Origin: an uncultured bacterium | GTDB lineage: Bacteria; Patescibacteriota; Gracilibacteria; Absconditabacterales; Absconditicoccaceae | Length of the DNA: 64,000 nt | Direction: 5' to 3' | NCBI GenBank assembly: GCA_947169045.1 | Contig: CAMVOC010000006.1 | Coordinates: 1 to 64,000 of the forward strand | In this document: in pieces, positions 1-64,000 of the stretch | Numbering within the stretch: the stretch's first letter is position 1 | How the letters are laid out: each line of letters begins with the position of its first letter | Position numbers and translations under genes: made by a program | The notes under the pieces: generated by a model | The model's database searches: none | What the model saw: only the letters and a program-made list of their open reading frames with translations | What the model was told of the DNA's origin: nothing

Positions 1-694
1 TTCCTCCTGTACCTCCTGATTGATTGAAGGTCACGAGGGTCGAGGTGATGAGGTGTTTGACACGGAAATAATACGCGAATCCTCCTGCATAATAATAATT
101 TGTATCTTTATCAAGAACAAAGAGTGTATCGTCAGATCCAACAAAATCTTCTTTCTTCCCCAAATCACTTACATACCGTACACAATTCTTTTTCCAGTTT
201 TTATATCGAACATCAGCGATTAATACTACGGTATCATTTCCTGGGACAAGAATTGTATCTCCCCAATCGGAGAGATGAGGCTTCGTATTGTCCAAGTAAG
301 CTCCACTTTTCGTCTTTACTTTAGGATCAGAGACATAATGAACTGATACTTCATACCTCATATTTAAGCCTAGATTAACTGCGGCATATGGGTCATTAAT
401 TGGTTCTATCGAAAGATCTATACTGTCCTGATCAGTAGCCATCATTGGATGCAATACAGGCCCTGTGATATACAATGTTGCTCCAAATACAAACCAAACA
501 TTTTCAGGATTGACCTTTTCTAATACTATATACAGATGGTCTTCCCTCCTTCCATCTCTGTTTTGTCGCCAAGAAGGGCGAGAGATACTTCCCTCTGTAG
601 TGATAGTATCTGAATATGCATATAGGTCGATATTTACTACTAGACCTATTACTAACAAGACTACAAGTAGTTTTACTGCACTCATTAGTTTCAT
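1..694 (-). CDS. Exported protein of unknown function (3' part lies outside the window)
   Basis: The frame is open from an ATG at 694 to the window edge, giving 231 residues, so the C-terminus is missing. The first ~26 residues look like a signal peptide: Lys near the start, then a run of Leu, Val and Ile ending in LYAYS. The rest is soluble-looking and rich in Asp, Tyr and Trp, with no domain I recognise. The start is supported by a good Shine-Dalgarno site (AAGGAGA, 8 bases upstream), rare in this window. None of its ~16 glycines uses TGA, but it has three CGA/CGG codons. Transcription probably starts from the promoter at 785-812. It is divergent from the YadA-like gene at 935. Confidence 0.7.
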   Translation of the reverse strand, partial: MKLMSAVKLLVVLLVIGLVVNIDLYAYSDTITTEGSISRPSWRQNRDGRREDHLYIVLEKVNPENVWFVFGATLYITGPVLHPMMATDQDSIDLSIEPINDPYAAVNLGLNMRYEVSVHYVSDPKVKTKSGAYLDNTKPHLSDWGDTILVPGNDTVVLIADVRYKNWKKNCVRYVSDLGKKEDFVGSDDTLFVLDKDTNYYYAGGFAYYFRVKHLITSTLVTFNQSGGTGG

Positions 695-784
695 TTTGTT
701 ATCTCCTTTTATTTTTATTACTATTATATTTTTATTATTTTTTACTTCTTTGTGTTTTTATTTATACTTTATCAGTATACTGTC

Positions 785-812
785 ATATTAACTATTTTTT
801 TAAAAAAGTCAA
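785..812 (-). promoter_or_regulatory. Sigma-70-type promoter for the gene at 1-694
   Basis: On the minus strand TTGACT (812-807) and TAATAT (790-785) are separated by 16 bases. The same TTGACT box recurs upstream of several other minus-strand genes here. The downstream leader is A-rich and ends in a Shine-Dalgarno site. Confidence 0.6.
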
Positions 813-934
813 GAGAAAATCCCATAATCTTACCGTTTTACCTCATAAAATCACTCAAAATATCAGTATTTTTTGCTTTTGTATTTTTCTTGAGTACAAT
901 ATCCTTAGTTATTTTATTTTGTAGCTTTTCCACC

Positions 935-1984
935 ATGAACTTTTTTACCAAGTACTCAAAACAGCTCCTCCTCTCTACCATCCTCTTGCTTGGTATCGGA
1001 GCTGGGGTATTTGCCCTCGTTATCCCGACGACCAATAAACTCAATATGCATGGTATTTTCTCAGAAGTACGTCTCGGAGATAGAGGACAAGCGGCTATTC
1101 TCTCTGTTTCTGGGAGTAGAGCTATTTTTATCCCCAATGGATTAGTCATTGGAAAAATCGATGAAAGGATGATTAACGAAGGACAATACTCGAGTGTTTT
1201 AGGTGGGGAAGCACAAGAACTCTACGGAGATTATTCTAGTATTTGATGATGATTAGAAAATCAGAATTATTGAAATCATTCAACCGTTTGATGATGTAGG
1301 AATAATTCTTTATTGTCTGGTTCTTTCTCTTTACTTGTTTGATGAAGATACAATATACTCACGGGGTCTCATTCTGTGTTACTTTGATGATTGTCTAACA
1401 GCGTTGATGCTGACTATGCTTGCCTTGGTGGAAACGAGCATACTAAAGTTACCGCTCCTTATAGTTTCGCTGGTGGCGTCTATGCAGAGGCTCGTCATCC
1501 CGGAACGTTTGTATGGTCAGACTACCCTACAGATGCTGACTGGAAAGCGCGAAAAGCTAATGATTCTGCAAAATATGATCATTACGTAGAAATCTATGGA
1601 AATCCTGATGAAAACGAAAGAATCCCTTTTGTCTCTACTACCCCTGGGACGTTTATCATCAGAGCTGTGAATGGACTTGCAGTTGGGACTACGACTATCC
1701 TCACTGGAGTAACCTTATCTATCGGTGGTGGAATTATGGTCGGAGCTACTGATGCTCCTTGCACGAGTGCAAATGCTGGAAGTATTCAGTTTACTGGTTA
1801 TGATTTTAAATACTGTAATGGATACTCGTGGTCGTCCATGAGAGGAAATGACCCTCACTGTACGCATCAAGATATTGATTATTACCCTGGAGAATGGGTA
1901 AAATGTGGAGATACGCCTATTATCTGTGGAGAAGATGGAGAACGATTGGGTGATGTCGATGATACATGCAGATTCCCGTTTTAA
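935..1984 (+). CDS. Membrane-anchored protein with YadA/Hia-like head repeats
   Basis: This is a 349-residue protein if TGA is read as Gly. It starts with a short basic stretch and a hydrophobic segment (residues ~8-28), a signal anchor or signal peptide. Residues ~100-185 hold about five repeats of roughly 15-17 residues with the pattern x-G-G-G/R-x-N-x-x-x-G-x-x-S-x-V/L, the left-handed beta-roll of trimeric autotransporter heads and some tail fibres. Many repeat glycines are TGA, including a run of three at 1244-1252, so the gene falls apart under the standard code. The C-terminal ~100 residues have several Cys and no visible beta-barrel anchor. Likely role: surface adhesion (inference). 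It ends with TAA at 1982-1984. Confidence 0.75.
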
Positions 1985-2088
1985 GGAGAAAAAATCCCTT
2001 AATCTCCTAATTCTAAACTGCAAAAACCATCTTATCATACTACCATTATCCATAGAGATCACCGTTATACTTTATTACTAAAAAAAAT

Positions 2089-2112
2089 AGTGCCCTACTG
2101 GGCGCTTTCTTT
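2089..2112. terminator. Bidirectional rho-independent terminator
   Basis: A 7-bp stem (AGTGCCC / GGGCGCT, one G-U pair) with a TACT loop at 2089-2106 is flanked by an A-run on the left and T-rich sequence on the right. It lies between the convergent genes ending at 1984 and 2127. Confidence 0.7.
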
Positions 2113-2126
2113 CGTCTCTACTACCT

Positions 2127-2564
2127 TTATTCAATGAGTTTTTTAAAGTCCTCTAGCCCCGTAAAGCTCTTGTACACAGAGGCAAATCTCACATAAGGGA
2201 CAGGGAAATCCTCTTTGAGCATCGCTAAAACGTCATCTCCAATCTGACGTGAAGAGATTTCATTCCCTTGAATTTGTCGGGTACTCTCAAGAGTATTCAG
2301 CATTTCTTCTATTTTTTCATTGTAAGAATCGTCTCTTTTTGCAAACGCGAGCATTACCGCTCTTTTGAGTTTAGCACGATCATACATCTCTTTTGAACCA
2401 TCTTTTTTGATTACCATCAAATCAGTCAGCCCAACTCTTTCAAAAGTGGTAAATCTGAACCCGCAAAATTCGCATTCTCTCCTGCGACGAATCGTTTGTC
2501 CGTTATCGATAATTCTAGAGTCGATTACTTTGGTATCAGCATTTTTACATTTTCCACAACGCAT
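2127..2564 (-). CDS. nrdR: NrdR, transcriptional repressor of ribonucleotide reductase
   Basis: This 145-residue protein is the family's usual length. It starts MRCGKC with the N-terminal zinc ribbon (CxxC near residues 3-6 and CEFCG near 31-35), followed by the arginine-rich DNA-binding stretch IRRRREC and the ATP-cone domain (residues ~50-140). NrdR senses ATP/dATP and represses nrd genes at NrdR boxes. It is third in the order nrdD-nrdG-nrdR, and two matching boxes lie upstream of nrdD, so it very likely controls its own operon. I chose ATG 2564 because it gives the zinc ribbon at the very N-terminus and has AAAGGA upstream. Its Arg codons are AGA, AGG, CGT and CGC only. Confidence 0.95.
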   Translation of the reverse strand: MRCGKCKNADTKVIDSRIIDNGQTIRRRRECEFCGFRFTTFERVGLTDLMVIKKDGSKEMYDRAKLKRAVMLAFAKRDDSYNEKIEEMLNTLESTRQIQGNEISSRQIGDDVLAMLKEDFPVPYVRFASVYKSFTGLEDFKKLIE

Positions 2565-2609
2565 GGGGAATCCTTTAGATAAAATATTCAAATACTTAGT
2601 TTGATAGCC

Positions 2610-3248
2610 TTACATTGCTAATGCTACCTCTTTTTCCAGTACTGGTTCCGCAATAATTTTCTTTTCTCGGTTTTGAAAGTGTTCTGCGGTGATCAATGGC
2701 TCTTGGATAAACTTATTTTTTTCAACTTCTCCTAAGGCTCGAACGATTTCTCCGGTTCTCCTTGTGCGTTGAAGGTCTATAACACGTTGATTGGAAGATC
2801 CGCGAAAACGAAGATTCAGATTTTTTAACTTTTCTACCCATTTCCCATCCACTAGCACATCCGCATTTGAAAGAATGTTATCAGTGTAGGGCAGGCGTGG
2901 CACCATATATTTCTCGATAAATTCATAGGTAAAACCTGAAAAACATCGAATCGATTTAAAGCCTCCGAAGGTTAAACGCACTTGATGGATAAGTTCCCAA
3001 ATCATTGGCTGATTTTCTGGTGCAAGAGGTTCTCCACCAAGCAGCGTAAGTCCTGAGATATAGTGCGGTTTCATCGCTTCGATCACTTCATCAACTGTCG
3101 CTTGGCAGAATTCCTTCCCGTAATTAAAATCCCGAGCTTCAGCGTTAAAGCAACCTGGACAAGCGTGTTTACAACCACTAGCAAAAAAGCTGACTCTCAC
3201 TCCTGGTCCGTTAGCGATGTCGTATTTTTTTATATCTGCATATTTCAT
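2610..3248 (-). CDS. nrdG: NrdG, anaerobic ribonucleotide reductase activating protein
   Basis: This is a radical SAM enzyme of 212 residues. The CxxxCxxC cluster motif (GCKHACPGC, residues ~26-34) binds the 4Fe-4S cluster that splits S-adenosylmethionine and makes the glycyl radical on NrdD. The LLGGEPL motif follows near residue 70. The NrdG motif usually written IWxYTGY reads I-(CGA)-CFSGF here, so CGA at 2946-2948 takes the place of the conserved Trp. The gene lies 63 bases after nrdD and before nrdR. I start it at ATG 3248 (MKYADIKKYD); the leader is U-rich with no clear Shine-Dalgarno site. The C-terminal ~45 residues extend past the core and look species-specific. Confidence 0.93.
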   Translation of the reverse strand: MKYADIKKYDIANGPGVRVSFFASGCKHACPGCFNAEARDFNYGKEFCQATVDEVIEAMKPHYISGLTLLGGEPLAPENQPMIWELIHQVRLTFGGFKSIRCFSGFTYEFIEKYMVPRLPYTDNILSNADVLVDGKWVEKLKNLNLRFRGSSNQRVIDLQRTRRTGEIVRALGEVEKNKFIQEPLITAEHFQNREKKIIAEPVLEKEVALAM

Positions 3249-3311
3249 TTCTGTATAAAGCACTGAATAAAAGGTTCTCAACTGCAAATTTTGTGTATTG
3301 AAATTGAGTTT

Positions 3312-5456
3312 TTAAAGATGCATTACTCTTTCCTTGATTTCTTTGGTCTTTCCTACGTTCCAGAATTTTTCTCATAAATATCCACAAGTTCTCCTTACTA
3401 CATTCATCTTGCGTTGATTGGTATTTCAGCACTGAGGGCATTCTCGATTTCCTTCTGCGTTTACCATAATTTCTCCATCGAAACCACATTCATGGCAATA
3501 ATCAGATTTTGTATTAAATTCTGCATATTGGATATTGTCATAAATGAATTTTATCAAGGTCTCAAGTGCTTCTACGTTGTGTTGCATATTTGGCACTTCG
3601 ATATAAGAGATAGCTCCTCCTGAAGAAATCTTTTGGAATTGAGATTCGATTGAAAGCTTTGAGAATGCGTCAATCGGTTCGCGTACATCAATATGGTAAG
3701 AATTGGTGTAATATCCTTTGTCAGTAACGTCTTTGATTTCTCCAAAGCGTGCTCTATCAATCCTTGCGAAGCGGTAACAGAGGCTTTCTGCAGGAGTTCC
3801 GTAGAGAGCAAAACCAATTCCCGTTTCCCTTCTTCGTGAATCTGTTGCTTGACGGAGCGTTTGCATCACTTTGAGGGCAAATTCCATTCCTACGGGATCC
3901 GTATGAGACACTCCTTTTACCATTTTTGTTGCCTCATAAATTCCGATGTATCCGAGAGAAATGGAAGAATATCCTCCTTCTAGTAACTCATCAATTGTTT
4001 CTCCTTTCTGAAGTCTTGCAATTCCTCCGTATTGTCGATGAATTGGTGAGACATCTGACTTTACTCCTTTCAGCCTTTTATGTCTGATCATCAATGCTTC
4101 ATAACAAAGCTGTAACCTCTCTGCTAAAATTTCAAAGAAAGCTGACTCTGGATCTGGTGCTTTTGAGGCTAAAATTCCGATCTGTGGGAGATTGATTGAT
4201 ACCACTCCTTGATTGAAACGTCCTTCGAATTTATACTTTCCATTTTCATCTTTTCGTGGAGAAAGGAAAGAACGACATCCCATAGGTGCAAATACATTTC
4301 CTTCGTAATTTTCTCTCATTTTCTTGGCAGAAATGTAGTCTGGATACATTCTTTTTGCTGAACATTTTGCTGCCAGTTTCGTGATATAATCATATTTTCC
4401 TCCTGAAAGATTATTTCGTTCGTCTAACACGTACACTAATTTTGGAAAGGCTGGCGTAATTGCAACTCCTTGTTCATTAGGAATTCCTTCTATCCTCTGG
4501 CGGAAGACTTCCTCGATAATACGTGCAGTATATTCAATATAAGGATCGTCTTGAGCCAATTCGAGGAAGAGCGTTACAAATGGGGACTGTCCATTCGTCG
4601 TCATAAACGTGTTGAGCTGATATTGTATGGTCTGCACTCCTGTTTTAAGCTCTTCCGTTACTCTTTTTTCTACTAAATCCGTAAGGAGATCGTGAGAAAG
4701 TCTGTCTCCGAACTGCTCCATCAGTCTTTTCCTCTCTTTATCTTCAGAAACTTTAAGGTATTTCCCAAGGTGTTTGATATTAACGGATTGTCCTCCGTAC
4801 TGACCTCCACAGTTGGCTGCGATGATTTGTGTCATCACGGTACAAGCTACAGAAAATGATTTTGGTTCGGCGATCATCTTATCATTCATTACCGTACCGT
4901 TCTCGAACATATCCTTGATATTCACGAGACAACAATTGAACATATCCTGAATGTAATAATCCATATCATGAAAGTGAATTTCTCCGTTGTTGTGTGCCTT
5001 TACTAGATTTTCTGGGAGGAGGATTCTAGAAGCGATATCTTTAGAAACTTCTCCGGCAATAAGGTCTCTTTGAGTCGCAAGAAGACGTGGATTTTTATTT
5101 GAATTTTCTTCTCCAACAGCTTTGTTTTTCATCTTTACCAGAGCCAGAATAGATTCATCGGTAGAATTTGCTTTACGTAATAAGGCTCTGTTGTAACGGT
5201 AGATCATATAGGTTTTTGCTAGATGATATTTACCCAATCTCATCAGTTGAGCTTCAATAAAATCCTGAATTCCTTCAATTGCAAGTGTAGATTGATTGAG
5301 CGCCTCTAGGGAAGCCACGATATAATCGATATCTAGGTCGCTTACCCTTTCATTTTGTTGCACTTCTTTGTTGGCTTTTTGGATTGCTATTTTGATTTTG
5401 TTTGCGTCGTAGGGAACTGATTTCCCATCTCTTTTGATCACCGTTTTGATGGACAT
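3312..5456 (-). CDS. nrdD: NrdD, class III (anaerobic) ribonucleoside-triphosphate reductase
   Basis: At 714 residues it matches the family length (~700). An ATP-cone domain fills residues ~1-95, followed by the glycyl-radical barrel with MGCRSFLSP and YGTPAES. The C-terminal zinc site (two CxxC pairs) and the radical site CGYLG lie beyond an in-frame TGA at 3426-3428; TGA gives the Gly of CPQCG and the last Gly of CGYLG. The radical Gly itself is GGA. Stopping at 3426 would remove the radical residue, so TGA must be sense. CGA at 4254-4256 falls on the Trp that follows MGCRSFL in E. coli NrdD. The enzyme makes dNTPs only without oxygen, pointing to an anaerobic lifestyle. Confidence 0.97.
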
Positions 5457-5514
5457 ACTCTCTTTTTTTATAAAAAAATAAAAAGTCTAGAAATTTTTAT
5501 TTATTTTTGCAAGA

Positions 5515-5563
5515 ACACAAGATATTGTGGTGCTGTCGTTCAATTCAACACAAGATATAGTAT
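5515..5563 (-). promoter_or_regulatory. Two NrdR boxes upstream of nrdD
   Basis: On the minus strand CCACAATATCTTGTGT (5530-5515) and ATACTATATCTTGTGT (5563-5548) are two near-palindromic 16-mers close to the known NrdR box pattern ACACwATATnTwGTGT. They are 33 bases apart start to start, about three helical turns, as expected for cooperative NrdR binding. They lie 59-107 bases upstream of the nrdD start and probably straddle its promoter. Confidence 0.85.
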
Positions 5564-5740
5564 TGTTAGTAATAAATGCAAGGGAAAAATCATTCAAAGT
5601 TTATGAGACGTGATAGCTTTTAGTTAGCGGATTTTTGGAGTTTTTCACAAAAAAAGATAAAAAATCCTGAATTTCGACGAGGGATTATCGATATTCTATG
5701 GCTTCAGAAGCCACTTTTCGCGTTTTCACGAGATTTTAAC
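5564..5740. other. Gene-free stretch between nrdD promoter and terminator
   Basis: No convincing frame is present on either strand under the recoded table. The only structure I see is a small hairpin, GGCTT-CAG-AAGCC, at 5700-5712. Confidence 0.4.
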
Positions 5741-5775
5741 AAAAAATGCCCTTCAGCATTCTCTTTTGAAGGACA
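5741..5775 (-). terminator. Rho-independent terminator after the AI-2E family gene
   Basis: On the minus strand TGTCCTTC (5775-5768) pairs with GAAGGGCA (5754-5747), an 8-bp stem with one G-U pair, followed directly by TTTTTTG. It lies 41 bases after the stop codon at 5816. Confidence 0.75.
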
Positions 5776-5815
5776 TTCTGCTTGATATGCGAGAGAGTTT
5801 CGTGTACGATCTCAG

Positions 5816-7072
5816 TTATTCAGCTTTTTCTTTCTTCTTTTGTGGGATTTTAGGAATCCTAAAGACGATTGTACAAATTACTGCAATCGGCACTGCTAAC
5901 AAGATTCCAAAGAATCCCATCGTTACTCCACCAAAGAGCATACAAGAGAAGACCAGTACTGGACTTACTCCTAGCGCCTTATTCATCACTAGTGGCACAA
6001 AAAACTTATCTTCACTTTGTTGGATGATAATGTAGAGGATAACGATGATCATGAGTCCTTTGAAGCCAAAAAGGGACAACGCAGAAATAGCTGCTGGAAT
6101 TGCACCCATCCATGGCCCAATATACGGAAACACCTCAAACATACACGCCATTAGCGCAAGCGTTCCCTTTTGTGGAAGATCAATACCAAATCGACTAACA
6201 ATCCAGAGTCCAAGATACGTCGCTAGACCAATGACAAAACAAAGCAACATCTGTGCTTTTAGCCAATGAGCGATTCCTTCGTAGGTTTCATCAACCTTTT
6301 TTGCTCCTTTTTCTCTACGACGGAAGAGATATTTTAGTGCATTTTTTACATCGAGATGCGAAATGGAAAAGAGAATTGAAAGTGTCAGAAGAATAAGGAT
6401 TTTCCCTGCTCGTTCAAAGAGTCGGCTTACAATATTCATTGCCGCACCTCAGATACTTTTGAGATAGGTACTAGAAAGATTTACGATACTTCAGAGATTG
6501 TTGTTGATCGTCGCAAGAATGGCGGTAGTATTTGTCGTTTCGACGTATTTTAAGATTTCTTTGGCCGCAAAATCTGGCAATCGTTCAAGTTCTTGGAGAT
6601 ATACCTCAAGTCCCTGCTGTAAGATGCTCGTTTGAGCTGCCTGAAGGCTGGAAATAATGTTATTGAGGATTTCCGTCCCTCGCCTCAACAGGAATGGGAT
6701 GATGATGAGCGTCCCTGCAGATAAAAACAGGAATAAAAGCAGATATGAAATCGTAATTCCGATTCCTCTACTGTGTGTCCATTTGGCAAAAAATTTGATT
6801 ACTCCCTCCAAAGCAAGAGAAATAATGTACGCAGCGACGAGAATATAGATTCGATCTAAGGTATTGTACATCAAATATCCAATACTTACGAAAACAAGCC
6901 CTATCCCTCGAAATGCTATCATTTTGGACGTAAATGACCTTTCTTCTTTGGTATCGAGAGGGTCTTCCATTTTTGCTGGTTCTGATTCTTCGGCATTGAT
7001 AAGCACGGTAGGAAATGTTTTATCTCGCCAGTCAGAGAGCGTTTTTTTTAGATTTTTTATTTTTTGGTTCAT
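5816..7072 (-). CDS. AI-2E family (PF01594-type) permease
   Basis: This 418-residue polytopic membrane protein shows the family pattern: a paired helix near residues 50-110, a long amphipathic central region and a C-terminal block of helices with PYIGPWMGAIPA and the final GILLAVP. The family includes TqsA-like exporters and sodium/proton antiporters, so the substrate is unknown. Two TGA codons are read as Gly (6491-6493 and one near 6448). The frame stays open upstream to 7123, but ATG 7072 (MNQKIKN) is the likely start because it overlaps the end of rnpA by 16 bases, suggesting coupling. A strong terminator follows. Confidence 0.8.
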
Positions 7073-7452
7073 ATGCATGCTTTGAAAGAAGTAAAGGATT
7101 CTTGAAATTGTGCAATTCGCCATTCTGATTCGGACGAACGAATCTCGATTGACGGCAGTTGCTCTAGCATTTTCTTATTTAGCACAATGAATACTTTATA
7201 GAAGTTTCCTCAGATGGCAAGTGAAACCGCGTCCGTATCGCGAAGATAATTCATAATCAGCCTTTTTATCTTATTTCTTTGTGTAGCATGTTTACTCAGT
7301 TTGATAGAAACATGAAAAGAAAACTGATTGTATTTGCGGTTTGGATACTGGGGAACATAGAAAAATCCGAACCATCACTTGGTGAAATAGTGTCTTTTTT
7401 TGGTAAGGAAGCGGACGTCTTTGGATCTGAGGCGATGGGTGTGTGTAAGCAT
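7057..7452 (-). CDS. rnpA: RnpA, protein subunit of ribonuclease P (divergent)
   Basis: This 131-residue basic protein is readable only with TGA as Gly (three in frame). The N-terminus THRLRSKDVRFL matches the RnpA start RLRkskdF, and FHVSIKLSKHATQRNKIKR is the RNR signature (usually vSKKvgkAVxRNriKR) that contacts RNase P RNA. It is followed by a hydrophobic strand KVFIVLNKK. Length and order of elements fit RnpA. RnpA with RNase P RNA trims the 5' ends of tRNA precursors. The usual rpmH and yidC neighbours are absent; it sits between the 1142-residue gene and the AI-2E permease. Confidence 0.78.
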
Positions 7453-7498
7453 TTGCTAAAGTGTAGGGAAAAGTAGGTGGTTTTCAAGATGAGGGTTG

Positions 7499-10400
7499 CT
7501 ATATTAGACCTTCTTTTTTCATATTTCCTTCTATCATTTCAAAAAGTTTTCCATATAATTTACTCTTATCAAGTTTTCCTTGCTCATTAGTGATATGTTC
7601 TAATGGTATTTTTCTGTCTTTTTCTCGAGATTTCCTATTGTTAACCTTAAAACTAAACTTTAACACGTATTGTTTCCCGTCTCGTTCTACAGAACTATTT
7701 TCAAACTGTGCCCGTTTTTTATCTCAAAATTTCTTGAAATAAGCCTCATGAGCTCCATCACTTGGTAATTTTCCTCCATAACGTTTAAAACGTTTTGAGT
7801 TTTTATCTTTCGATTCGTAGATTTCTTTTAATGAGTATTTCTCGTATTCAAAAATATGAGCTAATTCTCTATAATTATCCAATTTTGTTAAGATTTTAGT
7901 TGCTTCGGTTTCAAACATCTTACTTGCCTCTTTCGGATTCTTTGTTCCCCAATCATATCTATTCATATCGAATTGTTTCTTAACAGCTCGTGTGTTTTTT
8001 TTGTTGTTATCACGCAAACTTACTATGATATACGGATTTTCAAATGAGTAGCTCAAGTTTTCGAATTGACCCCCCAGCTTCATCATTACTTTACGCACCT
8101 CGTCTTTTATGAGGTTTTCCAAAGATTCTGGGAGCTTTTCTCCTTCTTTTCAGCTTTTTTTTGTATTTTCTTTTAGTTTTGCCTCCATAGCGTTTTTGAA
8201 GGATGTTTCGTTAAATTTTCCCTCTGCTACGTAGTTCCATATATCTAATTGTCCTCGTGTTTGTTCTTTTTTCAGTACTTTACATTGTCCGTTGGCATAC
8301 ATGGTAACCGTATATTCTGGGAACATTTCTTTTACTGTCTTTTCTATCTTATCACGTAGTTTCTTTCTTTTTTCTGTTTCATTTTGCTGAGGTTCTATAT
8401 CCTGGTCTGTAGAGGTTTGATCAGGGGCTTCTGGTGCCGTATCTCCTGCTGTTGCTACTGCTACGCCTGCACCTGTTGCCGCTGCTGTCGCTGTTACTCT
8501 CGGAGTAGCTGTTGCAGTAGTTGTTGCAGTAGTTGTACTTCTGTCTGCAGAATCATTTTGAGAAGCTGGGACTTCTGCGGTTACCTGATTTTCTTGAGGA
8601 GTTTCCTCTTCTTCATTGTCTGAAGATTGTTTAATCTGTACGGATGTTCCGTATTGCCAGAGCCAATTGAGATAATCGGCATATTCTTGTCCATGATCAT
8701 GGAGTTCTGGCGAAGCATCTCCCATTTTTCCTCGTAGATTCAGCGGTCCATCACTCAACATCTGAGTATCTAATCCCCACTCTGCAACATCTGTATCATC
8801 AAAATAGATTCCAAATCCCACTTTTCCTTTGAGGATAGTCTTCGCATTTCTATATGAAAATGGTTTATCAGATTTCGCTTCTGCTCGCTTATCTTTTGCG
8901 ATATTGATGATTCCATTAGAGAGATACGCAGCTGAGAATAATCCTTTGTATCCTCCTTTTCTAAATGGAATTACTACCTCATTTTGTACAAAATTTGGCA
9001 GTGTTTTCTCCTTTAGATCAATCTCTACCTGCACACTTTCACCGTTTTGTCTGGTATGAGACAGCATAAAGAGTTTTCCATCTCTTTCGTAAAATGACAA
9101 TCTAGGCTTATTGTCCTCTGGCATCGCATCATAAAAGGCTTTTAGTCAGTCTTTTACTTCTTTTTGTTTACTCTCTGAGAGGTCTTGAAAATACTCTAAT
9201 TCTTCAAGCTGGCTTGCTAAATCTCTTTTCTCGACATTTTCTTGTGCTTTGATGATTGCCTCTTCATCGGCTTCAAACATTCACTTTCTCTCCATTTGTT
9301 CGAAAGTTTCGTCTGATACCTCCTCTTTGATCAGATATTTATTGAGGATTTCAGAGGTATTTTTCTCCTTTTTGATTCTTTTTTTGTTTGCTTGTAGCCA
9401 ATTTTTCAGTTTATTATTGTTTTCTCCTAATCTATTCGTAATTTCTTCTCCGGTTAATTGCTTTTCTTCATCTGTTAATTTATCTCGATCGAGCCCAAAT
9501 TTTTTGAAGAACTCTCTCATATATTGCTCGATTTCCTGTTGTGTCGCAGTTTCTGGGAATGCTCTACCAAACGCTTCGATCGTTGGCATTGGAATTCCAT
9601 TTTTTTGCATATTTGCGTAGTTTATCCTACGTCGTGAGTCATATCCTCCGTCTGTAAGTATCATTTTTTGGAAATCTCCAATTCTTTGCGTCCCAATACA
9701 TGCAGCTGGAAGGTAGGATTCATTGATCCATGCTACTGTCTCTGGAGAGCTATCTCTTCCAAAGGTAATGAAATTACTCATATTTCTTTTGAGCTGTTCA
9801 AAATCCAATCCACCAGTTGCTACCTGCCCTAATAGCGTAAAAATATCTTTCCCTGTCAACGCGTTTGCAGCGAACATGGTACCTCCTACGATTCAGAGTT
9901 TTTTTCGAAATCCTCCTGTTTCTTTGCTTAACAACCAAGATCCTGCTTTATAGATTCCAAATCCTGATAGCGCTAAAAATCCTAGAGATGCTCGTGTATT
10001 TTTTTGTTGAGGAGTCATATTTGGGAAAGAATCCATAGCTTTTCTGATCGTACCTAAGATTCCTCCTCTTTCGAAGGCTTCGGTAAAATTTTTTCCTTCT
10101 GCTAAGGCGATATTTCCTACTCCCTGCACGACACCTGCTACTCCAGATTTATCGTTTTCGTATGCTTTACTTCGATCAACGTTTCCATATCTATTGTTAT
10201 TACCCATAAGTATTGCATTATTTCCTGCTGGATTAGAAAGATCGATGTATTGTTTAAATTCTCCGTTTTGATTGACGAAGGTCGCTCCGGTAAGAGGTAC
10301 TACGACTGGAGCATTTGGAGCATAAGGTCTTTCTTTTATCCTTTTGGAAATTCTATCTTCTGGAGTCGCATAGAGTTGAATATTCACGTCTCCGAGATTG

Positions 10401-10927
10401 GCATCGATTGCTTCGTTAATCTCTTGCAAAGCTCCATATGCCTCTAAATAATGCGTTCTTAAAATCTCCATATTTGGAGTATATCCCACGTCATCTGCGT
10501 GTTCGTAGTCGTTTTCTCGTTTATTGAGGTCAGCAATCCGATTTTTTGTCTTTTTAATAATTTCTTTTTGCTTGGTTTTATTGTCATCATCTTTGACCAT
10601 CCAATCAAAGGCTTTTTCGAGACAACCCTGATCAATTGCCTTTTTACTTAGTTCAAATTGTTCTATCAGTTCTCTCAATGCTTTTCTTCGCTCGGCAAAT
10701 GAAAATGGTTTGTGCGTCAAAATCCTCTCTTGCACACTTGCAACGACTTCTCTTTTCACTTCTTTGGTTTTGTGCGTCGTTTCTACATCGACTTTCAAGG
10801 CATCAACGTCTTTTGCCTCGTCTGTTAGGTTTTTGTCCATCGTTTCCGCTTCAATCTCTTTCTCCACTGCGGTATTTGGTGTAGAAGTGTTTTTTTCCTT
10901 TTCAATTGGATCGGTACTTGTTGACAT
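7499..10927 (-). CDS. Large protein of unknown function (1142 residues), pilin operon
   Basis: One frame runs from ATG 10927 to TAG 7499 when the TGA codons at 9893, 9281, ~9146, 8150 and 7724 are read as Gly. Residues 1-100 are charged and Thr/Glu/Lys-rich. Residues ~313-375 hold two hydrophobic segments (ASLGFLALSGFGIYKAG and GGTMFAANALTG). Residues ~380-780 are predicted globular. A Thr/Ala/Val low-complexity linker lies at ~790-850. Two Lys-rich domains follow to the end. I recognise no catalytic motif. It lies after the triple-pilin gene and before rnpA. A structural or assembly role in the same envelope machine is inference. No known family length is available for comparison. Confidence 0.75.
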
Positions 10928-11020
10928 GAGTCCACGAATATAGAATAAAAGTTTTCAAATTAAGTATACTTAAAATCGCTTCAAAAAAGAAAAAAAGCTG
11001 ATCAATCGACCAACTTTCTC

Positions 11021-11048
11021 TTGACTTTTTTAAAATTTTAGTTATAAT
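11021..11048 (+). promoter_or_regulatory. Orphan consensus promoter, antisense to the pilin-like gene
   Basis: TTGACT (11021-11026), 16 bases, TATAAT (11043-11048) on the plus strand. It points into the 3' end of the minus-strand gene at 11064-12002, and no plus-strand gene follows. Similar elements lie at 17473-17500 and 23150-23177. Confidence 0.5.
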
Positions 11049-11063
11049 TATATTTATGATTGT

Positions 11064-12002
11064 TTAGTTGATGAGCAATACGTTTGTGATGAGGTATCCT
11101 GCTCCGATAACTACGACTCCAATAGCTACATACAGAAGTGTATTTTTGATTTTTTTGGTCATATTTGGGTCGTCTGGCTTTGTCAGCATCATAAATGTCT
11201 GAAACATAATCAATATCAGCACTACCAATGCCGCAAATCCCATGATTCGGTTGATGATTTCGTAGAGCATTGGGATGCTTGAATTTTCGAAAATTGCCGT
11301 TCCGACCTCTCCCACGTTACTAGCTCCTTGGAATACTCTCTCTCTCGAACCAAACACTGATTCGACCAGCTGATTTGAGGATAAAATCACGAGAATTCCT
11401 ACCACGCTTCGCAGAATCATTCCTGCGGCTTTTTTCTTTGCTCCATCATCTTGTCCAGTTAAGAACTGAAATGCCTGAAAGAATAGAACAAAAAATAGTA
11501 TTCCCACCACCAAAAACATTGCAACATTGATGAGTGGCATCATCAGTAATTCGTAGAAATTTTCTGCAATACTTAGTCCAACGAATTGCGATCCTACGAT
11601 GACATCTTCCACTAACGTCAAGGATAGAAATTTAGCACTGACCATAATGATAATTCCAATCACTCCGAAGAGAATCAGCTTTCCTCCGCTTTTTATTTTT
11701 TCAGTATCTTGTGAACTCATGATTTTATAAGCTCAGAGGAACACTACGGAAACCCCTAAGGCTATTGCGATTGGTAGCATGATCTCTAGGAGATTGGTAA
11801 TGTACGTTCGCACTGCATCCGTCCCTTGCTCTGCCACCACAGTATCCCCTACTTTATCCTCAATTGATTCAATCGATCTGTCTAGCGCTGTATTTCTGTC
11901 TATCTCCAGCTGAGCCATCGTCACAGGAGCTAACATTCCCATACCTGTTATCAATACTCCGAGGATCGCTAGACATTTATGTAGTTTTTTTGTTCGTTTC
12001 AT
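11064..12002 (-). CDS. Membrane protein with three VirB2/TrbC-like pilin units
   Basis: This 312-residue protein begins with a signal peptide (basic start, then a hydrophobic run to VTMAQ near residue 30). Three related units follow at about residues 68-130, 150-215 and 245-310. Each has a hydrophobic helix, a polar turn with Ser/Thr, Gln/Lys/Pro, Asp and several Lys (SSQDTEKIK, TGQDDGAKKK, TKPDDPNMTKK), then a Gly/Ile/Val-rich second helix. This two-helix hairpin is the VirB2/TrbC pilin pattern, normally present once per protein. TGA at 11733-11735 gives Gly in the first unit. Its ATG overlaps the upstream stop (TAATG). Fusion of three pilin-like units is unusual. It could instead be a small channel subunit. 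Confidence 0.75.
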
Positions 12003-12349
12003 TAGTTCTGAGGAGATAAAATGGTAAAAAAATGACTAAAAAGAGAACGAAAAGGCTGATTCTGATCTAGTGTTTTGTGTTGTAAACACACTGCAATCTC
12101 TATGAAGATCAGTATACACATCCCAACGGAATATCCTGCACATACAGCCGTCAGAATAGTACTTGGTACCGCTGCTCTTATCAGGCATAGCACAAGCAAC
12201 AGCAGGAAGAATCAAACATTCCATTTCCCAAGTTTCGCATATCCTTGCACAAACTCTTCTTTATGCATGGTAAATAATCAGAAAAAGAGCAATGCTGAGA
12301 GCGCTTTGATTGTAATCACTGAAAATTGTTTCTTTTCTTCGTCCGTCAT
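12002..12349 (-). CDS. Small three-helix membrane protein, first gene of pilin operon
   Basis: This 115-residue protein is read with two TGA as Gly. It starts MTDEEKKQFSVI and has three hydrophobic stretches (residues ~13-28, ~45-62 and ~65-90) and a short polar tail. No family is recognised. It has the perfect promoter at 12384-12412 and its stop overlaps the start of the triple-pilin gene, so the two are almost certainly translated together. A plus-strand frame over the same region (12075-12404) has no promoter or membrane pattern and is rejected. Confidence 0.7.
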
Positions 12350-12383
12350 CAGCCTTTTTCTGAATAAAAGAGTATCTGAAGAA

Positions 12384-12412
12384 ATTATAGGGAAACGAAG
12401 GTGAAATGTCAA
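12384..12412 (-). promoter_or_regulatory. Perfect sigma-70 promoter of the pilin operon
   Basis: TTGACA (12412-12407), exactly 17 bases, TATAAT (12389-12384): a full consensus match on both boxes. The leader to the ATG at 12349 is about 28 bases and contains TCTTTTATTC, like other leaders in this window. Confidence 0.85.
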
Positions 12413-12461
12413 AAAATGAGCATGATTTTGTCGGGAATTTGTCGGGTTTCGTTGTGGTGGA

Positions 12462-12914
12462 TTAATATTTTAGAGTTTCTTTCCTCATTTCTTTTTCGAT
12501 GCTTCTCTCTTTGAGGACCTGTTTTTTTTCAACTTTTTTACGGAGTCTACCGATTCAAATTTTGACTTTAATGAATCCTCCCCTAGCAATAAAGACTTCC
12601 AAAGCAAGCGCCACCATTCCTGGTTTGTCGAGTCGAGACGCGATTTTGGAAATTTCACGTTTGGTGAGGAGCAGCTTTCTTTTTCTTTTTGGTTGATATC
12701 CTGGCACAAGAAGAGGTGAAGTCTTGGTGTAGAGTGGGATATCCATTCCTAGGAGTCGAGCTTCTCCTTTTTGGAGGGAGATAATGGTATCTGAAATATT
12801 GATATGTCCGGTTTTGATTGCTTTTACTTCGTGGCCTGCCAAAACAATTCCTGCCGTATAATCGGTAGAAATTTCATAATCAAAGTAAGCTTTTTTATTC
12901 TTGGTGATCATCAT
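12462..12914 (-). CDS. smpB: SmpB, tmRNA-binding protein
   Basis: At 150 residues it is typical for SmpB. Visible blocks are KAYFDYEI at the N-terminus, GIVLAGHEVKAIKTG near residues 23-37, LLLTKREI near 80 and a basic tail with KERSIEKEMRKETLKY (family: LxERDxKRE). TGA at 12555-12557 encodes the Gly after KVKI and is needed for the tail that activates trans-translation. SmpB delivers tmRNA to stalled ribosomes. tmRNA itself is not in this window. The start could be either of two adjacent ATGs (12914 or 12911). Confidence 0.92.
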
Positions 12915-13021
12915 ACCCTAAGACTACTTTTTTGCTCTTGAATTGCTAGTACATTTTACTACACTTAATAGAAATTAGGATGCTCTAGTTTAGCATTTTT
13001 TAGCTCTTATGTACCATTTTG

Positions 13022-13585
13022 ATGCTATTTAATTTTCTTGCATTTATTGAAGAACTTAGAGAAAAAGAAGATAAAAAGCAGATTGTAGAGAAGTATGAAG
13101 CGCTTTTTGGACCTATAGAATGAGGCATCACTTCTCAGCTACGATATACGGAGTATCTTTCCAAATTTGCTCCTATGGCATATTTGATTCCCGAAGATTT
13201 GGAGAATGATTTCGATTGGGATTTGCTTCAAAAGCTGATTTTGGGGTCTTTTTCCAGTGATTACGAATTTAAAGCTGATGAAAAAAAGAAAGGAATGGAG
13301 CTGTTTTTGTCCGTGAGAGGTGGAGATCAGACTGTTGTAAAGACTATTTCTGAATTACGATCTTTCCAAATTTTACGTCTATATGAAATTTATGCAGAAG
13401 AACAAATGAATTATTTCATCTTGATGCATGAAAATGAAGATGATAAGACAGCAATCCTCGCTGAAAGGGAGATGAAACTGAAAAAATGGCAGGCCGTGCT
13501 TGATACCCTCAATAGGAAAGCCGAAGCGGCAGCTGCTCAGGCTCAGCAAGAGCAGAAATTAGACGATTTAATGTGACAACTTTAA
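13022..13585 (+). CDS. Unknown helical cytoplasmic protein (187 residues)
   Basis: The frame runs from ATG 13022 to TAA 13585 with TGA read as Gly at ~13121 and 13574. The protein is Glu/Lys-rich and mostly helical by eye, with a Glu/Lys segment near residues 8-30 and an Ala/Gln-rich helix close to the C-terminus. No membrane segment or known motif is seen. A clear terminator follows at 13603. It is divergent from smpB. I do not recognise the family. Confidence 0.65.
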
Positions 13586-13602
13586 TTATGATGAGCAATT
13601 AT

Positions 13603-13627
13603 AAGCAGCCTTTTGGGCTGTTTTTTT
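13603..13627. terminator. Bidirectional rho-independent terminator
   Basis: CAGCC (13606-13610) pairs with GGCTG (13616-13620), with extra A-T and G-U pairs outside, followed by seven T. It sits between convergent genes ending at 13585 and 13626 and overlaps the latter's stop codon. Confidence 0.75.
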
Positions 13628-14621
13628 ATAATCCTAATCCTTCTTTTTTTACGAGTTGGAAGGTATTGAGATAAATGAGCGCGTCAATATCGTCCAATTC
13701 TCGCTGTTTCCCGTACGTTTCGATATTATCTGGGATATGAAGAGGGACGATATAGGAAGTGAAACGTTGCGTGTAGGTCTCATTAAAGATTTCCATAAAA
13801 TGGATATTTTGAATAATTGGCGAAATGAGAAAGACGGTAGTACCTCCCATTCCCATCTCTTCTAATCGTTTACACAGCAGTTTTGCATAAAATTGCAAGG
13901 TTTTTACCACGAGTCCTTTTGCATAGGGGTTTTCTTCGATTTCTTCGGCATCTTTATATCGATATTTTGTAATTCCATTATCTTTGTACATTTGCATTAA
14001 GGTATTGATTCCGAGGTTGATACTTTCGATTTTGTGATATTTTCCGTCTTCTATTTGGATCACTTCTGTCAGCATCTCTTCGATGGATAAAAGCAAACAA
14101 GAGGAAATTTTGAGGTGTTTTTTGAGGTATTCGACCGTATAAAAGTGCTTAGGAAGGATGGTAATTTGTTTCTGATTGAATACGTCTCCATAGACATCAT
14201 TAAAACTCAGTAGTGTCGTCCTATTGAGATACACCAGTGTAACTCTGCAAGAAATCTCTCCTTTCTTTCCTACGAGGAATTTTTGTGGTTTCCCATTCAC
14301 TTTCACTTCATCTATGACGGAAAAAAGAAATGCTTCCTTTGAAGTTTGATTGATTTGAGCGATTTTTTGAGCAATGAGCTTCTGGACGTCCTGATAGGTT
14401 ATTGTTACTTCGACGTCTTTGGTAATCTCAAAATAAAAAAACTGAAAACGCTGATCTTCGAGCAGAAAAATTTGCTGATATTTGGGATATTGAGAACTCT
14501 GTTCGATGATTGTTTCCAGAGGATCATACAGCACGTACTGTTGCAGTCCGAAGTTTTTTTGTTCCTTGATGACGCGTACTTTGGGATATTTTGCATCGTA
14601 ACTTTCCTGTCGTAAGTACAT
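13626..14621 (-). CDS. Unknown protein (331 residues), possibly actin-fold/PilM-like
   Basis: A single uninterrupted frame without TGA codons. The protein alternates strands and helices, with SINLGINTLMQ near residues 205-215 and a later MGMGGTTVFLIS. This order resembles the actin-like ATPases FtsA and PilM, but the match is weak and I would not assign a function. No signal peptide or membrane helix is present, so it is probably cytoplasmic. The next gene, divergent at 14800, encodes a single-pass membrane protein, and PilM proteins do work with bitopic partners. I chose ATG 14621; the leader is U-rich and ends in GAGG directly before the ATG. Confidence 0.65.
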   Translation of the reverse strand: MYLRQESYDAKYPKVRVIKEQKNFGLQQYVLYDPLETIIEQSSQYPKYQQIFLLEDQRFQFFYFEITKDVEVTITYQDVQKLIAQKIAQINQTSKEAFLFSVIDEVKVNGKPQKFLVGKKGEISCRVTLVYLNRTTLLSFNDVYGDVFNQKQITILPKHFYTVEYLKKHLKISSCLLLSIEEMLTEVIQIEDGKYHKIESINLGINTLMQMYKDNGITKYRYKDAEEIEENPYAKGLVVKTLQFYAKLLCKRLEEMGMGGTTVFLISPIIQNIHFMEIFNETYTQRFTSYIVPLHIPDNIETYGKQRELDDIDALIYLNTFQLVKKEGLGL

Positions 14622-14799
14622 CCTCAAAAAGAAACAAGATAAAAAAATCTAGGAACTAGATTGTTATTTTGGTTTAGCCCCTTGCATAGTAAGATTTATG
14701 ATAGTATTTTCAAGAGAAAAAATGTTGCAACTCCCTCTTGCAAAGGAAACTCATTTTGATAAAAAGTAACCAGTTTTTTATCTCTTATTTTTTATCCCT

Positions 14800-16353
14800 A
14801 TGCCACGCAGAACCTTTGATAGAAATCAAGATTATTTTCACAGGAAAGTAGCCAATTCTTGGACTCCAGCGAGAAAGAAAAAATCCTCTCCCGCTTTATG
14901 AATTTGCTTAGCGCTCCTGTTACTTGCCATAGCTGCTACCGTCTGCTATGTGCTTTTCCGAAAACCTGCAAATCTTGATTCGGTTCCTGTTACTACTGGG
15001 GCGTATGTTAAGGGAGATTCTGTTACCCTCAAAGGAACGTTGCAACCTTACATGGACGTTTCTATTGCTTCTCACGTTTTGACCGTGGAAACAGCAGATG
15101 CTTTGGAACAATTTTATGTAAAAAGCACTACTGCTAATCTTGATTTGTACACTGGAGAAGTAGTCATTATGGGAACTATTGAAAATATTTATCATTCCAT
15201 TCCTATCATTCTTGTAGAAAGCATTTCTTGAGAGATGTCTGAAGAAGCTACCGAAGCAACTGGTTTGATTGAAGAAGAAATCATCGATACAACTCCTGAT
15301 ACCTATTTCCCTGAGGCTGGAATTCAGATTTTACCTTCTTTCTTTGATCATTTTATCCTGATGAATGAGGGAGAAGGTGGTCAAATTCGTTTTTCTTCCT
15401 TGCAAGATGAAGAGGGAAAAGAATATGTGATTAATTATTTCAGATGTACTGCTGGAGTTGCAGATAAAGATTGTAAAACTCTGCAAACAACCTTTTCTCA
15501 AAATTCTTCTCGCAGTATTACTACCAGCAATGGAATCACCTATTATAAATCTAGTTTAACTAATTCACGATTCGCAAATAACAATAATCGATGGGGAATT
15601 TTAATCAATGACGTTCCTGAAGATGTCATTACACTCTTGAAAGATCATATTGTTTTGGTCAATAAAAAGAGCCTCCAGAATTGGGCAACTACAGCATCTG
15701 CTCGCCGATGTAGAGAAGGAAATACCAAGCTCCAAACCTTAACAAAGACGAATTACACTCTTAAAAAGGAGGGGCTTGTTGCTGATTTTGAAGGTGAAGG
15801 TGGAGATTATAAGATTGCTTGTTCTGTACTTGTGGATTTGAGCTTAGTTGGTGCTGGAAAGTTATTGGATTTCACGATTCTTTCGTTTAACGCTACGGGT
15901 TCAGGAGCTAACACTTGAACTGCTATATCTACTACACAGTCCTCTAGCACTGAAAATAAAGTTGTTTCCCCTGTTACTCGAAATCCTAATGTAGCTCAAT
16001 TCCCTCTAAATATCGAAAAAGCGCTTATTTATACTTCTTCTAGAGGGTATACTGCTACCTTACCTTCTCCAAATCTTGCTTATGCTGCAAGCATCATAGA
16101 TGCCGAGAATTTCTGACAATCTGGTCTCAAATGTACCAACGTGATCAGAGTGGTTAAATACGCAGACAAAGAGCAACTTCAAACCAATCCTGCAGTTGAG
16201 ATTTATGAATGTAGCGCCAAAAACGCTGTCACTTCTCCTGGAGAACAATATCTTGTCGTAGAAAGTGTAGGTAAGACTTTCATTATTAAGATTAACGACC
16301 CTGCATGGATTGATTTTGCAAAGAATATCTCGTTTAATGCCAAAGAAGCATAG
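14800..16353 (+). CDS. Single-pass membrane protein with large exported domain
   Basis: This is a 517-residue protein with TGA read as Gly at four sites, including 15229, 15916 and ~16117. A basic cytoplasmic tail (residues 1-33) precedes one membrane helix (~36-56); the remaining ~460 residues are probably outside the membrane. The exported part is rich in Thr, Ser and Asn and predicted beta-rich, with three or four Cys. No known domain was recognised. Its end overlaps the glycosyltransferase start by 17 bases, so the two are likely co-translated. The leader is U/C-rich (TTTTTTATCTCTTATTTTTT) with no Shine-Dalgarno site. Confidence 0.7.
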
Positions 16354-17503
16354 TTCTCCCCATGTGTTATTTCTCTTGGATTATTATGCTCCGCATCAAG
16401 GAGGTGTGGAAAATGTTTTTGAGCATGTGATAGAAGGACTTTTACAGCAAGGGTACACTATTACGCTGATTACTTCTCGTTTTGATCCTCAGTTAGCTAA
16501 AAAAGAAACAAAAGGCTGACTAACGATTCATCGTGTCTGAACGGGAAGGATCAGCTTTTTCTTTGCTTGTTTTTCTTGTGGGATGAAGATTTTACGTGCT
16601 CATCCTGAGATTCAATTGATTCACGCTTCGACCTATACTTCTGGGATTCCCGCCAGTTTGCTAGGAGGACGGTTTGGAAAACCTAGAATTTTAACGGTAC
16701 ATGAAATCTTTGGCACGCTGCGAAAACGCTTTAAACCGCGATATTCTCGCCGATTATTTCAGCTGTTTGAATGGTTCACTTTTCAGGTTAGGTATGAGGC
16801 ATATCATTGCGTATCCCTCTATACCTTGAATAGTTTGAGGATGTATTATTGAATCCCCGATCAGAAGCTCCATCTGGTGTATAATGGTGTCGATACGGAG
16901 TTTTGGGATGCTCAACGTGTTTCTGAATCAGAGAGACAAGCAATGAGACGTCACTATTGACGAGGAGATGCACCTGTAGCTTTGTATTATGGTCATGCAG
17001 GCATCAGTAAAGGACTGGATTTTCTCGTGGAAGCCTTGCCCGTCCTGGAAGAAAAGTTTCCCGAAATGCATTATGTTTTTAATTTGATTCCTTCGAAAAG
17101 GACTGCTACATTGAAACAACGTATTCTCGAGAGTTTTAGCCTAGAGCAAGCTGTTTCTCCTGCTAGAACGGTGATTTCTTGACTTCCAAAGGAGCAACTT
17201 CGTGTGTTAGTTGCTTGTTCTGATGTAGTGATTGCGCCGTCGTTGGCTGAGGGATTTGGGTCAGTTCATAGCGAAGTTTGTAGTATGGGAAAGCCTCTTT
17301 TGACGACGCAAGTAGCTGCTATCCCTGAAGTCGTCAGCGGTGAAGTAATTTTTGTATCACCAGCCTCGAGTGATGCAATTATTGAGGGATTTGAGAAGTG
17401 GAGAACTGGAGATTTTTGTTCGCTTCAAAAAAAAGACTTTTCCCGAGAGAAAAGCCTTGCACATATCTTGTTATTATACTCAAAATTTCTAAAAAGTCAA
17501 TAG
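16337..17503 (+). CDS. GT4-family glycosyltransferase
   Basis: This is a 388-residue two-domain GT-B enzyme, open only if several TGA are Gly. The N-terminal domain starts HVLFLLDYYAPHQGGVE, the glycine loop of GT4 enzymes. The linker has LVYNGVDTEFW, and the C-terminal domain has APSLAEGFGSVHSE, the E-x7-E motif that binds the sugar nucleotide. It transfers a sugar from a nucleotide donor to a glycan or lipid; the acceptor is unknown. CGA codons in the stretch after TVHEIFG give a Trp-rich helix typical of the family. It overlaps the membrane protein upstream, suggesting envelope glycan or glycoprotein modification. It ends in TAG at 17501. Confidence 0.85.
17473..17500 (-). promoter_or_regulatory. 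Orphan consensus promoter, antisense to the glycosyltransferase
   Basis: On the minus strand TTGACT (17500-17495), 16 bases, TATAAT (17478-17473), pointing into the 3' end of the glycosyltransferase gene. It is nearly identical to the element at 23150-23177; both are followed by TAG on the plus strand. Confidence 0.45.
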
Positions 17504-17860
17504 GAATTTAAGAAAGGTCTTCATTTCTTTCTCCTGTTGCCAAATAACTTCACATATTGGTCTGAGTTTTTCATTCATGTTGTCGAGGTTTTCGCTCCAT
17601 GCTCTTACACTATTTGCGGTCCGTTTATTGTCTAAGATAGGTCGCTTTTGTAACCATACCTCCTCTCTGGGTCTCGAGTATTCGATTCGTCATCTTCTGC
17701 AGGGGAAACGCATGTATCTCCGTCAGCATACCGCACCTAAACCAGAATCTTCATCACTACACATTACATGGTATGCACACGTATTACTTCCTCAATATAC
17801 TACCATGAGCATTACTGCAAAAAATCATATGATTTTCCCTAGATGCTTGCATTTTCTCAT
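17489..17860 (-). CDS. Small exported Cys/Arg-rich protein
   Basis: This 123-residue frame exists only with four TGA codons as Gly. It begins MRKCKHLGKIIG, followed by a hydrophobic run (residues ~10-25) and a likely signal-peptidase site, so it is probably exported. The mature part has four Cys in the first 30 residues, then a charged helical half. No family is recognised. It runs tail-to-tail with the glycosyltransferase, overlapping by 15 bases. A 103-residue plus-strand frame on the opposite strand (17577-17888) has no signal peptide and no start signals. I prefer the minus-strand gene but only moderately. Confidence 0.55.
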
Positions 17861-17903
17861 CTCTACGCAGGAGTTATCTCATAAATAATCTACATTCCCC
17901 GTC

Positions 17904-18224
17904 TTAACTGGCAAAGACTCACCATTGTCTACTTTCGTAGATTGCTTGTCCGAGAGCATCTTGTTTCGCTTTTTCATATCCCTCTCGTGCTTGTCCAGAG
18001 ATGAGTCCTTTGGCATGTCCTTGTTCTATTTGGCTGATGCTATCGATTTGTTCTCGAGATTCCTTATCTTCTATGATTTCTTTTGCTTTATTTGAAAGTG
18101 CCTCGTTGGACATTTCCATGACCGTTTTGAGGTCCTCCAACTGTGGTTCAGCTTTTTTTACTTCTGGAGCTGCTTGCTGAGCGATGTGTTCAGTTTGTTC
18201 GTGAGTGTTGAGTACTTCTGGCAT
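17904..18224 (-). CDS. Small acidic helical protein, unknown
   Basis: This is a 106-residue, Glu/Gln/Lys-rich protein that begins MPEVLNTHEQTEH and looks almost wholly helical or coiled coil. TGA at 17919 adds GVFAS before TAA 17904. It is the last of three short genes (18786, 18252, 17904) on one strand with gaps of 18-27 bases, so probably one operon from the promoter at 19115-19143. The leader is U-rich (ACTTTTATTCCTTAGC). No function can be named. Confidence 0.65.
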
Positions 18225-18251
18225 AATGTAAGGTAAGCTAAGGAATAAAAG

Positions 18252-18767
18252 TTATTGTTTAAGTGCTAGACGAAATCCGTTGGCATCATGAAAGAGTTCG
18301 TACAAGAATTTTTCTTTCCCGATTTCGATTTCGTATGAATTGGTGCCATTTGGCAGTTCGTAAATGATTTGTTCTTTGTCTGGTCTTGCGTGAAGAATCA
18401 CTAATTTTGTCCTTGTCTGTGCGTTATATCGGAAGTTTACTGGAAGGATCACGTCTCCGTTTGGGGTAATGGTTGGTTTAATATCATTTCCCAGTTCTTC
18501 AAAGCCAAATCTCATTTCATTTCTCTCTCCCCCTTCGAAGGTAATGAGTTTACTATTTTGGAGATCAGCTTTTATTTTCTCTTTTTGTGAAGGAGTTCGT
18601 TGAATTTCCTCGCTTGAAGACAGGTGCTTTCCAAATTTTGCAAGATCAGAAATCCCTGATTTTTCATCAGCAATCAAATGTGAAAGCTCAGATTCTAGGC
18701 TTTCTCGGATAGGATTTCTAGGTGGTGTAGGCTTGTTTTCTGCCCCTGGAGTGATGTTTTCTGGCAT
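18252..18767 (-). CDS. Unknown protein (171 residues) in small-gene operon
   Basis: The protein starts MPENITPGAENKP, a Pro/Glu-rich tail similar in style to the downstream gene. A helical part follows (~25-80) and then a predicted beta-sandwich-like C-terminal half with ITPNGDVILPVNFRYN. No TGA codons occur in it. A TTG start at 18782 is possible but ATG 18767 fits the MPE start of its neighbour. No signal peptide or known motif is seen. Confidence 0.65.
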   Translation of the reverse strand: MPENITPGAENKPTPPRNPIRESLESELSHLIADEKSGISDLAKFGKHLSSSEEIQRTPSQKEKIKADLQNSKLITFEGGERNEMRFGFEELGNDIKPTITPNGDVILPVNFRYNAQTRTKLVILHARPDKEQIIYELPNGTNSYEIEIGKEKFLYELFHDANGFRLALKQ

Positions 18768-18785
18768 GATGTAACGGGACAAAAA

Positions 18786-19073
18786 CTAAAAAGTGGAAAG
18801 CATTTCATCTAGCTTCTGGAAATCTATGGCATCTTGTTGCGCTTGAGCGTTTTCCTGTTCGGCAAGGTGTTCTGAAGCGTGTAATTGCTCCAAAACGTGC
18901 TGACCTTTGATATAAAACGAGATACGATCCATTGCTCTTTTGAAAATGATGACCATTTTATCTATGGTTTCCTCATTCAGTTGATTATTGGCGATTAAGG
19001 TTTTAAGTCCTCGACCCATTTTCCAGTCGGGAATCGCATCAATTACGGCAACGAGATATTCTTGTTTGGTCAT
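18786..19073 (-). CDS. Unknown small protein (95 residues), first gene of operon
   Basis: An acidic helical protein, MTKQEYLVAVIDAIP at the start and a Gln/Ala-rich helix at the end. Residues ~20-45 contain LNEETIDKMVIIFKRAMD. No TGA, no membrane segment and no family recognised. It has its own promoter at 19115-19143 and is followed after 18 bases by the 171-residue gene. Confidence 0.65.
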   Translation of the reverse strand: MTKQEYLVAVIDAIPDWKMGRGLKTLIANNQLNEETIDKMVIIFKRAMDRISFYIKGQHVLEQLHASEHLAEQENAQAQQDAIDFQKLDEMLSTF

Positions 19074-19114
19074 GTTTTAAAAGATTCTAGATGCTAGATA
19101 AAAGATTCTCAATT

Positions 19115-19143
19115 ATTATATTGAAACTGTTGTAAAAAAGCAA
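19115..19143 (-). promoter_or_regulatory. Promoter of the 19073-17904 operon
   Basis: TTGCTT (19143-19138), 17 bases, TATAAT (19120-19115) on the minus strand. The -35 end lies inside the 3' end of the upstream region before corA's stop. Confidence 0.6.
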
Positions 19144-19152
19144 ATTTTGTGG

Positions 19153-20076
19153 CTAAAACCGTTTTTTCTTTTTAAAGTATCGCATGGTTATTCCCGCAAC
19201 GGCAAACATCAGCAAGAATAAGCCTGTAAATGCCCAAGGATTTGAATCAAATGGCAGTTTTACATTCATTCCGTACATTCCACTTAATCGCGTTAAAATC
19301 CCTAGAATTACGGTAAAAATCGTCAATATGGAAATGACTTTATTGGTTTTGATTTGTGTTAAGGTATCGGAAACATCAAAAAGGCTCTCGGTATTCTCTT
19401 TAATCATTGAAATAATTCAGAGTATTTTGTCTGTTTTGTACTGCAGATCTTCAAAATATACGTCTAAATCCCCTTCATAGAAATTCATTGTCGCGTCTTG
19501 TAATTCGCTCAAAATTTCGCTGTGAGGCGTAACAATTTGTTTCATCATAATGGCATTTCTTTTTTTGATGAGCAAGAGCGAAAGCAGGTTTTCATCAATT
19601 GCGTCGATTTCTAGGGTGACGTCCTCTATTTTGATGAGGTCTTGTGAAAATTTTGCGAGTCCAATCAATGCTTTATCATACATCGCATCTATGATTTTGT
19701 AGAGAATGTAATAAGGAGAGAGTTTGAACGCTTCTGAACTATCCTCTTCCAATTCTTTACGATACATATCTTGGATTTTTTGGATATTATTGGTATGATT
19801 TGAGGTTACTGTGATGATGAAATCTTTTCCCAAGATTGCGTGCATCGTGTTTGCAAAGTGTTTCTCGGTCTTTTCGTTGTATTTTGGGAAACGCATAATG
19901 ACAAAAATACAGTCATCATACACATCCATTTTATCTTGCGTGGTAAAATCTAGGAAATCTTGTTCAATAATTTCATGCAGATGATATTTCTCAATGAGAA
20001 TTTTCACTTCTTTAAATGAAGGATTTACTAGGTGTGTCCGCGTAACATCACCGATTTTAAGACTTCCTTTGGTCAT
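19153..20076 (-). CDS. corA: CorA-family divalent cation transporter
   Basis: This is a 307-residue protein. The N-terminal cytoplasmic domain reads GDVT-(CGG)-THLVNPSFKE, where CorA has tWxxlxxP, so CGG at 20038-20040 replaces the conserved Trp. A long helix follows, and the C-terminus carries two membrane helices with LSGMYGMNVKLPF. The GMN motif forms the selectivity filter for Mg2+ (or Co2+/Ni2+). TGA at 19417-19419 is Gly in the stalk helix; stopping there would remove the pore. I chose ATG 20076 because the frame upstream lacks another ATG. It ends in TAG. Confidence 0.92.
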
Positions 20077-20147
20077 CTTTTTTTTGTTTGGAATAAGTAA
20101 ATTTTTGAAAGTACATAAGGATTTTGTACAGGAAAGCAACCTGAACC

Positions 20148-21140
20148 TTATTTTTCAAAAAAGATAGTATTGAGATATTTTACGTACTGTCTGAGGTTTG
20201 GAGTTCTATTCGTTCCCTCGAAAAAAGGGCTTGAGGAAAGTGGCAAGAGCTGGAACGTAACTTTCCCATTTGCATCTACCAAATATACTCCTCTATGATT
20301 AATTAATCTGATTTGATTGCTTTGCGTCTGCTGTACTTTCCCTGAGTCGAAATACACAGCAGTAATAAAATTCTGAAAATTCAGCAATTGCAAGTTTGCA
20401 CCCAATGATTCAGCTGAAACCCCCGGTACAATTCGTCCCTGCGAAAGGATTCCCAATCCAATTGGTACTTTGTGTCCATAACTTTCTACGTAGTACCTCT
20501 TATTTTGGAATGTAATCTGATTTTTTTCTTTTTTGGTTCCTGTATCTTTTGAGAGATCGGTATGGATTACCTGAGTCCCAAAGGTTTGTCTCGTAAGGTA
20601 CTCTTTTATATTTTGCGAAAATCCCGGATAACGCAACTCTCGCTTAATTTGTCCCTTTTCATCAATATCCAGATAGTGATGCTCTGCAGGAGCGTACTCT
20701 TTTGGCTTTGAAAAATCTGGAACAAAGATCAGCTCAATACCGCGGAAATATCGCCATCCTGTCTCATCGTTATTGATATATACGGAGACATTTAGGGGAA
20801 TTCCAAGGTATACTCTCTCCTCTGGAGTTAACTCTATTTCGATTAACTCTAATCTCTTGATGAGACCTTGAGATGCAACGCTTTGCCCTGACTTTTTGTA
20901 TTCAATCTTTCTGTCAGAATGAGCTATTGTCACCGGTTGTTTTGAGGCTTGATTGAGCTGTTCAAACGTTGGGAGTTTCCTCGTTGTCTTGACTTTCCCG
21001 TCTTTCCCTGTGGTTTCGATTTGCGATTTCAATAAATTAATTTGTAGAGAAATAGCATTCACCTGTTGTTTTAGGGAATCTACGGGGCTAGTTGGTGCTA
21101 CGGTTGGAGTATTTTGCACTTCTCCAGCAGGTGCTGCCAT
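20148..21140 (-). CDS. Unknown protein (330 residues) with Pro/Thr-rich start
   Basis: An uninterrupted frame with no TGA. Residues 1-20 are Pro/Thr/Ala-rich, residues ~20-45 form a short coiled coil, and the rest looks beta-rich with many aromatic residues (WRYFRGIELIFVPDF; RGVYLVDANGKVTFQLLPL). No signal peptide is seen. A peptidoglycan- or cell-wall-type hydrolase fold was considered but no catalytic motif supports it. Leader is U-rich (CTCTTTTTTATCTTCG). It lies upstream of corA on the same strand, 71 bases apart. Confidence 0.65.
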   Translation of the reverse strand: MAAPAGEVQNTPTVAPTSPVDSLKQQVNAISLQINLLKSQIETTGKDGKVKTTRKLPTFEQLNQASKQPVTIAHSDRKIEYKKSGQSVASQGLIKRLELIEIELTPEERVYLGIPLNVSVYINNDETGWRYFRGIELIFVPDFSKPKEYAPAEHHYLDIDEKGQIKRELRYPGFSQNIKEYLTRQTFGTQVIHTDLSKDTGTKKEKNQITFQNKRYYVESYGHKVPIGLGILSQGRIVPGVSAESLGANLQLLNFQNFITAVYFDSGKVQQTQSNQIRLINHRGVYLVDANGKVTFQLLPLSSSPFFEGTNRTPNLRQYVKYLNTIFFEK

Positions 21141-21264
21141 CAGCGTATAACGAAGATAAAAAAGAGTTTACACTCAATAGTTATTTTACTGTTTAAAAGA
21201 AATAAAAACAAAAAAAAGCTGATTTTTCCTTGCTTTTCTCTTGACTTTCTATAAAAATGCTGTT

Positions 21265-22344
21265 ATGTATTTTGCTGTTATCGGAAATCATCCCCACATC
21301 GCCCTCAAAGAGCTTGCACTTGCTGAGGTTTTTCAAATAGAGAAAAGGACAGATCATCTCTTTACTTTTTCCTGTAAGCGTCCAGAAAAGCTTCCTCAGA
21401 TTGCTTCCTTGGTAAAATGGGGAGTCATCGTTGAAGTCTTTAAAGCTGAACGCTATTTTAATGGAAAAAGACTCTTATGAACTGCAGATTCTTCTCTAGG
21501 AATCAATTGGAAGAAAAAATATCATTTCAAGCGTTTTAAGAAAGTCGATCTCTTGCATACCGACCGCGAAATCAAAGAAAAAGGAGTAGAAATCCTTCCT
21601 TTCCCCAGGATGAAAGGCTTCGTCTGAGTCGTCCAAGGATATCAGAATATTCCTCTATATGAATGTATCGATTTTGAAAAGCCTGCTCGTAGTATGCAAG
21701 TTGGTATGATGCCAGCAAAATTGACGCATACGTTGATTAATTTAGCACTCCAAGAGGTCTTTCTGAAAGATGCCAAAGGATGCCCTGTTATTCGAGATCC
21801 TTTTTGTGGGACAGGAACGACCTGATTTTTAGTAAACAGCTTTTGATATGACTTTGTAGGATCAGATCTCAAAATCTGACTAGCAGAAAAGAACGCCCAA
21901 CGGTGGAAGTCGAGACCTGAATTTCACGATCAGCTTTTTGATTTTTTTGAGCAAGATATTTCGAAACCACTGGAAAGAACCACACATACGGAAGCGCTTT
22001 TACAGCGTTCCACTGCTATTGTCACGGAAGGACGGCTTTGACCTGTCATTAAGCAGACTACTACCATTGAGCAACTCCTAGAATATCAACGCTGGGTAAA
22101 GAACCTGTATGTACAATTTCTCCAGACGGTAGCTGATTTCTTCAGATGAAATCACAGTCAACTGCCGGTACTTGTATTTACCATTCCTGTGTATACCACA
22201 CTCAACGCTCAACAACTGACTATCGAAAAAGAAGTAACTGCCCTAGCAACAAAGCTTGGATGGAATGTTGAGGCTTTGGAAGAAGCATATCAAAGAGAAG
22301 GGCAAAAAGTTGCGAGAAAAATTATGATGTTACGCTCTTTGTAA
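21265..22344 (+). CDS. SAM-dependent RNA methyltransferase, Trm-G10/Trm11-like
   Basis: This 359-residue protein has an N-terminal domain of ~150 residues (THUMP-like region) and a class I methyltransferase domain. The SAM loop is DPFCGTGT followed by a TGA-coded Gly (residues ~185-195), then FVGSDLK. The motif IV position reads VTEG-(CGG)-LGP; relatives have TEPYLGP, so CGG again sits on an aromatic site. The family methylates guanine N2 at position 10 of tRNA, though rRNA is possible. Seven or more TGA codons are in frame. ATG 21265 follows TATAAA by nine bases, so the mRNA may be leaderless. Confidence 0.78.
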
Positions 22345-22411
22345 GCGTGTTACTTTGGGCTGTCTCTTTCCTCTTTTGGATCATCTCCTTGTTATTTAGT
22401 CTTTATCCCCC

Positions 22412-23128
22412 ATGTATCTCTTTAGCTTTAAAACGTTTCCTGGATTTACCAAAAACGAGAGTCCTGACAAGACTATTTTTTCCTTTGATAGGATGTTTTA
22501 TTCCTCACAGCATGTAGGGAATCCTGGGGATTTATTGGTTTGTGAAGATGATCTTTTGCTCAACCTCTGAGAGGAAATTTCTTTCCCGGAAATGTATCGT
22601 ATCACCTATCCGTCCTTGCCTATGAAAGTCAGGTATGCGGAGTTTTTCGATCAGCATTTTTTGACTTTTTTACATTGGATGGTGTATGAACGGTACTCTA
22701 GCTACAAAAACGTGATGAAATATTTTGTGAATCTAGAGATTTTGGAACTTCTCAAAAGAGAAGCTAAGCTCCCAAGCGAGAAATCTGGGCATAAAGATGC
22801 ACAAACTCTCGTTATCTTCCCTGATAATTGGACGCGTTTTAATGTACTTCCTCCAGCAACCTTTGAAGAAAAAAATCTGATTTCTCTTGTCAGTACCGAT
22901 ACTCAAAACAAGAAAGATCTTCATCGACGATCCGTGAAAAAGGGGCTTGCCACTACGATTATTGCGACACATTCGGAGGTTTTTCAGCCTTTTTGCAACT
23001 TAAAAAAAATCCTTCTGTATGACCCAGATAAACGATATTATAACAATCAGCAAGATCCTAGGTATACACTCCCCGTTGTCGCGGAGAAAATGGCAGAAAT
23101 TTATGGTGCGGAGCTCGTGATGAAGTAA
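22412..23128 (+). CDS. PriA-like protein lacking helicase core (degenerate)
   Basis: This 238-residue protein resembles parts of primosomal helicase PriA. ATHSEVFQPFCNLKKILL matches PriA's GTRSAxFAPFxNLxLI, followed by YDPD where PriA has its DEEH box and by QQDPRY (PriA: PRY). Upstream, CGA CGA at 22924-22929 precede VKKG, where PriA has W-x5-G. No Walker A motif is present and the C-terminal zinc and helicase domain II are absent, so it cannot be a working helicase. It may have kept a DNA-end or fork-binding role. One TGA (22568-22570) is Gly. It lies between the methyltransferase and mltG. Confidence 0.55.
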
Positions 23129-23149
23129 GAGGCAACGTTTTAATGCTAT

Positions 23150-23177
23150 ATTATACTCGAAAATTTAAAAAAGTCAA
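23150..23177 (-). promoter_or_regulatory. Orphan consensus promoter, antisense to the PriA-like gene
   Basis: On the minus strand TTGACT (23177-23172), 16 bases, TATAAT (23155-23150). It points into the 3' end of the plus-strand gene ending at 23128. Its sequence nearly repeats that at 17473-17500. Confidence 0.45.
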
Positions 23178-23260
23178 TAGATTTTTTCCGCTTGAAAATC
23201 AGGAAAATATAGTTAGACTTTTGATTATCTGTTTTTAGGCTTTGTTTTGTAGATTTTTCC

Positions 23261-24310
23261 ATGGTTACTCATCATCTCCCTCGTAAAAAGAGGAACAACC
23301 GTTGAAAGAATTTCTGATTTTTCTTTCTGCTTTTGATTATTTTTGCCTGTATTGGATGGAAGATATTCTGACCTGAAGATCCAGTTTTCATCGAAGAAAC
23401 TACCATCGTCATCACGAAAGGAGATACATTGGCAAAGACATATCAATCACTTCCAAGTAATCAGCAATTAGCTCTCAAATTGTACGCTAAGTCCCATGAA
23501 TTGCCTATTATTCAGGAAGGAACGTATCTTTTTAGCGGAACTTATACTCCTGAAGCGTTTTTTGCCCATATTGCGAAAGGACCTGAAAGAAGCTATCTGA
23601 AATATCGCATTTTGGAAGGGCGATCCATTTATGATATTGATGCAGATTTGGCTGCTAGAGGATATATTCAGGAGGGTGAATATATTAATTATGTTACCAA
23701 CCCTGATAAAATCGCGGAACTCTCCACGAGATATGATTTTTTTGATGCAACGCTCACTTCGCTAGAGGGATTTCTTTATCCTGATACGTATCATCTAGAC
23801 GACTGGGATAACCTCGTTCGTCAGCTGGTTTCCATCCAGCTCAATACGTTCAAAGATCGCGTACGAGCTCCTTACGCTAATGATTTTTATACGCAAGGTA
23901 GCGCACATGGATTAAGCGTTTATCAACTGGTAACGCTTGCCTCTATCGTCGAAAAAGAGGAAAAAAATGCTGACAATAAACCTTTGGTTGCTTCTGTATT
24001 TTTCAATAGACGAGATAGGAATATGTCCTTTGGTGCGGATATTACCCTTTGTTATTATTTTCAGAAACCGTATGCTGAATGCACTGCTTCCGTGATTAGC
24101 AAACATATCAAAGATACTAATAATCCTTATAATACCCGTCAAGTTGCAGGTTTTCCTCCCACTCCGATTGGAAATCCAAGCGTTGAAACGATTAAAGCGG
24201 TTCTTTTCCCTCGTCAGACTTCTTATCTGTTTTATCTGCATGGAAAGGACGGTCAAATCTATCCCGCAACTACCAATGCGGAACATGAAGCGAATAAACA
24301 ATATTTGTAG
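23261..24310 (+). CDS. mltG: MltG, endolytic murein transglycosylase
   Basis: This is a 349-residue protein with a basic N-terminus, a membrane helix (residues ~18-38) and the YceG/MltG domain. Visible motifs are ILEG-(CGA)-SIYDI near residue 120 (family: PEGWt), EGFLYPDTY, LASIVEKE with the catalytic Glu, NPYNTR and PPTPIGNPS. It cuts nascent peptidoglycan strands and sets glycan length. CGA at 23621-23623 sits on the conserved Trp of EGW. Three TGA codons near the N-terminus encode Gly; without them the anchor is lost. It ends four bases from the convergent pyrG stop. Confidence 0.93.
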
Positions 24311-24313
24311 TCT

Positions 24314-25915
24314 TTAGATTCTCGCCATTGCTCTTACGAGCCCTACAAAGAGAGGATGCGGAGCTAGTGGACGAGATTTCAGCTCTGGATGTGCCTGCGT
24401 TGCAACCATAAAAGGATGGTCACGTAGCTCGACCATTTCAACTAATTCTCCATCTAAACTGGTTCCTGAAATATGGAATCAGCTTTTTTCAAACTCTTTT
24501 CTAAATTCGTTATTAAATTCGTATCTGTGGCGATGTCTTTCTGCAATTTGTGGCTTACCGTACAAACGGAAAATGAGGCTTTCTGGGTCGAGTTTGCAGT
24601 CATAGCTTCCGAGTCTCATCGTTCCTCCTTTGGTGTGGATTCCTTTTTGATGTTCCATCAAGTGAATTACGTTATGTTGCCCCTCTGGAGCAAACTCTTC
24701 GCTATTAGCATCTGGATATCCCAGTACATTTCTAGCAAATTCTATCGCCATAATTTGAGATCCCAGACAAATCCCTAGGTATGGTACTTTATTTTTCCTT
24801 GCATATTGAGCAGCACGGATCATTCCTTCGATTCCACGATTTCCAAATCCTCAAGGAATGACAATTCCGTCGTAGTGTGAGAGGATTTCATCTGCAGAAC
24901 CCTGTTCCAATTTTTCAGCATCGAGAAAAGAAATCTGAACATTGATATGGTTTCGATATCCCGCAACTTTTAGCCCTTCATTCAGGGAATAATATGCATC
25001 TTCGAGAGCGGTATATTTTCCCACCATTGCAATTTTTTTCACTTCTGTTGCATTTTCGATATGTTGGATGAGATTCTCTCGTTGAGAAAGGTCGAATGAG
25101 ATTTCTCCTGTCGTCTGTAATTCTAATTTTTCTGTGATTACTTCGCCTATTCCATAGTTATAATATTTTACTGGAACTTGATAAATGGATTTTACGGTTT
25201 CTGAAGGGATGATGCATCTTTTCTCGATTCCCGTCATAATCGAAAGTTTAGAAATCAGCTTTTCATCTACTCTTTTATCACTTCTTACCACGAGGATATC
25301 TGGTTCTATCCCTCTAGCTCTCAAGTCACGTACTGAATTTTGAGCTGGTTTTGTCTTGAGTTCATCACTCGCTCCAAGATATGGCAAATATACTAGGTGC
25401 ACAAACAGAATATTCCCTGCTCCTAATTCATGTCTCAGCTGACGCATTGATTCAATCAAATATTCGCTTTCCATATCCCCCACGGTTCCTCCTATTTCCA
25501 CCAAGGAAATATCTGCTCCTGCGGTAAAAAATCAGCTTTTTATTTTCTCTTTGACGACACTAGCAACATGCGAGGTCACTTGTACCGTTTGTCAGAGATA
25601 CTCCCCTTTTCTTTCTCTCTCGAAAATTTCTTGGTAGATTTTCCCCGTCGTCCGTGAGGAATTACTATTTAAACTGGTATCAATATATCTTTCATAATGT
25701 CCAATATCCAGATCGGTTTCTGCACCGTCATCAGTAACAAAAACTTCTCCGTGTTCCAGCGGATTCATTGTCCCTGGGTCAATATTCAGATATCCATCGA
25801 ATTTCTGCATAAAGACCTTGTAACCGGCGGATTTAAGGATAGCTCCGATGCTTGCTCCTGTAATTCCTTTACCGATACCGGAAAGCACACCTCAGGTGAC
25901 ACAGATGAGTTTCAT
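24314..25915 (-). CDS. pyrG: CTP synthase
   Basis: This 533-residue enzyme makes CTP from UTP, ATP and glutamine. The N-terminal synthetase domain starts MKLICVTGG with the loop SGIGKGIT; the C-terminal glutaminase has [15 protein letters not shown], the catalytic Cys in LGICLGSQ and the His-Glu pair in AHPELKSRP. At least six glycines are TGA, including those of VTGG, IPGGFG and EYLGQT, so the standard code would split it into four. CGG at 25644-25646 replaces the Phe/Val before TTGKIY. The conserved Arg of GGFGNRG is CGT. Length and order match the family. Confidence 0.97.
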
Positions 25916-26000
25916 GTTCTTATTTTTCAAGTGGGTAAAACTGTTTCTATTCGTTTTGTAGCTATTTTCAAGAGGTATTTTTTTGGGGAGTTAATGATTT

Positions 26001-26031
26001 ATTATAGTTAAACGCATTGAATCGTTTTCAA
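26001..26031 (-). promoter_or_regulatory. Possible pyrG promoter
   Basis: TATAAT (26006-26001) with TTGAAA (26031-26026) 19 bases upstream on the minus strand, about 86 bases before the pyrG ATG. The spacing is long, so confidence is modest. The 25916-26138 interval holds no other gene; a GGGC-GTC-GCCC hairpin lies near 26076-26086. Confidence 0.4.
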
Positions 26032-26138
26032 TATTGAGTTCACACTCTCATCCAATTTTATTTAATCGTCAATTGGGCGTCGCCCCGTCGTACTGGCACA
26101 AAATAAAGTTCCCTTATTTTAGCGCATTAGTCTGATGT

Positions 26139-27137
26139 CTATTCCCATTCACTGTCCGTCATAGAAAACGAAATTTTTTGTTCACGAGTATTTATCGTTG
26201 TTTTTATTCATAAAGGAATTGTCATCATCGGTTCTGTATGTCAAAAATCCGTGTTTAACACCAGCGGAATATCATCTCCAATGTAATTCTTCATGACTTC
26301 AGATAAGTAGTCAAAGCGAAGTTTAGAAGATTTCTCAAACCTCCCAAAAATTACAGCTTTAGCCGTAGTAAAAAGTCATACTTGATTAAATTGTTCTAGA
26401 TATCTAATAATTCGTCCTTCAGTTAAATCTCAACATTCCTCCAAAAAAAGTATTGAGTTCTTAGGGATTTTGATGTATTCACTACCTAAAAGTAAAGCAA
26501 GAGTCGAGATATTTCATCAAAATGAGATTCAAGAAGCCTCTCAAGCATTAACAACTAGCCATCAATCATTATTAATTTTCTCTCTAGTATCATGGTTTGA
26601 ATCCAATCGCCGAGCTCATTGAGTCCATATCTTTGACGCTCATATACTTATCTCTTTTTTCCCAAGCATCATCATATCCTCAAAGCTCCCTAGAGTATAT
26701 TTATCTGGGAAGTAATGTCACAATTGTGTTCCCCCTGGTCATAATAACGTAGTAATTCACGTTTTAGATAAAATAGCGATATCTAACGCAGTTATATCGC
26801 TATATCACATTAAAAACTTTGGATGAGCTTGAATATAATCAAAATCAAGATAAGGTAATACTTGATTAGCGGTAAATCATCAAAATATAGGAATTATAGC
26901 TTTAATTCTTGGATTTTTAAAAGCTTCCATCATATCATCAGCGCGCTCTTTTGGAGTTCATCCACTTCAAAAAAAGTCTTTTCTACACGCCTTTCAATAA
27001 ACTACATTAACTCCAAAACTTCAAAAATAATTTTCGATATTTTTAAGAATGTCTTCTCCCACTACATTCATTGATCATGATGGAGCTAATATAGCAACCG
27101 AATCTCCAGCTTTTAAAGGTTCAGGGATTATTGTCAT
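26139..27137 (-). CDS. S66-family LD-carboxypeptidase / MccF-like, very rich in TGA
   Basis: This 332-residue serine peptidase contains about 22 in-frame TGA codons, so a standard gene caller sees nothing here. It starts MTIIPEPLKAGDSVAILAPSG. Family motifs in order: PYLDFDYI, GYSDIT with the nucleophile Ser, GGNISTLALLLGSEYI, LFLEECG with the acidic residue, IFGRF, and the C-terminal GHTEPMMTIPLG with the catalytic His. S66 enzymes trim the last D-amino acid from muropeptides or cleave microcin-type adducts. CGG CGA at 26607-26612 matches the aromatic WY pair before LD in MccF-like proteins. It ends in TAG. Spacing and a promoter at 27299-27326 suggest a single-gene unit. Confidence 0.9.
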
Positions 27138-27146
27138 AATCAATAT

Positions 27147-27194
27147 TTATTTAGTTAAATAAAGTTCTGGTTTGCGATTAGGGTAATTTTTCAT
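27147..27194 (-). other. Possible 15-codon leader ORF before the S66 gene
   Basis: ATG 27194 to TAA 27147, 15 residues (MKNYPNRKPELYLTK), ends nine bases before the S66 start. It lies in a 160-base leader between the promoter and the gene. It could be a leader peptide or chance. Confidence 0.25.
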
Positions 27195-27298
27195 AGGATT
27201 AAACTTTTTATTATGCGTTATTCAGATTGTCTTCTCGGTTCCTCTTACCATATTTTCGCTAGGTCTTTACATAATAAATTGAAGCTGTAGCTTAATCG

Positions 27299-27326
27299 CA
27301 TATATTTTTTTAATATAAAAAATCAA
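27299..27326 (-). promoter_or_regulatory. Promoter of the S66 peptidase gene
   Basis: TTGATT (27326-27321), 16 bases, TATATG (27304-27299) on the minus strand. It leaves a long leader of about 160 bases, unlike other genes here. Confidence 0.5.
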
Positions 27327-27375
27327 GAGATTCCTAATTTTGGGAGATATGAATCATTGAGTCATATATTATCTA

Positions 27376-27500
27376 GTTCCGCGAAGCAGGGTAAGCCCAA
27401 ATCCCCTCGGCTTCGCCGTATCCCCTTTGCAAAAGGGGAAAAATAAGATTATTAAGAACCTCCACCACTCATCAAATCTCCCGCAGAGCGGGGTAAACAG
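27376..27500. repeat. Cluster of hairpins with a 16-bp direct repeat (REP/MITE-like)
   Basis: Two copies of a 16-mer lie at 27379-27394 (CCGCGAAGCAGGGTAA) and 27481-27496 (CCGCAGAGCGGGGTAA), identical at 13 positions. Between and around them are hairpins: CGGC-TTC-GCCG at 27408-27418, CCCCTTT-GCA-AAAGGGG at 27422-27438 and CCCGC-AGA-GCGGG at 27480-27492. The block is GC-richer than its surroundings. No credible gene lies between 27138 and 27559. Confidence 0.5.
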
Positions 27501-27508
27501 GATAGAAA

Positions 27509-27532
27509 AAACCCTGACGGTAGTCAGGGTTT
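27509..27532 (-). terminator. Rho-independent terminator after rpsI
   Basis: A perfect 10-bp stem, AAACCCTGAC / GTCAGGGTTT, with a four-base loop, followed on the minus strand by a T-run (27508-27505). It lies 28 bases after the rpsI stop. Confidence 0.85.
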
Positions 27533-27559
27533 CCTTGGAATATCTTGTGCGTACAATAT

Positions 27560-27982
27560 TTACCTCTTTGACCAAGTTGGAGCCTTTCTCGCTTTTTTGA
27601 GACCAGGCTTTTTCCTCTCTTTGATCCTTGGATCTCTCTTGAGTAATCCATATGGTTTTAAGGTTGGTCTAAGATCACTATTTCGATCAATCAATGCACG
27701 TGCGAACGCTAATTTAATTGCGTCTGCGTGTCCTGCAATTCCTCCTCCTGTAATACGGATTTGTGCATCAAATTTTTTGAATGCATCGTTTGCAATCACG
27801 TCAAAAGGACTCATTGCGTTTTTGTAGAGGTATTCGTTTCCTCCGAAGTATTCTTTGAGTGGTGTTTCTTTCCCTGAAGAAGTTTTTACCATAAATACCC
27901 CACTTCCCTTGGAATACAGCTTAACCACTGCTGTGGTAGACTTTCTTCTACCGATCGCGTAATTGTAGTCGTTCGTTGCCAT
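27560..27982 (-). CDS. rpsI: Ribosomal protein uS9
   Basis: A 140-residue protein with YAIGRRKSTTAVVKLY at the start, GGGIAGHADAIKLAFARAL in the middle and the C-terminal KKPGLKKARKAPTWSKR. The position between ALID and NSDLR is CGA, where E. coli S9 has Tyr (ALMEYDESLR), in line with CGA=Trp. No TGA codons. Its ATG overlaps the rplM stop (TAATG), so the two are coupled. It belongs to the 30S subunit and its tail reaches the P-site tRNA. Confidence 0.97.
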   Translation of the reverse strand: MATNDYNYAIGRRKSTTAVVKLYSKGSGVFMVKTSSGKETPLKEYFGGNEYLYKNAMSPFDVIANDAFKKFDAQIRITGGGIAGHADAIKLAFARALIDRNSDLRPTLKPYGLLKRDPRIKERKKPGLKKARKAPTWSKR

Positions 27983-28440
27983 TATTTATACAGGGGTAAA
28001 GGGTTAAAATGATCGTATTTTGTCGTAGTTCCTTTGATCAGCTTTAATCTCTTCATCCTCGCTTCACGAAGTTTATTTTTTGCTAACATTCAGCGAACTG
28101 CATATCGAAGCGCTTTAGAAGGATCTTTTCTTAGCAATTCTCCGAGGGTGATACTTTTTAGATTTCCCTTGTATCCACTGTAAGAATAGTACACTTTGTC
28201 GTGTAGTTTCTTTCCTGTTACGGAGATTTTATCCACATTTTCTACGATAACAAAGCTTCCTGCATCTCGGAAATCTGAATAATACGATTTGTCTTTCCCG
28301 GCTAACTTTTTAGCCACATCTACAGCAAGTCTTCCAAGTGTTAGCCCTGTCGCATCCACTTTGTACCACTTCCTGTTTTTTTCCTGATCCGTCTGTTTGA
28401 TCCAGAGGGTTTTATTCAGGTCTTTTTGAGTGAATTCCAT
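27982..28440 (-). CDS. rplM: Ribosomal protein uL13
   Basis: A 152-residue protein with WYKVDATGLTLGRLA near residues 25-39, the central YYSYSGYKGN and the C-terminal AVRGMLAKNKL. The Gly of AVRGML is TGA (28090-28092); a stop there would remove the last 35 residues. It has the promoter at 28473-28500 and a leader rich in U (TTATTTATTTTCTTTTATTTG). The rplM-rpsI pair is a standard operon. Confidence 0.97.
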
Positions 28441-28472
28441 ACAAATAAAAGAAAATAAATAAATCTGACTTC

Positions 28473-28500
28473 ACTATAAAAATTTGCTATAAAAAATCAA
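28473..28500 (-). promoter_or_regulatory. Promoter of rplM-rpsI
   Basis: TTGATT (28500-28495), 16 bases, TATAGT (28478-28473) on the minus strand, leaving a leader of about 26 bases. Confidence 0.65.
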
Positions 28501-28553
28501 GAGAAAATCTAGCAAAACTCACGGTCACTTTTTTGGATAGGTTGTTTTACTAG

Positions 28554-29957
28554 TTAGCTATTGGGATTTTCTCCCACTAATTTAAATTCTCCAGCTCCGA
28601 CGATTTGAATTGGGAGTATTGTACCTGGAAGGATGGTAGTTTCTGCGGGATTTGAAGAGGCCGGGATGATCATTTGTTTCATATTGTCAATGTATCCCGT
28701 GAGAGAGCCATCTGCCCCGATTTCATTGATAAGAACTTTCCTGGTGCGTCAGATTTCTTTCTGATTATTTTCTCTACTGATTTGTTTCAAGAGCTCGTTC
28801 ATCTTATTTCGTCTTGCGTGTTTTACTTTGTAAGGAATGTCGTCTGGATACTGTTTTGTGGCGAACGTTCCTGGACGTGGAGAGTAAATCCCCATATAAA
28901 TCATATCAAATCTTCCATATTCTACCAATTGTAAGCTTTTTTCAAAGTCCTCCTCCGTCTCTCCAGGGAATCCTAAAATCATGTCCGTCGTAATCGAAAT
29001 TTCTCTCTTTAATCCTCTGATTTTATCAATAAACGTGTAGCAATCCTGTGCAGAATATCCACGAAACATCTTTTTTAGAACAGCAGAAGAACCTGATTGA
29101 AACGGGATATGGATATGAGGACACAGTTTTTCCTCTTGTTCATGCAGAGCTAGTAATTCAGGACTATAAAATGTCGGATATGGCGAAGTATAACGGAGTC
29201 GTTCTAGTCCTTCTAATTTTAAGATTTCTTGTACAATTGTGACGAAATCTGGGTGTTTATTCACGATTTGTCCTAGAAGAGTGATTTCTTTCGCTCCGTT
29301 TGCTAGGTATTGTTTAGCTTCTGCGATGATATTTTCTACAGAGAAATATCTTTCTCTCCCGCGAGCATATGGTACAATACAGTACGCACAAAATTGGTTA
29401 CATCAGGTAGAAATTGGTACATACGCAGAAGTAGCATGTTTGTTCATGCTGGCGTTTTCGTTGGGAATAATTTTTTCGTATTCGTCGACGAGTTCGTTGG
29501 GATAGTTCAGATTTTTATATCCTATTTTTTCGAGGATGAGCGGCAGTTTCCCCACGTCATCAATACGAAAAAAGAGCTCTAAATTAGGATATGTCTGATG
29601 TAGCGTATGTCGGAGCGGATTAAAATCCTCGTTGATGTACCATTGTTGCCCTGTTGCGTGAGTTCTATTTTCTTTAGTTCAAGAGAATTCTGCTTTAGAA
29701 GCCGATTTTTTTAAATTATGATTCACCATACAACCTGTAATTCGGATTTTTTGATGAGCAGGAATATTTTTGAGGGCTCCTGTAATTTTATCTTCAGATT
29801 TTTGGCGTACCGAGCAAGTATCAAAAATGAGAATATCAGCGTTTTCTTCCTTTTCAGAATAAGAAAAACCACAGTTGAGAAGCACTGCTTTAATCCTCGC
29901 AGAATCGGCATAATTCATTTGGCAGCCGAGCGTGATAATATGGAAAGAGGTCGTAAT
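28554..29957 (-). CDS. miaB: MiaB, tRNA-2-methylthio-N6-isopentenyladenosine synthase
   Basis: This is a 467-residue radical SAM methylthiotransferase. The N-terminal MTTase domain has Cys at residues 12 (LGCQMN), ~46 (DTCSVRQ) and ~74 (TGCMVN). The radical SAM CxxxCxxC reads TGCNQFCAYC with a TGA-coded Gly, and a C-terminal TRAM domain (residues ~400-460) ends the protein. It adds methylthio to i6A37 of tRNA, the product of MiaA, also in this window. No ATG, GTG or TTG lies in frame upstream of the first Cys before a stop; ATT at 29957-29955 puts that Cys at residue 12, as in E. coli MiaB. I therefore propose an ATT start. Confidence 0.9.
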
Positions 29958-29982
29958 CGTACTTTATTACTTTACTAAAAAA

Positions 29983-30053
29983 CAGGCGGTGAGAGGATCG
30001 AACTCCCGATAACAGTTCCGAAGACTGCTGTGTTACCACTACACCAACCACCC
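29983..30053 (-). tRNA. tRNA with anticodon UCG, predicted tRNA-Trp (reads CGA/CGG)
   Basis: A complete cloverleaf of 71 nt: acceptor GGGTGGT/ACCGCCT (two G-U pairs), D stem GTGT/ACAC, anticodon stem GCAGT/ACTGT with loop CTTCGGA, T stem GGGAG/CTCTC with loop TTCGATC, no encoded CCA. The anticodon is UCG, formally Arg. But the discriminator is G73, as in bacterial tRNA-Trp, and D-loop position 20 is U, whereas bacterial tRNA-Arg needs A20. The T-arm GGGAGTTCGA..CTCTC is like that of E. coli tRNA-Trp. CGA/CGG codons in this window fall on conserved Trp sites. I infer Trp charging; Arg cannot be excluded without a full tRNA set. Confidence 0.85.
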
Positions 30054-30126
30054 AATGAGATGTAGATTTCTACATCTTGGATTACTGTATGCATTTCTCG
30101 GGAAGTTTCAAGAGAAGTTTTTCTCG

Positions 30127-30972
30127 TTATTTTTCGAGTAATTTCATAACTCCTGTTTCGATCAGGTTTTTTATCTCTTGTTTTTGTTGTACTGGTTGTG
30201 TGTCTAGAAACGTTAACAGAAGCTGTTTCGCGTGATTCGTCTGCTCTTTTTTGGTAATAGAAGCAAAGGCCTCAAAAGGAGCGTGCCAATGAGCAAAAAT
30301 TTGCAATAATTCCCAATCAGAACTTGAAATTTGCAATGTCGCTTTGTCACCTTGACGATTAAGAGAAGACTGGAGGTAGATTCCTTGAGATTGTAGGTTC
30401 GCGATCCTTTTTTCTATATTCGTCTGCAATCAAAAATAGCTTCCAAACAGAGGAATTTGGATTCTTATTCCATTGAGCTGATCGCCTTTTGCAAGAAATT
30501 TCCCATATAGTAACGTAAGCATATACATATAGCTTATTTCCTGCTCTATTGATGTATCTGCTGGAGAGTCAAGAAGAGCGAGATCTGTCGTTATGACTCC
30601 TTTTGGCGAATGAGCAAATGAAACCGGAATTTGCAACTGGGAAAGTTTATCATTGAGCGTCGCAACTTCTTTGATTGGAAAGTAGGGTAAAAATGCGTAT
30701 TTTCCCCCAGTTTCTTCATCAAATGCGAGAAACTGTTCACAGGCGAGACGGGCATATTCAGGAGCAAATGTCATCTCTTCAAAGACTTTACGTTGATGTA
30801 ATGCAAAAACTTCCATGGTGGAACCTAGATTCTTGGATTCTATCAGCTTTATTTCTTTTTTGTGAAGTGTAAAAAAAAGCTGGTTTGGCTCGGAAATTTG
30901 CAATCAAGAGAGCGTATGAGTATAGAGTTTCCCTGTATCAAGAGCGGGATCTTTAATCGTCAGGAGAGGCAT
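30127..30972 (-). CDS. Unknown protein (281 residues), possibly LAGLIDADG-like
   Basis: The frame runs from ATG 30972 to TAA 30127 with TGA as Gly at 30904 and 30430. Two related halves can be guessed: ARLACEQFLAFDEETGGKYAFLPYFP and MLTLLYGKFLAKGDQLNG followed by IRIQIPLFGSYFG, in the style of LAGLIDADG folds where a helix ends in Gly-Asp/Lys-Gly and a beta-strand follows. The match is weak. No membrane segment is seen. It lies between cca and the tRNA gene on the same strand, so a tRNA-related role is an attractive but unproven idea. Confidence 0.6.
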
Positions 30973-30998
30973 TATTAAACATTAATAGGTAAAGGGCG

Positions 30999-32765
30999 TT
31001 ATTTCGATTCTCCTCTATTTTTCAACCAATTTTTTACGAATACTTCTAGTTCTTTCGCGGTATTTCTCGTCTCTACATCATTGAGTACTCGATCAAACAG
31101 TGCTTTTAGGAGTTCTCCAACGAGTGGTCCAGGTCTCATGCCATATTTCTGTATTAAGTCGTTCCCATTTATCAGAAGGTCTTTCATGGTAAACTGCCCT
31201 TCCTCTTCATTCAGCTTTTTTAGGATTGTTTTGAGTTCGTAGCTTTCTGTCAGATCTCAAGAGCTTTGTAGAGGGTTGAATTGTCCCTTGCGATCAGCAA
31301 TATTGATATCAAGCAAATTATCGACCATTTCGAATCCCTTTTCGCTAAGCAAATGTCTGAGTTTTTTTTCTCGATTTTTAGGGTTTGCATTAAGGATTTC
31401 CCCTGGTGTATGATGCTCGGAAATATATCGCGCAATGGTCTCAATTTCTTTGTTGGAAAATCCTAGTGCTTTGAAGTCTGTTTTCATTAGTTCAGGTCAG
31501 CAATTTCTATGATTGCTAGGTCATGCAATAATTTCACGGATTTTCTCTTTATCTCCCTTTGCCTTGGCGTATCCTGCGTATTGTATCACTTTCCCTACGT
31601 CGTGATAGAGCATCGCGAAACGCACAAGATAATCAGTATTTATCTCTTGTAAAGCATGTAAAGCGAGCATCGTATGTGTATATACATCAAATGCATGATA
31701 ACGAATAGGTTGCTCTACGTGAATAGTAGCAAAAAGAGCAGGAAAAAGCTGAGCTAAGATTCCGCTTGTTTCGAGCAAGACGACGAAATTGAAAGGGTCT
31801 CCTTTTTGGAATGCTTTTGTAAGTTCATCTTTGATGCGTTCTTTAGCCACGTGCATCAGCAGTGGGACATTACGCAAGATGGCTTCTCGAGTCGTAGCGG
31901 TATAATCAAATAGCAATTCATGACGGCGACTTAACGTAGTATTCATGATATTCACTATTCTGATGGCTCTGATGACTCTCAGCGCATCTTCACTAAATCT
32001 CTGATTAGCATCTCCAACGGTCTCAAGTTTTCTCGACATCAGAGATTGAAGTCCCTGTTGAGGATCTATGAGAATGCGGAAAGCGTATGCATCTTCATTC
32101 CCTTTTGTCTCGGTGAGGCACACTGCCTGTGCTGTCTCAATTAAATATCTGCAAAAAACTTCATCAAACTTAGCATTTGGAAAGGTCTTTGTAATATATT
32201 CGTGATGCTGTAAAATGAGAAGATTAAGATCTTTGAGGTAGACATATCCCTCTTTGGCAAGCAGCGTTTCAAGATGTGACTGCATGGATGCTTGTATGGC
32301 AGTTGAGTCTGGGAGATCTATTTTTCTTTGTGTCGGAAGTGAAAAATAGTACATTGCATTGATATTAAAGTCGCGTCTCTGAGAATCGAGAATCAGATCG
32401 TTACTTCGTTGAATTTCTTCAGGATGACGAAAATCTCCATAACTACCTTCGGTGCGAAGTGGAGTAAGTTGGTATTCAATTTCTCCATCTGCAGGATAGC
32501 CTTCTTTTTTGGCAGAGCTTTCAATGAAGGTACTCGTCCCAAACTTCTCAGTGATAAAGCTGGAAATCTCTGATTTATCAAAATGCTCGTACAGCTCTAC
32601 TGGATCTCCTGCCATTGTAAAATCGATATCCATCGGAGTCTTTGTGATTTCCAGGAGAACATCGCGAATGCAACCACCAACGAGAAAAAGATTCTGATTT
32701 TTACTTCTTTTTTGTAAAAATTGTTGATGTGCGTCAAGGATTGAAAGATTGTGAAAGTACGGCAT
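30999..32765 (-). CDS. cca: CCA tRNA nucleotidyltransferase (HD-domain type)
   Basis: At 588 residues it is long for the family (usually 400-480). The head domain has LVGGCIRD (catalytic loop) and the DxD of MDIDFTMAGD, then SQRRDFNINAM and RVIRAIR. An HD domain follows (YHAFDVYTHTM and LYHDVGK), then an extra helical C-terminus. Four TGA codons from 31521 to 31257 are Gly; stopping at the first would lose ~170 residues. The enzyme builds or repairs the CCA end of tRNAs, and the tRNA in this window lacks an encoded CCA. CGA in EEIQ-(CGA)-SND sits where relatives have an aromatic. It shares a compact divergent promoter with ruvB. Confidence 0.93.
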
Positions 32766-32775
32766 AATTACCTTG

Positions 32776-32832
32776 GTTATATGGATGTGCGGGGAATTTT
32801 CAACTTGATTTTTGGGAGGGATGTTGTATAAA
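32776..32832. promoter_or_regulatory. Back-to-back promoters for cca (-) and ruvB (+)
   Basis: Minus strand: TTGAAA (32803-32798), 16 bases, TATAAC (32781-32776), 10 bases to the cca ATG. Plus strand: TTGATT (32805-32810), 16 bases, TATAAA (32827-32832), 7 bases to the ruvB ATG. The -35 boxes nearly touch. Predicted start points fall on or within about four bases of each ATG, so both mRNAs should be leaderless or nearly so. Confidence 0.7.
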
Positions 32833-32839
32833 AAAAGTT

Positions 32840-33796
32840 ATGGAAATTAAAAAAATCGATACTACTCAGACAACTCAACAAAAATTAGGGATCAGACCTA
32901 CCTGTTTTGAGGATTTTGTCGGACAAGAACAGATTAAAAAAATGCTGAAAACTGCTATCGGATCTGCTCAAAAAAGACAAGGTACGCTCGGACATATTTT
33001 ATTTTCTGGAGCGAGCGGATTTGGAAAGACGACGCTGGCACATATTTTGGCGAGTCAATTGGGCGTAAATATGAAAATTGTAACTGCGTATGCAATCAGT
33101 AAGCCCAGTGAGTTAGTCAGTATTTTAAACTCTTTGGAATCCTGAGATCTCTTGTTTATCGATGAAATTCATCGTCTGAAGCCGACTATTGAAGAGGTTT
33201 TGTATATTGCGATGGAAGATTTTGTCATTGATATGGTGATGCCCGAAGGGGGAAGTTTGAGGATTCCTATCAATCCTTTTACCCTTGTAGGAGCGACGAC
33301 GAGAATTGAGAATCTATCTCAACCACTCAAAAATAGGTTCGTGTATAGTTTTCATTTTGCAGATTATACCGACAGGGAAAAACAAGCTATTATTGAGAGA
33401 TATTTACACGAATATGGCGTAGTAGATGAGAGCGAGGGTATCCCCTCTTCTTTGCTCGGACAAATGGCAAAAAAAACTGACTCAGTACCTAGGGAAATCC
33501 ACAATCTCTGTGTAAAACTTAGAGATTTTTGTGTAAACCACGGATATCATCAGCTAGATGAGCATGTTTGGCAGGAATTTTTGGTGCATGCTCAATTACA
33601 AGAAGGTGGAATGACTCCGTTACATCAGCAGTATTTGGATATTTTGGCATATTATGATAGGCCTCTTGGTGCAAAAGTCATTGCTGCTCAAATGAATATC
33701 AGTGAAAAAGCTCTGGAAATGGATGTTGAGCCCTTGCTTTTAAAGCTTGGTAAGATAGAAAAAACTCCAGCTGGAAGAGTCCTACTGGAGAGGTAA
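32840..33796 (+). CDS. ruvB: RuvB, Holliday junction branch-migration ATPase
   Basis: A 318-residue AAA+ protein. It has FEDFVGQEQIKK, Walker A GASGFGKTT, Walker B LLFIDEIHRL, sensor 1 LVGATTR and a C-terminal winged helix with TPAGRVLLER. The TGA at 33143-33145 codes the Gly just before Walker B (ESGDLLFIDE). RuvB drives RuvA-bound junctions during recombination. It is probably leaderless. Conserved Arg residues use AGA, AGG and CGT. Confidence 0.96.
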
Positions 33797-33815
33797 GTGG
33801 TTATTTTTCTTTCTC

Positions 33816-34343
33816 TTATTTTGTAGGGTATTTAATTTCTTCTGTGTGTAGATACACGAGTTCTACTCACGCGTTTTTGAAAATTTCTTCACTTTCTTCA
33901 GCATCACGTCCTTTATAGTCACACACCACTTTGGCAATTCCTGATGCTATAATAGCATGAGCACAATGACGCACTACACATGGTGTCATCGTACAATACA
34001 ACGTTGCTCCTTCGAGAGATACCCCATTTTTGGAGGCATTCGTAATCGCTCCCAGCTCTGCACAAACATTTCTCATACAGTGCTGTGTTTCATATCCATT
34101 TGCACGCGTAAACGTCATCATTTGATGCCCTACTTCATCACAAGTAGGATTTCCATGAGGAGACGTGACAAATGCTGTCGCAAGAATTCTTTGGTCTTTC
34201 ACGATTACGCATCAGCTTTTTCCTCTATTGCATGTAGCTTTCTCTCCAAGTACACGCACCACATCCATAAAATAATTATCTCGAGAGATTTCTTCTGGTT
34301 TAAGGTGTCCATGATCTTTAATTACTCCTGTTTTCTCTTGCAT
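33816..34343 (-). CDS. Deoxycytidylate deaminase family protein
   Basis: A 175-residue zinc-dependent deaminase. The zinc site reads HCMRNVCAELGAI and TPCVVRHC, so the first ligand is Cys (CAE) where dCMP deaminases and ComEB usually have His (HAE). ATCNRGKSGCVIV near residue 37 contains a TGA-coded Gly. It would turn dCMP into dUMP, feeding dTMP synthesis, which fits tmk in this window. Cytidine deaminases use CAE, so the substrate could differ, but the length and the HDGH-like start (KDHGHLKPEE, DNYFMDVV) fit the dCMP family better. Confidence 0.85.
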
Positions 34344-34419
34344 TTTTTGGAAAAAAATATAAAATGAAGTATACCATGCTTTTAGATAAGTATATTTACT
34401 TGGTAGAAAAAAAGCAAGT

Positions 34420-34950
34420 ATGAGGCATGTTTTAATAATCGTTGCCAATCGCGATTTCCAAGATTTAGAATTTGGTAATCCTTACCGCGCTTTTCAGCAA
34501 CATGGATGTAAGGTCTCAGTTGCGTCTGGTGAGGGAGGAGAATGCTTTGGAGTCTTTGGTTTAAAAATTGAGCATTCTTTGCGTTTTGATGAGATAGATG
34601 TTAAAGACTATGATGCGCTCATATTTGTTGGAGGTGGAGGTGCTTATGAGCAATATTGGGGAGATCCTCGCTATCTTGCTCTAGCAACTGAATTTCTTTC
34701 AGCTCAAGCAACTACTTCGAAAATCCTTGGTGCGATTTGCATTACTCCGACTATCTTGGCTCCTAGCGGGATTTTTAAAGGGAAAGAAGTTACTGCACGA
34801 GATGATGGAAACTGAACTGAAATAAAAATTTTAGAAACATATCAAGCCCTGTGGCGTGGTGGCGATGTGGTTGTTGATGGGAACATTATCACTGCATGCT
34901 GACCTGAGGCCAGTGTTGCTTTTTGAAGGACTATTATCGAAGCTCTTTAA
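34420..34950 (+). CDS. DJ-1/PfpI family protein
   Basis: A 176-residue protein with VLIIVANRDFQDLEF (the conserved Glu follows the first strand), FVGGGGAYEQY and the nucleophile elbow GAICITPTILA with Cys. The tail reads VVVDGNIITACGPEASVAFG with two TGA-coded Gly. Members act as proteases, glyoxalases or deglycases; the exact role is not clear. CGA in EVTA-(CGA)-DDG falls where relatives often have an aromatic. It is divergent from the deaminase gene. Confidence 0.85.
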
Positions 34951-34977
34951 GTATTTTATCATCTATTTTGTGATAAG

Positions 34978-35169
34978 ATGCAATATGTATTATTAAGTAT
35001 CGCTCTCATAGAAGGAGCACTCCTCACTATGATCGTCTATAATATCAATATTTATGGGTATTATACGACGGTTGTTCAGCCTTCTGTTCAATCTCTTACT
35101 CTTCCTTCTCATGCAGAAATGGAGGATGAAACAAGTGGAGAAGTTCCTCCAGAAGCTCCTTTATTGTAG
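34978..35169 (+). CDS. Small single-pass membrane protein
   Basis: A 63-residue frame with one hydrophobic helix (MQYVLLSIALIEGALLTMIV, residues 1-20) and an acidic Pro/Glu-rich tail. It follows the DJ-1 gene by 27 bases and its end overlaps the convergent mutS end by nine bases. No family known. Ends in TAG. Confidence 0.5.
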   Translation: MQYVLLSIALIEGALLTMIVYNINIYGYYTTVVQPSVQSLTLPSHAEMEDETSGEVPPEAPLL

Positions 35170-37857
35170 CTCTTCTTTTATTTTTACCAAGAATTGTAAT
35201 GCCTGCAAAGGCGTCATATTGTCTGTATCGGTTTGAGAGAGAATTCTCTCTATTTTTTTATATTTTTTTTCGTATTGAGCACGTTCATCTTCTATTTGGA
35301 ATAATGGAGCATTGACGATAGTTTGTCAATGATTTCCCGTCAAGGATTGCTTATTTTCCTGCGTGTGCTGTTCCAATTTTTTTAAGGTATCTCTCGCTTG
35401 AGTCAGCACTTCACCTGGAATTCCTGCCAATTGTGCTACATCAATTCCATAACTTTTGTTTGCTCAGCCTTTTACTATCTTTTTCATAAAAATCACTTCC
35501 TTGTCGGTTTCGTACACGGAGACGGAGAAATTACGAATTTCGGGATATTGATTTTCGAGCTGGATAAGTTCGTGATAATGGGTTGCTAACAGTGTTTTTG
35601 TTTTGAGATGTTTGAGTAAATATAGCAAGATGGCGCTGGTTAATGCCATTCCATCATAGGTGGAAGTCCCACGTCCCAATTCATCAAAAATAATGAATGA
35701 ATTTGCGGTTGCATTATTGAGAATATTGCTCACCTCTATCATCTCTGTCATAAATGTAGACTGATTTTTTGCAATTACGTCTCCACTTCCTACACGTGCA
35801 AAAAGTCCGTCAATAAGCCCAATTCTCGCACTTTCTGCCGGCACAAACAGCCCGCAGTGAGCAAGCAACACAATCAGAGCAGATTGGCGTAAATATGTAG
35901 ATTTTCCCCCCATATTTGGCCCTGTGATGATATGAATCAATCCATTTTGATCGTTTGGATGTGTTCAAGATGCATCTCCACGAGCATTTCCTAGCATCAG
36001 GTCATTAGGGATAAAAGGCTGATCTGCTGGGAGAAATTTTTCAATAACTGGATGGCGACCCCCTTTGATTTTAAAAGTAGTTTCATGAGTTAATTCTGGC
36101 TGTACGTAGTTGTAGTCACGAGCAAATACCGCATGAGAAGCGTACACATCAAATTCAGCTAAGCAATTTGCAAATGAAAAAAGAGCAGAAGAAGTCTGAA
36201 TTATTTGATCTTTTAGTGTTGTTAAGACGCGAAATTCTTGAGCGGCCAATTGATCTTTCGCAGAAAGAATGGTGGATTGGAGTGTCTCTAGATATGGAGA
36301 AACAAAACGTACGTTTCCTTTGAGCGTTTGGCGTTGCACTACTTGTAATTTCTCTACTTCTTCCGTTGTCGCTTGCTGTAGAGACTGCTGTATTCCTGCT
36401 ATGAAAGCTTGAGCATCTTTCTGAGTTACCTCAATGAAATATCCTTGATTCATTACAAATTTGAGTTTTACATTGTTGATTCCTGAGGCCTTTACGAGCA
36501 TTTGTTGGTAGTCTAGCAGTGCTTCATCACTATGATAAGCGATTTTTCTCAGTTGATCTATTGTTTCATCATACTGATCTTGTATGTAATCTGTAGGAAA
36601 TGAAATTTGTTCGTCAGCTTTTAATGCCTGTTGTAATAAAGAGAAAAGTGAAAAAAGCTGATTTTTTTCATCGTTAGAGCATCCCAGCATCGTAAGTTGG
36701 GTCTGAAGTTCGTCATGAAGTGGCTTTTGAGCGTCGAAAAAGATGCTTAGCATCGTCCTCAATTTGATAAAAGAAGTTGGAGTCAGCTTTTTATACATCA
36801 TGCACGAGATGAGTTTATTTACATCAAAACTTCCACGTAATGCTTTGAGAAATTCGCTTGTGGAAGGATGTGCTTGATATCTTGCAATATGGTGATTTCT
36901 CGTCGTTAATTGCGTCAGATCGTTAATTGGATTGAGCAGTCGATATTTTAGCAGTCTAGAACCTGCATGTGTCACGGTATTATCTATTACCCCGCACAGA
37001 CTGTATTTTTCACTCTGCTCGTAGCTAGAAGCAAAGATTTCTAGGTTTTTGATTGTGATATCATCCATTAGGACTCTCGAAGCCTGCGTATGATAGGAAA
37101 TTTTGTGAATATTTTGCAACGCGTTGATTTGTGTGTGCTTTAAATAATTGAGTAGTAACGTGATAGCATGTAATCTCCCCTGCTGAGTCGCCTGTCCAAA
37201 ACTGGAAAGCGTCTGAATATTGCAAAGATTCGTGAGAAATAACTCTGGATCATTAGGAATTTCATAAATCGAAACTGGGCAATTCAAGTATTGCTGAATA
37301 GGAAGAGAAACGCTGTCTTTGTCTGGGAAATCTACATCAATAATAATTTCGCTAGGAGTAATTGTAAGAATCCATTTTTGCACTTCGGCGAGCGTTGAAA
37401 AACTTTTTGTTCGATACTCTCCGAGAGAAAAATCTCCTCGCGAAACGTGGAATGAGAGTCAGTCTTTTGTCTCCTGATGAGTAAGAGCAAACAGATAATT
37501 AAACGTATTTTGTCCTTCCTGAATGTAGGTCCCTGGAGTAATGATTTGCGTAATTTCCCTTTGTACAAGCCTCCCTGGTACTGGATCCGTCATTTGTTCA
37601 GCAACTGCTATTTTGAAGCCAAGATTGAGAAGACGTGGAAGATATTTATCTAGAGAAAAATGAGGAATCCCCGCCATTTTAACGGAACCGTCTTTAGCTT
37701 TACTTTTATCTGTAAGCGCGAAGTCGAGCTTTTGATTGAGCAACTCTGCATCTTCAAAATATGTTTCATAAAAGTCTCCGACACGAAAAAACAACAAACA
37801 TTCTGGATGTAATTTTTTGATTTCTACATATTGCTGAAGCATTGGCGTAAGTTGCAT
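35161..37857 (-). CDS. mutS: MutS, DNA mismatch repair ATPase
   Basis: This 898-residue protein has the full MutS layout. The mismatch-binding start contains FFRVGDFYETYFEDA (Phe-x-Glu motif), then connector, lever and clamp domains and the ATPase with ITGPNMGGKSTYLRQ (Walker A), FDELGRGTSTYDG (Walker B) and the C-terminal helix pair. Five TGA codons are Gly, including 35965, 37459 and 35464. CGA at 36940-36942 in RLLKY-(CGA)-LLNP stands at the invariant Trp of the MutS core (E. coli RMLKRWLHMP). Conserved Arg of GRGTST is CGT. No mutL lies nearby. Confidence 0.97.
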
Positions 37858-37920
37858 TCACTTATTAACTCTAGCTAAAAGGTACTAGAGTGTAGAATAC
37901 CGTTTTGATAGTCTGTTTCA

Positions 37921-37954
37921 AGAAAAAAAAGCACCAAGACAATACTTGATGCTT
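37921..37954 (-). terminator. Rho-independent terminator after the 63-residue gene
   Basis: On the minus strand AAGCATCAAG (37954-37945) pairs with CTTGGTGCTT (37938-37929), a 10-bp stem with one G-U pair and a six-base loop, followed by eight T. Confidence 0.85.
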
Positions 37955-37976
37955 CTTAATTGGATTTTAGAAGGTC

Positions 37977-38168
37977 TTATTGCAAAATTGCCATAGCTAA
38001 TTGAGCTTCAGCTTCCACTACATCAACCTGAGCGTTGATAAGAGCGTATCCTCCAGCTGCAACGCAAATTACTACTGCAAAAAACGTAATGTTTCTTACG
38101 AGTTTTTCTTTCTTTGATCTTGCAGATTCAGCTTTCGTCAAAGGAAGATGTGCCAATAATTTTTTCAT
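37977..38168 (-). CDS. Small membrane protein (63 residues)
   Basis: A basic N-terminus (MKKLLAHLPLTKAESARSKKEK) is followed by one hydrophobic helix (residues ~26-46) with ICVAAGGYAL and a short acidic tail. It has a near-perfect promoter (38215-38242) and a strong terminator, so it is a one-gene transcript and probably well expressed. The size and layout recall a pilin-like or small membrane regulator protein, but no family is recognised. Confidence 0.65.
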   Translation of the reverse strand: MKKLLAHLPLTKAESARSKKEKLVRNITFFAVVICVAAGGYALINAQVDVVEAEAQLAMAILQ

Positions 38169-38214
38169 TGTCGTTTTTATTAAGAAATAAAAGATATAAA
38201 AATCAACAATGTAT

Positions 38215-38242
38215 ATTATACATATTATTGCAAATTTGTCAA
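38215..38242 (-). promoter_or_regulatory. Consensus promoter for the 63-residue gene
   Basis: TTGACA (38242-38237), 16 bases, TATAAT (38220-38215): both boxes are perfect. The leader of about 40 bases is A/U-rich. Confidence 0.8.
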
Positions 38243-38295
38243 ATTTTTTACATCTTTTTTCTCGAAGAAATCGAAATGCTAGGTAGTATCAGCTT

Positions 38296-38712
38296 TTAAC
38301 AGCTAATATTTAACGCTTGATCAAACATCATTTGCTTCCTAACATATTTTTTGAGGGTATGTTCCAAAGAACTTTTTGGCTCTAATAGCAGCTCTTCATA
38401 GGTCTTTTGCAAATCTTTGATAATTTCTGGGTCTACGCAAGGTTTCCCCTCTGCTAATGTAATCAGTGCTTCATAATAACTTTCAAGACTGTATTTTTGT
38501 TTGAGATATTCCCCATTTTCACCAAAAATATTCGCAACCGTAATCTCTACATTTTGCCAAATTACTCTAAATCAAGAAAAAAAGCTGATTTTCTCTGCAG
38601 GATGATCAACCACATATACTCAACATATTACCAAAAGAATCGCTCCGATACAAAACTTAATCACGTTTTGGATAAAAGTTTTTTTGATAGTAGCTAGGGA
38701 CTTTTCTTCCAT
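38296..38712 (-). CDS. Single-pass membrane protein (138 residues), unknown
   Basis: Read with two TGA as Gly. It starts MEEKSLATIKKTF, has one membrane helix (residues ~18-37, VIKFCIGAILLVICG) and a soluble helical domain of ~90 residues rich in Glu and Tyr. No motif recognised. Possible promoter TTGAAA-N16-TATGGT lies about 40 bases upstream. It is divergent from the coiled-coil gene at 38839. Confidence 0.65.
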
Positions 38713-38838
38713 TGAGACTGTAGCAAAGACTAAAAAACTGATGTTACCATATTCTTTTCCTCTTGCTTTTCAAGGGACTTTTTGTAGGATGGAGTCAGAT
38801 TTTTCTTTCTGTTTTATTCTTATTGTTTTCATTCATCC

Positions 38839-39231
38839 ATGCCGATCTTCTCTGTTCTAGCTTTTCTTGCAGGTGCTGGACTTGGATATCTCTTCTTTTA
38901 TCTCAGGTTTCAGTACAGAGATGTTATTAATGAGCTTCGCCAGCGTTTAAAGGAAGCTAATGACCAAATGCAATATCTCCAAGAGGAATTGGATGAATTT
39001 CAAGCGCAAAACAACATTCTCAGAGATAAAGCTTCGGAACTGTTTGAGAAAAACGATGAACTTAACGATGTCGTTGCTGAACTCAGTAAATATTACGTCC
39101 ACATTAAAAGAGCTGCAGAAAAGAGTTCTGAACTCAGTAAAATCCTCAGCGAACCTGATTCTGAATTGGAAGAAAAAATTGATAAATGGGGGAAAAGAGA
39201 GGAAAAAAGGGAAAAAAATAAGTTTTTTTAA
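38839..39231 (+). CDS. Membrane-anchored coiled-coil protein
   Basis: A 130-residue protein with an N-terminal membrane helix (residues ~3-22, FSVLAFLAGAGLGYLFFYL) followed by ~75 residues of heptad coiled coil (NELRQRLKEANDQMQYLQEE and on) and a Lys/Glu tail. No TGA codons. The layout resembles small cell-division or RmuC-N-terminus-like proteins, without sequence proof. A terminator follows immediately. Leader is U-rich (TTTTTCTTTCTGTTTTATTC). Confidence 0.65.
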   Translation: MPIFSVLAFLAGAGLGYLFFYLRFQYRDVINELRQRLKEANDQMQYLQEELDEFQAQNNILRDKASELFEKNDELNDVVAELSKYYVHIKRAAEKSSELSKILSEPDSELEEKIDKWGKREEKREKNKFF

Positions 39232-39233
39232 CA

Positions 39234-39264
39234 AAAAGAGGGTCTTATTCGATCCTCTTTTATG
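39234..39264. terminator. Bidirectional rho-independent terminator
   Basis: AAAAGAGGGTC pairs with GATCCTCTTTT (11 bp, one G-U) around a six-base loop, between convergent genes ending at 39231 and 39291. A second hairpin, AAGACG-GAAA-CGTCTT, follows just before 39291 and ends in a T-run on the plus strand. Confidence 0.75.
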
Positions 39265-39290
39265 CTTTTTTGGAAGACGGAAACGTCTTT

Positions 39291-40295
39291 TTATTTTTCA
39301 TTCTCACTGCCCTTTTCTTTACATTTTTTTGTAAGGTTACAAGCCATTTTTCTCTTTTCTTGATCTTCCTTTATTTTTTTTTGAGCTTTTTCGGAGATGT
39401 ACCAGTCTGATGGCATAATCCATTTATCAGCTAAATCTATAGTACTACCTACATCATCAATAAGTATTGTATTCAGAAATGACATTAATGCTTGCTTTTT
39501 ACCATAGAACTTTCTATCGTTACATCCAGATCTATAATACAACTGAAATTCGTCAGCTTTCTTGTATATTTTTTGCATATCGGATGCTGTCCCCTTACCT
39601 GGGAAAAACTTTACCATTTCGTCCTTATCAGGAAGCGTTAGCATATAATCTCTTCCTGCTTTTATCGCTGTCTTAATTGCATTCACTCTTGCCAGCTTAA
39701 CATGAGTAATTCTACTGTCTAAGAAGAATTTTGAACCTAAATTCAACGCTCTTTCTGCTGCGTTCTTAAAGTTTTTTACATCTTCTTCTTTGCCGTAAAA
39801 CTCCTCGTTCTCAAGCATAGATTCGTGAATCAGGTGATATTTATCTGCGACTCCATATAATGCATTTAAATTTGAGAGTCTTCTGCAGATGGTATTATTA
39901 GGAAGTACGCCTAGCATATTTTTCCTATTTTCCATATCTTTCATTACTGCTTTAGCGACGTGGAATTCCATCACCTCTTTAGAATCTTCCTGATCCATAT
40001 CGATCAGATGTACTCTATTACGTAATTCAAAATTTGCGTGTATATCTGCATCTTTTCTCGCGATATTTTTAAAGTTCGTTAGGTCTTCTTCACTACCGTA
40101 GAACTTTGTCCCATAGAAATTGCAATTATACGTCAATTTGTATTCGTCTGCTAATGAGTATAATTTTTCTAGGTTCTGCACCATTTCTATGCGACTTCCT
40201 TCCCATGATTTAGGGCTGACGAACAAGCTATACACAACCTCTTTTTCTTTTTTGTTATAGGTTTCCTCTCCTTTTTTATTAAATTTTTCGGACAT
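39291..40295 (-). CDS. Cytosolic protein with three ~90-residue repeats, unknown
   Basis: This is a 334-residue protein. Three tandem units carry L-x-x-LY-x-x-AD-x-Y/F-x-L, then FYGxxED/QxxNF (YGTKFYGSEEDL, NEEFYGKEEDV, DRKFYGKKQAL) and a Lys/Arg-rich helix. No signal peptide, membrane helix or enzyme motif is seen. Expression signals are unusually strong: consensus promoter at 40348-40375 and Shine-Dalgarno AAAGGAGG seven bases before the ATG. All ~15 Gly codons are GGN, none TGA, and no CGA/CGG occurs. This suggests recent acquisition from a standard-code organism or selection for clean decoding. I do not recognise the family. Confidence 0.75.
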   Translation of the reverse strand: MSEKFNKKGEETYNKKEKEVVYSLFVSPKSWEGSRIEMVQNLEKLYSLADEYKLTYNCNFYGTKFYGSEEDLTNFKNIARKDADIHANFELRNRVHLIDMDQEDSKEVMEFHVAKAVMKDMENRKNMLGVLPNNTICRRLSNLNALYGVADKYHLIHESMLENEEFYGKEEDVKNFKNAAERALNLGSKFFLDSRITHVKLARVNAIKTAIKAGRDYMLTLPDKDEMVKFFPGKGTASDMQKIYKKADEFQLYYRSGCNDRKFYGKKQALMSFLNTILIDDVGSTIDLADKWIMPSDWYISEKAQKKIKEDQEKRKMACNLTKKCKEKGSENEK

Positions 40296-40302
40296 CCTTG
40301 TG

Positions 40303-40375
40303 CCTCCTTTATTTTTTAATAATCCATTAATTATCTATTAATATTTTATTATACTTATTTTTTATTAAAAGTCAA
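40303..40375 (-). promoter_or_regulatory. Promoter and strong Shine-Dalgarno site of the triple-repeat gene
   Basis: On the minus strand TTGACT (40375-40370), 16 bases, TATAAT (40353-40348); then AAAGGAGG (40310-40303) seven bases before the ATG at 40295. The Shine-Dalgarno site decides the start and is one of only two strong ones in the window. Confidence 0.8.
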
Positions 40376-40403
40376 GAGAAAAAGTCGTAAAAGTCAGTTT
40401 TTT

Positions 40404-40432
40404 TTGTTTTTTTTCTGCAACTCCCTTATAAT
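40404..40432 (+). promoter_or_regulatory. Promoter of AMP phosphorylase
   Basis: TTGTTT (40404-40409), 17 bases, TATAAT (40427-40432). The ~32-base leader reads CCTTTTTATTATTTAGTAC, U-rich with no Shine-Dalgarno site. Confidence 0.6.
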
Positions 40433-40470
40433 AGAAGAGAGAACCTTTTTATTATTTAGTACTTAGCTCT

Positions 40471-42027
40471 ATGACACGTTCATCAACAAAGCTTTTCACC
40501 TCATCTGATAATTTTTTCAGTGCTAAAGCTATTCTTCGCCCGATTGTGGATGGAGGAAATCACTATAACGTCGTTTTGAATGAATTTCAGGCTCTCGGTT
40601 TTGGTATTACCGCTGAGGACCTTGCATCTCTTACAAATGCAGCGGGAGATACGATTACTGCTAACGTCCTCTTGTCTGATGAAGTTAGCCCAGGAACTGT
40701 CGAGATTTATCAAGACACTTTCGAGCGTTTCCCTGTTAAAGAAGGCGAAACTGTTAGTATTCAGATTGCTCAAGCAAGCTCTCTAGCTAACGACGCTATT
40801 CGTAAAAAGATGAAAGGAGAAAATATTAGTTATGACGAGATGTTTGCCATTATTAAAGATATTTCTGAGGGAAAATTGAGCGAGATTATGATGACGTATT
40901 ACGTTGCATCCTCTTTCTTTTTCCCAACAACTGACGAAGAAATGTGTCAAACTGCTAAAGCAATGGCCGAAACAGGGGTAACATTTCATTATCCTAAAGG
41001 AGAAATCGTGGCTGACAAGCACTGTATCGGTGGAGTTCCTGGAAATGAAACAACCATGATTCTCATTCCGATTATTGCTTCTCTCGGTATCAAAATCCCT
41101 AAAAATTTCTCGAAATCTATCACTTCTCCTGCGGCAACTGGTGAATGCGTAAATGTACTGATGGATATCAATTTTAATAAGCAGGGAATTGAAAAGCTGA
41201 TTAAAGAGAACAATTGTTGTTTGGTTTGGGGAGGCGGATTAGATTTGGCTCCTGCTGATGATAAGCTTATTAAAGTACAATATCCGCTAGCAATGCAATC
41301 TAGAGCAAAGGTCGTTTCTAGTATTATGGCTAAAAAATATGCAATGTGAGTTACCCATTCATTGATTGATATTCCTGTGGGGCCAACTGCAAAAGTTACC
41401 TCCATGATGGAAGCAGTCGATCGAAAGAAAAAGTTTGAATATGTAGGTAAACAACTCTGAATGAAAATGTCCGTACAGATTACTCCTGCTATGGAAGTGA
41501 TTGGAAATGGGGTTGGAGCCGTTCTTCAGGTGCGTGAAGTGCTAAGGGTGTTACAGCAGCATCCTTCTCGTCCTCAGGATCTTGAGACTAAAGCACTTTT
41601 CTTGGCTGCTAAATTGATTGAACTAGTCGGACTCGTCAAAGGAGTTAACAAACATAAAAAAGCTCTGGCTCTAGCAAAAGAGCAACTTACCTCTGGTAAA
41701 GCTCGGGCTATGATGCAAAAAATCATTACTGCTCAACATGGAAATCCAAACATTGACTCTGAACATTTGAAGTTAGGAACTCATACATTTGACGTAGTCG
41801 CTCAACAAGATGGAAAGGTACAAGTCATTGACTTACACAATGTTAATCAAATCGCACGTCGTCTCTGATGTCCTACGATTGATGAGGCGGGAATGTATTT
41901 ACATAAAAAACTGCAAGATTCCGTGAAAAAAGGTGATATCCTCTATACTATGTATTCTAATGACGCAACAAAAATTACCTTAGCGAAAGAACTCGAAGCG
42001 ATTAAACCTGCGTTTCAAATTGCTTAA
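40471..42027 (+). CDS. AMP phosphorylase (archaeal-type thymidine phosphorylase family)
   Basis: A 518-residue protein. An N-terminal ~85-residue beta domain is followed by the phosphorylase core with [15 protein letters not shown] (residues ~188-202), [22 protein letters not shown] and [14 protein letters not shown]. This order is that of archaeal AMP phosphorylase, which turns AMP and phosphate into adenine and ribose-1,5-bisphosphate for the RuBisCO-linked nucleotide salvage route described in archaea and CPR bacteria. The three TGA codons (41347, 41458, 41866) are Gly. CGG in SGKA-(CGG)-AMMQ sits at an aromatic-type site. RuBisCO and the isomerase are not in this window. Confidence 0.93.
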
Positions 42028-42071
42028 CTCTCTACATTATCAGCTTTTTATTTCTTCTTATCTTTAGTATT

Positions 42072-43388
42072 ATGCCAACACAAGCAGCAACTCCTACAAC
42101 TCCTTGAGCTACAACTTGAGCTACAGCTTGAGTAACCCCTACAGCTTGAGTACCCCCTACAGCTCCAACTGGAGCAGCACCTTGAATGGCCACTTCAGCG
42201 ACTCCTTGAGTGACTCCTTGAGCTACAACTTGAACGACAACTTGAGCTGTTTCTTGAACCGCACCTGCTACAGAGCAAACTGCGCCTGTTCCTCAGCAGG
42301 TACCAGAAGATCCAAAAGCATACCTAGAAATTCTCTTTGATCGTATGGTTAAGGCAGATTCTTCGGATATTTATCTGACATACGGAGAAGAGCCAACGAT
42401 TAGGGTATATGGAGAGGCCAAGAGACTTGTAGAATTCCCTAAACTGGATGATAAAACTTTGGACGCCTTTATTGATGTAATGATGAGCGATTTTGATAGG
42501 AAGAATTATAAAGACTCTTTAGCTGCCGATCTCGGACTCTCTATGGGAGGAAGACGTTACAGGATCAATATTTCTCGTCAGCAAGATCATACCATGATTG
42601 TTGCCAGACTTTTGGAAGAGAAAGTGCCTACTATTGATGAAAAAAAGCTGCCTCAAATTTTTAAGCAGCTTGTACAAACTACGAATGGATTGATTTTTAT
42701 GGTAGGACCTACTGGTTCCGGAAAATCAACCTCGTTGGCTGCCATGATTGAAGAGATCAACATGACAATGCATAAGCATATTATCACGATTGAAGATCCG
42801 ATCGAATATGTCTTTACTCCGAAAAAGTCTATTTTTGAGCAAAAACAGCTGGGAAGAGATATTGTTTCTTTTTCGTCTGCGATGAAATTTGCACTTAGGC
42901 AGAGACCTGATATTGTGCTCTTTGGAGAGATCCGTGATACTGAATCCGTGAGAAATGCTATCGCTCTAGCAGAAACAGGACACCTTGTGATGACAACTAT
43001 CCACTCTAGATCTGCAGAGCAAACCGTGAATAAGATTATTTCGATGTTCCCTGCCGATGAGCAATCTCAGATTAGAAACCAGCTTTCGGAAAATATGACG
43101 GCTATTATTATTCAGAAACTGATTAGAAAGGCTGATGGAAAGTGAATGGTGCCTGCTCATGAGATTCTCCTCCATAACACTGCGGTAGAAAACACCATTA
43201 GAGAAAATAAGCTGAATCAGATCAAAAACGTGATGTATACCTCTAGAAATATAGGAATGCAACTCCTAGAAGATCATTTGGCTGTGCTTGTGGAGCAAGG
43301 ATTGATTACTCCTAACGCCGCTATGGCAAACGCTAACGACATTGACCACGTGAAGAGGGAGATGACCAGTAAATGAATTCAGTTTTAA
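42072..43388 (+). CDS. pilT: PilT-like pilus retraction ATPase with a recoding-dependent linker
   Basis: A 438-residue protein. Residues ~80-435 match PilT: DIYLTYGEEPTIRVYG at the N-domain, Walker A GPTGSGKST, the Asp box TIEDPIEYVF, Walker B RPDIVLFGEIRD, His box TGHLVMTTIHSRSA and a C-terminal QKLIRK. The first ~75 residues are a Pro/Thr/Ala/Gly low-complexity linker in which 10 of 11 Gly are TGA, written as near-repeats of CTTGAGCTACA. PilT pulls type IV pili back for twitching and DNA uptake. Starting at ATG 42072 is supported by the U-rich leader CAGCTTTTTATTTCTTC. A start at 42345 would skip the linker. Two small genes follow. Confidence 0.93.
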
Positions 43389-43418
43389 TCTTCTTTTTGT
43401 TTTACTTCTTGAAATAGC

Positions 43419-43721
43419 ATGGAAACACAAAGCTTTCGCAAAAGTATGCTGATTAGAATCTTGGAGCAACTGCAGGGATATTGGTCGCTTGCAAAAGGGT
43501 TTTTGGAATTAATTCAGCAGACGGATGATGAAACGTTTATCACTACGCTCTACCAAAAAATTAGGGCAACAATTGCTAACATTCAAGACAGACAAGAGAA
43601 AGAACGTGTGCAACATCAACTTAAAAAAATGTATGCGCAACAGAGATCTGAGGCTGCATTAATGCAACAAGATCAAAAAGAAGCTGAGCAGCTCTTGGAT
43701 TCTTTATTTCTTAATATTTAG
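43419..43721 (+). CDS. Small helical protein after pilT
   Basis: A 100-residue Gln/Glu/Lys-rich helical protein, no TGA and no membrane segment. It lies 30 bases after pilT and four bases before the next small gene, so likely one operon. Ends in TAG. Family not recognised. Confidence 0.6.
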   Translation: METQSFRKSMLIRILEQLQGYWSLAKGFLELIQQTDDETFITTLYQKIRATIANIQDRQEKERVQHQLKKMYAQQRSEAALMQQDQKEAEQLLDSLFLNI

Positions 43722-43725
43722 TATC

Positions 43726-43959
43726 ATGACTCTCGAAACGACAACTCCTATGGAAGCTCCAAAAAATGAGCTCACTCGCGAAGAACAAGATATCTTAAAA
43801 TTCTGCGATCAGCAGGAAAATATTTCCCAGTTAGGAAAGGAATTAAATGCAGAAAATGAGAGTTTTCGTCAAGACTTTTCAGCGATGATTCTCGAACTTT
43901 TTTCAGAAGAGCAACTTCAAAAATGTGATCCTACTTTTAGAGAAATTATGCACGTGTAA
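43726..43959 (+). CDS. Small acidic protein after pilT
   Basis: A 77-residue acidic helical protein (LTREEQDILKFCDQQENIS near the N-terminus). No TGA. It is last in the pilT operon, directly before the convergent miaA end at 43970. Function unknown; a pilus-accessory role is only a guess from position. Confidence 0.55.
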   Translation: MTLETTTPMEAPKNELTREEQDILKFCDQQENISQLGKELNAENESFRQDFSAMILELFSEEQLQKCDPTFREIMHV

Positions 43960-43969
43960 TTCCGTGATG

Positions 43970-44923
43970 TTATAGATACAGCACTTGATACTGCACATTT
44001 TCTCTCGCTCAAACATTCCCTTCGGCAATATAACGGCGGAATCGTGTCCTTTGTTTTTTTGCTAGATGATGGGTGTTTTTTTTAAGTAATTCTTCCATTT
44101 TCTCGAAATCATATTGATTCTGGAGATATCCAATGACTTCTTTGTAACCGATTCCGTTCATCGATTGAAGATCTGCCGTATATCCAGCGTTTAATAACGA
44201 TTTTACTTCGTCGATGAGGCCGTTTTTGAGCATTTGTTTGATTCTTGCATTGATGAGTCTATTCCCCTCTTCGGTTTCTCTCCGGATTCCTAGCATTAGA
44301 AGCGGATGTTTAACGGGTTGCTGAATAAAGCCTTCCGTCTTCGTTTTCCCTGTCGTATGATAAATTTCCAGAGCTCTAATCAGGTATCTCGTTGCTTTGG
44401 GATGGATTTTTAGTGCCTCGTCTGGATCGATACGTGAAAGCTCTGCATGAAGAAATCCTGGTTCAGCTTTTTCTTTTTCTTCCATTGTTGCTCTAAAGAT
44501 TGGATCTGGAGCAGACTCTGGCATAGTGAAATTTTTGTAAATGGTATCAATATATAAGCCCGTACCACCTACGATAACTGGGATTTTTTTACGGGAAAGA
44601 ATTTGTTCAACAATCGTTTCGCTATCCTGTTTTCGCTGTCCGGCGGTATAAGTCTCGTCCGGATCGACAATATCGATTTGATGGTGTGGGACTTTTTCCC
44701 TTATTTCCTTGGAAACTTTATCCGTTCCAATATCCATCAGACGAAAAATCTGTCTGCTGTCAGCAGATATGATTTCCATATCGAAATATTGGCTTAATTC
44801 TATGGAAAGTCCGCTCTTCCCCGTCGCTGTCGCTCCTCGAATGATAATCGTACCATCGTGGTTTGCAGAAAGGAAGTTTTCAATAGTGGATTTTATATTG
44901 AGAATCTTATTTCACCAATCCAT
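43970..44923 (-). CDS. miaA: MiaA, tRNA dimethylallyltransferase
   Basis: A 317-residue enzyme. It has the P-loop GATATGKSGLS near residue 30, SADSRQIFRLMDIGTDK, VGGTGLYI and RALEIYHTTG. It adds isopentenyl to A37 of tRNAs reading UNN, the substrate for MiaB. The C-terminal AKKQRT-(CGA)-FRRYIA carries CGA (44042-44044) at the invariant Trp of KRQxTWFR. Two TGA codons are Gly, one near the N-terminus and one at 44009. Its start overlaps the upstream gene's stop by 17 bases, so the two are coupled. Confidence 0.95.
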
Positions 44924-45557
44924 AATTCTCAGGTCGGAAAAAAGGGTTATAAGAACATCTTGGGGTCTCACAACGAAGAGATGCAAGTTGAGGTCCCGTC
45001 TCTGTATATCTTACCTTTGCAACTCGTGTTTCTTTGAAATGTTGAGCATTGTATTCAGGAAGTAAGGAATATTCCAGTTCGTATTGATATTCTTCGATTC
45101 ACGAAGGTGACGTTGAGATGAGTGTAATATTTTGTGGCTGAAGACTATGATTTTCGATACCATCAATAAAGCTATTGATTTTGTACGCTGACCAGAATTG
45201 TTTGATGGTTGCGTTATTTCTCATTGCTGAGTCCATTAGTGTCTTCAGCAGCGCAACGTCTTTGGAAGAAAAGATTTGGTACCATTGGTATAAAAATTGA
45301 GGTCCTGTAGTAGCTTCTTCAACGACTGTAATGGAAGACTCTGTATTTGATGGCTCAGATATTGGAGTTTCTGAAGAATCTATGTTTACAATAATGTCTT
45401 CTTCTGTAGCTCATTTTTGCGTTTCGGATATCATTTTCGGACGCATACATGATTCGTAGAGTGCGATACAAAACATCAATAAAGAACATCCAAAAAATAT
45501 CCACACCCACACAGGAATCAGTCTTTTTTCATTTGTTTCGTTTTTTACTTTTGGCAT
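44907..45557 (-). CDS. Membrane-anchored exported protein (216 residues), unknown
   Basis: A short basic tail (MPKVKNETNEKR) leads into one membrane helix (residues ~14-35, VWVWIFFGCSLLMFCIALY), then a Ser/Thr/Glu-rich linker and a globular domain of ~130 residues with YQWYQIFSSKDVALLKTLMD, in the style of periplasmic NTF2-like or VirB8-type folds (weak resemblance only). TGA codons near 45417 and 45106 are Gly. It overlaps miaA by 17 bases. No clear promoter was found. Confidence 0.65.
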
Positions 45558-45625
45558 TTTTTTCGTTTTCACAAAATAAAACAACAGGTTGCTGTGCAGT
45601 GTACAGATATAGACAAAAAATGCAA

Positions 45626-45665
45626 GAAAAAAAGCTGTTAGAAAAAGACACTGTCAACCAGCTTT
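45626..45665 (-). terminator. Rho-independent terminator after secY
   Basis: On the minus strand AAAGCTGGTT (45665-45656) pairs with AACAGCTTT (45639-45631) with one bulge, followed by a T-run (45630-45626 and beyond). Confidence 0.6.
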
Positions 45666-45694
45666 ACGAGCTAATATCTAGTGTCTCTCTCTTT

Positions 45695-47020
45695 TTAGTA
45701 TTTTTCGTATTTTGCCATTACGAGGTCAGTTTCGACTTTATTTAAGATGTCTTGCACTACTCCAACGATAATAATTACTCCAGATCCTGCAACGATTGTT
45801 GGCATTCCTCCAAGAGCGGAAGCGATCTGTGTTATAAATGGAATTGCGTCAAGAACATAGGTATAAATTGCGATCAATGCCAATCCTAATCCTCACCACA
45901 AGCACAAATGCATTAAAATCTTATTGATATAATTCGTCGTCTGTTTTCCTGGTCTAATTCCTGGAACGTATCCTCCTCTTTTTTGGATACTATCAGCAAT
46001 TCTTTCTGGATTGAACGTGATAGAAGTATACAGGAAGGTAAATCCTACGATAAAGATGACATAGAAGATAATTGCAAGTCGTCCTGGATTTGAAGAATAG
46101 ATGTTGAGATTGAGCTGTATCCAGTTTGCGATTGCCATCAGTTTTTCATTTGCTGGCTGGAACTGGGTAATCAATTGAGACATTAAATAAGGGAAAGACA
46201 CAAATGCCATTGCGAAGATGATTGGCACCATTCCTACCGGATTCAAAGGAATTGGCAAGATGGAAGATTGTTGCACCTTTCCAGATTTGGTATAAATTAC
46301 TGGGATCTCTTTTTGAGATTTGAGAATGAAGATAGAAAGCAGAGTCAATACGAGGACAATTAGTACCATAAAGAGCACTATTGCAACTACGTTTTCTCCA
46401 GAAGCTAATGAAGTGTATGCTTTCTGCATAATTCCTGAAACGATAGATGCGAAGATGAGGAGAGAAATTCCGTTAGATATTCCCTTTTCTGTAATCATTT
46501 CTCCCATCCACATCAAGATCAATGATCCTACCGTTAACATAAATGCCGTTCAGCATACCACGAGGATATTCCCTGTATCAATTGCGTTTCCTCCTAACAT
46601 TTGATTCATGATGAAGACCATTCCGATTCCTTGTACGAAGGCAAGTGGCGCGGTAAGTCGTCTCGTATATTGAGAAATCTTTGCTCTTCCTACGTCTCCT
46701 TGTTCTTGGAGTTCTTCGAGTTTTGGAATTACAGATCCTAACAATTGGAAGATAATAGAAGAAGTAATATATGGAGAAACTCCTATTGCTACGATAGCGA
46801 AATTGGACAAAGCTCCTCCCATTAACATCACGAGATATCCAAATCCTGCAGCAGCTCCAGAATCCATTGCTCCACTCATGAGAGTATCAATATTCACGAA
46901 AGGAACTGGCACGAATACTAGCAATCTATAAAGCGCTAGAATCAGCAGTGTAAATCCGATTTTTTTCATCAATTCCTTATTTGAGACGATCTCTTGGAAT
47001 TTTCTCGCGACCTTTTTCAT
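45695..47020 (-). CDS. secY: SecY, protein translocase channel
   Basis: A 441-residue protein with ten predicted membrane helices. It has the plug-region PFVNID, the second helix with GVSPYITSSII, QYTR-(CGA)-LTAPLAF, GISNGISLLIF, FNPERIADS and the C-terminal PTIVAGSGVIIIVG. TGA at 46550-46552 (helix 4) and 45893-45895 (helix 10) are Gly. The CGA at 46658-46660 falls where other SecY have Tyr or Trp after YTR. I start at ATG 47020; the frame upstream has only TTG. It follows rplO, as in the usual spc operon, but adk, map and the other ribosomal genes are absent here. Confidence 0.96.
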
Positions 47021-47080
47021 TGTGGTTAATGATTTCAAAAGATTAAAATACGGCAGATTATACCTGAAGATGCTAAAGCA

Positions 47081-47527
47081 TTAAGCGATTTTTCCTCCAG
47101 CTTTTTCTATCTTTTCTTTAGCAGAAGTAGTGAATTTATCCATTCCCGTGAAGGTTAATGCTTTCGTTAATTCTCCATTTCCCAAAATCTTTACAAGAGC
47201 ATCTGTAGTTTTGATGTATCCTGCCTGTTTGAGCAATTCTTTCGTTACTTCTGAAGAGAATCTATCATCCTTTTCAAATACTGCAACGTTGAAAACTTCG
47301 TACGTATCAACGAGTTTGTAATATCTTTTAAATCCTTTAGCTTTTGGCATTCTCATGGTAATTGGAGTTTGTCCTCCCTCGAAAAATGGTCTAATGGTTT
47401 TCCCTGCTCTAGCCTTTTGTCCTTTTAGACCTTTTCCAGAGTAATTTCCTTTTGAGGCATCTCCTCTTCCAAGCTGTCTTGATTTAGCCTTAAATCCCTT
47501 GGATCTTGTTAACTCGTGCAATTTCAT
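47081..47527 (-). CDS. rplO: Ribosomal protein uL15
   Basis: A 148-residue protein with QLGRGDASKGNYSGKGLKG, RPFFEGGQTPITMRMPK and the C-terminal GGKIA. No TGA codons; Arg uses AGA. It begins an rplO-secY unit from the promoter at 47567-47594, cut off from the rest of the spc operon. Confidence 0.95.
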   Translation of the reverse strand: MKLHELTRSKGFKAKSRQLGRGDASKGNYSGKGLKGQKARAGKTIRPFFEGGQTPITMRMPKAKGFKRYYKLVDTYEVFNVAVFEKDDRFSSEVTKELLKQAGYIKTTDALVKILGNGELTKALTFTGMDKFTTSAKEKIEKAGGKIA

Positions 47528-47566
47528 CAGTGATAAAATGATAAGTAAAAACTGTTAAGTTTCGTG

Positions 47567-47594
47567 TTTATAGTTATTTTCTGTCAAAATGCAA
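47567..47594 (-). promoter_or_regulatory. Promoter of rplO-secY
   Basis: TTGCAT (47594-47589), 16 bases, TATAAA (47572-47567) on the minus strand. An overlapping TTGACA at ~47586 is spaced too close to be the -35. Leader is U-rich. Confidence 0.5.
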
Positions 47595-47711
47595 GGAAAA
47601 TCGCGTCGAAAAAGAAAAAAAGTCTGTACTTGCTTTTTTTGTGTGAAATGATATACTATTTGATAGTATTCTTTTTTTGTCGTATCCTTTACCTTTTAAA
47701 TTGTTCTTTTC

Positions 47712-48659
47712 ATGTATATTCCTCTTCATTGACATAGCACTTTTTCTTTTTTGGAAGCTGTAAGCTCCCCTGGTAATATTGTAAAAAAAGCTCAAGAACT
47801 CTGACTTCCTGCGATTGCAATCACAGATTACACGGGACTCTACGGTTTACCTTCTTTTACTCAGGCAACAAAAGCTGCTGATATTAAGGCAATTCTTTGA
47901 GTAGAACTCGGCTTTGTCCTAGATCTCAATGCAACCCTCTTGGGGAAAAGCATTGGAAATATTGTTTTGCTTGCGGAGACTCAGGAAGGATACCAAAATT
48001 TGATGAAGCTTACTTCATTTGCCAATCAGGATGGAATCTCTGGGAAACCTAAAATCGATTTAAAAGCTCTGCAACAGTGGTCTAAAGGAATCGTTACCAT
48101 TACATGAGGTACAGAAAGCTGGCTTTGAGTCATGCTAAATGCTGGAGAGCAAAAAGAAAGAATTTTCGAAATTTACGAGATGATTCACAAGATTAGCGGT
48201 GAAAATTGTTATCTGGAAGTCGTTGCTCAATCTGAACAAGAAATCTTTCATTTACGTGAGATCAATCAGCTTTGTTTATCTTTTGCTGAAAAAACAGGCA
48301 CTAAGTGTCTTATCAATAATATTTATTCTTACCCTAACCCTACAGATAAGCCTACCCGAGAGTTGGCGCTTGCTATCAAAGACAATAAGAAAATTTACGA
48401 TTCTGACCGTAGAAAGCCAGTTGGTGCCTATCATATTATGACAGAAGAAGAAATCAGAAAAATCTGACTCGATAATGGATATTCAGAAGAACAACTTAAC
48501 GAGCGATTAACCAATAATGAGCTACTTGCTGAGAGAGTCTCTGCACAAATTCCGTTTTCATCTGGACTCTTTCCTAAATATGCCGCTCCTGCAGAAATCG
48601 ATCAGCTCTACGAGCAGCACAAAACTGAACTTATTATTGAAGGTGAAACGTCTGCGTAA
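47712..48659 (+). CDS. Stand-alone PHP domain of DNA polymerase III alpha (degenerate)
   Basis: A 315-residue protein that matches the N-terminal quarter of DnaE and stops where the polymerase palm would begin (SSGLFPKYAAP). The PHP start reads YIPLHGHSTFSFLEA with a TGA-coded Gly between the two His, then ITDYTGLYG, where active PHP domains have TDH, so a metal ligand is replaced by Tyr. LGVELGF, TGGTESWL and the trailing DNKKIYDSDRRKP follow DnaE order. The opposite strand beyond 48634 is tmk, so the polymerase core is not next door. It may be a split DnaE or an unrelated binding protein. Confidence 0.8.
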
Positions 48660-49248
48660 TGAGAGAAAAAATCTGTTGATGTACTTCGTCTGGAGTCTGA
48701 TTTGCATTCACCACTTCCCATTGGTATTTTTCCGCAAGTTCTAGAAAGATCTTTCTACAAGTTCTCTGTTTTTCGTCATTATTTTCGTACAAATGTCCTT
48801 GTTCTACCGCTTCCAAATATCTTTCTCCATCTAGTAAAATCGTAAGATCCGGCTTTAGCAGTGGAGCATTTAATTCTTCCAGTAACGCACGAGAAACTCC
48901 ATCAACCGTTCATCGGGCAATATTTGTCCCTGCATAATTTTCTGCAATAACCCAATATCCCTCATTTAAAAGCTGCTGTAATTGAGGTTGATAACACATT
49001 TTATTGTATGATGCGTACACCTGACACAAGAAAGGAGAATAGTTATCTGGATTATTTTCATGTCGGATGCGTCGGCAAATATCTCCTACGTATTCTTGAT
49101 ATAAATGATATTTTAAGGTTTTCGTTGGGAAGTGAGCCTGCTGTAAAGTTGCTTCAAGTTTACGTACTTGAGTACTTTTCCCTACATTATTACAACCATC
49201 AATAACGATAAATTTTCCTTTAGAAGGTTGGGTAGATATCTTGTTCAT
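48634..49248 (-). CDS. tmk: Thymidylate kinase (dTMP kinase), divergent
   Basis: A 204-residue P-loop kinase with VIDGCNNVGKSTQ (Walker A), an ENYAGTNIA-(CGA)-G stretch in place of DRYxxSxxAYQG, and LTILLD. CGA at 48913-48915 sits at the aromatic of AYQ and is followed by a TGA-coded Gly (48910). It makes dTDP from dTMP. It overlaps the convergent PHP gene end by 26 bases. The DRY motif is altered, so specificity could be shifted. Confidence 0.82.
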
Positions 49249-49292
49249 GTCTTGTAAAAGATTGGGTAGATAAAAGTATTTTGCTCCTCTTA

Positions 49293-49320
49293 TGGATACT
49301 TTATAACACTAAAAAGTCAA
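49293..49320 (-). promoter_or_regulatory. Promoter of tmk
   Basis: TTGACT (49320-49315), 16 bases, TATCCA (49298-49293) on the minus strand; -10 is weak but the -35 is the common form here. Confidence 0.45.
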
Positions 49321-49331
49321 GATGAAAACCG

Positions 49332-49359
49332 TTGCATTAAGAAGGGCGATTCTTATGAT
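49332..49359 (+). promoter_or_regulatory. Promoter of uvrD, likely leaderless
   Basis: TTGCAT (49332-49337), 16 bases, TATGAT (49354-49359), then six bases to the ATG at 49366. The predicted start point coincides with the start codon. Confidence 0.6.
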
Positions 49360-49365
49360 GAGAGC

Positions 49366-51558
49366 ATGAACCTTAAAGATTATATCGTCTCAAAACTTAA
49401 TAACGAACAGACTATTGCCGCTCTTCATACTGACACGCCTTCACTTATCATCGCAGGAGCTGGAAGCTGAAAAACTAGAGTTCTTACCTATAAAATAGCT
49501 TATTTACTTCGGGGACTTCATGTCCCTACTTCTCGCATTCTTGCAGTGACGTTTACCAATAAAGCGGCAAACGAAATGAAGGAAAGGCTTGTCCAAATTA
49601 GTAGGGAGATCCAGGCAGAGCATTTTTTTGATACGCCAACGGAGGTTGTCAGCCTTACTCCTACTGATTTGAAGCGGGTTGGGACTTTTCATTCGATTTT
49701 TTTGAAGTTATTGAAAGAAGATATTGATAAACTTGGTATGAAATATACCAAAAATTTTGGAATTTTAGACGATCCAGCAACTCTTATCAAAGAGATTCTC
49801 AAGAGACTAAATCTCACCGAGACTTTCAAACCAAAAGACGTACAAGGATTTATTTCGAAGACGAAAAGTAACGGACAGACTCCCGCAGATTTTCTCAAGT
49901 GAGTAAGCGGTGATTATGATGCTACCATGGGAAAAGTATACGAAGAATACCAAAAATCTCTCGAAATTCAGAATATTCTTGATTTTGACGATCTGCTTTT
50001 ATTCCCTTATTTGTTATTTAAAAAATCGCCTGAAACCTTGCAGAAATGGCAGAATCATTTTGATTATATTCTCGTGGATGAGGCGCAAGATACCAACTGG
50101 ATTCAGTTTGAATTGATGAAAATGCTCACTGCTGGGGGGGCAATTATTACGATGATTGGAGATGATTTCCAGAGTATTTATGGGCGAAGAGGTGCTCTGA
50201 TGGAGAACTTTCTGAACGTGAAAATGTATTGGCCAACTATTCAACTCCTTAAACTTCAGACCAATTATCGCTCAAAACCGCATATCGTCGAGGCTGGAAA
50301 TGCTATTATCAAAAAAAATAAGCATCAATATGAAAAAGATGTAAAAGCTCATCGTGAGTGAAATGATAAAATTACTGTTTTTTCTCATCAAAGCGATATT
50401 GATGAGGCTGGAAATACAGTTGAATTAATTAAAAAATTTAAAAACAGTGGAAAGCTGACTTCTCGAGGACAGGTAGCAATCCTTTACAGGACAAATTCTC
50501 AGTCCTCCGTCTTTGAAAACGTCTTTATCCAAGAGGGAATTCCTTATAAAATCTGGGGAGCATTTAAGTTTTTTAGTAGGATGGAGGTAAAGGATATTGT
50601 TGCGTATGTTAAACGATTTCTCAATCCGCAGGACAATATCTCCCTTAAAAGGATTATCAATACGCCCAACAGAAAAATCGGAGCTACCACCATGGAAAAA
50701 ATCGCTGAATATGCTCTTCAGCATTCTTTTTCTCTTTATGAAGTTATTGAGCTCCTCTGAAACGGACAAATTACTTCAGATGCTCTAAAATTAACTCCTC
50801 AAGCGCTCTCTGGGATTCAGAATTTTTTATCTACTATGGCAGAGCTTAGAGGGACGCTAGCGAACCTTACCCCTTCTGAGTTTTTGGAAAGCTTAGTCAA
50901 GCACATTCATTACCGTGATCATCTCGTCAAAGAAGAAGGAAGCGAACAGCTGGCAGATGAAAGATACGAAAACGTTGGGCAGCTGATCAATATGGCAGAA
51001 AAATATGTCGAGACATGAGAAGAAGCATTAAGACAGTTTATGGAGGAAGTGACATTACTTTCAGATGTTGCGGAAAATGACCAAGGAGAACTGGACGCTG
51101 TAAAGCTGATGACTGTCCATTCTAGTAAATGATTAGAGTTTCCTATGGTGTTTGTCGTTGGTTTGGAAGATAACATCTTTCCTTTAGCAAATTCTCTCCT
51201 AGAAGAAAAATTATTAGAAGAAGAAAGAAGGCTGATGTACGTTGCTATTACACGTGCTAAAGATGTCTTATTCCTTTCTTCGGCTCAATCGAGAATGACT
51301 CGAGGACAGAGCAAGCAGAATCCTCCTAGTAGGTTTTTAGGGGAACTACCTATTGAATTGCTTAAATCCTATGATTTAGCTGGAGCGTTAGGACAGCAAC
51401 AGCCAACCTTCAACATCTCTGAAGGAGATACTGTGAAGCATAAGTTGTTTGGGACAGGATATGTCTTTGAAGTGTACAATAATATGGCTGTCGTTAAATT
51501 TCATAATCCTAAGTTTTGACTTAGAAAAGTAGAGATGAGATTCCTTGAAGTACTCTAA
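49366..51558 (+). CDS. uvrD: UvrD/PcrA-type DNA helicase (superfamily 1A)
   Basis: A 730-residue helicase. Motif I is AGAGSGKT with the Gly before Lys as TGA (49468-49470); then TFTNKAANEM (Ia), ILVDEAQDTN (II), GDDFQSIYG-(CGA)-RGA (III), TNYRSKP (IV), VHSSKGLEF (V, TGA-coded Gly) and YVAITRAKD (VI). CGA at 50185-50187 is at the invariant Trp of QSIYGWRGA. Seven TGA codons are Gly and all are needed to reach motif VI. The motif IV and VI Arg are CGC and CGT. It unwinds DNA in repair and replication restart. The C-terminal domain ends with the usual F-x-LFGTGYV. Confidence 0.97.
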
Positions 51559-51688
51559 AGGTAGACATGAAATTTTTTTGGTAAATTTTGTCTTGAAGTT
51601 GCAAAGAGTTTGCATATATTTTTTGTGAAAGTCAAACTTTCAATATTATCAGCATTTTATCCTCTTTATTTTTTTTGTCTTTGTTCTC

Positions 51689-52870
51689 ATGTCTAGTAAT
51701 TTTATCTTTTTGTTTTGCGTGTATCTATTTGTAGTACAGGCTGTTATCGTAGGAATACTGACGAAAAATCCTATGTTTTATAAGTTAGCGATAGTCAATG
51801 CTGCCATTTTAATTTTAGCGGCGATTATTTATGGAATGTCTACTACTTCCAAGAAAAGCTCTAAAAGTCGTGATACGAAAAAGGAAACAAAAGAGGACAA
51901 ATCCTCTGAAAGAATGGCAGAAAGGATTCATGACAGGTCCTCAGAAAAGGTTGTTGTAGAAAGAAAACCTGAAGTTGTGCATCCTAGCCCTTCTAGAAAG
52001 GTAAAAATTAGAAAAACTGGACAATGGGTAGTCTGGCTTGTGTCTCTGATTATTGCGGTTATTTTGATGCTTATTATTGGAGAAATTGTTTGAAAGTGGG
52101 CGCCTTTTATTGCAAGTATTGTAGGGTTTTTGCTCTATGTGCTTACGGGGAAAATTTTGGATGTGAGAGGATTCTCGGCAGTCAATACACTCGCTACTGC
52201 ATGGCTCTATTATCTCATTATCGCCTTGAGTTTTGTTTGTGTATTTACCCGTTTCTCTTCATTTCTAGGACAAGGATTATCATTACAGACTTCTTTACCA
52301 ATACAGGATTCCTCTCTCACTGAAGAAGAAACCGATACGCAAACCACAGAGGCTGACGTATATGAGACAACAGGAACTGTCGTTATTTCTGATACTGGGA
52401 CTGAGATTGCTAATAGTACCGAATTAACAGACACTGAGGTTTCAGAGCAAACTGGAGTACTCTCTGAAGAGGAAGCATTATGAAGCCTTTCTGCTACTGA
52501 AGCAACAGCTACTCCTTCCACGGAGACGATCTATGCTGTTACGATGTTGGAGGCGATTAAGTATGTTTTACAGCAGAACAATGTCCCTCTTTCTAAAAAA
52601 ACGGATGTCTCTTTCCAAAATCTTTCAACCTCTCATCCTGATTATCCTTACGCTAAGACAGCACAAGAAAAGGCTATGATTGGTAAAAATGCTAACGTAG
52701 CACAGCAGATTTCTTGTGGTACGTATATGGTTTTTAAAGGAATTGTAGAAAAGTGGAATGTAGGAAGCTATACTGACGTGAAAGCAGCTTATCGAAAAAA
52801 AGCTAAAGAACTCTGAAAGCTTAATGGATGCACTCAAATGGAAGACTGGCTCACTAGTGATAAACTCTAA
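51689..52870 (+). CDS. Membrane protein with Ser/Thr/Glu linker and SLH-like C-terminus
   Basis: A 393-residue protein. Two helices (residues ~6-28, ~32-50), a Lys/Ser-rich cytoplasmic stretch, then three more helices (~112-185) and a Thr/Glu/Ser-rich exported linker (~200-270). The last ~110 residues hold NLSTSHPDYPYAKTAQEKAM, which resembles an S-layer homology (SLH) unit (FxDvp..hWaypYi..a...G). The match is partial. TGA at 52091, 52481 and 52814 are Gly. SLH-type domains bind cell-wall polymers. It lies upstream of two VirB6-like genes. Leader TATCAGCATTTTATCCTC is shared in style with pilT. Confidence 0.65.
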
Positions 52871-52889
52871 AAATCAAAAAAGTCAAGTA

Positions 52890-52920
52890 AAAAGTGGGGA
52901 AAAATCTCTCCGCTTTTTTC
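52890..52920 (+). terminator. Rho-independent terminator
   Basis: AAAAGTGGGGA (52890-52900) pairs with TCTCCGCTTTT (52907-52917), 11 bp with two G-U pairs, followed by T-run. It separates the SLH-like gene from the VirB6-like pair. Confidence 0.75.
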
Positions 52921-53007
52921 TTTTGTTGAAAAAATGAATATACTTTAATGAGGTACTAACAGAACTATTTTATCCTCTCAATTTATTTATCTTTGATTCT
53001 ACGTTCT

Positions 53008-55311
53008 ATGCATATTTTTCGTACTCCTTTACGATGATTCCTAAAAAAGCTTCTCCTTTTCAGCGTTTTTTTTCTTTTGGGGAATGTAGTGCTATTTGGT
53101 AATTTTTCAGGAACTTCACAAGTAGTAGCACAACAACCATTCCAAACTCTTACCTACCTTACCGATGATAATCTGCGTGAAAAAGTTATTGAAATGGATG
53201 GGATTGGAGCAACTTTGATCAATTTAGCAAACCTTATTCTCCGACCTCTTTTGGCAATTTGTGGTTGGGCAATGGATAATTCCATGGTGTATGGATCTGT
53301 GTTTTGATTTGATTCTGCCTTATGGACTCTGCGAAATCTTACTAAGAATCTTGCAAACTTTTTTTTGGCTTTTTTGTTTATTTATACGATTTTAAAATCA
53401 TTATTCTCTGGTAATAATAAGATTGGCTCCGAATTTAAAACTCTTATTACCAACACCTTGATTGCGGGGATTTTAATTCAAGCAAGCTGGTTTTTGACTT
53501 CAGCCGCAGTGGATCTCTCAACTATTGCGACCTATGGAGTAGGAGGACTTCCTATTACGATTTTAGGTTCTAGTTCGGATGAGAATCTTGACCTTGTCTA
53601 TTTTAATCATGAGCGCGTGATTAATTTTGAGCAACAGGGCGATTCTTTTATTCAAGATCTCCTTATTCTTCATACCAAAGATTGGAACATCTCTCCTTGT
53701 GCAACTACTAAAATCGAATGGATGACGGGCGGGAATAGCTATAGTGACAAAGTTATTCTTGGTAGAAAAGTTATAGCCTATCAAAGCCGTTTGGCTTGAA
53801 ACCAACGGACTGGCACTCAACCAGGACTTTGTCATGATTTTGGATATATTTATCGATTTCAAGAAGGATTCTTAGAAGAATTCTTAAATCCCTTACCAAC
53901 AATCGACGAAAAAGGACAAGATGATCGAAATACCGCAATTAAGGACGCTTCACGTGCAATCGGTGAGACAGGAAAGTCCGAGACCGGATATAACAATCTC
54001 ACTAACTTATTTAAAGCGGGAAAGATTCTTTTTTTGCCATGAGAGACTGGAGAATGACTTAGATCTCTAACACCACAAGAGTGATATGGAAGAGATCAGT
54101 GAAATGAACGTCTAAAAGGTGAAAATCAAACATTCCCTTTGCAAGATGTCATTAGTAATTCTCAATCTTATGTCTGAGTCATGACGACTATGTTTGCAAG
54201 CCTCTTAACTCTTCAAAAGGTATCTCTTGAAGGGCTTCCATCTAGCGAAACGAATAGTTTTGTCTCTTGCTTAAATACACTCCTTAATGTTTTTTACATC
54301 CTTGCATTACTTGTTCCGATCTTAGCTTTAGCCGTTGTCTTGGTTGTAAGAATTATCATTTTATGGGTACTTATTGCTATTTCTCCTATTTGGATTGTGC
54401 TTGTTGTCTTTAACAAAGAAGGGGTACTTTGAAAATTCAAAGACTATTTTTCTAAAAAGGAAGTTGTAGGCATTCTTTTTGCTCCGGTATTGATCACTTT
54501 TGCTGTAAGTCTTTCTACCGTGTTTATCTTTTTAGTGATGTCTACGAATTTAGCAGCCATTGATGCGGCAGAGAGTATGAATTTCCTATGATTGCGGACA
54601 ATATCTATTCAGTGAGTAGGAATTAAGGTCTCAAAAATTATATTCAGTCTCATAGGAATTGCTATTGTCCGGGCTTTGCTGTTTCGAGCTATTAAAGCTA
54701 CAAAAATCGGCAAGGAGATTTGAGGTTATATTGAAGATTTTACAACGGGCGTATTGGAAAATACCCGTTTTATCCCTTTCCCTGGTCTCAATGGTGGTGC
54801 TTCGATTAATATGATTACAGGAAATAATGGTATGATTAAACGTATAACACGTAATATTCCAGAGTCAATGAGAAAGGATAATTTACTAAATTTAAAAGGT
54901 TCCGGATTAGAGAACTTATTTAAAGACGAGATTGCGTGAACAGAGAGAGATATCCGTGACGATGCAATCAAAAACTATTTTAAAGCAACTGATTTTATCA
55001 ATAACGATTATGCGAATATTAAGAATAAGAAATATACAATAGAATATGATGAGGGTTGAATCAGGAATAGACCTGTTACCTTTACTCTTGAGGATCTTCC
55101 TCAGTTCTCCAAGAATGAAGAAGTTCAAAGCGCAATGAGTCAGATATTAACTCATAATGACGAGGTAACGTGGGATACAGATATCCTAGCAATATTTGAT
55201 ACTTACTTCGAAAACCGTGCAAAAGATGCAACTACAGACAAGGAGAAGAAACAGATTAAGGAGGAGAAAGAGCTTCTTGACAAAATAAAAAATAATCAAA
55301 AGTCCAATTAA
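53008..55311 (+). CDS. VirB6/TrbL-like polytopic membrane protein A
   Basis: A 767-residue protein with a signal-like start and about seven membrane helices. The block NSMVYGSVFGFDSALWTLRN and ILIQASWFLTSAAVDLSTIA is repeated in the next gene, and RIIILWVLIAISPIWIVLVV matches the VirB6/TrbL signature (R..x.W...a.SP.). VirB6-type proteins line the channel of type IV secretion systems. Between helices 3 and 4 lies a ~200-residue exported domain with conserved-looking Cys. The C-terminal ~170 residues are charged and cytoplasmic. At least twelve TGA codons are Gly. No VirB4, VirB8 or VirD4 is nearby, so the complete system is not shown. Confidence 0.8.
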
Positions 55312-55368
55312 TCTAGCTAATATCTCATCAGTTTTCTTTTATTTCTATTTACTTCCAACACTTCACCT

Positions 55369-57339
55369 ATGTGTTTCACTCAACATCTCAAAACATTTAT
55401 TCTCCTAGCGATTATTGCAGTTTTGGGATTTTGAAGTACTTTTGCCGGTAATGCAAACGAGACACTTATGACACATGCACAATTATTACAATTTTTCTTT
55501 AGTATTTTATCTTGGATCTGGATTATCCCTGCGTATTTTGCAGGGCAATTTCTAACAAATTCATGGGTATATGGAGCTGTGCTAGGCATGGATAGCTATC
55601 TCTGGACTTGCCGAAATTTAATGAAAAATATTGCTAATTTTGCACTAGCTTTTCTATTTGTCTTTTCGATTTTCAGGACGATATTCTCTAACGAAGAACT
55701 TACCTGAGTCGTTAAAGATCTCATGTTAAAGCTTTTGGTTGCTGGGATCGCTATCCAATCTAGCTGGTTTTTGATTTCTGCAACTATCGATGTATCAACT
55801 ATTGGAATGAGTGCCGTAGGAGCATTACCTTCTCATCTCATCTCTTCAAACTCCAAAATGTCAGGTCCTCTCCTTAATCCTAGTAAAACGATTCAAGCTA
55901 TTCATGCACAAATCTGTACATGAATTAATATGAGCCAAAGAAGCGATACCTGAAGCTATCTTCCTTCAATATTTACCAAACTGAAGATAGATCTCTTTCC
56001 GAAAAACGATCTTACCGCTCTCTCTACTCAGTCACTACAGTTATTTGATGTTGAGGCATTTAATACACAAGAAGCTTGTGATTCAAACAATAGTCAAAAT
56101 ACAGCAAAAGCTATTGATATTTTTATGCCCAATGCAAATAGTTTAGCGGGTCCTTTGATTTTTTTGGGTATTAGTATTTTTGATTCCTTTTCCGTTCCCG
56201 TTCCGGATTTAACCAAGCATCCAACTGCTCTCATTGGTAATATCCTCATCAATGGAGCAGGGATAGGATTGTACGCAATTACTATGATTCTCCTTTGTAT
56301 TTTTGCATTTCTAAGGATTGTGTATTTATGGATTTTTATTGCTTTAAGTCCGATTTTGATTTTATTGTTTTGCTTTAAATCTGTTGGAGGGAAAGCCAAA
56401 CTCCCATTTTTGGATAGCCTTACAAAATCACTTGAAGATCTTGGAATAGGTATATCCAGCATTTTATCACTTATTTTTAAACCAGTTTTTATTACATTAG
56501 CGGTCTCTGCTGTATTAATTTTTACGCTATTGATGCAGACTGTCATCCAAAAAAGTGCATCCACCTCTATTGCAGTAGTACCATGAACTCGTCTGGAATC
56601 TATCCCTGCAGAAGATACCAATGCTGATTGACAACCTTTATATCATACCTCCTTTGTCAACTCTACACTTTCTGTAACGTTTCAATATATGACTAAAACC
56701 TTCGCAGAATTGATCTTAATGGTTTTAACGCTTATTTTTATGCGATTTATTTTGAAACTAGCAATTACGAGTAAGACTGGTAATAAAAGGATTGATACAT
56801 TCATGACTGGTTGATTTAAGGCTGTTAAGGACGTATTAGGCAATATTCCTATTATTCCTCTTGGTAATGGTAAATTATTAAGTTATGATCTAGCTAGAGA
56901 GGCAGTAAGCAAGAAACTTGAAGAAAATGGTATTACCAATTATGTAAGCGATTTAAAGAGCGAGGGAGAAACTACTTTAAACAATTCAGGATTATTTGGT
57001 AAGAATGTAACTCTCACAAGTAAAGATGTTAGGAATCTTAAAAAGGCAAAAGATAATGTTTTATATGATCCGCAAGCATTTATTAAAGCTTCAAAGGAGC
57101 TTCATCATCTTCCAATTTTCACATCTCAAGAATGGAACAAGCTCTTTGAAGAGTGGATGAAAAACCTACCTGACGGTAGTGGTGATTCTAATATTCAGAC
57201 TTTAAAAGATAGTAAGTATACGACTTTAACAGCGATTCGGAAGGATAAGAATATAAGACAAGCATTTTGGAACCTTTTTGGTAATGGTGGAGTTGCTCGT
57301 GATACGATACCTAAAGAACCTCTTAACGTCTCATCCTAA
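55369..57339 (+). CDS. VirB6/TrbL-like polytopic membrane protein B
   Basis: A 656-residue paralogue of the preceding gene, 57 bases downstream. It shares LTNSWVYGAVLGMDSYLW, the TCRNLMKNIANF block, AIQSSWFLISATIDVST and RIVYLWIFIALSPILILLF. A signal peptide precedes residue 25 and a second exported loop with two Cys follows helix 3. About ten TGA codons are Gly. The C-terminal ~180 residues are charged. The pair probably arose by duplication. A bidirectional terminator follows at 57392. Confidence 0.8.
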
Positions 57340-57391
57340 GACTATTGGTTTTGTCTCCTAGGCTATTACAATCTCTACCCGATACTTTTAA

Positions 57392-57416
57392 AAAAACCCG
57401 CAGTTTGCGGGTTTTT
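57392..57416. terminator. Bidirectional rho-independent terminator
   Basis: AAAAACCCGC (57392-57401) pairs perfectly with GCGGGTTTTT (57407-57416) around a five-base loop. It serves the VirB6-like pair on the plus strand and the giant gene on the minus strand. Confidence 0.9.
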
Positions 57417-57435
57417 ATGGACGCTGTAGTCCTTA

Positions 57436-60400
57436 TTACAGATTCTTGAAACAACGACGGACAATCTCTCCTTCACAGGAATTCAGTTGACCATATCGAA
57501 TCTCAGGTTTTCCTGATATAACCTGTCCACGAATTGCACGGTATTTTGTACTAGAATCTACAATATAACAGGTGTCTTCTATTACCGCATCCTCACTTCC
57601 TGGCATCAGTAATGTCTGCAATGGAGAACTGGCTATCGTACAGCTTCCTCCTGCACAGTACTCTAAGAATCCTAATGGACTCGTATGTACTGCTTGAGGA
57701 TATCCTGCTGGCAATGTTCATGCTCCTGATCGAATCGCGTTGAAGAGGTTCAACCAATCATTCTCACTCGGAGTATAATATCCTGCAGCACAAGTTGCAT
57801 TACTTCCTACAAATTGTTCCCATGGAGTTGGAAATTTTCCTTGCATCGTCGTCTCAATAGTTCCATCAATTGTGAGTTCAAAATATGGTTGATGTATTCA
57901 TGGATTGATATTTAAGAGTGGCAATCCTCTATTCTTATTCTCTAGCACGATTTCACATCCCTCATTGGCATTTCCTGTTGTACTTAAGATATGGATATCT
58001 CCCGTAGTTATGGTATATTTTGGGAATCATGTATATCGGATTGGACTCCAAGCTCCTCCTCCAGATGGTGTTGGATACGTGGTAACGTCTGTAATATATT
58101 TTGTATTTGCTGGACAAATATTCTCACATCTCTTGGTACTTGGATTTCGTTTCATATTGGATTTTGCACATTCAAACATACATATATTGTCTGCTGAGGT
58201 GTATGGATAACTCTGAATCTCTGCCCGCGTTAGCCCTGGATTTGTCCATGTTCCTGGGATATTTTGCGTTCCTCCATACTGATAACTTCCTGTCACTACC
58301 TTTATAGAAGAGCTTACATTATTGGTATTTCCTGTGTATTTATAATAGGTTGCGCCATCTTTTTCGAAGATAAATGTCGATTCTCCTATTCGTTGTACTG
58401 TAGAAGCGACTGTTCCATTAGGAAGGACACATTCTATAGCAACATTTGGTTTTACACAGTCACCATTCTCATCCTCTTCATATCCTGCTGCTTCATCACA
58501 GACTCACTCACAAATACCTACATAATTACCTGTTCCTTCAACTTCTTTCAATGATCCTGGAGATGAAGCTGAGGCAATAATTCCATATTCAAATAATTGC
58601 GTCATTAAGTTATTTCCCGTCAATACTCTATTCAAAATAGTAGGACGAGGAGGATATGCAGGAGTTGTATTAGGAGATGTAATGCTGATTGTTCGACGGT
58701 TTGGAGTCGTGCTACTATCTATTGTATACACTATTCCTGTTATTGTACCTGGTTTTCGTACCTTACCTGTTCCGTTCAAATTAGCACATCGCACTTGTTG
58801 AGGAGATTTTTCACAGGTTCTTACTCCTCCTTCTCCTATAAACAAATAATATCCGCTTGCTGTATTACATTCTCGTTCACATGTACCCGTTGCTTGAGCT
58901 AATTCTTCTGGAGTTGGCAAGTCGGATCCGTCGATATGATCCAGATTTCCTCCTGCTGTTTCTAATGCTTCATGTAAGGTTCAGAATCTAGCATTTCCAT
59001 TCCATGATTGACTTGGAGGAGGCGTGATCGCTGAGGTTGCGTCTCGTGTTGAATCCCAAATAGGATTTCCTCCTGGATTGTACGTTACGCTATATATCGT
59101 GTCGCTCTTGAACTTATATCCTTCATACAGTCCCATTTGAGCAAGTGAAGGACAAGTAACCGTCGTTGCATTGATACATTTTTTCTGATTATCATCTCGT
59201 ACCCATCCTTCTGCTGTATTACATGTAAATTGACATGGATAATCTGGGATTGGAGCATTTGGATCAGGAACAAATATCTTTTCTCTATTTAGACTTGTAT
59301 GCATATCGTACTTTGGAGATTCATTGGTCATTGCTGGTGTCGTGTATGGATTAGGTACTCGTTGTTCTCCTTCTCCTAACGGTCCACAAGATACAATATT
59401 TGGACAATATCCTTCAGCATTTGGTCTGGTGTTACCTGGACATTTTCGTGAACATTGTTTGTAATCTGAAGCATCCAATTGACAATAACTTGTATTTGAT
59501 CCTTCGAAATCCAATGGTCTTTCTCCTAGCAAAAGGCTACAGTCACATTCACATCTTTGCGTGGATGCATTTCGTGTTGTCCCTGGCTCACATTCACAGG
59601 TATTTTCTCCTTCATTATACAATTGATCTCCTAGACAGCGGAAAGCACATTGAAGTCCATGAGGATCTCCTGTGGTATCTTCACATCCTTCTAAGTACCT
59701 TGTTTGGTATCTTGTACCATCAGATTGAGGGTAAGTTACATTATCGGTTGGGATTCGTGTTCCCTCTACCCATTTTCTACTTCGGGCGAGAGATTTTGGC
59801 GATGATGTGGTTAATTGTCCTGCGGTACATCGTTTTGCTCCTTGTGCTGGTTTATCATCTACACAGGATTCATAATCACTAACACAAGTTCCTACTAATC
59901 CATCCAAACTTCATGATCGATGATATCCCTCATTACACGTAAATGCACATGGATTTGCACTCGCATTATCTGCGTATTGTGCACTATATGCTACAGCAGG
60001 AGTCCAATTTCCTAATGCTCCACTGTATATTTGTCTATAACGTAGATCTGGATTTGTAAGTATTCGTGATGCATATTCAGGTTTTTCTTCCTCTTTACAA
60101 GCACGGAAGTTTGAGATACAACCGGATGTTGTGTAATCATCTCCATCTATATTTTCATCCGCTCGATGGAATCCGGTAAGTGCTTCTTCGTTTTTACAGC
60201 GGAATGTACAGTAAGCATCTCCGGTATTATATCCTGTATTGGTATATACGTATTGTGGTGTAGGCACGGCAGGCACCCATTGTCCAGTTCGTGATACTCC
60301 ACTTCGGATCGCTGCATAACTTGGATCTCCACGTCCTGTATTAAAGACTGCGTTATCTGGGTTTCCTGGAATGAGGTTTTTATCACATAGTTTTACATTT

Positions 60401-63400
60401 GACATACAAGATTCGCCTTCCCAGTGTTTTTCAGAATCTACACAATCAAACGCACAATAGTCGTTATCATCTCCTGCGTATATGTGCGTAGTATTTTTTT
60501 CTGCTGGAATTCGCTCACCATTTTCATCGTTTCCACTTCGTAATTGTGCTACTCGACCCATTTTACCTGTATCTCCTGTCTGTCAGAGAGAGAAGGTTAC
60601 TCCTCTTCGGAACACTTCTGATGTGGATAGAGGCAATGGATCACAGAAATTCATATTATAAATACAATCTCCGTTTTCATTCTTTGCTGCCTGGAAGACG
60701 TTTCCTGTAGCTGTAGCGTCTCGGTGATATGTTGGTTTACATGTATAATCACAGGCTGCATATCCACAGGCACCTACTCCGAATCCTACAGGATTATAGG
60801 TAGGATTTGTCATATTGCTACCAAATGGAGATCGTCCTCCATTGATATAAATAATACGATCATCCAGCTCTGGCGAACAGTAATATCCCATACAATTATT
60901 TCCTCCATAGGCTACACAGTCACGATTAGGCTCAGGAAGCAACGCATGTAAAGGTCCAGGGAGAAAGTCTCATGCAATAGATCCCGTGGTAAATGCCGTA
61001 GGACAACTACCATTTCCTATTTCATTATAGAAGATAACTTCTCATCATAAAGAGGCGATGGCATACTTTCTATTCCCTATGTAATCCCTATTACCAAAGA
61101 GATATCCAAGCCCTCCTTCTGGTCTTTGAATGATTACTTCACCTCCTGGTTCATGTGGAGTGAAAATAATAATATCTCCTATTCATGGATTTTCTGGGTT
61201 CACGATGACAACACTTCCAATATTTGGTACCTCTAATTGATCTATCCATGAGGCTAATGAATTCCAAAACTCTATACTACAAGGACTTTTTTCTGGTGGT
61301 ATCTCATTGAGCGCGTTACTTATCTCCATTCGTATCGTCTTATTTTCTGCGCTAACGTTCTCGTCTGGAGCATTGAAATAAAACATAGATAGCTCTCTAA
61401 GGTAGTCTGTAATTGACTGCATTGCAGGCACTTCACCTACATTCGGTGCATAAAATCCTCACATATTTTGATCCCATCCTATTCCTAGTCTTCCGAGATA
61501 TTTTAGCGATTCATCTGGTCGTGTATTTGGATTTTCTGGGTCGCAAGGGGTCTCTTCTCCTCCGCTTTCTGGATCACAAGGTCCATCAGCTGGTTCAATG
61601 CTACATTTTATTGTTGCTTCTCCTGGACATTTACAACCCCATGCAGATATTCCAGACTCGTCAGGGTCCCCAACGACACTGAAATCTCCTTCTCAGACAC
61701 AAAGAGGATTTGGAAGCTGATTTGCTTCGATATTTTCACAAGTTACCGGCTGACATGACACTTCACATGGTACAGGATTTGCTGGGTCACAACTATTTGT
61801 CTCAGCATTTCGTATCTCGTCTTGTGTACAACAACTTGGATGACTATTTCCCATCATACAACAGAAGTACTCTGATCCTGGGGTGTCTGCATCCCCTTGT
61901 TTACCTCTACAAGGGTCGGTACAAATTTCTGGCACTGGATCTTTATCTGTAACCTCTCCACTTTCTGGATCACAGGTCTGACATTCTTCATCCCAGTCTT
62001 CATTTGCACAAGGGTCGCAACTTTCATGATTTCAACCCATCTTAGCATTGATACAACAGAAGAAATCTGATCCTTCATCATCGTTTCTCTCGAGTCCTTC
62101 TTCACAGATACATGCTATGGCAGCATTTCTTGCAGCTTGTTGCTGAGTTTCTTCTATTGCCGTCGTTATTGATTGTCTCCATTCTTGTCGTGGGATCCAT
62201 AATTCTCCTCAAATTGGGTTTTCTGAAAGAGCTGGGAGCTCTGCGAATCCTGCTCGATTTCGATTTTCTGGCAATCCTTCATCCGCTAGTTCTGTACAAG
62301 ATGATGGACGACAAGCCGGAGCGTTTGGATATAAGCAGCAGAAATCATTACATGATGGATTAAGACATTCTCCGTCACAATCTTTGAAACATCTTACCAT
62401 CATCTCAGTAGGGTCTACCACCTCTGCAGAAAGATATCGCGGATTATTTATATTCGTTCCTGTAATTTCAATGGATCCTGTCGCTCCTGAAGATCGATAG
62501 AATCCTTTAGGTAAATACAATCCGCTTCGCGTCTCGTTTCCATTCATCACTTCAGAAAAGTACGTTGATCAGAAGGCTATTCCTTCCATCTGATTATACG
62601 CTCCTGAAAATCCAAATCTTCCCCCTGCAACATCAAACAGACTTCTCCATTCTGCTAGCGTAGGGAGATGATATCCTGTACCACAAGCATCAACTGCTTG
62701 TGCCTTTGCTATTCCACTTCCTGCTTCCCATAAGTTTTCTGCTCCTACATTACAATCTTTGATAACAATTCCTCCGATGTTAAGATCTGAAGTACAAGCT
62801 CCCTCTGGTCTATTAGGATCTCTTCGTTTTGCTCGAAGATCCAAGTCTCCTCTACAAGTTCATTGTGCGATAGTAGAAATTGGAGATCCATTGAACCCTA
62901 AATTATCATATCGTCCCTCGAAGATCATTCCATCATACGCAGGGACAGAAAACACTATTGTTGGTCCATCTGCTGTATATTCTGTCGGTGTTGTATCTCC
63001 TTCACCTCCATTTAGATGGTAAGTGATGCTGTAGGTATTGGCTTTTCGTTGAGCATATAACATCGTGTCTCCTGTAGCCCCCGTGTAGGTATCTCCTCCT
63101 GATCCTATTCGGGTTCCTTCATTCGGAGCAGAATACCAACCTGAAAAGCTATAACATTCTCTCGTTGCTGTAGGAAGAGTCACGGAAGGGAGATATTCAT
63201 GGAAATCCCCTGTCAAAATTCCTATTTTCCCTACACGATAAATGTAGTAAGCTGGATTAGAGGTCCTTGCCATTAGAGCTCCTTGATTATTAAACAACCA
63301 TCCAGAGAATGTTTTGGTCAATTCTCGTCCTGTGTAAGGCACATTTGCAGGTTGGATCAGTCCTCAATTACCGTCTAGATCAATATTATATACTGGAGAA

Positions 63401-63999
63401 ACTGCTCTCACCTGTTCTCTTGTCCCTCCTGAACCCGTCCTTTCATCGCTACAATTATAGCTTCCATCTTTTTGGAGCTGGCAAATAATCACTTTCCCGT
63501 CATTTGTTGTGTTTTCTCTCCATCTCGCGTACCCTGTAGCGTTTGTAGTAGCGGAATATCTCGTATTAAACAAATATCTCTCACCTTCCTCTGCATCTGT
63601 GTATCGTCCAGACAATGAGAAACCAGCTTTTTCTACCTCTGTTGAAGAAGGTAAATCTCCTATTTCCTCCCCGTAGGTTACTACTTTCCCTGTCGCATTA
63701 AATGGTGGAATATTGTTTCCTCCTTGGATATCATAAGCCAGTCGGTATTTCTTAGCTGATCGGCAAGCGTATAAATACGTAGGATCTGTGCTAAGTGAAA
63801 GTGTTGATCCATTAACGTATTTTTCAGCACTTTGACAGGTAGGATCTGTATCTCGTCCATCAAAATCATGTCCTGTTAAACTAGGATTAACTACCGTTAG
63901 TGGGTCTCCATTTACAAAATCACCCAGCAACGTACATTCGTCTGTGTACGTCCATCGCTGAGCAGCAGGAAGTCCATCTCCTCCTATTGTAGCATTGTA
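57436..63999 (-). CDS. Giant Cys-rich surface protein with InlB-type repeats (C-terminal part)
   Basis: One open frame of 2187 residues runs to the window edge, so the N-terminus is missing. From N to C: Listeria-Bacteroides (InlB B) repeats (TYSITYHLNGG, FSGWYSAPNEG, KYxLAYDIQGG, ARW), a FISUMP-like domain (CGTGYHLPTLAEW), a Cys-rich region, then about eight Cys-rich modules of ~100-130 residues with C-A/T/D-F/Y-x-C (CAFTCNEGYHR, CTFRCKNEEAL, CQFTCNTAEGW), and a second FISUMP-like domain near the end (PSENDWLNLFN). More than a dozen TGA are Gly. CGA in YAQ-(CGA)-KANTY is at the conserved InlB Trp. No anchor motif at the C-terminus. Probably extracellular, disulfide-linked, for host or surface contact. 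Confidence 0.85.
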
Positions 64000-64000
64000 T

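Follow-up and report, generated by a model that had tools for sequence, protein, structure and literature searches.

A VirB4-linked protein of three fused VirB2-like hairpins conserved in Absconditabacterales

Introduction

The closest described counterparts of the locus analysed here are the MPF-FATA type IV secretion systems (T4SSs) of Patescibacteria, for which the main text of a published survey describes genes encoding VirB4, TrsD, PrgI-like, VirB6-like and VirB2-like proteins, the VirB2-like genes lying near virB4 (PMC12102498). According to the same text, in which the pilin profile used here was also applied, pilins are encoded in arrays of 2-11 separate genes, and VirB6 is reported to be absent in the class Gracilibacteria. 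T4SS genes are further reported, in work cited by the main text of the survey, to be essential for epibiotic growth of a cultivated Saccharibacterium. The pilins themselves are represented by the T4SS_pilin (PF18895) model and the model of the Mbov_0395-family pilin-like conjugal transfer protein (NF045849), each of which describes one hairpin (71 and 80 positions, respectively). For the R388 system, a model of pilus growth has been proposed in which VirB6 serves as the base and the VirB2 subunits are lifted by VirB4 (PMC9259494). VirB6/TrbL and archaeal CedA/TedA are polytopic membrane partners of VirB4, and work on archaeal CedA1/CedA has led to the proposal that VirB2 and VirB6 share an ancestor (PMC9905601).

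In this study, a window of 64,000 nucleotides (positions 1 to 64,000 of contig CAMVOC010000006.1) from an uncultured, very small bacterium of predatory type belonging to the Absconditicoccaceae (GCA_947169045.1; 873 kb in 13 contigs) was analysed. A first-pass annotation of this window had proposed a possible new envelope system comprising a small membrane protein, a protein of three VirB2-like hairpins and a protein of 1142 aa. The claim of a new system does not hold, since VirB4, TrsD, PrgI/VirB3, VirB6 and VirB2-like parts are already described in the main text of the survey (PMC12102498). The triple-hairpin protein, here called P0002, is probably a component of this known Patescibacteria T4SS in an apparently undescribed fused form: neither the fused triple protein nor the gene order VirB4-F2-triple was found in the main text of the survey, and no description of the fused form was found in the main texts of the freely readable literature searched.

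Results

The open reading frames (ORFs) were read in genetic code 25, under which the three annotated genes were recovered at their positions; reading in code 11 fragments all three. The perfect promoter noted upstream was likewise recovered as a sigma-70-type TTGACA-17-TATAAT sequence on the minus strand (12384..12412), matching at 12 of 12 positions, and the window contains two such 12/12 sites compared to 0.06 expected by chance. Because this promoter overlaps the TTG start that had been assumed for the small ORF, the start was moved to the ATG at 12349, so that the annotated small membrane protein keeps its ORF (12002..12349, minus strand) and its three hydrophobic segments but now has 115 aa. 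Its stop codon overlaps the start of the P0002 gene (TAATG), and the two genes are located between smpB and the gene for the 1142-aa protein. The small protein is a truncated homologue of F2, a polytopic protein of 308-345 aa often encoded between VirB4 and the triple pilin and missing at three deeper loci. The F2 profile matches residues 4-97 with an E value of 1.7e-9, compared to 0.12 for the best shuffled control; the C-terminal two thirds of F2 are missing, and the three N-terminal helices, which are those predicted best by AlphaFold2 in F2, are retained. The presence of a truncated F2 immediately before the triple gene suggests that the window holds the tail of a VirB4-F2-triple module.

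The 1142-aa protein (7499..10927, minus strand) had been placed in one operon with these two genes and considered a partner of the pilin. However, a hairpin followed by a U-run (10990..11021, minus strand; -20.8 kcal/mol, z -4.07), resembling an intrinsic terminator that would end the pilin transcript, lies between the pilin gene and the 1142-aa gene, and a sister species carries its own terminator, AAAAAGTCAAG...CTTGACTTTTTTTTTT, at the same place (L053). Although members of the 1142-aa family were detected by profile search in 27 of the 49 family genomes, the gene adjoins the triple pilin only in the source genome and the sister species (G036). The rare adjacency and the predicted terminators in both genomes argue for a separate gene, and the 1142-aa protein is judged from these sequence features to be a chance neighbour, so that neither the three-gene operon nor the proposed partnership is retained. 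The protein carries no signal sequence and no strong membrane segment, and Pfam, PHROGs, NCBIfam, PDB and profile searches returned nothing usable for it.

P0002 (312 aa; 11064..12002, minus strand) matches T4SS_pilin in three stretches (49.2 bits; curated cut-off, 26.6) and the Mbov_0395 pilin-like model with 47.8 bits (curated cut-off, 40), the latter score being the sum of three stretches. It shares the hairpin family and the Sec-type N-terminus with these single-hairpin models, but carries three hairpins in one chain. Hydropathy analysis revealed a hydrophobic N-terminus, inferred to be a Sec-type signal sequence (residues 1-30, hydrophobic at 7-25; 11913..12002, minus strand), and six further hydrophobic segments. 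In an AlphaFold2 model based on an alignment of 15 sequences, three helical hairpins were predicted at residues 61-96/100-135, 142-182/186-217 and 243-274/279-311, supporting the annotation of three VirB2-like units in one protein. With a pLDDT of about 70-75 within the hairpins, the folding of the units as hairpins is predicted at moderate confidence; their packing is unreliable, given a mean pLDDT of 58.7 and a pTM of 0.39. Foldseek searches with the models of the triple protein and F2 yielded no match with an E value below 0.2. Of the 17 aligned orthologues, all carry a PF18895 match and 8 also a TrbC/VirB2 match. Across 25 orthologues, the units are nearly constant in length (63-64, 66 and 68 residues) and the linkers vary (21-39 and 26-42). 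The linkers are acidic (net charge -2.4 and -2.7) and the hairpin loops carry charges of -1.3, +0.4 and +1.3, a weakly positive-inside pattern. Orthologues at five loci (L079, L080, L081, L083 and L086) possess a Cys-containing, repeated N-terminal ectodomain of ~400-590 aa followed by three hairpins.

In a tree of all units, unit 1 (residues 66-131; 11610..11807), unit 2 (residues 150-218; 11349..11555) and unit 3 (residues 243-311; 11070..11276), all on the minus strand, formed separate clades, each containing 25 of 25 sequences with a support of at least 0.96 (0.965, 0.967 and 0.983, respectively). These position-specific clades bear out the annotated fixed subunit order and suggest that the fusion is older than the sampled diversity, with the order of the units kept since. 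Unit 3 is nearest to the single-hairpin pilins (mean tree distance, 2.74, compared to 3.7 for each of the other two units). Judged from its sequence, P0002 is derived from VirB2-like pilins through fusion of three hairpins; because it holds three hairpins in 312 aa, it is better termed VirB2-derived than a VirB2 pilin.

Full-length orthologues of P0002 are present in 43 of the 49 family genomes, all 43 of which also encode VirB4 (PF19044; 46 of 49 genomes). In 35 of the 43, VirB4 is followed on its strand by the triple gene after a gap of 0.3-3.1 kb; among the remaining genomes, one has the genes in another order and seven have them on different contigs, some of which may reflect assembly breaks. 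In the source genome, VirB4 lies on another contig (C4, locus L060) and not beside P0002. The gene order across relatives supports a link of the triple gene to VirB4, but not to the 1142-aa gene. Since the gene stands beside VirB4 in most relatives, across ~20 genera, the triple protein in all likelihood functions within their presumed host-contact secretion machinery. Named loci were gathered through VirB4, as conservation along the triple-pilin profile is nowhere sufficient for scanning contigs, and the named relatives found in this way are records of candidate division SR1 / Absconditabacterales. The triple gene is present in 14 of the 17 best-matching named VirB4 loci; of the other three, two stop at VirB4. 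No full-length triple-pilin match was found in 63 VirB4 loci of other CPR bacteria, nor did the matches listed for 378 sampled genomes of the phylum outside the family include a full-length triple match in one frame.

Other families of the class carry pairs of triple-T4SS_pilin proteins (L224, L226, L227, L228 and L229), followed by pilin-PKD proteins of ~1,650 aa and PKD proteins of ~750 aa, suggesting that the triple-hairpin architecture is more widespread within the class. Like P0002, these proteins contain three T4SS_pilin stretches, a signal and six helices; in contrast to the Absconditabacterales form, they are tandem paralogues located by pilin-PKD/PKD proteins and near ribosomal genes (at several loci near nusG-rplK-rplA), and not by VirB4. 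The VirB4-linked triple form is typical of Absconditabacterales. The source genome also encodes a second three-hairpin VirB2-like protein of 298 aa beside a single pilin (L065:6550-7446, minus strand).

A piecewise search of the source genome for selected T4SS families identified VirB4 at L060:12311-14605, which scored 348.9 bits against NF045971 (CD1110 family; cut-off, 325) and whose family profile matches the solved VirB4-like structure 4ag5 (2e-56). TrsD (E 6e-9) and PrgI-like (E 1.9e-4) matches both fall below their cut-offs, curated in the case of TrsD, and a VirD4-like match was found that is weak. The genome also encodes several single-hairpin pilins, and its relatives have 4-15 pilin domains per genome. 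In agreement with the annotation of VirB6-like genes elsewhere in the window, a tandem at 52993-57339 on the plus strand encodes a VirB6/TrbL-like polytopic protein of 772 aa (52993..55311) and a second VirB6-like protein of 656 aa (55369..57339; BLASTP to the first, E 6e-28). The 772-aa protein matches a CPR VirB6-like profile, the member proteins of which match TrbL weakly, with an E value of 4e-8 (25.5 bits vs 17.9 in locally shuffled controls). The tandem has no Pfam match of its own. Relatives of the 772-aa protein occur in 44 of the 49 family genomes, and five of six TrbL hits fall in or beside its orthologues. By these profile matches, the 772-aa protein is likely part of the same T4SS as P0002, and the tandem is a divergent VirB6-like pair, in contrast to the absence of VirB6 reported for Gracilibacteria in the survey's main text (PMC12102498). 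The suggested connection to a T4SS-like channel is supported by these VirB6-like genes and by a VirB4 that adjoins the P0002 orthologue in most relatives. On the minus strand after VirB4 in the source genome (L060:8754-12200), a secreted protein of ~1148 aa is encoded, with a lipase-like alpha/beta-hydrolase and a sorting-type C-terminal domain; a homologue lies near VirB4 in the sister species (L097:9991-13416, plus strand).

Discussion

On balance, P0002 is probably a conserved T4SS component of Absconditabacterales that serves, together with VirB4 and F2, as a fused, non-polymerising membrane platform or base. P0002 would be inserted by Sec with its N-terminus outside and would remain uncleaved, placing the three hairpin loops in the cytoplasm and the two linkers outside, which corresponds to the VirB2 topology repeated three times. 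Rather than polymerising in the manner of a pilus subunit, it would most likely oligomerise in the cytoplasmic membrane as a fixed six-helix building block. By analogy with the growth of the R388 pilus (PMC9259494), P0002, VirB4 and F2 may form a base or membrane platform, possibly a ring, on which the single-hairpin pilins would be assembled or retracted at contact with a host cell. More tentatively, P0002 might represent a "frozen" pilus layer, in which VirB2-type subunits of fixed order form the static, membrane-held, VirB4-driven base of a host-contact pilus, in addition to VirB6 and not in its place. Against the platform reading stand the position of P0002 away from VirB4 in the source genome, the empty fold search, the poor model, the weakness of the positive-inside charge pattern of the loops and a possible proteolytic release of three single pilins. 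The platform role is, moreover, not vacant, since VirB6-like proteins are present.

P0002 could alternatively be a pilin polyprotein, cleaved or uncleaved, supplying subunits in the order 1-2-3 for a filament whose pattern recurs every three units. Its three VirB2-like units behind a Sec-type N-terminus, the distinct and conserved identities of the units and the variable linkers would all fit such a protein. However, the same genome encodes separate single-hairpin pilins, its relatives have multiple pilin domains each, and the linkers revealed no obvious conserved motif for cleavage, although the test for AxA signal-peptidase sites is too loose to decide. In addition, the N-terminal ectodomains of ~100-590 aa in several genera would be awkward in a packed filament; such long extracellular N-termini favour a membrane-anchored part, and we regard the polyprotein as rather doubtful. 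A replacement of VirB6 by P0002, as a polytopic pore made from fused VirB2 hairpins, would agree with its polytopic nature, with the position of its orthologues beside VirB4, with the proposed common origin of VirB2 and VirB6 (PMC9905601) and with the absence of VirB6 reported in the survey's main text (PMC12102498). This idea is weakened by the widespread VirB6-like tandem, in or beside which most TrbL hits fall, and P0002 shows no PF04610 (TrbL) match and no profile similarity to CPR VirB6 (hhalign probability 2.6 between the triple-pilin and CPR VirB6 profiles), which makes replacement unlikely.

It is quite improbable that P0002 is unrelated to secretion, a membrane protein that owes its place by VirB4 to history alone. 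Such a reading would fit the retention of the gene after loss of its VirB4 linkage here and in a few relatives, and the position of the triple-hairpin proteins elsewhere in the class beside PKD proteins, but a VirB2-family sequence combined with so strong a linkage to VirB4 speaks against it. Least of all do the data suit a two-gene envelope system of P0002 and the 1142-aa protein, possibly its substrate, which we consider very improbable, since the adjacency on which it builds is confined to the source and sister species, with a terminator between the genes in both, and the large protein has neither a signal sequence nor a family match.

With the platform reading preferred, a lineage-wide core protein of three fused VirB2 units offers a concrete handle on how these T4SSs are constructed. 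The duplication and fusion of hairpins are directly visible in P0002, which bears on the proposed shared origin of polytopic T4SS parts and pilins (PMC9905601). Furthermore, the VirB6-like tandem may explain the VirB6 gap that the survey's main text reports for related bacteria (PMC12102498). Next to this tandem, on the minus strand (57436-63999), lies an ORF of at least 2187 aa that extends beyond the window end and encodes a glycine-rich, surface-protein-like product.

Follow-up and report, generated by a model that had tools for sequence, protein, structure and literature searches.

The 64,000-nucleotide stretch of DNA analysed here (the window) carries a genuine, intact tRNA gene with the anticodon UCG at positions 29983 to 30053 of the minus strand. 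Its product very probably decodes CGA in the genetic code of the Absconditabacteria and would be charged by TrpRS. The finding is a correct rediscovery, as the reassignment and the UCG and CCG tRNAs have already been published for the clade; what is new here is confined to the high usage of CGA, the family-wide survey and the conserved neighbour of the gene. An earlier note on this DNA had located the tRNA correctly but omitted the strand.

The gene is the only tRNA gene of the window detected by ARAGORN (anticodon tcg) and by Rfam search, scoring 57.6 bits against RF00005 (cut-off 29) with an E value of 1.9e-11. The complete cloverleaf described in the earlier note was borne out by the sequence, with an acceptor stem of 7 bp that includes G1:U72 and U4:G69, a D stem of 4 bp, and anticodon and T stems of 5 bp each. 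The anticodon loop reads CUUCGGA and the T loop TTCGATC. Anticodon positions 34 to 36 lie at 30019 to 30021 on the minus strand (sequence and ARAGORN) and are followed by G37, the discriminator base G73 is at 29983 on the same strand, and base 20 of the D-loop is U; anticodon, G73 and U20 had all been read rightly. No CCA end is encoded, G73 being followed by a run of T. Free folding was unexceptional (z = -0.8), and the case for the gene therefore rests on the covariance model together with the 23 orthologous genes in relatives. Two features that mark a Trp-accepting tRNA are present, G73 and the weaker element A/G1:U72 in the form G1:U72, and the A20 of bacterial tRNA-Arg is absent. The standard anticodon CCA of tRNA-Trp is replaced by UCG, with which it has C35 alone in common, and the molecule is thus classed as a known reassigned Trp-type tRNA and not as a standard tRNA-Trp.

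The assembly totals 873 kb in 13 contigs, of which the window is C6, with a completeness of 93.5% and a contamination of 1.9%. The long frames of the window open once UGA is read as Gly, UGA aligned to Gly in 66 of 121 cases in this genome and a tRNA-Gly(UCA) is present; the named loci closest to MiaB belong mostly to SR1/Absconditabacteria, at 64-69% identity. By its sequence the host is a code-25 (UGA=Gly) Absconditabacteria/SR1 genome. A separate tRNA-Trp(CCA) is encoded elsewhere, and the tRNA-Arg set comprises GCG, UCU and CCU, each with A20 and A73. No Arg-type tRNA with UCG or CCG was found in the tRNA set of the genome, so that both the ordinary tRNA-Trp and the gap among arginine tRNAs for which the earlier note had suggested looking were encountered. 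Nor is the UCG tRNA the only CGN-reading tRNA-Arg, an outcome that would have spoken against the proposal: tRNA-Arg(GCG) covers CGU and CGC. As no ACG tRNA was found in the set either, the UCG tRNA is the only one found with full pairing to CGA; at 93.5% completeness, a further tRNA may have been missed. The decoding of CGG is shared by a second tRNA of the Trp type, which has the anticodon CCG, A1:U72, G73 and U20 and had not been foreseen.

Twenty-four UCG tRNAs were recovered from the family, including the 23 orthologues in other genomes, and all were of the Trp type. G73 was present in every one of them and in 20 of 20 CCG tRNAs, and A/G1:U72 in nearly all, three orthologues having G1:C72 instead of G1:U72. 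Six family genomes appeared to be without a UCG tRNA in a first pattern search, but in five of these the covariance model recovered it, its loop reading TTCGGC; only in G009, an incomplete genome, was it not recovered by pattern and covariance-model searches. The UCG tRNAs of seven relatives of the same class outside the family are of the Arg type, with A20, G1:C/U72 and mostly A73. In distances calculated after masking of the anticodon, and leaving aside the UCG and CCG tRNAs themselves, the tRNA-Trp of relatives came closest (0.36), with tRNA-Arg(UCG) at 0.47. Descent from tRNA-Arg is disfavoured by these distances, which suggest that the UCG tRNA derives from a copied tRNA-Trp with an altered anticodon, a tree of 70 columns being too short for proof.

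Two further genomes have tRNA sets of note. G035, a class relative outside the family in which UGA is also read as Gly, has a CCG tRNA with A1:U72, G73 and apparently A20 (L408 1331-1407, C5), and no UCG tRNA was found in it; this set bears on the meaning of CGG in the Gracilibacteria. In the complete genome G011 all CGN codons are rare, with CGA at 6.7 and CGU at 8.7 per 10,000, although both Trp-type tRNAs, UCG and CCG, have been retained.

The meaning of the two codons was assessed independently of the tRNA evidence, from codon columns covering approximately 600 kb of the genome, compared with G040 (standard code, same class) and G002 (same genus). Overlapping frames were removed before the final counts, and Trp columns were those coded by UGG in the compared genome. 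The ratio of Trp to Arg columns for CGA was 57:5 against G040 and 74:2 against G002, close to that of the UGG control (81:5 and 74:1) and opposite to that of the AGA control (2:401 and 0:332); arginine is mostly encoded by AGA. CGG is a rare codon and yielded nine decisive columns, all Trp (3:0 and 6:0; 9:0 combined). A first count in which CGG still appeared to mean Arg was rejected, as many of its columns were antisense shadow frames. Per 10,000 aligned codons, CGA occurred 45 to 63 times and UGG 50 to 65 times, CGA making up approximately half of the Trp codons examined (45 against 50 UGG per 10,000). In the sigma-70 motif YATWWI the two W are encoded by CGG-CGA, and in the LeuRS motif YYRWTQW by CGG and CGA. 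These alignments argue strongly that CGA is read as Trp in this genome, and CGG probably likewise. The reassignment of both codons that the earlier note had proposed is accordingly well founded for CGA and, for CGG, founded on few codons, and its view of the UCG tRNA as the decoder needed for this reassignment is supported by the tRNA set and the codon columns.

The same columns bear on whether CGA and CGG might be read ambiguously, as Trp with some Arg, through partial charging by ArgRS. Some CGA columns do face Arg (five against G040 and two against G002) and C35 is common to arginine tRNAs, but UGG has an equal Arg background (five and one), so that the CGA columns show no surplus of Arg and such a reading is very unlikely. 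Still less probable is drift in an ordinary tRNA-Arg(UCG), with A20 lost, G73 acquired and CGA continuing to mean Arg. ARAGORN labels the gene tRNA-Arg, from its anticodon, and G73 also occurs in the Arg-type UCG tRNA of one class relative, G025; however, the UCG tRNAs of the family lack the A20 pattern of arginine tRNAs, the body of the tRNA is closer to tRNA-Trp than to tRNA-Arg, and the CGA columns, Trp and not Arg, refute this explanation. An origin of the window as contamination, or as mobile DNA whose code is its own and not that of the genome, could be entertained for a binned assembly with 1.9% contamination. Its likelihood is negligible, given that the Trp signal of the window is matched by that of many other contigs and that 23 other genomes have this tRNA as well.

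For the Trp-type UCG tRNA to decode CGA, it would have to be recognised by the TrpRS of the organism. One TrpRS gene was found in the genome and no second one, and the enzyme must therefore serve all three tRNAs (CCA, UCG and CCG). Anticodon positions 34 and 36 matter for bacterial TrpRS, and UCG differs from CCA at both, a point that counts against such recognition. The single TrpRS would charge the UCG and CCG tRNAs by way of C35, G73 and the R1:U72 pair, tolerating U34 and G36 in the UCG tRNA, from which the loss of A20 would keep ArgRS away. U34 would allow pairing with CGA, and wobble pairing with CGG, while CGU and CGC would remain Arg through tRNA-Arg(GCG). Comparison of 18 TrpRS sequences from the family with 12 from outside identified family-specific residues, including, in the numbering of this genome, M112 (Ala outside), R198 beside KMSKS and Y322 near the C-terminus, and the TrpRS of this genome has a short insertion near residues 120-125 (L076). 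These residues and the insertion are candidates for adaptation to three anticodons, as leads only. G017 has two full-length TrpRS genes (C1:8115 and C5:255139), other family genomes with a match having one.

The earlier note had placed the tRNA beside miaB, cca and an unknown gene. The neighbours are as described, all on the minus strand: a miaB-like radical SAM methylthiotransferase at 28554 to 29918 (Pfam Radical_SAM/UPF0004/TRAM), cca, the CCA-adding enzyme, at 30999 to 32765 (Pfam PolyA_pol/HD), and between the tRNA and cca, directly upstream of the tRNA, an unannotated protein of 281 amino acids (P0002) at 30127 to 30972. Four CGA codons occur in the miaB-like gene and five in cca. The adjacency of miaB and cca carries no meaning, since it is not conserved: miaB adjoins the UCG tRNA only in this genome and G010, and no tRNA was present near miaB in 21 related loci. 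A conserved linkage of the tRNA to either gene was thus rejected, both being incidental.

The conserved neighbour of the UCG tRNA is instead the 281-residue LAGLIDADG/intein-like protein. A single copy occurs in 22 of the 25 genomes of the family, the only match outside the family being marginal. In approximately 16 of these genomes its gene is found directly upstream of the UCG tRNA, on the same strand, and in a few it is unlinked. Neither Pfam (at an E value of 0.001) nor NCBIfam yielded a match to the protein. The structure predicted for it (pLDDT 93) has a HINT/LAGLIDADG-like fold and resembles the LAGLIDADG endonucleases encoded by inteins and, to a lesser degree, WhiA; in sequence, the second LAGLIDADG-like helix seems to be without its acidic residue. 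The protein is possibly a domesticated homing endonuclease. That it is domesticated, probably non-cutting and involved in expressing or maintaining the tRNA behind the codon reassignment is unlikely. No copy was detected in G016 and G022, both of which have the UCG tRNA, and the protein is therefore unlikely to be needed for decoding.

CGA and CGG were predicted to encode Trp throughout the Absconditabacteria by Shulgin & Eddy (eLife 2021; PMC8629427), who described tRNAs with the anticodons UCG and CCG and the same identity features in SR1 bacterium Aalborg_AAW-1, and a 2026 paper (PMC13092985) treats this code as given. The present genome agrees with that code in clade, codons, the pair of Trp-type tRNAs, identity elements and UGA=Gly background: it belongs to a UGA=Gly lineage, has CGA and CGG at Trp positions, and both of its tRNAs carry G73 and lack A20. 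CGA usage is approximately 45 per 10,000 aligned codons here and below 37 in all species of PMC8629427, the latter over Pfam-aligned codons, so that the denominators differ. A Trp-type tRNA bearing an arginine anticodon is also found in Anaerococcus and the RFN20 Bacilli, where, unlike here, only CGG is reassigned and CGA stays Arg through an ICG tRNA (PMC8629427).

NCBI translation table 25 agrees with this genome in reading UGA as Gly, but its assignment of CGA and CGG to Arg is incorrect for this organism. Annotation with table 25 turns approximately half of the Trp codons of the organism into Arg and so introduces errors at highly conserved positions into the proteins, structures and searches derived from it. 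As CGA is used about as often as UGG, the genus is convenient for testing how one TrpRS serves three anticodons (CCA, UCG and CCG).
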